From a virus: a DNA stretch of 39,999 nt. The DNA lies in the IMG/VR virus record IMGVR_UViG_3300028831_000274, positions 1-39,999 of that record, one strand, 5' to 3'. The notes beneath the pieces were generated by a model. That model made no database searches. It saw only the letters and a list, made by a program, of their open reading frames with translations, and was not told where the DNA came from. The position numbers were made by a program, and so were the translations under genes. Shown here one piece after another: positions 1 through 39,999 of the stretch (positions are counted from its first letter, which is position 1; every line of letters starts with the position of its first letter).

Positions 1-414
1 AGGGGGGGAGGAGGAGGAAAGAAAGGAGAGATGAGTGGCATGGTCAAACATTGGATTGCACACCAATTTTTCGACATAAGAGAGCCTGTTGTAAGCCTCT
101 GTACTTAAGAGCTTTATCTTGGGGCTACGGGTGGTTTTAACGTTGGATTTTTCTTTGGTTGGAGATTTGGTAATCTTGATGAAACCATTCTTTTCCAAAA
201 AGGAAATGGCTGATCGGTATTGACCTCTTGTAAATCCCCATTCAAGATAATCGCGGACTTCCACATCAGGAACTTCAAGGCATTCTTCATTGGTTGACTT
301 ACCGACTCTTTGTGCAATCATCCAAAGGAGGATAAAAGCATGGTGATTAGTGCGAGCTAAATTTTCTACAGAAAAAGTTTGACATGTATTTTTCGTTTCT
401 GCGATATTGACCAT
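1..414 (-). CDS. Replication initiator/helicase-loader, N-terminal part (runs off the left edge)
   Basis: The frame is open from ATG at 414 to the window edge with no stop, giving 138 visible codons. AAAGGAG lies about 10 nt upstream. The protein has a compact winged-helix-like domain (about residues 20-80, with the pattern W-G-F-T-R-G-Q-Y...FLEKNGFIKI typical of phage replication initiators and replisome organisers), then a basic stretch, then a Ser/Pro/Leu-rich tail that reaches the edge. The frame entering at the right edge (39999 to 39381) starts in a similar Ser/Pro-rich stretch and ends directly before the helicase gene, so both are probably one protein. By analogy with such proteins it should bind the origin through the winged helix and recruit the helicase with its C-terminus. 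That function is inferred. Confidence 0.72.
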   Translation of the reverse strand, partial: MVNIAETKNTCQTFSVENLARTNHHAFILLWMIAQRVGKSTNEECLEVPDVEVRDYLEWGFTRGQYRSAISFLEKNGFIKITKSPTKEKSNVKTTRSPKIKLLSTEAYNRLSYVEKLVCNPMFDHATHLSFLSSSSPP

Positions 415-468
415 GAACGGAAAACTCCTTTCGTTTTGTTTGTTTACAAAGCATTCTGACAAAGCCTA

Positions 469-780
469 TTAGGGCCTCGGCGTAGGGGCCCTTTTTTCCT
501 GACCTTCTACTGTCTGCTTTTTAAACCGTTTATAATAACCTGGATGGCGATCCCGGAAATCTCTTCGATACCGGGCCATCTTTTCTGGATTCATCTTATA
601 GTATTTGCGGTGATATTTCTTTCTTGCTTCACTACGCCACGCCTTTACTTGTTTTTGATATGCCTTCACTTTCTTTTTCGTGCATTCTTTGCATTCAGAA
701 CGGACATATCCCTCACAAAAATAAAAATTTTGAATATCTTTAACAGCGGAACAAATTCTACATTGCTTGGTATTAAACAT
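469..780 (-). CDS. Small zinc-ribbon protein (HNH/endonuclease VII-like zinc site), first gene of the minus replication operon
   Basis: 103 aa. Two CxxC pairs (C-R-I-C near residue 8, C-K-E-C near residue 31) form a likely zinc ribbon. A basic, Tyr/Lys/Arg-rich helical tail with Y-x-x-N-P-E-K and Y-R-R-D-F-R motifs follows. This layout is common in small phage proteins related to the zinc-binding part of HNH or endonuclease VII-like nucleases. I see no complete HNH catalytic motif, so it may only bind nucleic acid. It lies 54 nt upstream of the initiator gene on the same strand. No good ribosome binding site is visible before the ATG. Confidence 0.6.
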   Translation of the reverse strand: MFNTKQCRICSAVKDIQNFYFCEGYVRSECKECTKKKVKAYQKQVKAWRSEARKKYHRKYYKMNPEKMARYRRDFRDRHPGYYKRFKKQTVEGQEKRAPTPRP

Positions 781-921
781 TTATGACTCGTGAGATCCAA
801 AAATGGGATTGGTTAATGATGTGATTACTTTTCTATTTATCGTAGCGAAAAAATAGAAAAAGTCCAGTCAAAACACATCCCTAAAAAAGTCAATGAGATA
901 CAAAAAAATTAAAGAAATAAC

Positions 922-950
922 TTGTCACCCATAACCATTTCTGATACAAC
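922..950 (+). promoter_or_regulatory. Sigma70-like promoter for the exonuclease/RecT operon
   Basis: -35 TTGTCA (922-927), 17-bp spacer, -10 TACAAC (945-950) preceded by TG at 942-943 (extended -10). It lies in the 207-bp divergent region between the minus gene ending its 5' side at 780 and the plus gene at 988. Transcription would start near 957 and give a leader of about 30 nt with no strong Shine-Dalgarno. The opposite strand must also carry a promoter in this gap. Two TTGACT boxes are present on it, but none has a well-spaced -10. Confidence 0.5.
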
Positions 951-987
951 CGCCATTAGATAAAAAAAGGATTTTTTACCCCCCTTC

Positions 988-1521
988 ATGGATGAACAAA
1001 ATAGAGAAAATTATCTTCGAATTACCACAATTCTTTATCCCTTCAGTGGCATGCAGAATATAGATCAAGACGTTTTAGTCAATGCAGCCAGTCGTGGCTC
1101 GCGAGTCCATAAGATTTGCGAAGGAATTGTTACCGGCATCGGAGAACTCGGGGTAGATGATGAAACATGGGGGTACGTCGAAAGTTTTAAGAAGTGGTGG
1201 GGCGAAGGCCACAAAGTGATTGAAGTCGAACGGCGCTTTTGGTCCGATGAACATAAAATCACCGGCCAAATAGACATGATTATTGAAACGCCCGAAGGAT
1301 TGGCCATTGTTGATCTTAAGACTTCCTCGAAGCCTAGTAAAACCTGGTTTCTACAAGGGTCTGCTTATTATGAATTAGTGAAAAGCGCCGGATTCGATAT
1401 CAAAAAAATCTTCTTTCTCCATCTCAATAAGCATGGAAAAGCGGCTAAAGTCATTGAATATCAACCAGATTTTGGTTTTTTTTTGGAAGTTCTTAAAGTG
1501 TATAGGTATTTCTTTGAATAA
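988..1521 (+). CDS. RecB/Cas4-like PD-(D/E)XK exonuclease
   Basis: 177 aa. Motifs of the RecB/Cas4-type nuclease fold are visible in order: G-S-R-V-H-K-I-C-E (H41, E45), G-Q-I-D-M-I (D96), V-D-L-K-T-S (D109, K111), then Q123 and Y127 in the helix after the core. These are the expected metal and catalytic residues, so it is probably active. Phage members of this family resect double-strand ends and pair with a single-strand annealing protein, and a RecT-like gene follows immediately. The ATG at 988 has only a distant AAGGA, and no better start is in frame. First gene behind the promoter at 922. Confidence 0.82.
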   Translation: MDEQNRENYLRITTILYPFSGMQNIDQDVLVNAASRGSRVHKICEGIVTGIGELGVDDETWGYVESFKKWWGEGHKVIEVERRFWSDEHKITGQIDMIIETPEGLAIVDLKTSSKPSKTWFLQGSAYYELVKSAGFDIKKIFFLHLNKHGKAAKVIEYQPDFGFFLEVLKVYRYFFE

Positions 1522-1613
1522 ATCCGAGATTGATTTAATAGAATGGCAAAGAGAAATAAACAGAAAACTGCGTTATTTTGAAAATAAGCGGGGGGAATAT
1601 GGAGACGATATTA

Positions 1614-2435
1614 ATGACTACTGGTGGCGAGACGCTTGGGCAAGAGAACGAGAATTCGAAGAAACTGGCTATCGCAACTACGAGCCATCTTGTGCCCAGC
1701 GACCACGAGATGATGGTTTACAATGTGATGGCGGAACAAGCCGTCTCTAGCAAAATGTATCGAGGCATCGGCGATAAGGCTGGTGTCATGATGATTATGC
1801 TAGCTGCACGTGAATTGCAAATTCCTCCTATGCAGGCACTTAACGGAGGAATCAATATCATCAATGGCAAAGTGGAAATATCAGCTCGCATGATGAGCGC
1901 CTTAATCCGTAAAGCTGGCCATATCATAAAGATTAAAGAAAGCACAGACGAGCATTGTATTTTGATTGGAAAACGATGTGATACAGGGGAAACCGAGGAA
2001 TCTTCATTTTCTTTACTTGACGCACAAAAGGGCGGTTTGGTAAAGCAGGGAGGAGGCTGGACAAAGTTTCCTAAGGATATGTGCTTTGCCCGAGCCTTGA
2101 GCCGTCTTGCCAGACAACTGTTTTCGGATGTTATAGGCATCGGCTATGTAGAAGGGGAGATCAAAGCATGCGACGGTGTTTCTCATGCGCCTGAGATTGC
2201 TGCGATCTCCATGCCTACATTGGAGGAACAAAAGGCGATAGCCGATAGAACTATTGAATACTATAAGCAGTTTCCTGTCGAGGAGGAATTGTGTGCTTTG
2301 GATTATTTGAACGTCGTCTCTAAGCATTTTGAATGGCCAATAGCCCAAACCATAGAAGAATTACTAAAAGACAAAGAACGCCTAAAAGAAAAATTTTATG
2401 CCTGGAAAGCAAAACGTATAGGAGAAGCAGCATGA
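1614..2435 (+). CDS. RecT-like single-strand annealing protein
   Basis: About 273 aa. The body has the RecT-family signature: A-A-R-E-L-Q-I-P-P-M-Q-A-L, then a G-K-V-E-I-S-A-R-M-M-S-A-L-I stretch, a D-T-G-E-T loop, W-T-K-F-P-K-D-M-C-F-A-R-A-L-S and L-F-S-D-V-I-G. RecT proteins anneal complementary single strands exposed by a partner exonuclease, which here is the preceding gene. The ATG at 1614 is chosen because GGAG lies 9 nt upstream. In-frame TTG at 1578 and ATG at 1599 are possible earlier starts. The stop overlaps the next ATG (ATGA), suggesting coupled translation. The C-terminal 80 residues are helical and charged. Confidence 0.82.
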   Translation: MTTGGETLGQENENSKKLAIATTSHLVPSDHEMMVYNVMAEQAVSSKMYRGIGDKAGVMMIMLAARELQIPPMQALNGGINIINGKVEISARMMSALIRKAGHIIKIKESTDEHCILIGKRCDTGETEESSFSLLDAQKGGLVKQGGGWTKFPKDMCFARALSRLARQLFSDVIGIGYVEGEIKACDGVSHAPEIAAISMPTLEEQKAIADRTIEYYKQFPVEEELCALDYLNVVSKHFEWPIAQTIEELLKDKERLKEKFYAWKAKRIGEAA

Positions 2436-2662
2436 AAAAGTTATTATTAATCACTCTATGTGGCTTATGCTTCGTAGGTTGCACATCTAAATTTTCCATT
2501 TTCTCACATCGGGAGAAACATGACCGGGATGATAAAAGTGAAGTGGGGAATGGAAATCCATCTTATCATGTACCCCATGGAGTAGATGAGTTCAGACAGA
2601 AAATCCAGAAAATGAGTCTACATAAACCCAAAAAATCCAAAAAGTTGAAAGGATTTGAATGA
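2432..2662 (+). CDS. Small putative lipoprotein
   Basis: 76 aa. A short classical export signal (M-K-K, then a hydrophobic core) ends in F-V-G-C at residue 17, a usable though not ideal lipobox. The mature part is about 60 residues, hydrophilic, rich in Lys/Arg/Asp/His and ends in a basic cluster. It starts inside the RecT stop (ATGA) and its own stop overlaps the next possible ATG in the same way. It could be an outer-membrane accessory factor, a superinfection-exclusion lipoprotein or an outer-spanin-like protein. No inner-spanin partner is seen, so the role is open. Confidence 0.65.
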   Translation: MKKLLLITLCGLCFVGCTSKFSIFSHREKHDRDDKSEVGNGNPSYHVPHGVDEFRQKIQKMSLHKPKKSKKLKGFE

Positions 2663-2850
2663 CTTCTGAAAAAGTCATTAAATCTATGTCAAAATATCAG
2701 GAGAGAAATTATGCCCCTAAAGAGCGGAAAATCGAAAAAAGTGATCTCGGAAAATATAAGAACCGAGATGCACGCTGGCAAGCCCCAGAAACAAGCTATT
2801 GCGATTGCATTCTCGAAAGCTGGGAAATCACGGAAGAAGAAGTAGGCTAA
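2659..2850 (+). CDS. Hypothetical 63-aa frame, largely overlapping a better candidate
   Basis: The ATG overlaps the lipoprotein stop (ATGA) and has AAAGGA 5 nt upstream, so ribosomes may start here. However, from 2711 onward it shares DNA with the out-of-frame 44-aa gene 2711-2845, whose protein looks conserved. This frame is charged, has no recognisable motif, and its C-terminus resembles an out-of-frame reading. It may act only as a leader that couples translation to the gene at 2711. Confidence 0.25.
2711..2845 (+). CDS. Small basic phage protein ([10 protein letters not shown] type)
   Basis: 44 aa, very basic. It contains the run [18 protein letters not shown], which recalls small basic proteins found in many tailed-phage genomes. 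AGGAG lies 7 nt before the ATG. It is embedded in a different frame of 2659-2850. The sequence character (Lys/Ser/Gly-rich ends, one central amphipathic helix) makes this frame more likely to be the real gene. The function is unknown. Nucleic-acid binding or an internal virion role is plausible from charge alone. Confidence 0.65.
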
Positions 2851-2851
2851 C

Positions 2852-3247
2852 ATGGCTAAATGTCGTCTTTGCGGGGGAAATCATTCTCCCTCCTATCATC
2901 TAGAAAAGAAAATCCAGCATGGGGGCTTTCCCAGTGGCCAGCCGGGCTATAAGGCTGCCCATATGGCAGCCAATAAAGCCGAGAAGGCAGCTTTCCCCAA
3001 AGGCTATGCGCAAATGAAAAAAATAGATTCTGGGCTTCCCAAAGGCCAAGACTCAGGAAATAATACCTCGGCAGGGAAGCTAGAAGTGTCAATGAAGGTG
3101 CCCAAGAAATATCGAAAAGAAGTGGCTTTCCACGAAGAGGTTGAAAGCCAAAAACTTAGGAAGAAAAGTGGACAAAAAAATAAAAAAGTTGCAAAAGCAA
3201 ACAGCCCAATTAGCCAAAGGGGAGAAGGCCCTTCTCGCGGCAGATAA
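2852..3247 (+). CDS. Basic protein with N-terminal zinc knuckle
   Basis: 131 aa. It opens with C-R-L-C-G-G-N-H-S-P-S-Y-H, a likely single zinc knuckle (CxxC...H...H). A Gly/Lys/Ala-rich segment with A-A-N-K-A-E-K-A-A-F-P-K-G follows, then a segment V-P-K-K-Y-R-K-E-V-A-F-H-E-E-V and a basic tail. I do not recognise the family by name. The P-K-K-Y-R-K-E-V-A-F-H-E-E section resembles small phage proteins that sit with other basic mini-proteins. The last 80 nt overlap the next gene (GTG at 3168) in another frame. Confidence 0.6.
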   Translation: MAKCRLCGGNHSPSYHLEKKIQHGGFPSGQPGYKAAHMAANKAEKAAFPKGYAQMKKIDSGLPKGQDSGNNTSAGKLEVSMKVPKKYRKEVAFHEEVESQKLRKKSGQKNKKVAKANSPISQRGEGPSRGR

Positions 3248-3302
3248 GAAGCGCGACAAAGCTTGTGAGGTTGGAGAAAAGGTTTTAAGGAAGAAAAAAT
3301 AA
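3168..3302 (+). CDS. Small basic protein, 44 aa, GTG start
   Basis: GTG start with AGGAAG just upstream (3158-3163). The protein is a Lys-rich helix ending in A-A-D-K-K-R-D-K-A-C-E-V-G, a pattern I associate with tiny phage proteins with a K-A-D-K-x-R-D-K-x-C motif. It overlaps the end of the zinc-knuckle gene and stops in TAATG, sharing bases with the next start. Both are signs of a tightly coupled run of mini-genes. The function is unknown. Confidence 0.55.
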   Translation: MDKKIKKLQKQTAQLAKGEKALLAADKKRDKACEVGEKVLRKKK

Positions 3303-3472
3303 TGGCAAAAGCAAAACTCGGATCAGGCTCAAGATTCAAAGCTATTGAGCGTAAGGCAGCTGCTTCAGGAGCAGCGAATCCGGCAGCCGTGGCAGCTGCT
3401 GCAGGAATCAAAAAATATGGTGTCAAGCGCATGGAAAAAATGGCCCATGCAGGAAAAAAGCGTGCAAAATAA
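3302..3472 (+). CDS. Small basic protein, 56 aa
   Basis: Starts in the TAATG overlap, with AAGGAAG 8 nt upstream. It begins M-A-K-A-K-L-G-S-G-S-R-F-K-A-I-E, has an Ala-rich middle (G-A-A-N-P-A-A-V-A-A-A-A-G) and a K-K-Y-G-V-K-R-M-E-K-M-A motif. This matches a type of small conserved phage protein whose role is unknown. It is the last of four consecutive mini-genes encoding strongly basic products. Confidence 0.65.
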   Translation: MAKAKLGSGSRFKAIERKAAASGAANPAAVAAAAGIKKYGVKRMEKMAHAGKKRAK

Positions 3473-3482
3473 ATAGCCTATC

Positions 3483-3509
3483 TTTATGATGACCTCATAA
3501 AAAAGGAGG
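3483..3509 (+). promoter_or_regulatory. Hairpin abutting a very strong Shine-Dalgarno
   Basis: TTTATGA (3483-3489) and TCATAAA (3495-3501) form a perfect 7-bp inverted repeat with a 5-nt loop. The right arm runs straight into AAAAAGGAGGT, the best ribosome binding site in the window, 6 nt before the ATG at 3516. It could be an operator or a translational control hairpin. Confidence 0.4.
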
Positions 3510-3515
3510 TTTATC

Positions 3516-3755
3516 ATGAGCACTTGCGCATCAACTGTTTCAAAAGAAAGTATCAAAATGCCGTATCTTTGGGAAGAAAAGAGCGGTTTAAATCTTCATT
3601 ATCGCGCTATTGTTATGTATAGCGCCATGTCAAATATTGAAAATATTATCAAAGATTTAGATTGTGATCACAAATATAAATTATTAGATCAGTTAACGAT
3701 ATTAAAGTTTAATATAGGTGAACCTATAGAAGGGGCTTTAACATGCACGCCTTAA
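3516..3755 (+). CDS. Hypothetical protein, paralogue of the next gene
   Basis: 79 aa, no transmembrane segment. The core M-P-Y-L-W-E-E ... L-H-Y-R ... N-I-E-N-I-I ... H-K-Y-K-L-L-D ... N-I-G-E-P recurs in the same order in the following protein, so the two are a tandem duplication. The ribosome binding site is nearly perfect (AAAGGAGGT). The 3' end overlaps the next gene by 13 nt. No known family is recognised. The mostly helical, acidic character contrasts with the basic proteins just upstream. Confidence 0.65.
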   Translation: MSTCASTVSKESIKMPYLWEEKSGLNLHYRAIVMYSAMSNIENIIKDLDCDHKYKLLDQLTILKFNIGEPIEGALTCTP

Positions 3756-4003
3756 CAACTTTAGCCTGTCTTACAGCACCAATAGAAAAAGAAGTCATTC
3801 AAATGACTCCATTATGGGAAGAAGATCGTCATTTTATTCATTACCGATGTCTTGTCATAAATGCTATGCTTGACAACATTGAATCTATGATAGATGAAAT
3901 TGATTTACCTAATAAATATCAGATTTTAGATTCGGTAAATATTATTCGGATAAACATGGGTGTACCTAAGCTTCTGTGTAATCCACAAATTACAAATCCC
4001 TAA
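3743..4003 (+). CDS. Hypothetical protein, paralogue of the preceding gene
   Basis: 86 aa. It shares M-T-P-L-W-E-E, I-H-Y-R, N-I-E-S-M-I, N-K-Y-Q-I-L-D and N-M-G-V-P with the upstream paralogue, with a longer N-terminus and a different tail. It starts inside the upstream gene with GAAGGGG as a likely ribosome binding site. It is the last plus-strand gene before the convergent tail-spike gene, whose stop lies 17 nt away. No terminator is visible between them. Confidence 0.62.
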   Translation: MHALTTLACLTAPIEKEVIQMTPLWEEDRHFIHYRCLVINAMLDNIESMIDEIDLPNKYQILDSVNIIRINMGVPKLLCNPQITNP

Positions 4004-4019
4004 GTATTTGATGGATAAA

Positions 4020-6002
4020 TTACTTTGCATTCCATTGGGTTCCATTAAACACGACCAACAATGAGCCATAGTTACTATTGATCGTCTTACTTGCAGCGCC
4101 ATTAATATTATTGCCATTACCTTGCACAGTGATGTTATTGGCGCCTGCGCTTCCTGTGTCGTCGATGATAAGATGCTTTTCTCCAGTCGTTGGAGCTGCT
4201 GGCAAATTTATTGTCCGGGCTGAACTTGTGCTGACTGGAATTGAAAATTCTTGTGGCTTAACTGTATAGGGATAAGCTCCAGGAATAGAGACAATTTCTG
4301 CATTGTTTCCACTCTGGATAGGTACTTGAGTTGTGGTATTGATTTTTGTCTGTGTGTCAGTAAATGAAATATTAGACCATTCAATAGTTCCGGCCCCTGC
4401 TATGGCTGAGGTACCATTAGTACTTTGAATAGCGCAATTTGCAACACTATAAGTGGCTCCAGTCCCGACAGAAATAGCGGCATTTGTCCCTCCGAAGAAT
4501 GAACAGTTAAGCCCCGTCTGGGCTGCTCCGGTGCCATTAGCAATAAGGGGTCCATGGAATTCTGTATCAGAGGCTATGAAGCCACCTGTACTAGAAGTGG
4601 TGATGGCATTGTTGAAATAGCAATTCAATAAGTTTACTGTTCCCGCACTACAAGTGCTTGCAGCTGTAGTGCCTCCGTTATTTTCAAACACGGAATTGTA
4701 AAAAGCCAATTTGCCAGCAGATGAATGAGTAAAATAGGCAAAAGTGGCTGATACATCTCCTTTGCAAGCATAAAATTCTATCTTAGAGTTTCCTGAAGAA
4801 GAGGTATAATGAATGCCATTATTATCATGGGCATAGAGAAAGCAATTTACCAGACGAAGAACAGAGGCATTCGCTCCTGTAACCTCAATAGCATAATCTC
4901 CATTAGTTTCTAAAATCAGACCAGATAAACCGACATTACCTACTTGAGAATAAGAGATTTTGCCGACTATTAATACACCAGCGGTTTTGCTTGCAGCATC
5001 GCATGAAAAGCCAGATATATTTATTCCCGCTGTCAATGTAAGATCTTCAGTATAGGTTCCTGGCTGAACAAACACGGTCTGAGGGGCACCGGCAGCCACG
5101 GCAGCTGCATAGGCGCTTGCAATGGTGGTATAATTGGCCCCATCTGTCGTTCCTCCGGCGCTAACGATATATCTGGCCACATGTAAGTCAGTCAATGAGC
5201 CAATGGCGGAAACCATTCCACTCGTGGCATCTATTGAAAATTGCATATTGTTAAAACAAGCAATACCGCATTTATTAGAATTAACCGGAGTGGGTGCTGT
5301 TATTGTAGCTATTTGAATATCAAATCTTTCTGTATTGGCAGCGCTATTGAGGACATAGAGAGGTTTGGCATGTGTGGCATTGGCCACAGTATTTCCTAGG
5401 AAGTTGATATTTCCTGTGCCAGAAGGAGAAACAGCAACGGCATCATCTCCTGTCGCCGTAAGAAGTGGGGGATTTACTGATCCACCTTTTAATGATACCA
5501 TTCCGCTGGTGGCATCCATCGTAAATTGATTGGTGTTAAAGCAGGCTAGGCCAACATTCACATTACTGCCAGGAGTAGGAGTTACCGTCGTAGCAAGTTG
5601 GACTTCGATATTTTCTGTATTGGCTGCGAAGGAAGTGGTAAAAACAGGCTTAGCATTCGTGGCATTCGCGACAGTCTCGCCAAAGACATTGATATTGCCA
5701 CTGACATCTGGATTTACAACGACAGTGTCATCTCCTGTAAGACTTACAACAGTCCCAGAGCCAGAGCCATTCAATAATTCCCAATAAGCAACGTTAGCTA
5801 CGATCTTAGTCAAAAGCCAAAGTTCACCTTCAACACCTGTCGTCGGATCTTTACCCACTTGCCATCCGGCAAAAATAGGGTAAAGTCTTCCTGTCTCAGG
5901 CTGCCGGTAATCTGCGCCGGTAGGTCGACGATCTCGCGTGACAATATTGGCTAGGTAAACATCTGTTCCGCGATATTTTGTTGGAGTATTTGGTGCGACC
6001 AT
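4020..6002 (-). CDS. Tail spike/fibre with parallel beta-helix domain
   Basis: 660 aa. The N-terminus (about 1-80) is a short particle-binding type region. Residues about 89-171 and 184-266 are an internal duplication sharing G-D-D-x-V-x-V-x-P, G-N-I-N, T-V-A-N-A-T-x-A-K-P, A-A-N-T-E and M-D/I-D-A-T-S-G-M-V-S. Residues about 278-560 look like a right-handed beta-helix (repeated short turns, Q-P-G-T-Y-T-E-D at the start as in pectate-lyase-like folds). The C-terminus (about 590-660) has the N-Y-G-S-L-L-V-V-F-N-G-T-Q-W ending seen in other spikes. It is the last gene of the late block and probably the receptor-binding or depolymerising component. No catalytic residues can be assigned by eye. 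Confidence 0.78.
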   Translation of the reverse strand: MVAPNTPTKYRGTDVYLANIVTRDRRPTGADYRQPETGRLYPIFAGWQVGKDPTTGVEGELWLLTKIVANVAYWELLNGSGSGTVVSLTGDDTVVVNPDVSGNINVFGETVANATNAKPVFTTSFAANTENIEVQLATTVTPTPGSNVNVGLACFNTNQFTMDATSGMVSLKGGSVNPPLLTATGDDAVAVSPSGTGNINFLGNTVANATHAKPLYVLNSAANTERFDIQIATITAPTPVNSNKCGIACFNNMQFSIDATSGMVSAIGSLTDLHVARYIVSAGGTTDGANYTTIASAYAAAVAAGAPQTVFVQPGTYTEDLTLTAGINISGFSCDAASKTAGVLIVGKISYSQVGNVGLSGLILETNGDYAIEVTGANASVLRLVNCFLYAHDNNGIHYTSSSGNSKIEFYACKGDVSATFAYFTHSSAGKLAFYNSVFENNGGTTAASTCSAGTVNLLNCYFNNAITTSSTGGFIASDTEFHGPLIANGTGAAQTGLNCSFFGGTNAAISVGTGATYSVANCAIQSTNGTSAIAGAGTIEWSNISFTDTQTKINTTTQVPIQSGNNAEIVSIPGAYPYTVKPQEFSIPVSTSSARTINLPAAPTTGEKHLIIDDTGSAGANNITVQGNGNNINGAASKTINSNYGSLLVVFNGTQWNAK

Positions 6003-6016
6003 TTTTTCCTCTTTAT

Positions 6017-6703
6017 TTAAATAATCACATATGTGACATCAATAGTTACTGTATTATCATTGGCTGCATTTCCACCATAATTAATACCAGAATTGTATAT
6101 CACAATATCTTGATTATCTGATTTAGAAGCAGCAAAATTTAATGCAAGAACAGTTCCTTCTAGAATATAACTTACCGTTCCATTTATCTGAGTCGTTCCA
6201 GATATTATTGTTTGCACAGCGTTTGTAGGGCCAGAAATAGGAGCATAAACTAAAAGTGTATTTGCAGTTCCTGTAAAAGCATTATTACCCCCATATGTAT
6301 AGCGAGAAATTGCTGATAGAATAACAATAGTTTTTCCGGCGCCAGCAGCAGAAATGAGAGTAACTCCACTATGTAAAGATTTAACTTGAGTTGAGGTTAA
6401 GGTGATTGAAGCACTTAAAACACCACCTCCTGGAGCTGCCGAAGAAATCCAATTAGTCCCATCGCTCGTGAGCACATTAGTACTTGTCCCGGCTGTTGAG
6501 GGATAAGTTGCTGTTGTATATGCAGGATCAGCGCTTGCTCCTCCTGAACGTACAGCTTGGCCCGCTGTCCCGGCACCTAATTGCGTAATGCCAGAAGTAG
6601 ATGCGCCAATCAAAACACCATGATTAGTTAACGTTGATTGGCCTGAACCACCAGTACCTACGGCAATAGGATTTGCAAAATTATCAACGTTATTTGTGGC
6701 CAT
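6017..6703 (-). CDS. Tail adhesin-like protein A (tandem paralogue)
   Basis: 228 aa. The N-terminus M-A-T-N-N, then G-T-G-G-S-G-Q-S-T-L-T-N-H-G-V-L-I-G, resembles the G-G-T-G-x-x-x-L-x-x-H-G-V-L repeats of tail-fibre proteins. The middle A-T-Y-P-S-T-A-G-T-S-x-N-V-L-T-S-D-G-T-N-W is nearly identical to protein B just upstream in transcription order. The C-terminal half is a beta-rich domain. Same length as protein B, so a recent duplication. It presumably sits at the tail tip. Confidence 0.72.
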   Translation of the reverse strand: MATNNVDNFANPIAVGTGGSGQSTLTNHGVLIGASTSGITQLGAGTAGQAVRSGGASADPAYTTATYPSTAGTSTNVLTSDGTNWISSAAPGGGVLSASITLTSTQVKSLHSGVTLISAAGAGKTIVILSAISRYTYGGNNAFTGTANTLLVYAPISGPTNAVQTIISGTTQINGTVSYILEGTVLALNFAASKSDNQDIVIYNSGINYGGNAANDNTVTIDVTYVII

Positions 6704-7390
6704 TTATATCACCACATAGGTGCATGAGACAGTACATGTATTATCTCCAGCTGCATTTCCTGCATAATTACTTCCGGAATTCCAGACTGAAATTACTTGG
6801 TTGTCGGTTGTGGATGCCGAATTGCTAATTGCTGCGAGAGTGCCAGAGACTAGATAATTAGCTGATCCATTCATTTGGGTAGTAGTCATTATACCTGTTA
6901 CAGCGCTTGTCCCTCCTGCGCTAGATCCATAAACTAACCTACAACTTCCCCCAGTCGTAAAAACGTTTGTCCCTCCATAATTAAATCTGGATTCAGCCGA
7001 AAGGATAAAAATGGTTTTGCTAGAACCGGGAGCGGCAATAAGTTGAATTAAAGTGCCAGCTAAATTTTTTATTTGACTAGAGGTTAAAGTTACAGAAGCA
7101 CTTAGTACTCCTCCTCCAGGAGGCGCAGAACTTGACCAGTTTGTTCCATCGCTGGTTAAAACATTGCCACTCGTCCCTGCTGTACTCGGATATGTAGCAG
7201 TTGTATAGACTGGATCTGCACTAGCACCGCCGGAGACTAAAAGCTGTCCAGAAGAGCCAGTGGCTGTGGCTGAAATGCCCGAAGTGCCTGCACCTACCAA
7301 GACTCCATGATTGGTCAATGTGGTTTGACCTGTACCACCTTGAGCTACTGTCACAGGATTAGATGTATTCGTGGCATTGTTTGTGGCCAT
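6704..7390 (-). CDS. Tail adhesin-like protein B (tandem paralogue)
   Basis: 228 aa, homologous to protein A along its whole length, with matching G-G-T-G-Q-T-T-L-T-N-H-G-V-L-V-G and S-D-N-Q/D-N-Q ... Y-A-G-N-A-A segments. Its stop directly abuts the start of protein A. Its start shares a base with the stop of the 198-aa protein. The divergence is mainly in the C-terminal half, as expected if that part faces the receptor. Confidence 0.72.
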   Translation of the reverse strand: MATNNATNTSNPVTVAQGGTGQTTLTNHGVLVGAGTSGISATATGSSGQLLVSGGASADPVYTTATYPSTAGTSGNVLTSDGTNWSSSAPPGGGVLSASVTLTSSQIKNLAGTLIQLIAAPGSSKTIFILSAESRFNYGGTNVFTTGGSCRLVYGSSAGGTSAVTGIMTTTQMNGSANYLVSGTLAAISNSASTTDNQVISVWNSGSNYAGNAAGDNTCTVSCTYVVI

Positions 7391-7986
7391 TATACCACCG
7401 TAAGGTTACCAACTGCGCCCACAACGTTCCAGGTGGCATTGGCTGTCATGCACACTAAGAAAACAGTATCGCGTGTTGCTGTAGAAGCTAGAGATCCACC
7501 AGTACCAGAAGTAGTTGAAGAAGTTCCGAAGAAAATCTGATTACCAGCATTCTGGGCCACTTTCCAGCCTGTCGCGTTGTTGATTCCAGTCACGGCAACC
7601 ATGTCACCGACGGCTGAAGTAGAGGGTAGTGTGACTGTAACGAGACCTGCGTTATTGGCTATGTAACCATTGTTAACGGCAGCTGCTTGGGAAGTGCCTG
7701 TTACGACTGTCCATGTCAAGCCAGAGCCTGTGGCATTGATGGTTATAGAGCCAGCTCCATTCGTAATACTGACACCCGTACCGGCCGTAAGTGTTGCAGC
7801 CGTTGGATCAGCCCCAGTATTACCTATAGCTAATTGACCATTCGTCAATGCTAAAGAGGTAATCCCGTTCGATGCTGCCCCTATGAGAAGATCGTGTTGA
7901 GTTACTGTTACCCCAGTGAAAGTGCCTGCCCCATCATACTTGACTAAGCCCGCAGCACTAATATTTACTACGTTATTCGTTGCCAT
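7390..7986 (-). CDS. Tail adhesin-like protein C
   Basis: 198 aa. It starts M-A-T-N-N-V like A and B and keeps a shortened H-D-L-L-I-G-A-A-S-N-G-I segment. From about residue 95 it has a different domain (V-T-L-P-S-T-S-A-V-G-D, then V-A-Q-N-A-G-N-Q-I-F-F-G) shared with the 209-aa protein encoded upstream. It is thus a chimera linking the two families in this array. Confidence 0.68.
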   Translation of the reverse strand: MATNNVVNISAAGLVKYDGAGTFTGVTVTQHDLLIGAASNGITSLALTNGQLAIGNTGADPTAATLTAGTGVSITNGAGSITINATGSGLTWTVVTGTSQAAAVNNGYIANNAGLVTVTLPSTSAVGDMVAVTGINNATGWKVAQNAGNQIFFGTSSTTSGTGGSLASTATRDTVFLVCMTANATWNVVGAVGNLTVV

Positions 7987-7995
7987 CCTTGACTC

Positions 7996-8625
7996 CTATG
8001 CGATTGTGGGATTGCCCACCGCTGTTAAAATTTCAAACTCTAAGTTATTTGTCACACAAATGATTTGTACTGCATCTTTTACTTGAGTGGCTATCACAGT
8101 ACCAGTCACCCCCGCTGTCGTTGTCTGGAAGCCAAGAGAAATCGTTTGTGCGGCATTTTGTGCAATAGTCCATAAGTTGCCTATGCCTTTAACCCAATAT
8201 TCATCACCAACCGTCGCAGCTGGCGGAAGAATAAAATCAACTGCTCCCGCACCTTTGCATATATAGCCTGTCATGGGAGCAAAGGTCACAGGATTATCAG
8301 CACTCGTGACAACGATCCATGTAAAGCCAACTCCTCCACTGAGAGAAACAAAACCATTAGCATCAACAGTGAAAGTGGAAGAATCAAAGCTGGCTAGCCC
8401 AGCATTATTTGCATTCGATGATCCAGTAGCCTGAGTCAATTGAACAATGGTAGTAATAGTATTCCCAGAACCAGTTGTATGAACCGGAGTGGTGCCTGCT
8501 GCTTGAGTAGAACCAAAAATGTTTAATGTATTAAAAATCGGGATTGCAGAACCAACATCAGCAATGAAGTTCGTAGGGATCTGAGGAAAACCTCCTTCAA
8601 TGTCTACTATACCCGCTTGACTCAT
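7996..8625 (-). CDS. Tail adhesin-like protein D
   Basis: 209 aa. The C-terminal half (I-L-P-P-A-A-T-V-G-D-E-Y-W-V-K-G, then I-A-Q-N-A-A-Q-T-I-S-L-G) is homologous to that of protein C. The N-terminal half contains A-G-L-A-S-F-D-S-S-T-F-T-V-D-A-N-G-F-V-S-L, similar to the repeats in the 660-aa spike. The start overlaps the stop of the coiled-coil gene (TAATG). Probably a tail-fibre or tip subunit. Confidence 0.66.
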   Translation of the reverse strand: MSQAGIVDIEGGFPQIPTNFIADVGSAIPIFNTLNIFGSTQAAGTTPVHTTGSGNTITTIVQLTQATGSSNANNAGLASFDSSTFTVDANGFVSLSGGVGFTWIVVTSADNPVTFAPMTGYICKGAGAVDFILPPAATVGDEYWVKGIGNLWTIAQNAAQTISLGFQTTTAGVTGTVIATQVKDAVQIICVTNNLEFEILTAVGNPTIA

Positions 8626-9335
8626 TATTCTCCCTTCAGTTTATTAATCTGGGTATATAAGTCCTCGATATGCTTCTGAAGTACAAAATTGGCTCGATGT
8701 AAAATACGGTTTTCCTTTTTGAATCCATCTATCTCAATGCGAAAACAATCTAAAGTGAGCCTCATTTCTTCCCTGATCTGAGGCCATTCACTAGGTTTTT
8801 CAGCAATTTCCTTTCTCAATGCCGCATCTTTGGCATCGAGGGCGTTGTAAATTCGCTTTACATCGTTTTCCTGATTTTGCTTAAGCGTCCGTGTTTCTTC
8901 TTTACGTACCTCAATTTCACTGTCCAATAGCTTTTTCGTCTCTATGAGGTCATCATGACTGGCTAATTCTTGATAAATGCTTTGAATACTGGAATCTAAT
9001 GACTCTTCCATGAAGGCGATGTTTTGGCGAAAGTCTCCTATGAGAGCAAAGGCACTCTTATATCTTTCATCCATGTCCCTTCTATGATTTTCTATTTCGA
9101 TCTGAATAGTTTTACATATAGAGCCTATTTCAGCTTTATATGCCTTAAAGCTAAGGTCTATGTCTTTGCCAGAATAAGCCAGTTTTTCAAGAGCTTGATT
9201 GGTTTCATAAATGAAATCTTTATTATTTTGTAAGACTTGAGCTGTGCTTTTTTCCACTTCTGTTGCCAAACGCGCCTTCACTTCTTGTTCAACGCGTAAG
9301 GCAACAGGTGATTTCTTATCCGTAAATGAGCTCAA
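8625..9335 (-). CDS. Coiled-coil tail-associated protein
   Basis: 236 aa, almost entirely helical with heptad-like spacing of hydrophobics from about residue 10 to the end and many Glu/Lys/Arg. There is no signal peptide or membrane segment. It sits among tail-fibre genes, overlapping its upstream neighbour by 20 nt and its downstream neighbour by a TAATG. A fibre-stalk, assembly chaperone or trimerising role is suggested by position and structure only. Confidence 0.6.
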   Translation of the reverse strand: MSSFTDKKSPVALRVEQEVKARLATEVEKSTAQVLQNNKDFIYETNQALEKLAYSGKDIDLSFKAYKAEIGSICKTIQIEIENHRRDMDERYKSAFALIGDFRQNIAFMEESLDSSIQSIYQELASHDDLIETKKLLDSEIEVRKEETRTLKQNQENDVKRIYNALDAKDAALRKEIAEKPSEWPQIREEMRLTLDCFRIEIDGFKKENRILHRANFVLQKHIEDLYTQINKLKGE

Positions 9336-9651
9336 TATACACCGACCCGCTCGTGGCTGCTGTGGATTGCTTTACATACATCTGCGTCCCAATTCCCAGT
9401 AAAAAACCATCATCGATATTCGGATTCATATTGCTCTGAATATCAAATAGTTTAAAACCGCCAGCCCCGACAATTAATTTTCCGTCTGAATTCGATGAAT
9501 CATCTGAAAAAATCATATCGCCGTTGGTGAGATTTGTTATGCAAATTATCCGGGGAGCAATAGTAAAAGGGCTTCCAACCGGTGCATAGGTCCCAGATAT
9601 ACCTCCATGAGCAAGAGTCCGAAGAGTATCAAACTGAGCACGATAAGCCAT
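9316..9651 (-). CDS. Small beta-rich virion protein
   Basis: 111 aa. It has the pattern M-A-Y-R-A-Q-F-D-T-L-R-T-L-A ... I-S-G-T-Y-A-P-V-G ... F-S-D-D-S-S-N-S-D-G-K ... F-K-L-F-D-I-Q-S-N-M-N. I recall this kind of protein from metagenomic podovirus tail modules, without a defined function. It is predicted to be beta-rich and soluble. Likely a tail accessory or fibre-base protein, given its place between two fibre genes. Confidence 0.6.
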   Translation of the reverse strand: MAYRAQFDTLRTLAHGGISGTYAPVGSPFTIAPRIICITNLTNGDMIFSDDSSNSDGKLIVGAGGFKLFDIQSNMNPNIDDGFLLGIGTQMYVKQSTAATSGSVYIELIYG

Positions 9652-9667
9652 AGTAACCTCATTATCA

Positions 9668-10612
9668 TTAATTTATAATCAACCAATTAACTGTCGATGT
9701 ATCTAAATTGCTTGAAGAAACAATATCAAATGATGTTGCTGCTACAATGTTAGCAACAGACAATACACCCTGCGTTCCCCCTGCTGTTGCTGCCGAGAGG
9801 AAAATTTTTGATGATGCCGTCACTGCTGTTGTGCTTATTGTAATAGCTCCGGCCGTCATAGCTGCTGAAGTACCAATAGAAGCATTAGATCCTGTAGCAA
9901 TGGAAAGTTTATTTCCGGCAGTACCTAAAACTAAGTCGCCATTTGTGGCTGTAATAGCTCCCAAAGTAGCTGTTAAAGTTGTAGTCGTGGTTAATGAACC
10001 AGTGACCGCTGTATTACCTGTGGCATTACCAATATTAACTGCGCCTGTGCCTCCTGTACCAATTGTCGTTACGCCCGCACCTGTGACATTTAGATGTACT
10101 GTGCCAGTAGCTGTTAAGTCAGTAAATGTACCGGCACCTGGAGTAGTTCCGCCAATAGCGCCTGGAGCAGCTAAACGAGCAGTTAAACTTGCTGGCGTTA
10201 CGGCTACTGTGGCATCTGTACCCGTGACAGATTGAGCATTGGTTGATGTGGCCAGAGTTCCGCGTTGTGATGTGGTGGCTTGCTCTATTGCAAAAGTAAT
10301 CGTACCAGCAGTACCTGTTGTGGATATACCATCCGCTGCTGTGCCCAAAAGATCTATATTTCCTGCCACTGGAACGATAGCTCCTTGAGAATCGCCTGTG
10401 AGAGTATCTACAGCACCTGTTGAACCTGAACCCATCGAGATCCAGATGGTCCCAGACCACTGATAACTAGCATCATTGGTTTCATCTAGCCAGAATTGGC
10501 CTGGAGGATAAGCTTTGTCTCCGCTATTCGGAGCCCTTTGTGCTATAGTTAAATCTGGTGGTGCAATGGCGCGTACGCCTTTATATTGTAATGGGGATTT
10601 TCCTTGAGCCAT
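9668..10612 (-). CDS. Repetitive tail-fibre protein
   Basis: 314 aa. The N-terminus resembles that of the 660-aa spike (S-P-L-Q-Y-K-G-V-R..., W-L-D-E-T-N-D-A-S-Y-Q-W-S-G-T-I-W). It is followed by low-complexity Thr/Ala/Gly/Ser repeats such as G-N-A-T-G-N-T-A-V and G-T-I-T-F-A. The composition suits a fibrous shaft. It begins the tail-fibre block. A plus-strand membrane-protein island lies immediately upstream of it (10.7-11.3 kb). The antisense strand has a long open frame that I regard as a composition artefact. Confidence 0.68.
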   Translation of the reverse strand: MAQGKSPLQYKGVRAIAPPDLTIAQRAPNSGDKAYPPGQFWLDETNDASYQWSGTIWISMGSGSTGAVDTLTGDSQGAIVPVAGNIDLLGTAADGISTTGTAGTITFAIEQATTSQRGTLATSTNAQSVTGTDATVAVTPASLTARLAAPGAIGGTTPGAGTFTDLTATGTVHLNVTGAGVTTIGTGGTGAVNIGNATGNTAVTGSLTTTTTLTATLGAITATNGDLVLGTAGNKLSIATGSNASIGTSAAMTAGAITISTTAVTASSKIFLSAATAGGTQGVLSVANIVAATSFDIVSSSNLDTSTVNWLIIN

Positions 10613-10691
10613 AGACGTCCCTCCTTGGACAATTCAAATATTTTCTTTACATTTAACACAAAATGGATCTTATGTATAGAATTTATTTTAT

Positions 10692-10720
10692 TTGACGTAA
10701 AATAAGAGGAATGGTAAAGT
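10692..10720 (+). promoter_or_regulatory. Sigma70-like promoter of the plus-strand island
   Basis: -35 TTGACG (10692-10697), 17-bp spacer, -10 TAAAGT (10715-10720) with TG at 10712-10713 (extended -10). Transcription would start near 10727, just before the AAGGAG of the first island gene. It directs transcription opposite to the surrounding late genes. Confidence 0.6.
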
Positions 10721-10740
10721 GTTTCTAACAAGGAGAAAAA

Positions 10741-10827
10741 ATGACTCCATGGTATATTCCCGTAATGATGTTAATAGTATATGCACTCTTTATGTTTGGC
10801 ATATTAAATGTAAATTATTTTTTTTAA
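10741..10827 (+). CDS. Single-membrane-span microprotein
   Basis: 28 aa, nearly all one hydrophobic helix (I-P-V-M-M-L-I-V-Y-A-L-F-M-F-G-I-L). AAGGAG lies 7 nt upstream of the ATG. First gene of a four-gene plus-strand island inside the minus-strand late block, 21 nt behind the promoter -10. A holin-like, anti-holin or membrane accessory role is possible. There is no family evidence. Confidence 0.5.
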   Translation: MTPWYIPVMMLIVYALFMFGILNVNYFF

Positions 10828-10840
10828 ACAAGAGGTAAAA

Positions 10841-11032
10841 ATGACTTCGATAAAACCTTTAATTGAATTGCAATCTTTAATAAAACAAGTAAAAAATATG
10901 GATTTGCCTAAATATAATAAAGAAAAGATTATAAAAACTATTGAGTTTGAAATGTCTTTAATTGAATATGAGATTATTAAAGAATTAGGAACAATAGCGT
11001 ATAAAGAAATGTTAGAGAATGGAGTAGAATAA
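10841..11032 (+). CDS. Hypothetical helical protein of the island
   Basis: 63 aa, helical, charged, without a membrane segment. AAGAGGT precedes the ATG. It lies 13 nt after the microprotein and 0 nt before the next gene, so one transcript is likely. Not recognised. Confidence 0.6.
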   Translation: MTSIKPLIELQSLIKQVKNMDLPKYNKEKIIKTIEFEMSLIEYEIIKELGTIAYKEMLENGVE

Positions 11033-11263
11033 ATGGAATTTTTCAAAAAACATGTTGATACAATATTCATTCTTGGTGCTATCATTACATCCATGTTATG
11101 GATGAATATGAAATTTAATCAAGTAGACAAGGAATTTTTTTCATTGAAATCTGAATTTGATCAACGTTTTGCTAATGTAGACAAAGAAATGGCAATAATT
11201 AAAACGGTTTTAATAATGAAAAACATTATGCCTTCAGAATTAGCTATAAAAGAGGAAAAATAA
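11033..11263 (+). CDS. Membrane-anchored coiled-coil protein of the island
   Basis: 76 aa. Residues about 8-25 (I-F-I-L-G-A-I-I-T-S-M-L-W-M) are a transmembrane helix. The rest is a short coiled coil with E-F-D-Q-R-F-A-N-V-D-K-E-M. This layout is common for small phage membrane accessory proteins and resembles XhlA-type lysis accessories in outline only. It begins immediately after the previous stop, with GAGAATGGAG as ribosome binding region. Confidence 0.6.
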   Translation: MEFFKKHVDTIFILGAIITSMLWMNMKFNQVDKEFFSLKSEFDQRFANVDKEMAIIKTVLIMKNIMPSELAIKEEK

Positions 11264-11265
11264 AA

Positions 11266-11322
11266 ATGGAATATATCATAGCTTTTTTTGTACTTTTAGC
11301 GATTAATCTATGGCTTGATTGA
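11266..11322 (+). CDS. Possible 18-aa membrane microprotein
   Basis: 18 aa, one hydrophobic stretch (I-I-A-F-F-V-L-L-A-I). GAGGAAAAA lies upstream and the start is 2 nt after the previous stop. It overlaps the 3' end of the 581-aa minus gene by 20 nt. Very short, so uncertain, but it continues the pattern of the island. Confidence 0.35.
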   Translation: MEYIIAFFVLLAINLWLD

Positions 11323-13048
11323 GATCAATATCTTCATCTTCTTTTTCAAGATAGTCATTCATTTGATTAATCACAGCACCCATAGCTTTGGGGGATTGTA
11401 CCTTAAGAGCGTGCATCCCTCTAATCATAAGATTTTGGAATTTTGGATCAGTCAATGATTTTTCCACTAATTTCCGAGCAGCTGCTTCTCCTATTTTAGC
11501 CCCAACTACGGTCATAAATGTCTCAGGGCTATAAGCATTCTTAAATAAATAATATCCAACTGTTAAAGCATTAGAAACTTTTGTTCCTAAGAGACTTGTA
11601 GCTTTCCAGGCTTTGTCGAAATCCTTAACTTCTTTGCCTACTTTGGCAATTTGCTGTAAATTTCTTGTTTGGTCAGTTCCTAGAACTTCCTCAAAAAGCT
11701 TTATGTTATCTTTCTTATCGAATATTTTGGACATTCCTTTATAGTTTATACCTTCTTGACCTGTCACTTTGGCCAAAAGATCATTGATTTCTTCAGCCTT
11801 ATAGGCTTTTTGGATGCCTTTATTTACCTTTTCAAATTCTTCTGCGAATTCAACTCCTTCTTTCCCAGATCCTTTAAAACTGTCTTTGATGCCATTTCTA
11901 ACCTGAGTAAGTAAGCGGTCTTTTTGAGATCTATCAATCCATTTACCAGCTTTTCCTAATTCTTTGTAAAAATTCATATAATTTTCAGCTGTAGGATTTT
12001 TGTCAGCGGCTATTTTAGCTTTATTTAAACGTTTGATAAACGCATTTGTCTCATCACTTACGCCTAAATTGTTTTTTAGTTGATCAACCACATTATTTAT
12101 GGAATCTTTGAATGGCTTTGAATTTTTTATAGGAATATTTTTAGCTTTGTCTGCTAAAATACCATAAGCATCAGATGCAACTTCATGGACATAATCAATG
12201 CCTTTCCCGATACCAGGTATTTCTTGGACTAGAATATCATTGACAAGACGATCAGATTTTTCCGCAAAATTCTCAAAAGCTTTTTCAGTGTTTTCGCTTT
12301 TAAATCCACGAATATTCCATTTTTTTCCTTTCGAGGCACGATTCAAAGCTAAGCCAATTTCTTTATCGGCATAACCTAGTTTGCGGAGGGTATCAATTTC
12401 TTTCTGGGCATTTGCTTTTGCCGCTTCTAATCCTCCTTTGATTACTCCTTTGGAAGGCGTAGCCAACATCGCGACTATTTCGGCAGCTGCAACAGTCAAA
12501 GGATCGCCCCCAGCTTCTTCAGCCGTTTGTCCAGCTACCCCACCTACAATAGCGGGAAGAATATTACCTCCAGAGCCATACAGATCGCCGATGCGTTTGC
12601 CATAGCGTCCACCTTTATTCTTTGGCTCTCCAGGACCTCCAAGGAATTCGATGGCATGTTTAACATTTTCTTTATTTGGAAAGTTTGCGGCAATGAAATC
12701 ATCACCTAAACCATATGTTTCTGCAATGGAAGGCTCATAATTTTGATCTTCTTTAAACTTTTGTTTAACATCTTCTTCTAATTTTTCTCTTCCAGCTGAG
12801 TTGGCCAGTTGGGCTGCTTCTCCAAGCCCTCCCACCAAAGATGAAATAGTATTTTTGAGAAATTGTTTACCCGCATCTTTGACATTTTGACCGAAGGAAG
12901 ATTCTTCGTCTTCTTGTTCAATGTCCTTAGAAGAACCAACTTTTCTGAATTCGTCCAATGGGTCTTCTTCTTTTTTTTGTTCAGAACCCACTTGCCTAAA
13001 CTGGGCCAAAGGATCATAATCTTGAGAAATGCCTTGATTTATGTTCAT
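11303..13048 (-). CDS. Internal virion (DNA-ejection) protein, 581 aa
   Basis: The N-terminus carries two copies of a D-P-L-x-x-F-R-x-V-G-S motif (around residues 12 and 30), as seen in capsid-packaged ejection proteins. A Gly-rich hydrophobic stretch (about 160-180, I-V-G-G-V-A-G-Q-T-A-E-E-A-G-G) could insert in membranes. The remainder is a long helical region of Lys/Glu-rich segments. With the 431-aa and 235-aa proteins upstream it forms a three-protein set in the position of P22 gp7/gp16/gp20. Its start overlaps the 431-aa gene by 4 nt. No muralytic motif is seen. Confidence 0.68.
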   Translation of the reverse strand: MNINQGISQDYDPLAQFRQVGSEQKKEEDPLDEFRKVGSSKDIEQEDEESSFGQNVKDAGKQFLKNTISSLVGGLGEAAQLANSAGREKLEEDVKQKFKEDQNYEPSIAETYGLGDDFIAANFPNKENVKHAIEFLGGPGEPKNKGGRYGKRIGDLYGSGGNILPAIVGGVAGQTAEEAGGDPLTVAAAEIVAMLATPSKGVIKGGLEAAKANAQKEIDTLRKLGYADKEIGLALNRASKGKKWNIRGFKSENTEKAFENFAEKSDRLVNDILVQEIPGIGKGIDYVHEVASDAYGILADKAKNIPIKNSKPFKDSINNVVDQLKNNLGVSDETNAFIKRLNKAKIAADKNPTAENYMNFYKELGKAGKWIDRSQKDRLLTQVRNGIKDSFKGSGKEGVEFAEEFEKVNKGIQKAYKAEEINDLLAKVTGQEGINYKGMSKIFDKKDNIKLFEEVLGTDQTRNLQQIAKVGKEVKDFDKAWKATSLLGTKVSNALTVGYYLFKNAYSPETFMTVVGAKIGEAAARKLVEKSLTDPKFQNLMIRGMHALKVQSPKAMGAVINQMNDYLEKEDEDIDLNQAID

Positions 13049-14340
13049 GTTAATGTCGCCAATTTTTGCTTTTCTAATACTCTTACTTTATTGTTGGGCA
13101 CGTGCAAAGGGTTTCTGTCTTTATCATACATCAAAGTAAAGCCTTTAGGCACAGATTTAATCATTCGGTATTCCAATTCATTTTTCTTAACTTCTTCAGC
13201 TATTTTTTGAGATTGAATTCGAAATTCATCATTCACTTTGGCTTGTAATCTTTCGGGAATTACTCCCTCATTGTTTTGGACAATTTGATTTGTTATATCC
13301 GCATATAATTTACCATATCTTAAAGCTAAATTTTCTTTTCTAATAATTCTTGCGTTAGCTTCTTTAGAGAAATTAGGATTTATAGTGGCATCAACGAAAA
13401 ATTTGAATTCTTCTCGAGACATTTGAGATCCCACAACGGCTTTCATATTTTCATTTTTAATCACATCTTTAGCAATCGAAGTAAATTCTCTTCTTCCATC
13501 GGAAGTTAATCCAACCAGTCCTGCTCTTTCCAAAGCTTGATCATAAAGAGATCCAGTGGCTCCTTCTTCATTGAGGGCTTCAGCTTGTTGCATTGTTTTT
13601 TCTTTAGAAAGTAATTTTGGGATTTGATCAATTTGATCATTATAAAATTTTATATCTTCTTTTGCTTGTTCTCCTGCTAAAACTTCTTGTCGTTTTTGAC
13701 CCGGTTTTCCCTCTTCGATATATGGTTTCATTACAGAATCAATATTTTCTTTAGACACTAAATTATTCCTAAGCATTTTTTGCTTATCGGCGTTAGAAGC
13801 TTTTTCAAATTCTGGACTATCCTCTACTTCTTGAATTCTTCTAAGTTGATCTTCATTTATAGGTCTATCAGCTTGATTCGTTTTACCTTCCTTGGGAGGC
13901 CGTGAGATCTGCTCACCCATCTTTGGATCATCTTCATAAGCGGCCAATGAGCCAGGAGGAAGATTTCTCCTTTGCTCAATATCAGAGATCTTCTGTTTAT
14001 TCGTCTCTTTTTCTTGAAGCTTTTTATTTTTTTCCAATTCTTTCTTTAGCTGTTTTTCAGTATGCTTCTGAAGCTTTTCATTTATACCAGCTACAGTAGT
14101 TAAATCGCTAATGGCATTAACCTTCGTGGCATTGCTGATCTTGGGATTGGATCTTATAGCCTGAATCTTTTGCTCAATGCCCATGCCTTCTTCTTTGTAT
14201 TTCTCATAGATGCTGGCAAGTTCATCAGATTCTTTATTTCGTCTCAGCCCTTCAGCATAGCCTTCCACTATTCTTTCTAGATTGGTTGGCTGCGTTCTAG
14301 GTTTAGGTGATAGATCTAAAACTCTGGGTCCTTCTGGCAT
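13045..14340 (-). CDS. Internal virion (DNA-ejection) protein, 431 aa
   Basis: Strongly helical and charged, with long Lys/Glu/Gln coiled-coil stretches (about residues 80-125) and no membrane segment or known enzyme motif. It lies between the glycine-zipper protein and the 581-aa protein, overlapping the latter by 4 nt. Position and composition match ejection proteins that leave the head with the DNA. The ATG is preceded by AGGAGG, giving a clear start. Confidence 0.62.
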   Translation of the reverse strand: MPEGPRVLDLSPKPRTQPTNLERIVEGYAEGLRRNKESDELASIYEKYKEEGMGIEQKIQAIRSNPKISNATKVNAISDLTTVAGINEKLQKHTEKQLKKELEKNKKLQEKETNKQKISDIEQRRNLPPGSLAAYEDDPKMGEQISRPPKEGKTNQADRPINEDQLRRIQEVEDSPEFEKASNADKQKMLRNNLVSKENIDSVMKPYIEEGKPGQKRQEVLAGEQAKEDIKFYNDQIDQIPKLLSKEKTMQQAEALNEEGATGSLYDQALERAGLVGLTSDGRREFTSIAKDVIKNENMKAVVGSQMSREEFKFFVDATINPNFSKEANARIIRKENLALRYGKLYADITNQIVQNNEGVIPERLQAKVNDEFRIQSQKIAEEVKKNELEYRMIKSVPKGFTLMYDKDRNPLHVPNNKVRVLEKQKLATLT

Positions 14341-14357
14341 AATTACCTCCTAATAGA

Positions 14358-15065
14358 CTAACCGAATAATTTGGGATTAACGCCACCACCAGAGCTAATT
14401 CCCCCTGTATTAATGCCACCACCCCCTCCGCCTGCATTATTCTTGAGGTAAGTTGATAGCCAATCTCCGGCATCCTTTCCAAGTCCACCGATGATACTAT
14501 CGAACATCCCAGGCTCCTCTTCTTCTGGCTTTTCATAATCAAATGTCTGACGATCTAGAATATCTCTGATAGCATCTCTTTTGGCTTCACGAGCTTCTTG
14601 TTGACCCTTATAGATATATTTCGCTCTCTGAGCATTGAGACTTTCATTGACATCTCGGCCAGCCTTAGAAAGGGCATCGGCACTATAAGAGCTGTTCATT
14701 AGATTGCTTTGTCGATAAGCTCCAGTAATGGTGGGAGCGGTCTTTTCCTCGAAGTTTCTGTTGGCATATCGGGCTATCGTCTCATCAAAGACCTTGTTGG
14801 CACCTTCTTCATCGAAATCATAGAGACCTGCATAAGGTCCTTGTCCCTCGAGAGACTGTCTATACCGGCCATATATTTCTTCTTGATACGGATCAAGTCT
14901 ACTTATTTTTTTAGGCTTTTTCTTTTTTTTACCACCACCCCCAAAGAGACCAGTTATACCTCCGATAGCGCCTCCAGCAATTGTGCCCACTGGACCAAAT
15001 TGTGAGCCCACATATGCTCCTGTCAAAGCCCCCGAGGCTGCCCCACCTGCATTTAATTTAACCAT
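14358..15065 (-). CDS. Glycine-zipper ejection protein, 235 aa
   Basis: Residues about 6-45 are a glycine-zipper membrane segment (G-G-A-A-S-G-A-L-T-G-A-Y-V-G-S, then G-T-I-A-G-G-A-I-G-G). A poly-Lys stretch, a helical body and a Gly-rich tail follow. This is the typical build of P22 gp7-type proteins that form the trans-envelope conduit. It is first of the three ejection genes in transcription order and directly follows the tail hub genes. Confidence 0.7.
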   Translation of the reverse strand: MVKLNAGGAASGALTGAYVGSQFGPVGTIAGGAIGGITGLFGGGGKKKKKPKKISRLDPYQEEIYGRYRQSLEGQGPYAGLYDFDEEGANKVFDETIARYANRNFEEKTAPTITGAYRQSNLMNSSYSADALSKAGRDVNESLNAQRAKYIYKGQQEAREAKRDAIRDILDRQTFDYEKPEEEEPGMFDSIIGGLGKDAGDWLSTYLKNNAGGGGGGINTGGISSGGGVNPKLFG

Positions 15066-15092
15066 AAAAACTCCCGATTATGTAAAGCTGCT

Positions 15093-15389
15093 TTACGTCG
15101 TTATAATTGTCCACACCACAATATCCGAACTTGTCCTAGAGGTCATAATCCAAGCACTATCAGTATCTGTGCGCACGTAAATGTCTCCGATCTCAAAGTT
15201 GCGGTTAAAGGGATCATTGGCCGGAGGATCGACATTTGGTTTAAACTGACCATCAGTGACATATTTCGATACTTTGGTATTTACCACCAATGCAGTGTTT
15301 GTATATGCCTCAGACAACTGACGCATTAAGTCTCTATTTTGGTCATAAAGCGCAGTACCCCAATTGAAATTTGTCACAAGTGTCGGCAT
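15093..15389 (-). CDS. Small virion-associated protein, 98 aa
   Basis: Soluble, beta-rich. It contains F-E-I-G-D-I-Y-V-R-T-D-T-D-S-A-W-I-M-T-S-R, a pattern reminiscent of small tail-accessory or fibre-attachment domains. The start shares a base with the stop of the 813-aa hub gene. Its position between hub and ejection proteins suggests a tail-needle or head-completion role, without direct sequence proof. Confidence 0.5.
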   Translation of the reverse strand: MPTLVTNFNWGTALYDQNRDLMRQLSEAYTNTALVVNTKVSKYVTDGQFKPNVDPPANDPFNRNFEIGDIYVRTDTDSAWIMTSRTSSDIVVWTIITT

Positions 15390-17830
15390 TACAACATCCT
15401 CCCTACAGGTGCGAATCCGGGCATCATGGCTTGGATATTGATCGTCGAACCCGCTTGCTGATTCAATAGACGGAATTGGATAAAGCGCCCTGTCTGATTG
15501 ATAAAGACCTTATACCACTTCTTGACACCTGTTTCGAATACCAAGTTAGTGCAGTTTCCCTCATATGGCACAGGTTGGCCTACATTGAGACGAGTCGATT
15601 GTTCAGTGTCATTGACAATGATCTGAATGGTTAATTTAGCAGGTACCTTCGATGCAACAATACCGCCAGCTGTATAAGGTGTAAATCCGGTGGAATCGAC
15701 GCCATTGAGAGAGAAACTAGTGTTATTTATGACTGTGATAAAGTAGAAGTTGTCGTTCACCTCAGTCATACCTTCAACATCGAATATCTCAATTTGAGTG
15801 CCACTCTTTAGTCCATGATTGACTGTAGTGGTAATCACCGCTGGATTGGCTTGTGTAATGTTCCTAATAGTAACTTGAGTGCGAAGATCTGTTTCAGTTG
15901 AGTCAACATACATGTAAAGCCATCCACAACGAACTTTTTTATCCCCATCAACATAGGGATTGAATTTTTTCGTCAATGCATTGAAAGGAATGACTCGAGT
16001 GGCTTCCCCCCCGGAAACATAGGCATCCCACGTAGAAGTACTTTCAACAGTTTTAAGCACAATTGTATTATGATTCGTGACAGAATCGACCTGAAATTGC
16101 TTGCCATTCACCTGGGTCATCCCCACAACGGCATCGAGGAAGATAAAGTCAGCCCCCATAGCCGGATCAACTTCTTGTTTGCCATAGTTTTGAAAGGCAG
16201 TTGTGATAGTTATTTGTTTATCTCCCGTAATAGCAATATCATAAATCGGCACCGGATTATCTTCGATCTCATTGATATTTAACTGCCAGATTTCTCCATG
16301 AGCCCCTCCACCAATAGAGATTGGATTGCCTTTGCTATAGGCAAAATGGTTCCAATCACCAAAAGCTTCTCCAAAAGTAGTCCAATTTTCATATCCGGTC
16401 CGTGCCACAGGGTCATAGAGAAGATCGTTCCATGTTACATCATATGCCTCAAAGAAAGTGCCCATGCAGCTGAGAGGTAGACGATAAATGCAAAAATTAT
16501 CTTCATCATAGTTGGTAACAAGGATTCTATTTGATGCTGCTTCTTGGGCCGTAGGATAGATAAGATAATGGTCTCGATCAGCATCTACTGTCCCCGCAAA
16601 AACAAGTTCAAAGTTTTCGGCATCGATATCATCGAAGGAGAAATTTGGAATGTTATCATCTTCCCTTTCCACTCGATAGCCATCACTGATAATCAAGCCT
16701 CTAGGAGAAGCAGCTGTGGTGCGGTTGAGATAGGTGATCACGCTGAAAGTGGCTTGAGAGCCTCTGGATTCGTCAATGCGGTCAATAACAAAAGGTGTAG
16801 TATCATTGCCGGTATATTTCATTGACCATGTAGCATTCTCAGTAAAAATAATCAAAGAATCACGATTAAAATCTGCTCCTTTAATCCATGATCCATCAGG
16901 AATGTCAATGAAGCCTGCTCCTGTGGCCGTATTATCAAAAACATCACTATTTGCTCCTGTTCCAGAAATTCGGACTCTTTGAGGATAAACTTGGCCATTC
17001 TCAGTTGTTCTTAGGAGAATAAGACGATCTTTAAAAACTACCATAAAAGAACAAGTTAAAGTAATAATGCCAGCTGGCAGAGTAGGCACATAAGGAATAA
17101 CGGCAGCACCATTATACAAGTAAATAGGATCAACGTTGTTACAAAAAAGAAGCCGGGGATTGTTGTTAGCATCAGGATAGTTAACCCAAGTAAAAAAGTC
17201 AAATGGACCTCCAGTGAATGTAAAGGGGTAAGGAGTTATATCATCAAGAGTGTTAGTATTGAAATTAAATATATTAATAAATTCCTCATCGGCCACTATC
17301 ATACGCTTAACATTCGTATTTTGAGTAATGTATTCAGCCACCATCATTACGGGCTCATCGGGCATAAAGCTATAGGTGACGGTTGGCTGAGTGACCGTAG
17401 GAGGGGCTGCAAACACTGCTGTAATCGCTCCAGTGATATAATCGACGGTTCCGGTACCATCACCCGTCAATGTACCGATAAGCCCAACGCCGTCATCTGT
17501 GAGCGTTTGGGCTGGGGTTCCACTTGTGACCACCACACTAGCTCGTCGGATTTGACCATTACCGGCCAATGTGAAAGTTGTATTGACTCCATCTAAAGTA
17601 CCAACCATGGCTACATCACTCTCTGTTCCAATAACACGAGATTCTGTATAAGGCTGACCTCCATGTCCACCAATGGCAAAATATTGATATCCTGGGCGCT
17701 TAGAGAGAGTTCCACGGTAGACAAAGCCGTCAAAGAGTTCTTGTTGCGCATCATCAGCATTCAGCCAAGGTTGAAGGCGGTTATTCAATCCTGTGGCATA
17801 GTTGGAAATGAGATAAGGCGTATAGTTCAT
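15389..17830 (-). CDS. Tail hub/stabilisation protein, P22 gp10-like
   Basis: 813 aa. It starts N-Y-T-P-Y-L-I-S-N-Y-A-T-G-L-N-N-R-L-Q-P-W, like P22-type tail accessory or hub proteins (first residues binding the head, then R-P-G-Y-Q-Y). A large beta-rich body follows. At about 640-720 is a small beta domain (A-N-P-A-V-I-T-T-T-V-N-H-G-L, then G-M-T-E-V-N-D-N-F-Y) that recurs in other proteins of this phage. A diverged copy may precede it (G-M-T-Q-V-N-G-K-Q-F). It forms one-base overlaps with both neighbours. The assignment rests on size, N-terminus and gene order. Confidence 0.68.
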   Translation of the reverse strand: MNYTPYLISNYATGLNNRLQPWLNADDAQQELFDGFVYRGTLSKRPGYQYFAIGGHGGQPYTESRVIGTESDVAMVGTLDGVNTTFTLAGNGQIRRASVVVTSGTPAQTLTDDGVGLIGTLTGDGTGTVDYITGAITAVFAAPPTVTQPTVTYSFMPDEPVMMVAEYITQNTNVKRMIVADEEFINIFNFNTNTLDDITPYPFTFTGGPFDFFTWVNYPDANNNPRLLFCNNVDPIYLYNGAAVIPYVPTLPAGIITLTCSFMVVFKDRLILLRTTENGQVYPQRVRISGTGANSDVFDNTATGAGFIDIPDGSWIKGADFNRDSLIIFTENATWSMKYTGNDTTPFVIDRIDESRGSQATFSVITYLNRTTAASPRGLIISDGYRVEREDDNIPNFSFDDIDAENFELVFAGTVDADRDHYLIYPTAQEAASNRILVTNYDEDNFCIYRLPLSCMGTFFEAYDVTWNDLLYDPVARTGYENWTTFGEAFGDWNHFAYSKGNPISIGGGAHGEIWQLNINEIEDNPVPIYDIAITGDKQITITTAFQNYGKQEVDPAMGADFIFLDAVVGMTQVNGKQFQVDSVTNHNTIVLKTVESTSTWDAYVSGGEATRVIPFNALTKKFNPYVDGDKKVRCGWLYMYVDSTETDLRTQVTIRNITQANPAVITTTVNHGLKSGTQIEIFDVEGMTEVNDNFYFITVINNTSFSLNGVDSTGFTPYTAGGIVASKVPAKLTIQIIVNDTEQSTRLNVGQPVPYEGNCTNLVFETGVKKWYKVFINQTGRFIQFRLLNQQAGSTINIQAMMPGFAPVGRML

Positions 17831-18441
17831 TATTGATGCCTATAATAGAGCTTATATGTCCAAGTTGCATTCAAATTGATATCATTAGCTGTATTAACGT
17901 TAGTTTTACCCATTAAATTCAAACCAGATGCTTCTGATCCTTTGGCAAAATTCACGATATAATTTAGATTGGTACTTGGTTCAAATTTTTCTACAGTTGC
18001 AAAACCCCACACAAGACTAGAATCTGAAACCCATACGCCAGGTTGGGCGTTTTTATCTATAAACATAAAAATATATCCGAAACAATTGGCTGGGACAGTG
18101 GCAATTGTTGTAAAGGAAGAACCATTAAGAGTAACGGTGCCATCCAATTCACGCCAATTAAGTTGCTTGGCAGCAACATTATCATAAAACCAAAGCTCAT
18201 TCACGGCATCCGTAGCCGTCTTGCCATACAGAATGGAGTTAGTTCCTGCGGGCACGGTTGTCGGATCAACTCGATTCGTCAATGTCACTTGAAGATGAGT
18301 CCCATCATTGGCAGCTGCCGTATCATTGAAGACGTGATCTGCAGCTTGGATTGTCTGGAGCCTTAGAAAGTTTGTGTTGTTCTGCGCCGGAAAAAGCCCT
18401 GGTGACTGGCTAGCATTAGGGACTATAACTGAGAATGTCAT
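17830..18441 (-). CDS. Tail structural protein, 203 aa
   Basis: Soluble, rich in Asn/Thr/Val, consistent with a beta-sandwich (segments S-S-F-T-T-I-A-T-V-P-A-N-C-F-G-Y-I-F-M-F, W-T-Y-K-L-Y-Y at the end). It sits between the gp4-like connector and the gp10-like hub, sharing a base with the latter. No family is recognised. A connector-adjacent structural protein is the likeliest role. Confidence 0.55.
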   Translation of the reverse strand: MTFSVIVPNASQSPGLFPAQNNTNFLRLQTIQAADHVFNDTAAANDGTHLQVTLTNRVDPTTVPAGTNSILYGKTATDAVNELWFYDNVAAKQLNWRELDGTVTLNGSSFTTIATVPANCFGYIFMFIDKNAQPGVWVSDSSLVWGFATVEKFEPSTNLNYIVNFAKGSEASGLNLMGKTNVNTANDINLNATWTYKLYYRHQ

Positions 18442-18442
18442 A

Positions 18443-19105
18443 TTAAAACTCCGGGGCTGGACGTTGATTTTGTTGTTGGCACCAAGTGCGCTGAACCACT
18501 AAATTCTTGTAGCGTTGATAAAGTGGGAAATATTTTTGATATTGGTCGATCTCGCCATAATCTCCGAAGATATCTAGCGCAGTGCTATAGACGATATAGC
18601 GATAAACATAGTCTTGCTTTAAGGCTTCACTAACGACATCTACTTGCCATTCCACCTGATAGGCTTCCATTTTAATGAGATATTCTGTGTCGGGTGGATT
18701 ACGGAAAATCAGCTCGTTGTTATAGTAGAGAACGTATGTGGGCCTAGAGGGCACATAAGTCTGTGTTTCTGGCCAGATCTGAAAGAACTCCTGCGGGCTT
18801 TGGTACCAGTAGACGAAGAAGCCATTGGCATAGCATGGAGGTTCAATAGTAGATGCCCCAACTTGTCCATTTGCCAAGTCTATTGTTTGCAAATCTATAG
18901 GAAAGGGGTCGGGGGAAGATGGGCTTAAGATAAACTCAAACCATGTTTTATTCTTAAAAAGTCTGACATCCTGGGTACTAATTAGCTGGATGTTATTTTG
19001 GAGATAGGTGGCCATAATCTGATCGGTGAAGAGTGGATCTGAGGCATCCACCCTTCCCGTAACATTTCTCAACATTGTGATTAAATCGCCTTGTGAGATT
19101 GCCAT
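18443..19105 (-). CDS. Head-tail connector, P22 gp4-like
   Basis: 220 aa. It begins with an amphipathic helix (Q-G-D-L-I-T-M-L-R-N-V-T-G-R), a beta section with Y-Y-N-N-E-L-I-F-R-N-P-P, and a helical C-terminus (Y-V-Y-R-Y-I-V-Y-S-T-A-L-D-I-F-G-D-Y-G-E). This layout and its place after the coat gene and before the hub resemble P22 gp4-like portal-attached adaptors. It is somewhat longer than P22 gp4. There is 1 nt between its stop and the next start. Confidence 0.6.
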   Translation of the reverse strand: MAISQGDLITMLRNVTGRVDASDPLFTDQIMATYLQNNIQLISTQDVRLFKNKTWFEFILSPSSPDPFPIDLQTIDLANGQVGASTIEPPCYANGFFVYWYQSPQEFFQIWPETQTYVPSRPTYVLYYNNELIFRNPPDTEYLIKMEAYQVEWQVDVVSEALKQDYVYRYIVYSTALDIFGDYGEIDQYQKYFPLYQRYKNLVVQRTWCQQQNQRPAPEF

Positions 19106-19112
19106 TTCTTAC

Positions 19113-19586
19113 CTATACCATATCCATCATCTGACAAGAGAAGCGGCTGCGTTCGCCTACTTGCTTAGTCTCTGTTTTAGTCGAGGTCCCATCTTCTACT
19201 TTTACTTCAGCAAAAATGGGTGTGCTAAGACGGTTTAAAAAGCGAATAACAGGCAAAGGAAGCTCGTAAGTGCAACCGGGCTTAAGTTGGCCAGTGTAGT
19301 CGATCTCTTTACTGCGTATCTTCAACTTCAAGACGTTCTCTGGTTGGTCAAAACGCTGAAATTTAATCTTGGCTTTGGGATGGAAAGATTCATCAGGTGA
19401 TCTGCATGGAATAGGAGGATCACACTTAGGATTCACTTTCTTAGCTTCTCTAAAAGCCTTGTGAGCATGCATATTCCATGTCGCAAAATCTTCTAGCGTT
19501 TTAATTTCGAATGTTTCAAAATCAAATGGCTTCTCTACTTGACTTTCTTCATCCTTGGAGTCTTTAGGGTCGTGTTTTCTATTCAT
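19113..19586 (-). CDS. Small head/tail protein, 157 aa
   Basis: The first 30 residues are acidic and likely disordered. The C-terminal half is beta-rich with Y-T-G-Q-L-K-P-G-C-T-Y-E-L-P-L-P-V-I-R-F-L-N and ends G-E-R-S-R-F-S-C-Q. I recall such proteins beside coat genes in related podoviruses, without an assigned function. A strong hairpin (19607-19626) separates it from the upstream gene. Confidence 0.55.
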   Translation of the reverse strand: MNRKHDPKDSKDEESQVEKPFDFETFEIKTLEDFATWNMHAHKAFREAKKVNPKCDPPIPCRSPDESFHPKAKIKFQRFDQPENVLKLKIRSKEIDYTGQLKPGCTYELPLPVIRFLNRLSTPIFAEVKVEDGTSTKTETKQVGERSRFSCQMMDMV

Positions 19587-19606
19587 TTGTCCTCATTGAG
19601 TAGAAA

Positions 19607-19634
19607 GGGGGTGCGCTAACACCCCCATTTTTTT
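19607..19634. terminator. Strong GC hairpin with T-tract
   Basis: GGGGGTG (19607-19613) pairs with CACCCCC (19620-19626), loop of 6, followed on the plus strand by ATTTTTTT. As written it is a textbook terminator for plus-strand transcripts, yet all neighbouring genes are minus. On the minus strand the hairpin is followed only by TTTCTACT, so there it may act as a partial terminator or an mRNA-end stabiliser between coat-proximal and tail genes. Confidence 0.6.
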
Positions 19635-20382
19635 AACCAATATCGCCTAGATTGAAATAGGCATTAAATTGGGTAGCTTGGAAATAAATAACGTCACCAT
19701 CAGCACCCATAACAGAAGTTCCAAGATGGAGCTGATACTGTATTGGGTAGTTGATGATCCCGTTATGTGGGATTGCAGGGTTTGTGGGTCTAGTCACATC
19801 ACCGAGCAACGGTCCAATCTTTGTCACCTGACCACTAGAGGTATAAGAACCAATAGTAGTGATGGGGACGCCAAAAGTGTCATAGAGTGAGAAAGTCGTT
19901 GCAGAGAGAACTTGAACAACAAAAACTGTGTTATTCACCTCTGGAGCAACGGTTCCAATGACTTTTGTGATAATCACGCGGTCATTGTTAGACAGATTAT
20001 GGCTTGTTGTAGTAGTTACCACAGCAGGAGTAGCCGTAGTAAGTCCACTAATAACCAAATGTTCATCTGTAAATCCTCCAGCGAGATTGTTAATGGTAAC
20101 ACCATTAGTCGTCTCAAGGGTGGATGTGAGGGTTGTAGTCCCTCTATTTATGATTAGAGCATCTCCTGCGGGGAAATCTCTAAACCAAACACCTTGCAAG
20201 TTGTTAGTGTCAGTTCCGTATTTGGTATAATTAAACCATTCGAACTTATCAGCTTGCCAAGGCAATACTAGGTCATAGGCAATACCACCTGAAATCAGGT
20301 AGCCGCCATATGTATTCGTCACATTGCTGAGTTCTCTGAGGCCAGAGTACACATTCAATGATGTTCCGATCGGTGCAGTCAT
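19633..20382 (-). CDS. Virion structural protein with FCCH-like beta domain
   Basis: 249 aa. N-terminal region with Y-G-G-Y-L-I-S-G-G-I-A-Y-D-L-V-L-P-W. The central domain (about 110-190) has the A-T-P-A-V-V-T-T-T-T-S-H-N-L-S-N-N-D-R-V pattern of the small domain found also in the hub and in the 153-aa protein at 29.6 kb. It lies 12 nt after the coat gene. It could be a decoration or head-stabilising protein. That is a guess from position. Confidence 0.6.
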   Translation of the reverse strand: MTAPIGTSLNVYSGLRELSNVTNTYGGYLISGGIAYDLVLPWQADKFEWFNYTKYGTDTNNLQGVWFRDFPAGDALIINRGTTTLTSTLETTNGVTINNLAGGFTDEHLVISGLTTATPAVVTTTTSHNLSNNDRVIITKVIGTVAPEVNNTVFVVQVLSATTFSLYDTFGVPITTIGSYTSSGQVTKIGPLLGDVTRPTNPAIPHNGIINYPIQYQLHLGTSVMGADGDVIYFQATQFNAYFNLGDIG

Positions 20383-20394
20383 TTTTCCCTCCTA

Positions 20395-21339
20395 TTACGG
20401 TAATGTTGCTCTCAGAGCTACGGCCCAGCTGTCATCCAAGAGAACAGCACCGAGACGGCCCTTCCAGCCCATTGTTTGTCTTTGATTCAAAGGGTCTTGA
20501 CCAGCGCCGAGAGGCTTTATGATCATTTCCATTGAAACATCATCGATAGTGATTCTACCGTATGCGTTTGCAGCTATCAGGAAGTCGTAGTAGACAGCTG
20601 GGCTTACTGTGTTGTCCACATAAGCTTCAGAAGTCTTAACGATTCTAACTTCGTCGCAAGAACCGAATTCAGCTTCGAGAACAGACTGTTGACGTGGATA
20701 GTCAGCTGTTGGCAGGAAGTTGCTCAGGTTTTTGTAGTTGCTACGTTGGGCTGTAGAGATGATAATCCAGTAAGCTGCCCAAACTGGTGCAGTACCGAAC
20801 TCGTTAGTACCTTCTTGGTGAGGCGACATCTTTTTACCGTTGTTGCCTTCGAGAAAGTCAATAGCCAGTTCAAGGTCAGTTGTGGTGACCTCTGTGATGG
20901 CATTGCCATTGACGCCGTTTAAGCAATCGATCTGAGCCGCTGTAGCAGCCAGCATATTACGAACTATTTTGTCGTATGTAGAAGCCATATTTTGGGCCAA
21001 CATATCGGCAACTTCATTCGCTGTTTGATCCTGGACGGTGATAATAACGTCGTCAGATAGCTCAACCACCTTGCCATATTGAGATACAACAGCGGTAATG
21101 TCGAACTTAGATACCTGTTCAGCTGCTGGGGTAACGCCTTCTGTCAAAGGTGTCAGAGCATCAGCCAGGTTGTCAAAACGTCTAAATAAGGCGTTTCGGG
21201 AGTTCTTTTGCGGTATTCTTCGCTCTTGGGCAAAATACCCGTGAACGTAGTAGGGCTGGTGACGATCCAGCAAAATATTGTCGAAGAACAAATTGACTTC
21301 TGGGTCAACTTGCACTGTCGTCGTAGTTCCTGTAGTCAT
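20395..21339 (-). CDS. Major capsid protein, N4-gp56 type
   Basis: 314 aa. It has the hallmark order of the N4-gp56 coat family: F-F-D-N-I-L-L-D-R (first helix), R-R-I-P-Q-K-N-S-R-N-A-L-F-R-R-F, L-T-P-L-T-E-G-V-T-P-A, then V-V-S-Q-Y-G-K-V-V-E-L-S-D-D-V, and A-Y-G-R-I-T-I. This is an HK97-fold coat protein that forms the icosahedral shell. Its ATG has AGGAG upstream. Two hairpins lie between it and the scaffold gene, perhaps tuning its expression. Best-supported structural gene together with TerL and portal. Confidence 0.88.
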   Translation of the reverse strand: MTTGTTTTVQVDPEVNLFFDNILLDRHQPYYVHGYFAQERRIPQKNSRNALFRRFDNLADALTPLTEGVTPAAEQVSKFDITAVVSQYGKVVELSDDVIITVQDQTANEVADMLAQNMASTYDKIVRNMLAATAAQIDCLNGVNGNAITEVTTTDLELAIDFLEGNNGKKMSPHQEGTNEFGTAPVWAAYWIIISTAQRSNYKNLSNFLPTADYPRQQSVLEAEFGSCDEVRIVKTSEAYVDNTVSPAVYYDFLIAANAYGRITIDDVSMEMIIKPLGAGQDPLNQRQTMGWKGRLGAVLLDDSWAVALRATLP

Positions 21340-21353
21340 TTTTTATCTCCTGC

Positions 21354-21402
21354 TGTCAAAAAATGTTTGACAACTAGGGCAAAAAATTAATCTGTCCTAG
21401 TT
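21354..21402 (-). promoter_or_regulatory. Pair of hairpins upstream of the coat gene
   Basis: On the minus strand, AACTAGG/CCTAGTT (21372-21378 with 21396-21402; 17-nt loop) and then TGTCAAA/TTTGACA (21354-21360 with 21366-21372; 5-nt loop) fill the scaffold-coat gap, ending just before the coat AGGAG. The first overlaps the scaffold stop codon. Likely roles are 5'-end stabilisation of a highly expressed mRNA or a processing site. No clear internal promoter is seen. Confidence 0.45.
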
Positions 21403-22057
21403 ATCCCCCGGACAGCATTTTCTGACGATATTCTCGGAACTCTTTCTTACCTTGGATGCTTTTGAGATAGTCCATGCCACCAGGTTGGGCCGATTTGCCA
21501 ACTTCTACTGGCGATCTCGGTTTAGCGGCGTTTTCGACTATCTTTTTGGCATCTTTTGGGCCAGTGGACTTATAGCTTGGTTTTTCTTCGACCAAATGCT
21601 TATAATCCTGCACTATCTCATAGGCGCGAGCGTAGCGGTTCAGAGCCGAATCTACAGAATTTGCCAACCAGGGCTTTTTCTTTAAAATCGAGTCGAGATA
21701 GATGTCTATCTCGTGAACAGCTTCAGGATTCATATCTTTGAACAATGTCTCCATGATCTCTCTTTTGGTCTGTTGAGTCACATCCTTGAGAGTCTGCTTT
21801 TCTACAAGTGCTGTAGGGTCATCAGGCTCTTGAGCTTTGGACTCCTTTTCCTTAAGGAGCTCTTGGTATAACAATTCCGCTTTAGCATCGGCTTGTTGGG
21901 CTTTTGCTTGGGCATCTTGCAGTTTCCTGCGTGTTGCTATCATTGCAGCCAGTGGAACCATCTTTGGCTCCTGGCCATCCTGAGGCTGAACTTCACCTTC
22001 TGGCAACTCGGAGACAGTGGCCTCTGGATTTTGTTCTTCTTGGTATTCTTCAGTCAT
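21401..22057 (-). CDS. Scaffolding protein
   Basis: 218 aa, acidic at the N-terminus (E-E-Y-Q-E-E-Q-N-P-E), with a Gln/Ala/Lys coiled coil at about 45-75 and a basic C-terminus (K-K-E-F-R-E-Y-R-Q-K-M-L). It is encoded directly upstream of the coat gene. Low hydrophobicity, helical content, the basic end and the position all match scaffolding proteins that guide procapsid assembly and leave or are degraded before packaging. Confidence 0.75.
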   Translation of the reverse strand: MTEEYQEEQNPEATVSELPEGEVQPQDGQEPKMVPLAAMIATRRKLQDAQAKAQQADAKAELLYQELLKEKESKAQEPDDPTALVEKQTLKDVTQQTKREIMETLFKDMNPEAVHEIDIYLDSILKKKPWLANSVDSALNRYARAYEIVQDYKHLVEEKPSYKSTGPKDAKKIVENAAKPRSPVEVGKSAQPGGMDYLKSIQGKKEFREYRQKMLSGG

Positions 22058-22077
22058 ATAACTCCCGTAATCTGCCC

Positions 22078-22461
22078 TTATGTGGGCATTAAAATTGTCT
22101 TCTTTTTAGCTCCCTTCTCGTTGGAGACACGAATAGATTTCCCTAGAGTGGGAAAGCTTAGTAGATCGCCTGGATGCATGACCCAGAGTAATTCCTTAAC
22201 CCCTCGCTTGTTGTCTACCTCATAAACGAAGGATTCTCTAATGACGCCCGGCTTCTCCATGCAGGCCTGTAAGAATGGCCTGACGATATCTTTGCCTTTG
22301 ACGCGTTCGATCTTAGCTTTTCCAAGAATCCAGTACTTATCGACGTGCTTATTGTCATTAAGGATCTTCTCGAGCTTTTTATTGAACTCCGAGGTAATTC
22401 CCTCTCGAGCCTCAATATGCTTCTCAAGTTGATGCTTAGGTGACGTTATGATTCCTGGCAC
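22078..22461 (-). CDS. Hypothetical protein between portal and scaffold
   Basis: 127 aa from a GTG start at 22461. It contains D-K-Y-W-I-L-G-K-A-K-I-E-R-V-K-G-K-D-I-V-R-P and ends with several Lys residues. No motif I can name. Tight spacing on both sides and position suggest a head-assembly or early-packaging accessory. The start is uncertain because no strong ribosome binding site precedes it. Confidence 0.5.
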   Translation of the reverse strand: MPGIITSPKHQLEKHIEAREGITSEFNKKLEKILNDNKHVDKYWILGKAKIERVKGKDIVRPFLQACMEKPGVIRESFVYEVDNKRGVKELLWVMHPGDLLSFPTLGKSIRVSNEKGAKKKTILMPT

Positions 22462-22469
22462 AATTGGTG

Positions 22470-22742
22470 TTACGATGGCTGACCTCTCAGTTTCTCTTTC
22501 ATCAATTGCTCGTCTTTATTGTGGCATGCTTTCATAGTGTCAGCATTTCCATAACCCGGTCCGATCTGAGAACCCTTCTTAGGTACTCTTAGCGGATTGG
22601 TTTTATGGCTATACTCACCATGAGCATCGCTACCAGCACTCCCGGATGGGGGATGATAGCCAGGCTGTTCTTGCCCGCCATATGTATTCATGTTCGGCAT
22701 CATTTTTGTTCCATGAGCCGTACCCTTCATTCCTTTAGCCAT
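22470..22742 (-). CDS. Small Gly/Lys-rich protein next to the portal
   Basis: 90 aa, likely disordered: M-A-K-G-M-K-G-T-A-H-G-T-K, Y-G-G-Q-E-Q-P-G-Y, G-Y-G-N-A-D-T and a basic end. Its start overlaps the portal stop by 8 nt. Short low-complexity proteins of this style are often found just after podovirus portal genes. Function unknown. Confidence 0.58.
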   Translation of the reverse strand: MAKGMKGTAHGTKMMPNMNTYGGQEQPGYHPPSGSAGSDAHGEYSHKTNPLRVPKKGSQIGPGYGNADTMKACHNKDEQLMKEKLRGQPS

Positions 22743-24771
22743 TTGGCCCTCCTTTTAGCGTTTCCGCCCTCTTAGCATCACGAGACAGTTTCTGCTCGGT
22801 CAGCTTATTCTCTTCCAAGCGCATGTTGGCTGCCAATTCCGTGACATCCAGTAAACGCTTGCGATCCAGATCTTGGATTTCTTTCACAGCCCTTGCATTG
22901 TCCAAGAAAGCCTTAGCATAGTTTTGCTCGCCCTCGGATATTCTCTCCCGAGCCAGCCCAATGTCTGCCAGCACCCTTGCTCTACGCTCTTGAGCCAGCG
23001 CCGTATTCTCGTCGATCTTCGATAGTTCAAGCGCCTTACCAATTTGTTCCATCTCATCGAGTTTTTCCTGTTGTTGTTGGGCTTGTTGTGCTCTCTGGGC
23101 CATTTTCTCATGCAACATAGTGCTGCCTTGGAGAGGTGCGACTTCGAGAATATCTTCCCATGGAATAGGAGCACCGAGAGAAACAAGCTGAAGAAGTTGA
23201 TAATAGTAAGCTTCACGCTGAGTGGCTGTTTTAACTGCCTGCTTGATAGCACAGTCATACTCAAGGAAATTGCCCGAAAAGAATTCCTCTGTTGGCTCCT
23301 GATTGGTTATACGCCAGATCTTGCCAGCTGAATAATTCTTCTGAATTGCTTCGATAACAAGCCCACCCAATAGTTTCTTGGTTTGCTCCAGGTTATCGAA
23401 AATTCCTCGGTTACCTTTGAGGCCATTGCTAGCGCGTACCTCAGCCAACTTGCCGCTGACCTGTGAGTCCCCAGTGCTTGACAGACCAAGTAATTCGTCC
23501 GATGCGCCCGGGATCTCCATGATGTTTTTGTCAATGATATCTTGGTATTGAAGATATCCAGGAGGGATATTCGGTGCCGATATTTCTCTAACATCGGCAT
23601 TAACGTCGAAGTTTTCATTGACGACAATGTTCCTTCCTTGGCCAGCCTGCATAAGCATTGTGGGGTCAAGTACAGCACCATTCTTTGTGATCCATCCGGA
23701 ATTGATAATAGATTCCATGAGGTCGATGATTTGACTATGGCGTCTATTGTATTGGCGTTGAGCGTCTCGGATTGAGCGGACAAGCCCTTGAATTTTGAGT
23801 TCATAAGTGTCTATTAAGGGTTCATGATATAGGACTATGGGCATAAACGGGAATGTATCCAGGCCAGTAGGATCTGGGCCTGAATAAAGGAGACTGCCAC
23901 CTACAATAATGCTGAGTTCGCACGTTCTCTTATGGGAGTTGATAAGTTTAAGCTGGGGTAGTTGTTCGAGAGTTTTTTTAAGCTCTTTTTCTTCTTCTGC
24001 TGTGCCATCCCATTCCTCCGTTACCCCAGTTTCCATGTCCACAAGGTACTTCTGGGGTCTATTTACTCGCTGCCAAAACTGATCATAGGTGACGAGGTGT
24101 TTTGCTATGTACGTGGAATTGTATTGACGATAGATGCCAAGATACTGATATTTATTATCTCTAATGCCAGTAGGGATTGCATCAATGATTGATGGGTCCA
24201 CGCCGGGAAGCATAGCTTTGACCATTTCCTTCGACAGTAGGTCGCGTGTTGAGCATTGGTCGCAGTCAGATAGGTCCCGCTTGGTGAAGTATGGGTCCAG
24301 CATGACAGCGTTAAATGGCTTCCAGTAAAACCGGATATCGCCATTGACCTTGTCTTTAGAGTAGTCCATGTAGATGCCAACGATGGCCAATCCAGTCTTA
24401 AGCGCGTGCTCAAAGGCTTCCGAGATAATGTAGTCTGCATTTCCCTTCTCATATGTGTAATAGAGTACATCACTGAATAAATCGGCTGTACGGTCATTAG
24501 ATCCCTCTACAGCCCCGCATACTGTCTGTGTTCGGTTTTCCCGTTCATAACCTGAATAAAGATTGATTACACGTCGAATTTTATTGAGCTCCAGAACCAT
24601 TCGATTCTGTCTTTCGAGCTTACTTCGTTCAAGATTAGTCCAGTTATCACCAGCATATGCACGAAGGTCCCGGTATGCCTGCGCGTAAAATACGCCCCAT
24701 GTGCGATAAGCATCATAGAAAAACTGTTGCCACTTAAAAACCTTCTCATTGCTATTAAGTGTGTAATTCAT
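22735..24771 (-). CDS. Portal protein, P22-like
   Basis: 678 aa from the ATG at 24771 (GGGGAG 5 nt upstream). An in-frame GTG at 24777 would add two residues. The N-terminus (W-G-V-F-Y-A-Q-A-Y-R-D-L-R-A-Y-A-G-D-N-W) and N-K-I-R-R-V-I-N-L-Y-S-G-Y-E-R-E-N-R are typical of the P22 portal family. The middle has F-M-P-I-V-L-Y-H-E-P and Q-R-Q-Y-N-R-R-H-S-Q. The C-terminal 120 residues are a Gln-rich helical barrel-like segment. It forms the dodecameric DNA channel and docks TerL. Length is close to P22's. Confidence 0.87.
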   Translation of the reverse strand: MNYTLNSNEKVFKWQQFFYDAYRTWGVFYAQAYRDLRAYAGDNWTNLERSKLERQNRMVLELNKIRRVINLYSGYERENRTQTVCGAVEGSNDRTADLFSDVLYYTYEKGNADYIISEAFEHALKTGLAIVGIYMDYSKDKVNGDIRFYWKPFNAVMLDPYFTKRDLSDCDQCSTRDLLSKEMVKAMLPGVDPSIIDAIPTGIRDNKYQYLGIYRQYNSTYIAKHLVTYDQFWQRVNRPQKYLVDMETGVTEEWDGTAEEEKELKKTLEQLPQLKLINSHKRTCELSIIVGGSLLYSGPDPTGLDTFPFMPIVLYHEPLIDTYELKIQGLVRSIRDAQRQYNRRHSQIIDLMESIINSGWITKNGAVLDPTMLMQAGQGRNIVVNENFDVNADVREISAPNIPPGYLQYQDIIDKNIMEIPGASDELLGLSSTGDSQVSGKLAEVRASNGLKGNRGIFDNLEQTKKLLGGLVIEAIQKNYSAGKIWRITNQEPTEEFFSGNFLEYDCAIKQAVKTATQREAYYYQLLQLVSLGAPIPWEDILEVAPLQGSTMLHEKMAQRAQQAQQQQEKLDEMEQIGKALELSKIDENTALAQERRARVLADIGLARERISEGEQNYAKAFLDNARAVKEIQDLDRKRLLDVTELAANMRLEENKLTEQKLSRDAKRAETLKGGPNG

Positions 24772-24800
24772 TGACACTCCCCAGGGGAAAATAGTACACT
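24771..24800 (+). promoter_or_regulatory. Promoter with internal palindrome for the HNH gene
   Basis: -35 TTGACA (24771-24776), 18-bp spacer, -10 TACACT (24795-24800). The spacer contains the palindrome TCCCCAGGGGA (24778-24788), which on the other strand includes the portal ribosome binding site. The promoter thus overlaps the portal start and could give the HNH gene its own plus-strand transcript. Confidence 0.45.
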
Positions 24801-24833
24801 TGATCCGTAACCTTTAACATAGGAGATATAATA

Positions 24834-25415
24834 GTGGAAGTTACTGAACCAAAACCTTTTAGAAAAAAACGTGGGTATCTGATGCTTGGTCATAAACCAT
24901 TGCATCGTCTTATTTGGGAGATAGCCCGAGGTCAAATCCCTGACAAACATGACATTCATCATAAAGACGGGAATAAATTGAATAACCATCTTGATAACCT
25001 TGAATGTATCCCTCATACTCAACATCTTTCCCTCCATGCCAAAGAGAAACGTGCTGAGCTTTCACAGCGTATGAAGGCGAATAGTGATAAAATCCATTCT
25101 TGGCTTAAGACTGATAAAGGTAAGAAGTTTTTATCAGAAAAAGCTCGTAAACAATGGGCAGATCGCCCTTTCAAAACTTTTACTTGCCAGAATTGTGGGA
25201 AAGAATTTGAAGGTAAACACAATAGGGTCATTAAGTTCTGTAGTGATAGTTGCGTTATGAAAGCACGAAGAAAAAGTGGAGTTGATAATGAGTTACGAAC
25301 ATGTGTGATATGTTGTCGACAATATATGATCGACAAATACCAGAAAACCAAGACATGTAGTTTAATTTGCAGAAACAAGCTTATAAGCATTCTTAAGCTA
25401 GTTTCAAAAAAGTAA
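24834..25415 (+). CDS. HNH endonuclease with C-terminal zinc fingers (probable selfish element)
   Basis: 193 aa from GTG at 24834 with AGGAGA 7 nt upstream. The HNH core is L-H-R-L-I-W-E-I ... I-H-H-K-D-G-N-K-L-N-N-H-L-D-N-L-E (H42-H43, N50-N51, H52, E57), as in homing-type HNH_3 enzymes. Two C4-type zinc motifs follow (C118-C121...C136-C140 and C157-C160...C175-C179), likely DNA-recognition modules. It stands alone on the plus strand between portal and TerL, both minus. That is the usual placement of a free-standing homing endonuclease. Confidence 0.85.
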   Translation: MEVTEPKPFRKKRGYLMLGHKPLHRLIWEIARGQIPDKHDIHHKDGNKLNNHLDNLECIPHTQHLSLHAKEKRAELSQRMKANSDKIHSWLKTDKGKKFLSEKARKQWADRPFKTFTCQNCGKEFEGKHNRVIKFCSDSCVMKARRKSGVDNELRTCVICCRQYMIDKYQKTKTCSLICRNKLISILKLVSKK

Positions 25416-25470
25416 TTAGTCATAAAGTTCAATTTGCAATCCTTGCCTTTTGAACATTTCCACACCCTAT

Positions 25471-25505
25471 GAAGAAGAAGAAGATTTACATATTTCTTCT
25501 TCTTC
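25471..25505. repeat. 12-bp perfect inverted GAA/TTC repeat
   Basis: GAAGAAGAAGAA (25471-25482) and TTCTTCTTCTTC (25494-25505) can form a 12-bp stem with an 11-nt loop, in the gap between the HNH stop and the TerL stop. No T-tract follows. A second weaker stem, GTGGG/CCCAC with TCTTTT (25515-25540), lies next to it and may end the HNH transcript. Confidence 0.5.
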
Positions 25506-25524
25506 TAGGACTCTGTGGGATTGT

Positions 25525-27018
25525 TTATACCCACTCTTTTCTCAAGTTTCGCCATTCTTCGGCGGACATCCCTGATCCGCCTACAAGTCGCTGAATGGCT
25601 TCGGCACCATAGATTAAGGCCTTCGATCCATGAGAGGCCCAATCGTGGTAGCTACGTTCCCTGTAGCATCCTAGTTTTTCGTTCCATTCTTTCCTGAAGT
25701 TCTCGACTGCTTTAATGCCTTTCTCGCATTTAGAGTAGTCAAAGAAGAATCGGGGAAGAATATTTCTCAGGCATTCTATTCCAAACATCTCATTGGGCTG
25801 ACGGGGCACTATATCGACTTTGAGCCCTTGATCACGCGCAATGTCCGCAAAACTCTTACCACTCCCTTTTTCACGAGCCGCAGCATCATGAGGCATAAAG
25901 TGGCGCTCATAGAGATAAGGCTTACTTTTGAGCCACTTGGTGTAATGGGCAAGGGCTTCGTCTGAGTTTTCGTAGTAATCGATGCAGTGGATTTCTTTAC
26001 CGACGAGCTGCCAGACCCAGATCGCACACGAATCGCCGATCCCGATATCCCAGCTCGTATAGGTTTTCGCATTTTCATCGTAGGGGAGGTAACAAAGTCT
26101 TTTTTCTTGGCGCGCTTGGGCGATTTGCTTGGCAAAATAAAATCCTTCGTTGGCTGATTCGAAAGCTTCTTCGGGTGTCGAGGGATATTCCCTCTTCATA
26201 TATTCGCCCTGTGTCTGCATCTTCTTTACATACCAGGCTTTCTGCTCAGGAGTTAAAATTATTTCTTTACTCTTTAATTCTTCAAAATACACTTCCATGT
26301 CCTTAGATATCAAGACATTTTTTGAATTAATGACATAATCTGGATGTTGCCACCATGGAAAGAACCAAAGTTTCCAATCCAACTTGCCTAATTCAGTATT
26401 TGAATCTTGCAAAGCCTGCGCTTCTTTGCATAGAGAGAAAAAATGGCCTTCTCTTCCTCGGGCTGTGGACTCAATGCAGACAAATTGCCCAGCTTGGACT
26501 GTATTAAGCGCTCCAGAGATGATTTCGTTGGCTTTGGAAGGATTTTCTTGACATATCTTGGCGAATTCGGTGATATGAAGTAATTGAAGCGTACCACCCC
26601 GAAGAGACGTAGCAACACGGAATACTGATCCATTAGCGAAACGCATTTCGTGCACGTTGTCACGATAGGCAGGGCACAGGTCTCTAACGAACTGAGGTAG
26701 ATTATCGTAGGCGAACTTAACTTTATCAATGAAGATCTCCTTAGCAACGGGCTTGCTGTCGGCTACTATGCCGGCATTGACGTTATGATTGAAAAGGCAG
26801 GTATCAAGAAAAAGAAGGGCATGATACGTCGTTATTCCAAGTTGCCGGGCCTTGAGTATTATATTCAGGTAATGTGGGGTGGCGAGTGCAATCTGTGCCC
26901 AGTTTGGCTCAAAGTTCACTATCGCGCCCTCCTTATCTTTGATTTTATAAAGATTGCGAAGACGCCAGTTTTGATCGGCCAAAACACTAAGACGGGGGTC
27001 TAAATCCATGACATTCAT
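25525..27018 (-). CDS. terL: Terminase large subunit
   Basis: 497 aa. ATPase: Walker A variant K-A-R-Q-L-G-I-T-T (residues 56-64) and Walker B with catalytic E in L-H-I-T-E-F (E151). Nuclease: acidic residues in S-W-D-I-G (D324), H-D-A-A-A-R (D378) and Y-H-D-W-A-S-H-G-S-K-A-L (D459), spaced as in RNase H-fold TerL nucleases. It pumps DNA through the portal and cuts the concatemer. AGGAAGG precedes the ATG at 27018. First gene of the main late block. Its TerS-like partner is 6 kb away rather than adjacent. Confidence 0.9.
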   Translation of the reverse strand: MNVMDLDPRLSVLADQNWRLRNLYKIKDKEGAIVNFEPNWAQIALATPHYLNIILKARQLGITTYHALLFLDTCLFNHNVNAGIVADSKPVAKEIFIDKVKFAYDNLPQFVRDLCPAYRDNVHEMRFANGSVFRVATSLRGGTLQLLHITEFAKICQENPSKANEIISGALNTVQAGQFVCIESTARGREGHFFSLCKEAQALQDSNTELGKLDWKLWFFPWWQHPDYVINSKNVLISKDMEVYFEELKSKEIILTPEQKAWYVKKMQTQGEYMKREYPSTPEEAFESANEGFYFAKQIAQARQEKRLCYLPYDENAKTYTSWDIGIGDSCAIWVWQLVGKEIHCIDYYENSDEALAHYTKWLKSKPYLYERHFMPHDAAAREKGSGKSFADIARDQGLKVDIVPRQPNEMFGIECLRNILPRFFFDYSKCEKGIKAVENFRKEWNEKLGCYRERSYHDWASHGSKALIYGAEAIQRLVGGSGMSAEEWRNLRKEWV

Positions 27019-27060
27019 AACCTTCCTATATCAAATGATTATTTTAATTCAAAGAGTAGA

Positions 27061-27095
27061 TTTCTCTTGAGAGAAAAACACATATTTACTAATCT
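27061..27095 (+). promoter_or_regulatory. Palindromic operator overlapping a divergent promoter
   Basis: The perfect inverted repeat TTTCTC-TTGA-GAGAAA (27061-27076) overlaps a plus-strand -35 TTGAGA (27067-27072), followed at 17 bp by TAATCT (27090-27095). It sits in the 101-bp gap between the divergent TerL and 27120 genes, so a bound regulator could act on both. Confidence 0.42.
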
Positions 27096-27119
27096 AACGC
27101 CTTACCCGGAGAAGATGGC

Positions 27120-27602
27120 ATGGAAATCAAAGTAGAAAGAGTGCAAGAAGATGGAAAATTAATTTTTACAATTACTTGTGAGGAACTGAAAAACAATGTT
27201 GAAAATATTTCTTTACTTAACCATGACTTTGATATGTTGTTTCATTTGGAAGCATGTCGAGATAGAATTGCAGAAACAGTTCCAGAGCAATATCACAAAA
27301 GACATGAAGTTGATCATGCTATCTTTACCGCTAGAGAGCAAGTCTTTCAACATATTTATGACCATTTTATTTTTGCATTGAGGGAAAAACTAGAGCCAAA
27401 GTATGAACATATCTGCCAAGAGATCTATAATTGGCAGTACGACAATGCCGAAGGAAAGATGAAACAATTACTTCAAGAATTTGATCCTCAAAGAACTAGA
27501 TATTATTTTGACAATGATGATAATATAGAAAATGAAAAAGAAATTGATCCAGATGAAGTTTTAGGTCATGTAGTAGATGAGGAAAGAGATTATGAAAGTT
27601 GA
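27120..27602 (+). CDS. Hypothetical acidic protein, 160 aa
   Basis: Acidic, soluble, helical in the middle (E-A-C-R-D-R-I-A-E-T-V-P-E-Q-Y-H-K-R-H-E-V-D-H) and ending in a run of Asp/Glu/Asn. GGAG lies 9 nt upstream. First gene of the plus-strand accessory operon and overlapped by the next start. Family not recognised. Confidence 0.6.
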   Translation: MEIKVERVQEDGKLIFTITCEELKNNVENISLLNHDFDMLFHLEACRDRIAETVPEQYHKRHEVDHAIFTAREQVFQHIYDHFIFALREKLEPKYEHICQEIYNWQYDNAEGKMKQLLQEFDPQRTRYYFDNDDNIENEKEIDPDEVLGHVVDEERDYES

Positions 27603-27681
27603 TTGGGCAACAATTATTTCTGTCTGTTTAGGAGCCATGGTTGGCCAAATCATAGGATATTTTTTAATCTGGAGACAATAA
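27592..27681 (+). CDS. Single-membrane-span microprotein, 29 aa
   Basis: A short Lys/Asp/Trp start followed by one hydrophobic helix (T-I-I-S-V-C-L-G-A-M-V-G-Q-I-I-G-Y-F-L-I) and W-R-Q. It begins inside the preceding gene with GAGGAAAGAG upstream and ends 1 nt before the next start, so it is embedded in a coupled operon. A candidate small holin-like or membrane regulatory peptide. Unproven. Confidence 0.5.
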   Translation: MKVDWATIISVCLGAMVGQIIGYFLIWRQ

Positions 27682-27682
27682 A

Positions 27683-28036
27683 ATGAAAAAAGAGCTTTAT
27701 ATAGATTCCCATGACGGCGAAGTGATGCAGATAGATGTCCGTAGCCAAAGCACCTATGCCGGCTGCTTCATTTCTGTGACCCATAAGCTTAGTTGGGGCA
27801 TCTTGGGCTACCTTACCCTTCCCGACAGGAAATTGTTATATCTACGTGTTTCTTGGAAGGATTTGAAGCACGTGGGCTTTGCTGCCTCGAACAATGATGA
27901 GTATTTTAATGATCCTGTCTATGTGAAGGCGGTCAAAAAGAGGCGTGAGGACTTAGCTGATGGTTGTCCGAATAGAGAAGAAATTAGAGCTTTCCACAAA
28001 ACCGGGAAAGCCGAACTTTTAGGAGAAAAAAAATGA
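27683..28036 (+). CDS. Hypothetical protein, 117 aa
   Basis: Beta-rich N-terminal half (V-R-S-Q-S-T-Y-A-G-C-F-I-S-V-T-H, W-G-I-L-G-Y-L-T-L) and a charged helical C-terminal half. CTGGAG precedes the ATG. The stop overlaps the next ATG (ATGA). Not recognised. Confidence 0.6.
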   Translation: MKKELYIDSHDGEVMQIDVRSQSTYAGCFISVTHKLSWGILGYLTLPDRKLLYLRVSWKDLKHVGFAASNNDEYFNDPVYVKAVKKRREDLADGCPNREEIRAFHKTGKAELLGEKK

Positions 28037-28245
28037 GTTGGTTAGATATTACGACTACATTACCCCCTCCAGATATGGAGATGTTACTTTGGAATAAACA
28101 TACTGGATGTCAAATAGGTTCAGTATCTTATATTGGTGAAAATATTCATTTTATTTTGCTCAAAGATCAGACGATGGTGGAAAAAGGCTTGGCTGGTTTC
28201 ACACATTGGATGCAAATTCCAAGTCCTACACCTCCTTTAGAATAA
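28033..28245 (+). CDS. DUF551-like protein, diverged
   Basis: 70 aa. It starts W-L-D-I-T-T-T-L-P-P-P-D and ends F-T-H-W-M-Q-I-P-S-P-T-P-P, the H-W-M-x-L-P type ending of the small DUF551-like proteins seen in many phages. A better example lies on the opposite strand at 30475-30750. The role of the family is unknown. Confidence 0.6.
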   Translation: MSWLDITTTLPPPDMEMLLWNKHTGCQIGSVSYIGENIHFILLKDQTMVEKGLAGFTHWMQIPSPTPPLE

Positions 28246-28262
28246 ATAAATATGGAGAAAAA

Positions 28263-29102
28263 ATGAATTTTAAATGCTTTAGTTATTATTTTACCGCTGC
28301 TATTATTCCACTTTTTATTTTGTGGTGTTTATGCTTTAAAATGATCTCTCCGGGCTATGTGGGCGTTGTTGTCGATATGCTTGGAGATTCTAAGGGAGTC
28401 CAAGACAAAGAGCTTCATGTTGGTATGCACTGGATAGCACCCTGGAAAAGTGTTTATGAATTTCCAATATTTGAACAAAATGTGACTTGGGAAGGTGAAC
28501 GTGAAGGATTCAATTTTCAAACTTCTGAAGGTGTCGGTGTTTCTGCTGATATTGGTATTACATATCATTTGCGTGCTGACTCTATTCCACTTATTTTTCA
28601 AAGATACAGGCGTGGAATGGATGAGATTACTCACGTTTTTATTCGTAACTTCATTCGTGACGCAGTTAACAAATCAGCTTCTAAAACTCGTATCGAGGAT
28701 CTATATTCAGGGAAAGAATGCTTCTTCGTAGACGTCGAGAAACACGTAACGGAAGATTTAGCGCCTATTGGCATTGAAATTAGTCGGATATATCTCATTG
28801 GCAGGTTTCATTTTCCTCCGAACGTCATTGCAGCGTTAAATTCCAAGATAGAAGCTAATCAAAGGGCTCAGCAACGAGAAAACGAGCTTAGAGAGGCCGA
28901 AGCGGAGGCTAAGAAACAGGTGGCTAAAGCTGAAGGAGCTGCTAAATGTTCGTTACTACAGGCGGAGGCCGAAGCAAAGGCTAACTTAGTGCTAAGTAGA
29001 TCAGTTACTCCTGAGTTAATTAGTTGGCAAGCTGTTCAAAAATGGGATGGTAAGATGCCTCAAGTTACTAGTGGTGCAACGCCCTTCATCCAGGTGAAAT
29101 AA
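28263..29102 (+). CDS. SPFH/prohibitin-like membrane protein
   Basis: 279 aa from the ATG at 28263 (GGAGAAAAA just upstream). One N-terminal transmembrane helix (about 8-28), then an SPFH-type beta domain starting G-Y-V-G-V-V-V-D-M and L-H-V-G-M-H-W-I-A-P-W-K-S-V-Y-E-F-P. A coiled-coil tail rich in E-A-E-A-x-A-K (about 210-250) follows. SPFH proteins form membrane-bound oligomeric rings that organise microdomains or regulate proteases such as FtsH. In a phage, a role in guarding phage proteins from proteolysis or remodelling the membrane is plausible but inferred. It overlaps the next start in TAATG. Confidence 0.82.
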   Translation: MNFKCFSYYFTAAIIPLFILWCLCFKMISPGYVGVVVDMLGDSKGVQDKELHVGMHWIAPWKSVYEFPIFEQNVTWEGEREGFNFQTSEGVGVSADIGITYHLRADSIPLIFQRYRRGMDEITHVFIRNFIRDAVNKSASKTRIEDLYSGKECFFVDVEKHVTEDLAPIGIEISRIYLIGRFHFPPNVIAALNSKIEANQRAQQRENELREAEAEAKKQVAKAEGAAKCSLLQAEAEAKANLVLSRSVTPELISWQAVQKWDGKMPQVTSGATPFIQVK

Positions 29103-29338
29103 TGTTTAAATTCGATGAAGATCCCCAAGAAATGCGAGTAAGGGCTCAAAAATTACTGGAAGCCATCGAGCCGCTGAAAGGTTATGAAGAAAACACAACA
29201 GTTTGGATAAGTGCTTTGTCTTTTGAGCTGATTTGTATCTTCTCTCAAAAAAGTAATGGGCTAAAAATATTTGATGAATTAACAAATGCGATGCGTTCAG
29301 CCATCTTTGAAGAGCTTGAAAAGGGTAAAAATGAATGA
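29102..29338 (+). CDS. Hypothetical protein, 78 aa
   Basis: Helical, soluble. It starts in the TAATG shared with the SPFH gene and ends 8 nt inside the next gene, so expression is probably coupled to both. No recognised motif. Confidence 0.55.
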   Translation: MFKFDEDPQEMRVRAQKLLEAIEPLKGYEENTTVWISALSFELICIFSQKSNGLKIFDELTNAMRSAIFEELEKGKNE

Positions 29339-29651
29339 TTCAAACAAAAATGTTTGGGGCGATAAGCCACATATGTTCATGGAAAGCTATAGACACGAAT
29401 ATTTAATCAAAACTGTTTGGCTTGGACAAACAGGTAGATGCTTTACTACAGCTATTTACGATAAAGATGAATGTTTATGTCATGAGCTATTTTACACTTT
29501 AGAAGAAGAAGACGCCAGCTATAAGCATCAAGTGTTGCTGAAATGGCTTGAAAGCAACATCCATGCCATCAGGGCTGTGGGACTACCACGGTTCCTGGAG
29601 GCGGAAAGTGAGATGGGTTTACTACAGGAAGATCTGGCCCAGTTACAGTAA
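29331..29651 (+). CDS. Hypothetical protein, 106 aa
   Basis: The ATG at 29331 is preceded by AAGGG. The protein has a beta-rich first half (Y-L-I-K-T-V-W-L-G-Q-T-G-R-C-F-T-T-A-I-Y-D) and a helical end. The last 83 nt run antisense through the 3' end of the minus gene 29569-30030. Both frames look protein-like there, so the overlap may be real. Confidence 0.5.
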   Translation: MNDSNKNVWGDKPHMFMESYRHEYLIKTVWLGQTGRCFTTAIYDKDECLCHELFYTLEEEDASYKHQVLLKWLESNIHAIRAVGLPRFLEAESEMGLLQEDLAQLQ

Positions 29652-30030
29652 ACTGACCTCCAGATACATAGGGAGTCAATGCCGGATATCTCATAGGCAC
29701 CGAGGAAGAGTCGCATAGAGTGAAGGTGTCGGTCGTCACATAGTAAACATAGAAAAGCTGATTGTTGATCTGCTCTAGGCCAGTAGCCACTGCAAAGGGA
29801 TATGGATAGAATTTCGTGGCCCTGACGGTCATGCCGTTAGATAAGCCATGATTAGCCTTAGTGACAATGATAGGATTATTGGCTGAAGCTGAGATAGAGT
29901 CTGGGGTGAATTGCCTGACGGTTATATGGCTAAGAGAAGTATCTGGAGTGGCCGGATATTCACTAGGTGGTTGAGCATCAATGAATTGATACATTGGGCT
30001 GTCTGGATTGGATGGATCTAATGGATTCAT
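29569..30030 (-). CDS. Putative tail-associated protein with FCCH-like domain
   Basis: 153 aa. The N-terminus N-P-L-D-P-S-N-P-D-S-P is Pro-rich. The middle carries A-N-N-P-I-I-V-T-K-A-N-H-G-L-S-N-G-M-T-V and V-Y-Y-V-T-T-D-T-F-T-L, the same small beta domain as in the hub and the 249-aa structural protein. The tail is Pro-rich. Although far from the late block, the shared domain suggests a virion or tail role. It starts in an ATGA overlap with the upstream gene. Confidence 0.58.
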   Translation of the reverse strand: MNPLDPSNPDSPMYQFIDAQPPSEYPATPDTSLSHITVRQFTPDSISASANNPIIVTKANHGLSNGMTVRATKFYPYPFAVATGLEQINNQLFYVYYVTTDTFTLCDSSSVPMRYPALTPYVSGGQFTVTGPDLPVVNPSHFPPPGTVVVPQP

Positions 30031-30281
30031 GTGTTATTTCTCTCCAGTTCTTCTATGCGTTTCTCAAAGTCTTTGATCATCTGGCAGACGATCTTCATAG
30101 CCTCTAGATAATTGCCCTGATCAAATAGGTTTTGTAGATCATCGGTTCTTGGCTTAACCTCGGTCATCTCCACTTCTCTTGGCTTTAAGTTGCCAAGGGC
30201 TTGGACTTGCATGGAGTCGATCAAGTCAAAGTCCAGGCGTCTTTTACAGGTTACTTGGCGATCAAAGTCTTGAGGGATCAT
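30027..30281 (-). CDS. Hypothetical helical protein, 84 aa
   Basis: Charged, ending in a short coiled coil (M-I-K-D-F-E-K-R-I-E-E-L-E-R). It overlaps both neighbours by 4 and 20 nt, indicating translational coupling along the minus operon 32.0 to 29.6 kb. Not recognised. Confidence 0.55.
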   Translation of the reverse strand: MIPQDFDRQVTCKRRLDFDLIDSMQVQALGNLKPREVEMTEVKPRTDDLQNLFDQGNYLEAMKIVCQMIKDFEKRIEELERNNT

Positions 30282-30468
30282 AATCTAATCCTATATTTAA
30301 ATTTTCTTGTAATTTAAGCATAGCCATAGTTGAATAATTTATATTCGTAAATGCATCTACTTCTCTTACACTATTTACAAAATCAAAAGTAATATTTACT
30401 CCCACTTTTGAGATTCTTACACAATTATCCAGATTTAAAAAATCCCCATTACTCTTTTTATACCACAT
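30262..30468 (-). CDS. Hypothetical protein, 68 aa
   Basis: Beta-rich (C-V-R-I-S-K-V-G-V-N-I-T-F-D-F-V), starting M-W-Y-K-K-S-N-G-D-F-L-N-L. This start pattern recalls tiny phage proteins of unknown role that present a single beta sheet. It lies 6 nt after the DUF551-like gene. Confidence 0.52.
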   Translation of the reverse strand: MWYKKSNGDFLNLDNCVRISKVGVNITFDFVNSVREVDAFTNINYSTMAMLKLQENLNIGLDYDPSRL

Positions 30469-30474
30469 AAAATC

Positions 30475-30750
30475 CTATTTCTGCTTAGGCGGTTTTGGTA
30501 AAGGCATCCAATGTGTGACTTCTGGCCATCCACAAACATCTCTATTTAAATGATTTGTTGAATGCCAACAATCTGAAGAATAAGTAGTAGCTTGACCTTC
30601 ATAGGCATCTGGGTCATCTTCTATATGATACTCTGATTCGTAATATCCGATTCCAATGTTTTCACCATCAAATATTAGCACGTCTTCAGACTCTCCGCCA
30701 TTAGGTTTAGATAAATCTGGTAAGCTATCTTCAACATTTACCCAATTCAT
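30475..30750 (-). CDS. DUF551-like protein
   Basis: 91 aa. It begins M-N-W-V-N-V-E-D-S-L-P-D, has D-V-L-I-F-D-G-E-N-I-G-I-G-Y-Y in the middle and ends V-T-H-W-M-P-L-P-K-P-P. All three are hallmarks of DUF551 proteins, widespread small phage accessory proteins of unknown function. No clear ribosome binding site precedes the ATG. A diverged relative lies at 28033-28245 on the other strand. Confidence 0.75.
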   Translation of the reverse strand: MNWVNVEDSLPDLSKPNGGESEDVLIFDGENIGIGYYESEYHIEDDPDAYEGQATTYSSDCWHSTNHLNRDVCGWPEVTHWMPLPKPPKQK

Positions 30751-30814
30751 TATTTTTGCTTTACATTAATCCCATCGTTAAATAAAAAAAAGAAAAACCC
30801 ACCAAGGAAACCAA

Positions 30815-30964
30815 ATGGCCAAGAAATCAGCTGAATCTAAGTTCGTAACAGGCGCAAAAGGCACTAAATCCCCCAAGCCGAAGTCTCTCACTCCAGGCAC
30901 CAAGTCTACCAAGAAGGGTGACATGAAGCGTGAAGGTAAATACGCCAGATCAGTTCCTTATTAA
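30815..30964 (+). CDS. Small basic protein, 49 aa
   Basis: Lys/Ser/Thr/Gly-rich, disordered, strongly basic (A-K-K-S-A-E-S-K, G-A-K-G-T-K-S-P-K-P-K-S). CAAGGA lies about 7 nt upstream of the ATG. It is an isolated plus-strand gene among minus genes. Its stop lies 2 nt from the tRNA-like element on the opposite strand. It resembles small basic phage proteins, perhaps DNA- or RNA-binding. Confidence 0.6.
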   Translation: MAKKSAESKFVTGAKGTKSPKPKSLTPGTKSTKKGDMKREGKYARSVPY

Positions 30965-30966
30965 TA

Positions 30967-31052
30967 GGCACGTGTTGGACTTGCACCAACGACCTCATAA
31001 GGATTGGGTGTGCGCCCTACCTATATGCGCTCTGCTTCTGAGCTAACATGCC
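30967..31052 (-). tRNA. Aberrant tRNA-like element with enlarged anticodon arm
   Basis: 86 nt. Visible on the minus strand: a 7-bp acceptor (GGCATGT with ACGTGCC, one G-U), the TA linker, D-stem GCTC/GAGC with a 7-nt loop, and T-stem GTTGG/CCAAC with a 7-nt loop TGCAAGT. The anticodon arm is about 15 nt too long. CATA(T)AGG pairs with CCTTATG, leaving a 17-nt loop, so no anticodon can be assigned. The residues that normally form the G18-Psi55 contact also look changed. CCA is not encoded. It may be a decayed tRNA, a tRNA mimic, or an RNA with another task. Confidence 0.5.
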
Positions 31053-31059
31053 ATAATGG

Positions 31060-31308
31060 CTATTGACCTTCACTGAGTATGTCCCACATATCGCAGATAA
31101 TCTTATAGCATAGTACCAAATCTTTTCTCAAGACGTCAAGGTTTTCCTGCATCAATTCGGGCTCATCTATGTCATTGAACCATATAGGATCATCTCTATT
31201 TAATAAAGAGAAAACAGGTTCTTCTAAAAGTTTCTTGCATTGAAGGCGTAGAGCGCCCATATCTTCTAGGCGCCTACGTATTTCTTCTAGTGCCTTATCC
31301 TTGGCCAT
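31060..31308 (-). CDS. Hypothetical helical protein, 82 aa
   Basis: Helical, acidic C-terminal half (L-M-Q-E-N-L-D-V-L-R-K-D-L-V-L-C-Y-K). It overlaps the upstream gene by 14 nt and ends 8 nt before the tRNA-like element. No recognised family. Confidence 0.55.
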   Translation of the reverse strand: MAKDKALEEIRRRLEDMGALRLQCKKLLEEPVFSLLNRDDPIWFNDIDEPELMQENLDVLRKDLVLCYKIICDMWDILSEGQ

Positions 31309-31504
31309 CAGACTTTACCTCGGGCTCAGTGGGCATTGAGGATTCAGGAGCCACAGGCATAGGCATTGCTAATACCAAATATTCTTTGCCTTCAGGATCT
31401 TTAATCGGCATGCCCATTACCTCTATGAATTTCATTGAGGGAAGCACAGAAGCGAAAGATCCTAAACTTTTTTCCTCGATGATTGATATAAATTGTCTAG
31501 TCAA
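31295..31504 (-). CDS. Hypothetical protein, 69 aa
   Basis: A beta-hairpin-like middle (Y-L-V-L-A-M-P-M-P-V) and a Pro/Glu-rich tail. Overlaps both neighbours by 14 and 8 nt. Not recognised. Confidence 0.5.
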   Translation of the reverse strand: MTRQFISIIEEKSLGSFASVLPSMKFIEVMGMPIKDPEGKEYLVLAMPMPVAPESSMPTEPEVKSDGQG

Positions 31505-31700
31505 CTATTATCTCCTCTTTGAATTCAGCTTTAATTTCTACTAATGTGCCTTCATTCTTATAAATCTTTGACTTAGGAAATTTAGCATGAAATTGATAGG
31601 CTTGCTCTATGGTGTCTAAATAATATGGATCGTAAAGCTTGTCTCCTTTGTTTGGATCACTCATAGGATTGATAAGTTTTTCTACCAGAACTAGATACAT
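31497..31700 (-). CDS. Hypothetical protein, 67 aa
   Basis: Contains Y-Y-L-D-T-I-E-Q-A-Y-Q-F-H-A-K-F-P-K-S-K. Soluble, mixed alpha/beta. It overlaps its upstream neighbour by 10 nt. Not recognised. Confidence 0.5.
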   Translation of the reverse strand: MYLVLVEKLINPMSDPNKGDKLYDPYYLDTIEQAYQFHAKFPKSKIYKNEGTLVEIKAEFKEEIIVD

Positions 31701-31906
31701 GATTCACCTACATCTTTTATGATTTTATTTTCTAGTTTATAAAGTTTCATCTCAATTTCTCTTTTGGCACGATGTAAATCTACCATAACTCCAATATGAT
31801 CCAACATCCAACCGATTTGGCCATTTACCTTATCATTGAGTTCCAATATATCACTTTGGTAAATATTTCTTAAATCTTCAATCTCTTTGTCATAATCTTG
31901 AGCCAT
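31691..31906 (-). CDS. Hypothetical helical protein, 71 aa
   Basis: The ATG at 31906 is chosen because AGGAGA lies immediately upstream. A longer in-frame start at 32035 would put the promoter inside the gene. The protein is a coiled-coil-like helix (D-K-E-I-E-D-L-R-N-I-Y, then A-K-R-E-I-E-M-K-L-Y-K-L-E). First gene of the minus operon that runs to 29.6 kb. Confidence 0.58.
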   Translation of the reverse strand: MAQDYDKEIEDLRNIYQSDILELNDKVNGQIGWMLDHIGVMVDLHRAKREIEMKLYKLENKIIKDVGESCI

Positions 31907-31939
31907 CTTCTCTCCTAGAGTGAGTAAGGGGTTTTCTGC

Positions 31940-31968
31940 CTTATAGCCAAACGGCTTTTTTTGCCCAA
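31940..31968 (-). promoter_or_regulatory. Candidate promoter of the 31.9-29.6 kb minus operon
   Basis: Minus strand: -35 TTGGGC (31963-31968), 17-bp spacer, -10 TATAAG (31940-31945), about 30 nt upstream of the ATG at 31906. The -35 is weak and the -10 good. Confidence 0.4.
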
Positions 31969-32133
31969 TCTTTTTCTTGCATTGATGAAAAAAAAGATTT
32001 ACGTAAAATGGCCTTGAGAGATAAAATGTTCCCATCTCTAGTTCAGAGTAAGGCCTCCATAGACATAGGGTTTATGGGGATCTGGGAGCTTCCGAGTTTA
32101 CGGAGCTTGTTTTCTTGGGGGCTCTTTTTTTTC

Positions 32134-32163
32134 TTGTTAAAATTGTTTGGCTTGGCCTATAGT
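32134..32163 (+). promoter_or_regulatory. Promoter of a putative small RNA
   Basis: -35 TTGTTA (32134-32139), 18-bp spacer, -10 TATAGT (32158-32163). A run of eight T just upstream (32124-32131) follows a short GAGC/GCTC stem and might end earlier transcription. Confidence 0.42.
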
Positions 32164-32169
32164 CTTGAC

Positions 32170-32267
32170 ATGCATTAACCAAGTGCAAAAGGCGTTGTAG
32201 CGACGCCAAGGCCCGCTGGACGCCTATATCTTGTGATGACCTTCCTTGATATAGGCGTTCTTTTTTG
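32170..32267 (+). ncRNA. Putative structured small RNA ending in a terminator
   Basis: There is no convincing coding frame, but a promoter-like sequence stands in front and a strong terminator behind, giving a transcript of about 98 nt. It contains TGCA...TGCA near the 5' end, a GGCGT/ACGCC hairpin (32191-32195 with 32203-32207) and the terminator stem. Target and function unknown. It could be an antisense or regulatory phage RNA. Confidence 0.42.
32220..32266 (+). terminator. Rho-independent terminator 1
   Basis: ACGCCTATATC (32220-32230) pairs perfectly with GATATAGGCGT (32248-32258), 11 bp, 17-nt loop, followed by TCTTTTTT. Only the plus strand has the T-tract. Confidence 0.8.
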
Positions 32268-32325
32268 AGACGTATTTTCACACATGACTAATAGTCCCAG
32301 GTGTGCTTTCTTACCTTGGACATCG

Positions 32326-32368
32326 AAGGCCCCACTGTCTGCACACCAGCGATGGGGCTTTCTTTTTT
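32326..32368 (+). terminator. Rho-independent terminator 2
   Basis: AAGGCCCCA (32326-32334) pairs with TGGGGCTTT (32353-32361), 9 bp with one G-U, and an inner CTG/CAG extension, followed by CTTTTTT. About 100 nt after terminator 1. A weak promoter (TTGAGA at 32265-32270, 18 bp, TAATAG) lies between them, so this may end a second short RNA of about 65 nt. Otherwise it is a back-up terminator. Confidence 0.75.
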
Positions 32369-32537
32369 ACCCCATAAAAAATTTTTTCCCAGTCCATAGC
32401 CAGTATGTCCACGCCCATTGGACATATTACACAAACTTACCAAATCTCCCTAGGTATATGGCAAAATTTTTCCATCTTGTCGCCGAATTATTTGTCCAAC
32501 AGGTCAGAAAAAAAATTCGGGGTTCTATCAATCTTCA

Positions 32538-32648
32538 TTTTCTGAGATAAAATTTTATATTCATTTTGGCTTAAGTGTGACCGAGGGGAAATTCCATATT
32601 TTCTGTAAAAATTTTATATTGAAAATGACGTAAATGTGATCGAGGTGG
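32538..32648 (+). repeat. Imperfect direct repeat (two units, about 60-bp period)
   Basis: Units start at TTTTCTG (32538 and 32599), share AAAATTTTATATT (32549-32561 and 32608-32620) and end in TAA-x-TGTGA-x-CGAGG-x-G (about 32572-32587 and 32631-32646). The AT-rich block next to a conserved box could be iterons of an origin, or tandem promoters with TATATT as -10. No gene lies here. Confidence 0.55.
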
Positions 32649-32666
32649 ACTGATATTTGTATTCAT

Positions 32667-32678
32667 AGTACCGGTACT
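32667..32678. promoter_or_regulatory. Perfect 12-bp palindrome
   Basis: AGTACCGGTACT, a perfect palindrome just right of the direct repeats. Candidate operator or origin-binding site. No second copy seen. Confidence 0.35.
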
Positions 32679-32772
32679 GTTAAGGAATGTCATCAAATCT
32701 TTTCTTTAATAAAACTTGGGATTGATAGGATCCTTTGGATTGAATGTGAAGCGAGCCATGTTAGCAGGCGTA

Positions 32773-32815
32773 ACCAAGTTCTACTGTATCTAACCAGGTG
32801 GTTGGTTATCTTGGT
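32773..32815 (-). other. Nested inverted repeats after the TerS-like gene
   Basis: ACCAAG (32773-32778)/CTTGGT (32810-32815) encloses TAACCA (32791-32796)/TGGTTA (32803-32808), directly downstream of the TerS-like stop. On the minus strand this folds into a two-part hairpin but lacks a T-tract. It could stabilise the mRNA end or be a protein-binding site such as a packaging signal. Confidence 0.35.
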
Positions 32816-32820
32816 AAATA

Positions 32821-33300
32821 TTATTCTAGCGCGCTCTTATCGCTCTTTGACTTATGCGTGAGCTCAGCGGGATTCTTAGACTTGTTGACGATGAAGTCAA
32901 AAGCTGCCGTAGCTATTACGTGAGCCTGATTCTTGACGTCTTCTTGCTCATAGCCCCTATGTCGGCCTTGCGTCTTTAACATGAAGCAACGCAAGCCTGT
33001 ATCTTTGTGCGTAATCGCATCTCGAAAGCAAGATTCCTCTAGTTCGTCAATCAGCCTTTCGCGTGCACTAACAAGGGCTTGATCAAGTTCCGCATCGGCA
33101 TCACATTTACGACGTATTAAATGGCGCGTAGTCCCTAGGGCATCGGCGACCCTAGATAGGTTACCATCATGCTTAGCGATGAGTTCGAGTATAATTTCCT
33201 TGGTAATAGGGATGCCTGGTTTAGGGCGTTTGGCTTTATCGCCTAGTTGGCCTTTGGGCTTTTTGACTATTGGGTATTTATCTTTAGGCTTATTTTCCAT
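32821..33300 (-). CDS. Terminase small subunit-like DNA-binding protein
   Basis: 159 aa. A basic N-terminus, then a helix-turn-helix (about 46-65: G-N-L-S-R-V-A-D-A-L-G-T-T-R-H-L-I-R-R). A helical segment E-L-D-Q-A-L-V-S-A-R-E-R-L-I-D-E-L-E and T-G-L-R-C-F-M-L-K-T-Q-G-R-H-R-G-Y follow. This order resembles Fis-type-HTH small terminase subunits, which recognise the packaging site. It is 6 kb from TerL, separated by accessory genes. A general HTH regulator is the alternative. AGGTAGG precedes the ATG. Confidence 0.65.
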   Translation of the reverse strand: MENKPKDKYPIVKKPKGQLGDKAKRPKPGIPITKEIILELIAKHDGNLSRVADALGTTRHLIRRKCDADAELDQALVSARERLIDELEESCFRDAITHKDTGLRCFMLKTQGRHRGYEQEDVKNQAHVIATAAFDFIVNKSKNPAELTHKSKSDKSALE

Positions 33301-33361
33301 GCCTACCTATTGGCTTTTGTGGCTAGTGCGCCATTGCATAGCGCCCCCGCCGTACTCAAGG

Positions 33362-33404
33362 TTGATTATACACAATCAATACCTTACAGTTTATTTTGTG
33401 TCAA
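33362..33404 (-). promoter_or_regulatory. Promoter of the TerS-like gene with overlapping palindromic operator
   Basis: Minus strand: consensus -35 TTGACA (33399-33404), 17 bp, TATTGA (33376-33381). A perfect TATAAT is also present (33365-33370). The inverted repeat TTGATT-N6-AATCAA (33362-33379) covers both -10 candidates, so a dimeric repressor bound there would block transcription. Confidence 0.5.
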
Positions 33405-33439
33405 GTATTTAATTTAATGCACCATACCGAAATATATCA

Positions 33440-33468
33440 TTGCATATATAACCATACCATGTTATAGT
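33440..33468 (+). promoter_or_regulatory. Early promoter of the 33.5-36.8 kb operon
   Basis: -35 TTGCAT (33440-33445), 17-bp spacer, -10 TATAGT (33463-33468) with TG in the extended -10 position. Direct repeats ACCATACC at 33421-33428 and 33451-33458 lie exactly 30 bp apart, one upstream of the -35 and one inside the spacer. This is consistent with a regulator on one helix face. Confidence 0.62.
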
Positions 33469-33513
33469 GTTAGGCAATACGGGCCAAAAGGGCCTAAAGA
33501 AAGAAGGTCAAAT

Positions 33514-33774
33514 ATGAAAACACTAGCAGATTTTAAACGGGCCTTGACTATAGGCTCACAATGGAAGTTTGAGAACTGGTTGTATGGAACATACGGAATA
33601 CGCACGATTACAAAAGTTTTATCTAAAGGTTTTTGGTGCTTACGCGAGGATGGCATTGAGGTTTATATTGATTTTCCTAGAGCCTGTAATTGTTGCATAG
33701 TCAACTCTAAGGTGAGAATATACACGGAGCATGAAGAAGAATCTAAAGTTATGTTTGTTTTTGAAAGAGTTTAG
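33514..33774 (+). CDS. Hypothetical early protein, 86 aa
   Basis: Beta-rich small domain: T-I-G-S-Q-W-K-F-E-N-W, Y-G-I-R-T-I-T-K-V-L-S-K-G-F-W-C-L, Y-I-D-F-P-R-A. The G-x-R-x-I-x-K-V pattern recalls small OB- or SH3-like phage/plasmid proteins. First gene after the early promoter. AGAAGGT lies about 7 nt upstream of the ATG. Its stop is 7 nt before the first conserved hairpin. Confidence 0.6.
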   Translation: MKTLADFKRALTIGSQWKFENWLYGTYGIRTITKVLSKGFWCLREDGIEVYIDFPRACNCCIVNSKVRIYTEHEEESKVMFVFERV

Positions 33775-33781
33775 GCTTCAC

Positions 33782-33807
33782 TCACTCCTAGAACTATCTA
33801 GGGGTGA
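33782..33807 (+). promoter_or_regulatory. Intercistronic hairpin, copy 1
   Basis: TCACTCCTAGA pairs with TCTAGGGGTGA (11 bp, one G-U), tetraloop ACTA. It starts exactly 7 nt after the previous stop. The next ATG is 33 nt later, behind AAGGAG. The downstream linker is also similar to that of copy 2. Confidence 0.7.
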
Positions 33808-33840
33808 TATGACGGTTAAACCAACAAAAAGGAGTTTAAT

Positions 33841-34026
33841 ATGCCTAAATCACAAAATAGTTATGACGAATTATTATCTAGAGCAAAACTTAAAAGTGAA
33901 GCCTATTTAAAAGTCCAACAAGATACGAAAGATATTTGCAATCTATCCGAAAGGGATTTAGAGCATATGCAACATGCTCTTTATTTAGAGTTATGCGAAA
34001 AAGCCTTGGTTAGGGCCTACGATTAA
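33841..34026 (+). CDS. Hypothetical early protein, 61 aa
   Basis: Helical and charged (Y-D-E-L-L-S-R-A-K-L-K-S-E-A-Y-L-K-V, L-S-E-R-D-L-E-H-M-Q-H-A-L-Y-L-E-L). AAGGAG precedes the ATG. It is flanked on both sides by the conserved hairpins. Not recognised. Confidence 0.6.
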   Translation: MPKSQNSYDELLSRAKLKSEAYLKVQQDTKDICNLSERDLEHMQHALYLELCEKALVRAYD

Positions 34027-34033
34027 TTCTTCT

Positions 34034-34059
34034 TTGCCTCTAGAGCTATCTAGGGGCAA
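34034..34059 (+). promoter_or_regulatory. Intercistronic hairpin, copy 2
   Basis: TTGCCTCTAGA pairs with TCTAGGGGCAA (11 bp, one G-U), tetraloop GCTA. It again starts 7 nt after the stop of the preceding gene. Compared with copy 1, outer pairs C-G and A-T are replaced by T-A and G-C, keeping the stem. The next ATG is 29 nt away behind AAAGGAG. Confidence 0.7.
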
Positions 34060-34088
34060 GCTAAGCATTAATCGACAAAGGAGACTAT

Positions 34089-34262
34089 ATGAAAGAGTAT
34101 CTAGTCTGGACTATTTTTGGTTGTATCTTTCGAGTAGACGGCCGTGATATGTATGAGGCCCGCTTAGAGGCTATAAAGAAGCTGAAGGGCGGTGATAAAA
34201 TAAGAGGCATGCAAGAATCAAAAGAAAAGGAGTTATGCAATGAATACTACCATAAAATATAG
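34089..34262 (+). CDS. Hypothetical early protein, 57 aa
   Basis: Starts M-K-E-Y-L-V-W-T-I-F-G-C-I-F-R-V, a hydrophobic strand or short membrane-like segment, then Y-E-A-R-L-E-A-I-K-K-L and a Lys/Glu-rich end. It lies behind the second hairpin with AAAGGAG. It overlaps the next gene by 23 nt. Not recognised. Confidence 0.58.
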   Translation: MKEYLVWTIFGCIFRVDGRDMYEARLEAIKKLKGGDKIRGMQESKEKELCNEYYHKI

Positions 34263-34674
34263 TGATTTTTTTGAATCACGCCAACGCAATGATGGAACTA
34301 GCTTTATCGCACTGAAAGATGAAAGGCCCGAATATCTTTCTGATTTTTTATATGAGATACACGGGGGGTATTTGCCCGATGACTGGACATACCGCATAAT
34401 CATGGAAGCTTTCGAGGAGCTGGAAATAGATAATTTAGAAGATATTACCATAGAAGCGGATTGCTATTACCACGATTTGGATCAATGGTTTTCATTATAT
34501 CGCGGATCTCATGAGCTGTGCAATGAGGCCCTTGAAGACTTTGGGCCTTTTGATGATATTTACAAGATTATTTCAACGGCACAAGTCTTAGCAAAAGAGC
34601 GTATTTATGAGGTCGTGAATGATTTTATGGAAACCCATAAAAATGATGAAATAAAAGAGGAGGAAATAAAATGA
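34240..34674 (+). CDS. Hypothetical acidic early protein, 144 aa
   Basis: Acidic, helical, with no membrane segment (I-M-E-A-F-E-E-L-E-I-D-N-L-E-D-I-T-I-E-A-D and C-Y-Y-H-D-L-D-Q-W). AAGGAG lies 7 nt before the ATG. The stop overlaps the next ATG. The acidic surface could suit a nucleic-acid-mimic or host-factor-binding early protein, but that is speculation. Confidence 0.6.
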   Translation: MNTTIKYSDFFESRQRNDGTSFIALKDERPEYLSDFLYEIHGGYLPDDWTYRIIMEAFEELEIDNLEDITIEADCYYHDLDQWFSLYRGSHELCNEALEDFGPFDDIYKIISTAQVLAKERIYEVVNDFMETHKNDEIKEEEIK

Positions 34675-34727
34675 CTTTTTTAGGAGTAATGCTATTTTTC
34701 ATAGTATGCGACTGGCTAGAAAGCTAA
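34671..34727 (+). CDS. Membrane microprotein 1, 18 aa
   Basis: T-F-L-G-V-M-L-F-F-I-V-C-D-W-L-E-S, one short hydrophobic stretch. It starts in the ATGA overlap behind GAGGAGGAAA. Very short, so only moderately likely to be a true gene. Confidence 0.4.
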   Translation: MTFLGVMLFFIVCDWLES

Positions 34728-34734
34728 GTTTGCT

Positions 34735-34866
34735 ATGGAAATTAATAGGCCTGCGGGTTATGAGGACAAAATAACCCGTGAGGTATGTATGGTAAACAGT
34801 TTTGTGATAGGCTTGGTCATGATGACAATTATTTTAGGCACAACCATTTACTTAATCAGGAGGTAA
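34735..34866 (+). CDS. Membrane microprotein 2, 43 aa
   Basis: A polar N-terminus (E-I-N-R-P-A-G-Y-E-D-K), then one transmembrane helix (V-I-G-L-V-M-M-T-I-I-L-G-T-T-I-Y-L-I) and R-R. The last codons supply the AGGAGG for the next gene. The start has no obvious ribosome binding site of its own, so re-initiation after the previous gene is likely. Confidence 0.5.
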   Translation: MEINRPAGYEDKITREVCMVNSFVIGLVMMTIILGTTIYLIRR

Positions 34867-34867
34867 A

Positions 34868-34981
34868 ATGGCTATATTTATAGGCTTCATTATATTCTTT
34901 TTTCTATTTATGATGTTGGTTCAAGAACATTTAGAACTTAAAGAAAAAGTTAAAAAGATCGAAGAAAACATAAAGGATTAA
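34868..34981 (+). CDS. Membrane microprotein 3, 37 aa
   Basis: An N-terminal transmembrane helix (I-F-I-G-F-I-I-F-F-F-L-F-M-M-L-V) and a charged cytoplasmic helix (E-L-K-E-K-V-K-K-I-E-E). AGGAGG lies 5 nt before the ATG. Third consecutive one-span microprotein in the early operon. Confidence 0.55.
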   Translation: MAIFIGFIIFFFLFMMLVQEHLELKEKVKKIEENIKD

Positions 34982-34983
34982 TA

Positions 34984-35253
34984 ATGAATTCAGAAAAAGA
35001 TAAAGATTACAAAAGATTAAATAACGATTTACAAGAACTTTTGCTTAATTATAAAGAAAGTTCTTTAACCCCAGGAGAATTTTGCCATCAAATTGTTTTT
35101 GTGATTGCACGACTCGCCACAGAAATTGGTTGTTGTCTACACTCTACAACCATGCTTTTGCAAGACGCCCTCACGACTGGAATTTGTGAAGGGTTATCAA
35201 AGCTTCATCCGGATTTAGCACATAACCCTAATCATGAGCATAATGATGATTAA
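34984..35253 (+). CDS. Hypothetical early protein, 89 aa
   Basis: Soluble, helical (L-N-N-D-L-Q-E-L-L-L-N-Y, F-V-I-A-R-L-A-T-E-I-G-C-C-L), His/Asn/Asp-rich tail. It overlaps the next gene by 20 nt. Not recognised. Confidence 0.58.
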   Translation: MNSEKDKDYKRLNNDLQELLLNYKESSLTPGEFCHQIVFVIARLATEIGCCLHSTTMLLQDALTTGICEGLSKLHPDLAHNPNHEHNDD

Positions 35254-35557
35254 CAAACAAGTTTTATGGAAAAATTGGGAGTTACGTGAAACTCCATATG
35301 ACTTGAAGGCCGAAATCCGGTTACATATTCCATTGACTGGCTGGGAAGCTTATTTAATCGCACTCAATCCCGAAAATGATGATGAGTGCATAGCTTTAGT
35401 TAATACGCCTGAAAATGGCTGGATATGCGAAGAAACGGCTTTCTGGGGCTTTGAAACGCTTGTACAGAATAGTGACGAGCAAATCATTGACAAAGAATAT
35501 AGGCCTCGATTGGTTAAAGAATTGATTAAAATACTAAATAAGAGGAAAAAGAAATGA
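35234..35557 (+). CDS. Hypothetical early protein, 107 aa
   Basis: Starts are possible at 35234, 35243 or 35246. Beta-rich middle (L-R-E-T-P-Y-D-L-K-A-E-I-R-L-H-I-P, W-E-A-Y-L-I-A-L-N) and a basic end (L-N-K-R-K-K-K). The stop overlaps the regulator ATG. Not recognised. Confidence 0.55.
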   Translation: MSIMMINKQVLWKNWELRETPYDLKAEIRLHIPLTGWEAYLIALNPENDDECIALVNTPENGWICEETAFWGFETLVQNSDEQIIDKEYRPRLVKELIKILNKRKKK

Positions 35558-35748
35558 CTCCGCAAGAAATATTGGCATTGAGAATGAAATATAAACTTAG
35601 CCAACGCAAAATGGCTATAAAAGCTGGAGTGGCTCCCTTAACATGGTGTCAATGGGAAAATGACCATGCTAGGCCGAATCGACTAAACCAACAAATATTG
35701 AACTATTTAAAGGAGCGCCTCAATGACCCCTACGCCATTAAACCTTGA
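35554..35748 (+). CDS. XRE-family Cro-like regulator
   Basis: 64 aa, a single helix-turn-helix domain: L-R-M-K-Y-K-L-S-Q-R-K-M-A-I-K-A-G-V-A then W-C-Q-W-E-N-D-H-A-R-P, the usual XRE pattern ending in W-E-N-x-x-x-x-P. Length fits Cro-like proteins with no extra oligomerisation domain. It may bind the palindrome at 33362 or the repeats near the early promoter. AGAGGAAAAA precedes the ATG. Confidence 0.78.
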   Translation: MTPQEILALRMKYKLSQRKMAIKAGVAPLTWCQWENDHARPNRLNQQILNYLKERLNDPYAIKP

Positions 35749-36046
35749 GAAGATAAAGACTGTTGAAATGTATGCGCTGGCCTTGATTAGCGCCACCATA
35801 TCGTTAAATACTTTGCAAGGAGTTGAACTTTTGGCCTATAATGAAGGGCTTCTTGAAGAGGAAGAAGAGGAACTTAGCAAAACAATATGCTGGGAGATTA
35901 AGCGCTTGCAGAGCTTATACAAGAAGCAATTGGAAAGCGTATCGGAACGCATCCCTGATTATGTCGAAGAAAATCTCATAGAAGATTTAAAAAAATTATT
36001 TGATAAACCTAAAGAAAAGAAAAAACGGAAGGTCAAAGATGAATAA
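35723..36046 (+). CDS. Hypothetical helical protein, 107 aa
   Basis: Helical with E-E-E-E-E-E-L-S-K and a Lys-rich end. It starts 26 nt before the XRE stop with AAGGAGCG upstream and overlaps the recombinase start by 8 nt. Not recognised. Confidence 0.55.
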   Translation: MTPTPLNLEKIKTVEMYALALISATISLNTLQGVELLAYNEGLLEEEEEELSKTICWEIKRLQSLYKKQLESVSERIPDYVEENLIEDLKKLFDKPKEKKKRKVKDE

Positions 36047-36803
36047 ATACCTAATTTATTTAAGATGCTCAACGAATATGCAGGATTTCCACACACAGGA
36101 AAGCATGGCTTTAGACTTTATAAAAAACATTGAGGGAGCTAACCCCTTCTCTCACAGTTTTTTCATAGACGATGACGTATCTACTAGCATTAAAATGGCT
36201 AAACGGCCACAATTGCAGGCCATGCTGGGTGCCCTATGTCCAGATGTAAAAGTTGTTGTTTATAACTCCGACCGATTAAGCCGGGATGTCATTGAGATGG
36301 TGACGATTTACCGGCAAATCAAACAGGCCCGCGGATACCTTCTTAGCATAACTGAGAGCGGAATTGATGACGAATTTATGATGGGTTTAAAGGGCGTTTT
36401 AGCCCAGAAAGAAAAATCTGATATTCGGCGCCGAATTGTGGATAAATTGTCAGTAAAGAAGAAAAGAGGCGAGCGCATTAGCCGATTTATTCCGTATGGA
36501 TATCGCCTAGACCAGGATACGAAGATAGCTTTGAAGCGTCGTAATGGAACGGTCGAGTGGAAGCTTGGCAAACTCCATAAGTCTGAATCCGAACAGGAAG
36601 TTCTTCATAAAATGCAACAGATGGCTGCATGGGGACAATCTTTTCGCCAGATTGCACGGGCATTGACCGAACAGGGCCATCGGACCCGCGAGGGGAAGCC
36701 GTTTCAGCCAATGACGATATATCGCATTCTCGCCCGAACGACTCATAAAGATCAAATTCATTCGCCTCAGGATAGCTCTCCTCAACTAGTATTATCGTCT
36801 TAG
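36039..36803 (+). CDS. Small serine recombinase
   Basis: 254 aa from ATG 36039. N-terminal resolvase domain with the catalytic serine in L-R-C-S-T-N (R9, S11), the D-R-L-S-R motif (78-82) and an arm ending in E-K-S-D-I-R-R-R. It is followed by P-Y-G-Y-R-L and a compact C-terminal DNA-binding segment with G-Q-S-F-R-Q-I-A-R-A-L-T-E-Q-G-H-R-T-R. It lacks the long coiled coil and zinc part of large phage integrases, so it is resolvase/invertase-sized. It could resolve genome multimers or mediate integration. Its last 317 nt run antisense to the RusA frame. Confidence 0.82.
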   Translation: MNKYLIYLRCSTNMQDFHTQESMALDFIKNIEGANPFSHSFFIDDDVSTSIKMAKRPQLQAMLGALCPDVKVVVYNSDRLSRDVIEMVTIYRQIKQARGYLLSITESGIDDEFMMGLKGVLAQKEKSDIRRRIVDKLSVKKKRGERISRFIPYGYRLDQDTKIALKRRNGTVEWKLGKLHKSESEQEVLHKMQQMAAWGQSFRQIARALTEQGHRTREGKPFQPMTIYRILARTTHKDQIHSPQDSSPQLVLSS

Positions 36804-37155
36804 GCTCTTTGGCATAAATTTTGCAAAGAGATCCTATCTCAACCTGGGCGTCGTCTTCATATACGATGCCCGTCATGCAATCGAGGTAAGTTTTGGCCAA
36901 ATTATCCACATCGGGCTTTTTAAAATGCTTATATAGATTGCCCTTTTCGAATTGCTTCACCATGTTTTTCGGTGTGGGCATACAAAACAGCATAGAGACT
37001 TTAGGATATTGCAAACATGGACGATTGAACCACTGACAAAATATTTTTTTAATTATAAGATATTTATCTTTTTTATTCGGGTCAAAGCAATGACCATTGC
37101 GGGCTAATCTGGGTCTGCCTTGTGGAATGGGTTTGCCGGGAATTGTAATAATCAT
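36487..37155 (-). CDS. rusA: RusA-like Holliday junction resolvase with C-terminal extension
   Basis: 222 aa. The RusA core (about 1-126) has P-G-K-P-I-P-Q-G-R-P-R, then K-P-D-V-D-N-L-A-K and V-Y-E-D-D-A-Q-V with the catalytic aspartates D82, D84 and D101/D102. RusA proteins are usually near 120-130 aa. Here another 95 residues follow, and that part overlaps the 3' end of the recombinase in antisense, so it is probably read-through rather than a functional domain. It resolves recombination and replication branches before packaging. Starts in ATGA with the upstream gene. Confidence 0.82.
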   Translation of the reverse strand: MIITIPGKPIPQGRPRLARNGHCFDPNKKDKYLIIKKIFCQWFNRPCLQYPKVSMLFCMPTPKNMVKQFEKGNLYKHFKKPDVDNLAKTYLDCMTGIVYEDDAQVEIGSLCKIYAKEPKTIILVEESYPEANEFDLYESFGRECDISSLAETASPRGSDGPVRSMPVQSGEKIVPMQPSVAFYEELPVRIQTYGVCQASTRPFHYDASKLSSYPGLGDIHTE

Positions 37156-37424
37156 TCTTCTTCTAATATTCCTAGGTCGAGAGCTATCGGCAAGCCAAGA
37201 TCGCGAGCTCGTAAATACAACATGATATTGTTGATATATTTTTTAGCTATGAGATCATCACGCATTATGGCATGGAGATTGATAGAATTATTCCATTGAC
37301 GTAAAAAAAAGAGAGCTGCCATAAATGTGGCCTCGGCGAAAGGATAAATGTCGTCAGGAGGAATATTTTGACGCATGTAACGAACATTTTGTTCGAACAA
37401 TTCATTGATCTCTTTGCGATCCAT
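37152..37424 (-). CDS. Hypothetical protein, 90 aa
   Basis: Helical, soluble (F-A-E-A-T-F-M-A-A-L-F-F-L-R-Q-W, Y-I-N-N-I-M-L-Y-L-R-A-R-D-L-G). Overlaps both neighbours in the replication operon. Not recognised. Confidence 0.58.
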   Translation of the reverse strand: MDRKEINELFEQNVRYMRQNIPPDDIYPFAEATFMAALFFLRQWNNSINLHAIMRDDLIAKKYINNIMLYLRARDLGLPIALDLGILEEE

Positions 37425-37596
37425 TCAGAGTCCCTTCTACGTCAAAATAAACATGCGTTCCCTCGACATCCTTTTCTGAAGAGATACGCACTAATTCTTT
37501 GCCAAACCGCCCGAGCCTGTTGGCTTTGCGCACTAAATATTCAAGATCAGCTATAGTTAACTGATCTTGATATGTGATCGCGTGCTCGTGACGCAT
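37402..37596 (-). CDS. Hypothetical protein, 64 aa
   Basis: Y-Q-D-Q-L-T-I-A-D-L-E-Y-L-V-R-K-A-N-R-L-G-type helix followed by a short beta hairpin (V-Y-F-D-V-E-G). Its start shares a base with the stop of the upstream gene. Not recognised. Confidence 0.55.
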   Translation of the reverse strand: MRHEHAITYQDQLTIADLEYLVRKANRLGRFGKELVRISSEKDVEGTHVYFDVEGTLNGSQRDQ

Positions 37597-37919
37597 TAGA
37601 ATGGCACCGAGTCGCTAGCTTTTACGGCGTCTTCTGGCACCATGTCGGGGTTGGTGGCAAGATATTTGTCCACTGCGGTCATGATCTGCGTTCTAAAGCG
37701 ATTTTTGACGCCATCATTGTCAAAAGTAATCAGCTCGATATATTTCTTCTCGCCGGCATCATTGACATATTCGCGGGATGGCATGCCAAGCCAACGTTGA
37801 GCACCTTTCTCAAAGATTTTGACTTCATTGAGTGTTATATGCCAAGGGACAATATGCACATCGCATGTGGCAAGTAAGGAATTCTTATGGATGGGATTTA
37901 TATTCAGGACTTCAATCAT
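37596..37919 (-). CDS. Small replication-operon protein, possibly SpoVG-like
   Basis: 107 aa. C-D-V-H-I-V-P-W-H-I-T-L-N-E-V-K-I-F-E-K-G, then W-L-G-M-P-S-R-E-Y-V and I-E-L-I-T-F-D-N-D-G-V-K-N-R-F-R. The strand-rich start and the M-P-S-R loop resemble the SpoVG-like nucleic-acid-binding fold and proteins that sit beside phage primases. This match is by pattern only. It lies 22 nt after the helicase gene. Confidence 0.58.
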   Translation of the reverse strand: MIEVLNINPIHKNSLLATCDVHIVPWHITLNEVKIFEKGAQRWLGMPSREYVNDAGEKKYIELITFDNDGVKNRFRTQIMTAVDKYLATNPDMVPEDAVKASDSVPF

Positions 37920-37941
37920 CGGGAACCTCCGTTTTCCCTAT

Positions 37942-39393
37942 CTATTCCTGAAATGGGTTTTTTTGAAAAGTGATTTCTTTATAGCCATCGCACATAGGAT
38001 CATAATGAAGGTAAATAGATCCCTCAGTGCCGAAAAGACGGTTTTTTCCTAGATGGACTCGATAGCGATAATCACCTGGATTATTCCTGTCCATGCGAGT
38101 TAAAAGAAGAATATTGTCAGCATATTGCTTGATAGCTGAAGAACCTTTAATATCGTTGATCGTAATATCTTGTTTAGCAGGCATTTGCTTAGGATGAGCC
38201 ACAAGAATTATAGAAATATTAAATTCTAAAGCCAAAGAATGAAGTTCACGAACAGTATTATCAATATTTTCCAAAATTGTATTTTTGGAACCTCCTGAAA
38301 CTAAATAATCTAAATGATCAAATAGAAAATATTTTATACCATATGCAATAGAAGAAAGTTCTACAAGCTTGCGTACTTCTTTCATGCAAACTTTAGTACT
38401 TATTAGATTTAAATAAATTGGTCTTTCCTTACACCACTCTTTGTAAATTTTAACATCTAATGTACTAACTTGTTTAACTTTATAACATTTATTTAAAACC
38501 AAACCCATTATCTTACGGGTCACAACATTCATGGACATTTCATAAGAATTTATCCATACACCATTTTTTTCATCAAGTAAATTTTTACATAAATTGAGAC
38601 AAAAAGTTGTTTTGCCTGATCCTGTGTCAGCGGAAATGACTGTAAGCTCTTTGAGGCGTATTCCCCCCAAAAGTGTATTTAAATTAGGCCATCCTGTTGA
38701 AGCTCCTATGTTAATTTCATCGAAAAACTCATCTGGAACATCGGCGCCATGAGTCAAAAAAGGACTTGTAAGCTTTTCCGCATTTTCCATCAAGCTTTTT
38801 AAATCATTTTCATTCGGATCACATTCCTTAACCCATTCATTTGCATCCTTATATGGAAAGTTTATTCGCCGATATTTGTGAGGAGGCAAAAGTGACATTG
38901 CCTTTTTTGCGGCTTCTTGTCCCGGCTGATCCATATCGAAAGCAATGTAAATTGTCTCGAATTCCTGAAGGAATTCATAGTAAGCTCGAAAGGTTTTCTC
39001 TACGCTACTAGCCCCATTTGGCAAAGAAACGCAATTAAATGCGCCCAGTTGCGCGATCGCAATGCAATCGAACTCTCCCTCTGTTATAAAAAGATCGTCG
39101 CTTCTATGGGTCTTAAATTGCGAATAAAAGGGTATTGGCGTATCATTCCCATATCCATTTTTCCAGTCTCCCCAATTTTGGTCTTTTTTATTGGTCATAG
39201 AGCGACGTTTCCACCTAACAATTTTATTTTTAATAGTATAGATAAAATATAGGTTGCCTCCAAAAGAACAAAACCCTTTGCGATGAGCTTCGGGGACTGA
39301 AAGTGAACGTTGAGCTAAAAAATCCCTTCCCTCAGCGCAAATAGGCTCAATAGATTTATATGTGTTTATTACTAAGTCGTTTAAATCAAGCAT
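37942..39393 (-). CDS. Primase-helicase (TOPRIM + DnaB-type ATPase)
   Basis: 483 aa. TOPRIM: F-I-T-E-G-E-F-D (E105) and A-F-D-M-D-Q-P-G (D153, D155). Helicase: Walker A A-D-T-G-S-G-K-T (255-262), Walker B Y-F-L-F-D-H-L-D (D359) and V-A-H-P-K (H400). The layout is that of T7 gp4 but without the N-terminal zinc-binding domain, so priming may need the host primase. It unwinds DNA at the phage fork. It starts 13 nt inside the end of the initiator/loader gene. Confidence 0.88.
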   Translation of the reverse strand: MLDLNDLVINTYKSIEPICAEGRDFLAQRSLSVPEAHRKGFCSFGGNLYFIYTIKNKIVRWKRRSMTNKKDQNWGDWKNGYGNDTPIPFYSQFKTHRSDDLFITEGEFDCIAIAQLGAFNCVSLPNGASSVEKTFRAYYEFLQEFETIYIAFDMDQPGQEAAKKAMSLLPPHKYRRINFPYKDANEWVKECDPNENDLKSLMENAEKLTSPFLTHGADVPDEFFDEINIGASTGWPNLNTLLGGIRLKELTVISADTGSGKTTFCLNLCKNLLDEKNGVWINSYEMSMNVVTRKIMGLVLNKCYKVKQVSTLDVKIYKEWCKERPIYLNLISTKVCMKEVRKLVELSSIAYGIKYFLFDHLDYLVSGGSKNTILENIDNTVRELHSLALEFNISIILVAHPKQMPAKQDITINDIKGSSAIKQYADNILLLTRMDRNNPGDYRYRVHLGKNRLFGTEGSIYLHYDPMCDGYKEITFQKNPFQE

Positions 39394-39999
39394 AATTCTT
39401 CGGCCCTTCTCTTTGCATCACGTTCATCTCGGCGCTTTATCGCATCTTGAAGGTCTTGCTGCCAAGTTTGTTCTGGTTGTGCAGGTTGAGGACTATGATA
39501 CATTCTAGCATGGGCGAAGGCTCTACGTTCATCCACATATTGTTGATAATCAACTTGATCGTAAAATCCAGTGTAGTCTTCCGAGGGACGCACAAACTCG
39601 ACAGTTCCATCTTGTTGAACTGGAACGGCTTTCGTAAGCCATTTAAGCACGAAGTCTATACCTCCTCCTTTCTTGCGATCGTTCTTCATGGTGAACCACG
39701 AGATCATACGCCAGAGCTCAAAGCGGACATCTTTATCCGGGAATTTTTCTTCAAGAAGTGTAATGCCTTCATCATCAAGGCCGCAAAAAGTATAATGCTG
39801 ATAAGAAAAGCGAATCCCGAAGGGCAGACCTTTTATTCCTGTCGATGTAGTCTTATAAAAATTCTTTTTCTGCGCGTCGGTGGGCACCCCGGCAGCGCAA
39901 AAGAGAGGATAGTTAGGAGGAAGAGAGGGGGAAAGAGATATAGAGATAGGGGGAGATGAGGTTACAGGAGAAGAGGGGGGAAGAGGAAAAGAGGAAGGG
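39381..39999 (-). CDS. Replication initiator/helicase-loader, C-terminal part (enters from the right edge)
   Basis: The minus-strand frame is open from the edge to the stop at 39381. A GTG at 39887 is the first standard start inside, but the frame stays open upstream through about 37 Ser/Pro-rich codons, so I take it as the continuation of the gene at 1-414. After the linker comes a domain with A-Q-K-K-N-F-Y-K, F-E-L-W-R-M-I-S-W-F and F-V-L-K-W-L, an aromatic pattern suited to a helicase-loading tail, and a Gln/Arg-rich end. Directly followed by the helicase gene (13-nt overlap). Confidence 0.68.
   Translation of the reverse strand, partial: PSSFPLPPSSPVTSSPPISISLSPSLPPNYPLFCAAGVPTDAQKKNFYKTTSTGIKGLPFGIRFSYQHYTFCGLDDEGITLLEEKFPDKDVRFELWRMISWFTMKNDRKKGGGIDFVLKWLTKAVPVQQDGTVEFVRPSEDYTGFYDQVDYQQYVDERRAFAHARMYHSPQPAQPEQTWQQDLQDAIKRRDERDAKRRAEELCLI

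Follow-up and report, generated by a model that had tools for sequence, protein, structure and literature searches.

Genomic context of the locus

The window analysed here is a stretch of 39,999 nucleotides, positions 1 to 39,999 of IMG/VR virus record IMGVR_UViG_3300028831_000274, which is probably a fragment of a virus genome. Its plus strand contains an operon that opens with an 86-aa gene, followed by genes for proteins of 61, 57 and 144 aa; a serine recombinase is encoded farther downstream. The operon is assumed to be early and, from the gene order, to be transcribed as a single polycistronic mRNA. None of the four small proteins had a significant family match. A search of GenBank phage records revealed no DNA similarity to the region, and the uncultured phage appears to represent a lineage without a close relative among those records. 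The genes and the Shine–Dalgarno sequences, the latter read from the sequence, are as follows:

33514-33774, plus strand: 86-aa gene (MKTLADFKRAL...), upstream of element 1; related to proteins of other phages but belonging to no named family
33829-33834, plus strand: Shine–Dalgarno sequence AAGGAG of the 61-aa gene
33841-34026, plus strand: 61-aa gene, between element 1 and element 2
34077-34083, plus strand: Shine–Dalgarno sequence AAAGGAG of the 57-aa gene
34089-34262, plus strand: 57-aa gene, 3′ of element 2
34240-34674, plus strand: 144-aa gene, fourth in the operon
36000-36803, plus strand: serine recombinase, farther down the operon

The 3′ part of the recombinase gene overlaps, tail to tail, that of a RusA-like ORF on the minus strand (36487-37155) over some 300 nt; in this ORF, the match to RusA is limited to the first 128 residues. 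Upstream of the 86-aa gene lies a 10-mer, CATACCGAAA (about 33425-33434), that is also found 5′ of the homologous gene in another phage contig, L003 (about 1248-1257). It is possibly a promoter or operator element common to both.

The nearest relative of the window found, as judged by terminase, is a 10.9-kb contig (L277) whose terminase is 87% identical in amino acids and 76% in DNA. The contig was assigned to a Bacteroidales-labelled MAG. This placement is likely a binning error, because strong Shine–Dalgarno sequences such as those of the window argue against that phylum.

Structure of the two elements

Two hairpins were originally predicted in the junctions on either side of the 61-aa gene, and both are present. 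Stem 1 (33782-33792 with 33797-33807) and stem 2 (34034-34044 with 34049-34059) each comprise 11 bp, including one U·G pair, and are closed by the loops ACTA and GCTA, respectively. Both begin 7 nt past a stop codon (TAG, 33772-33774; TAA, 34024-34026), and the distances from the stem ends to the next ATG are 33 nt (ATG at 33841) and 29 nt (ATG at 34089), close to the roughly 30 nt proposed. The common core described earlier corresponds to a shared 17-mer that is identical at 16 of 17 positions, and the outer pairs do change while remaining paired (C–G to U–A, A–U to G–C). Ranked by energy among the plus-strand stems of at least 9 bp in the 40-kb window, the two hairpins are third and first; when folded together with the downstream linker, they have z-scores of −4.6 and −2.7.

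The stems are real, but each forms just the apical part of a structure of 53–55 nt that includes the stop codon. When the RNA was folded with RNAfold, starting 5′ of the stop codon and ending at the following start, larger structures appeared at 33768-33822 and 34020-34074. Outwards to the apex, these consist of a lower helix (P1) of 6–8 bp, small asymmetric internal loops with a helix P2 of 3–4 pairs, the 11-bp stem (P3) and the 4-nt loop. The 5′ strand of P1, which holds the stop codon of the upstream gene, pairs with bases just 5′ of the Shine–Dalgarno sequence. The linkers downstream of the stems, reported as alike, are indeed similar, but they consist of the 3′ half of P1 and, after it, the Shine–Dalgarno sequence. 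The parts of the elements, all on the plus strand, are:

33768-33822: element 1, whole irregular duplex, 55 nt aligned (RNAfold, alignment, covariation, descriptor)
33769-33821: P1 of element 1; GTTTAG 33769-33774, ending in the stop codon TAG 33772-33774, with TTAAAC 33816-33821
33778-33812: P2 of element 1; TCA 33778-33780 with TGA 33810-33812; weak, alone not significant
33782-33807: P3 of element 1, apical helix, 11 bp, loop ACTA (hairpin 1 of the original prediction)
33808-33812: TATGA immediately 3′ of P3; predicted RNase III cut at 33810/33811, by analogy with T7 R1.1
34020-34074: element 2, whole irregular duplex (RNAfold, alignment, covariation, descriptor)
34020-34074: P1 of element 2; CGATTAAT 34020-34027, containing the stop codon TAA 34024-34026, with ATTAATCG 34067-34074
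34033-34060: P3 of element 2, 11–12 bp, loop GCTA (hairpin 2 of the original prediction, 34034-34059)

Related elements and covariation

No Rfam 15 family scored above its gathering cut-off in the window, and a relaxed threshold gave chance-level matches only; an exact-sequence search of viral contigs with the hairpin core returned no match. A search with the 86-aa protein identified homologues in several other phages. In one of these, L003, the same P1/P2/P3 layout is found at the junction directly after the 86-aa homologue; in another, L008, it is found at the junction three genes downstream of the homologue. The four elements (two from the window and one from each relative) can be aligned over 55 nt without gaps. 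In this alignment, 92% of pairing cells are paired, compared with 25–50% when the partners are slid, and both sides have changed in 15 of the 22 pairs. P1 alone has 96% of its cells paired versus 13–58% with slid partners; for P2 alone, pairing was not significant. Part of the P1 covariation arises because one shared sequence has moved in register by a single base, which leaves element 2 as the main independent change in this helix. The loops all differ (ACTA, GCTA, TTTT and TCAT), and so do the cores between phages. In all four predicted folds, the Shine–Dalgarno sequence and the AUG are unpaired.

A covariance model built from the two window copies, the check suggested at the outset, found the further copies in other phages: 25.5 bits (E 1.6e-4) for L008 and 22.6 bits (E 1e-3) for L003 on the plus strand with filters off. 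With default filters, neither was matched on that strand. The idea of a cis-acting RNA in which structure rather than sequence is kept is thus supported by the covariation in relatives, the model and a geometric descriptor. The two structures are a real, conserved RNA element occurring in three phages.

The descriptor was applied to both strands of 279 loci (2.39 Mb), mostly other phage contigs, and gave 215 matches, in 27 of which the lower helix contains a stop codon. Just four of the 215 combine a stop codon in P1 with a Shine–Dalgarno sequence and a start below, and these are exactly element 1, element 2 and the elements of L003 and L008. A lower helix of at least 6 bp occurs beside 13–16% of comparable hairpins, or 2–5% if the internal region is required to be one nucleotide longer on its 3′ side. 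The longer 3′ side, a feature noticed post hoc, is present in all four elements and in four T7 sites; background descriptor hits in general were not enriched in it. Dinucleotide shuffling of the flanks only gave p = 0.007–0.067 per element, which is modest for single elements.

The linker motif TTAAACCAA was considered as a family marker and rejected: it is common, mostly by chance, and about one fifth of the matches listed have some upstream hairpin. The extended pattern GTTTAR...TTAAACCAA...ARGAG has at least 108 distinct matches, and the three most stable among those listed are the L008 element, element 1 and the L003 element. The other matches listed look like coding sequence or chance, and one, L142, is a leader that has no gene upstream of it. 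Further members may exist beyond the pattern-scan matches listed.

The window, L003 and L008 together have six wide intergenic junctions (58–70 nt); every one carries a post-stop hairpin, in four cases as the full element; the remaining two hairpins, at L003 2315-2344 and L008 4467-4484, are without P1. In L004, L005 and most of L007, the genes at these positions abut or overlap, which leaves no space for the element. More distant relatives of the 86-aa protein (L263–L276) and their records gave no significant match to our model R1.

Comparison with RNase III sites of T7

When the early region of T7 was scanned with the same descriptor at loosened cut-offs, five matches were obtained, four at the junctions that contain the known RNase III sites R0.3, R0.5, R1 and R1.1, and the fifth within gene 0.7. 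The elements have the geometry of T7-type sites: an upper stem of about 9–12 bp, a small loop, an asymmetric internal region with one extra nucleotide on its 3′ side, and a lower stem. They also have the position of the T7 early sites (R0.3, R0.5, R1, R1.1 and R1.3), being irregular hairpins between genes with the ribosome-binding site and start just below, one transcript being assumed from gene order. The lower stem of R0.5 includes a stop codon, that of gene 0.4, as do the lower helices of the elements described here. Repetition of a stem sequence within one genome is likewise common to T7 RNase III sites. The elements differ from the T7 early sites in their middle helix P2, their 7/8-nt spacing and the lack of covariance-model homology; moreover, their phage carries a recombinase gene and is not T7-like, and cleavage here is predicted. 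Model R1 had no significant match in T7 (E ~2), its best two places being R1.3 and R0.5. The likeness is one of architecture, not of sequence.

The internal loop of T7 R1.1 is described as asymmetric, 4/5 (PMC6121014), and E. coli RNase III needs no more than a 12-bp stem with a tetraloop in order to cleave (PMC8708148). The cut in R1.1 lies at nt 5887 (PMC8708148); this is the second T of TATGA in the T7 record, so the cut reads UAU^GA. Three T7 sites, R0.3, R0.5 and R1.1, have TATGA immediately 3′ of their upper stem, and R1 is without it. The same motif occupies the same place in element 1 and L003, whereas element 2 and L008 lack it.

The descriptor also flagged two junctions in contig L058 (3482 and 9102) before its phage type was known. 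Judged by their sequences, two proteins of this contig, of 874 and 659 aa, look like a T7-like single-subunit RNA polymerase and a T7-like primase–helicase, respectively. Site 3482 directly precedes the polymerase gene, which is also where R1 lies in T7. These junctions are of the same descriptor class as the elements, but belong to an unrelated phage and have other stem sequences.

The element had been put forward as undescribed. Its kind is, however, already familiar from the RNase III sites of T7, and by this analogy it is probably a known kind of cutting point in a new phage lineage. Searches of a mainly open-access literature found no account of such sites in phages of this type.

Proposed function

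Taken by their analogy with T7, elements 1 and 2 are probably T7-type intercistronic RNase III processing sites in an early polycistronic mRNA. Among the three roles originally suggested (mRNA processing, control of translation re-initiation and binding of a phage protein), the first fits best because of the geometric match to T7 RNase III sites. P1, containing the stop codon, would close once the ribosome has left that codon and would complete an irregular duplex of about 20–22 pairs, interrupted by an asymmetric internal region. RNase III of the host would then cut this region on its 3′ side, in element 1 at the predicted UAU^GA (33810/33811). The cuts would divide the first three genes into separate messages; the upstream mRNA would be left with the stable P3 hairpin at its 3′ end, shielding it from 3′ exonucleases, and the 5′ leader of the downstream mRNA would be short and open, with a strong Shine–Dalgarno sequence at its end. 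Cleavage, the position of the cut, protection of the end and an effect on expression are inferred.

Since the stop codon is inside P1, a terminating ribosome must open this helix, and processing and translation may therefore be linked. A translation-gated switch, in which the terminating ribosome holds the RNase III site open so that it is cut only between ribosomes, is offered tentatively, as a rather doubtful extension of the processing model. If it exists, the balance between uncut and cut mRNA would report how heavily the upstream gene is translated, and T7 R0.5 would be another example. The recurring stop codon in the lower helix makes the link testable, and the geometry can be searched for by computer. 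The results suggest that unrelated phages with a recombinase gene, too, punctuate their early mRNA by means of RNase III in the manner of T7.

Translational control with no cutting is unlikely as the sole function. P1 would hide the stop codon along with the bases immediately 5′ of the Shine–Dalgarno sequence, a terminating ribosome would open the structure and pass initiation on, and the closed form would limit independent initiation. The stop codon within P1 in all four elements and the proximity of P1 to the Shine–Dalgarno sequence are consistent with this. However, the closed form hides neither the Shine–Dalgarno sequence nor the AUG, because both are unpaired in all four folds, and such control has no need of a long conserved apical helix and an asymmetric internal region. 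Control of reinitiation is possible as an effect added to processing.

It is quite unlikely that the elements, rather than being RNase III substrates, stabilise 3′ ends by blocking 3′ exonucleases after cutting elsewhere, or insulate cistrons against pairing with one another. The post-stop hairpin at every wide junction, twice without P1, agrees with such a role, and simple intercistronic stabilising hairpins share the post-stop position and the stable apical stem. The elements differ from these in their conserved lower helix with the stop codon; that helix and its register are not accounted for by such a role.

Recognition of the shared core CTAGARCTATCTAGGGG by a phage-encoded RNA-binding protein is very improbable. 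The near-identity of the core in two copies with differing outer pairs would suit it, but the shared core does not imply a specific reader, because T7 RNase III sites also repeat stem sequence within one genome. Across the lineage, such binding is unlikely, because each phage has entirely different loops and apical stems.

Just as remote a prospect is that the elements act as palindromic DNA, as an operator or a recombination site, or that they terminate or attenuate transcription: CTAGA-NNNN-TCTAG is a DNA palindrome and the stem is strong, but all four stems run on through G·U pairs on the sense strand, models score that strand higher (the four-copy model having been built from it), and the elements lie at gene junctions and not promoters. 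A DNA operator was rejected. So was an intrinsic terminator: no T run follows, and neither hairpin appeared in a terminator scan.

Other hairpins at gene junctions

A conserved gap of 81–86 nt follows the distant 86-aa homologue, before the next gene, in four contigs (L265, L270, L271 and L273); its hairpin, GTTAGG...CCTAAC, differs from the elements. Irregular hairpins of similar design lie near gene junctions in L222 (3809-3867, 4504-4560 and 4834-4891) and L085 (1349-1405), with weak scores against model R1 (12.7–19.9 bits, E 0.01 to 0.95). In the window itself, the minus strand has a strong, simple hairpin at 19607-19626 (8 bp, loop TAGC, −14.5 kcal/mol). It begins 6 nt past the stop codon of a minus-strand gene ending at 19633, with the next gene beyond, so a post-stop hairpin occurs in the structural operon too.
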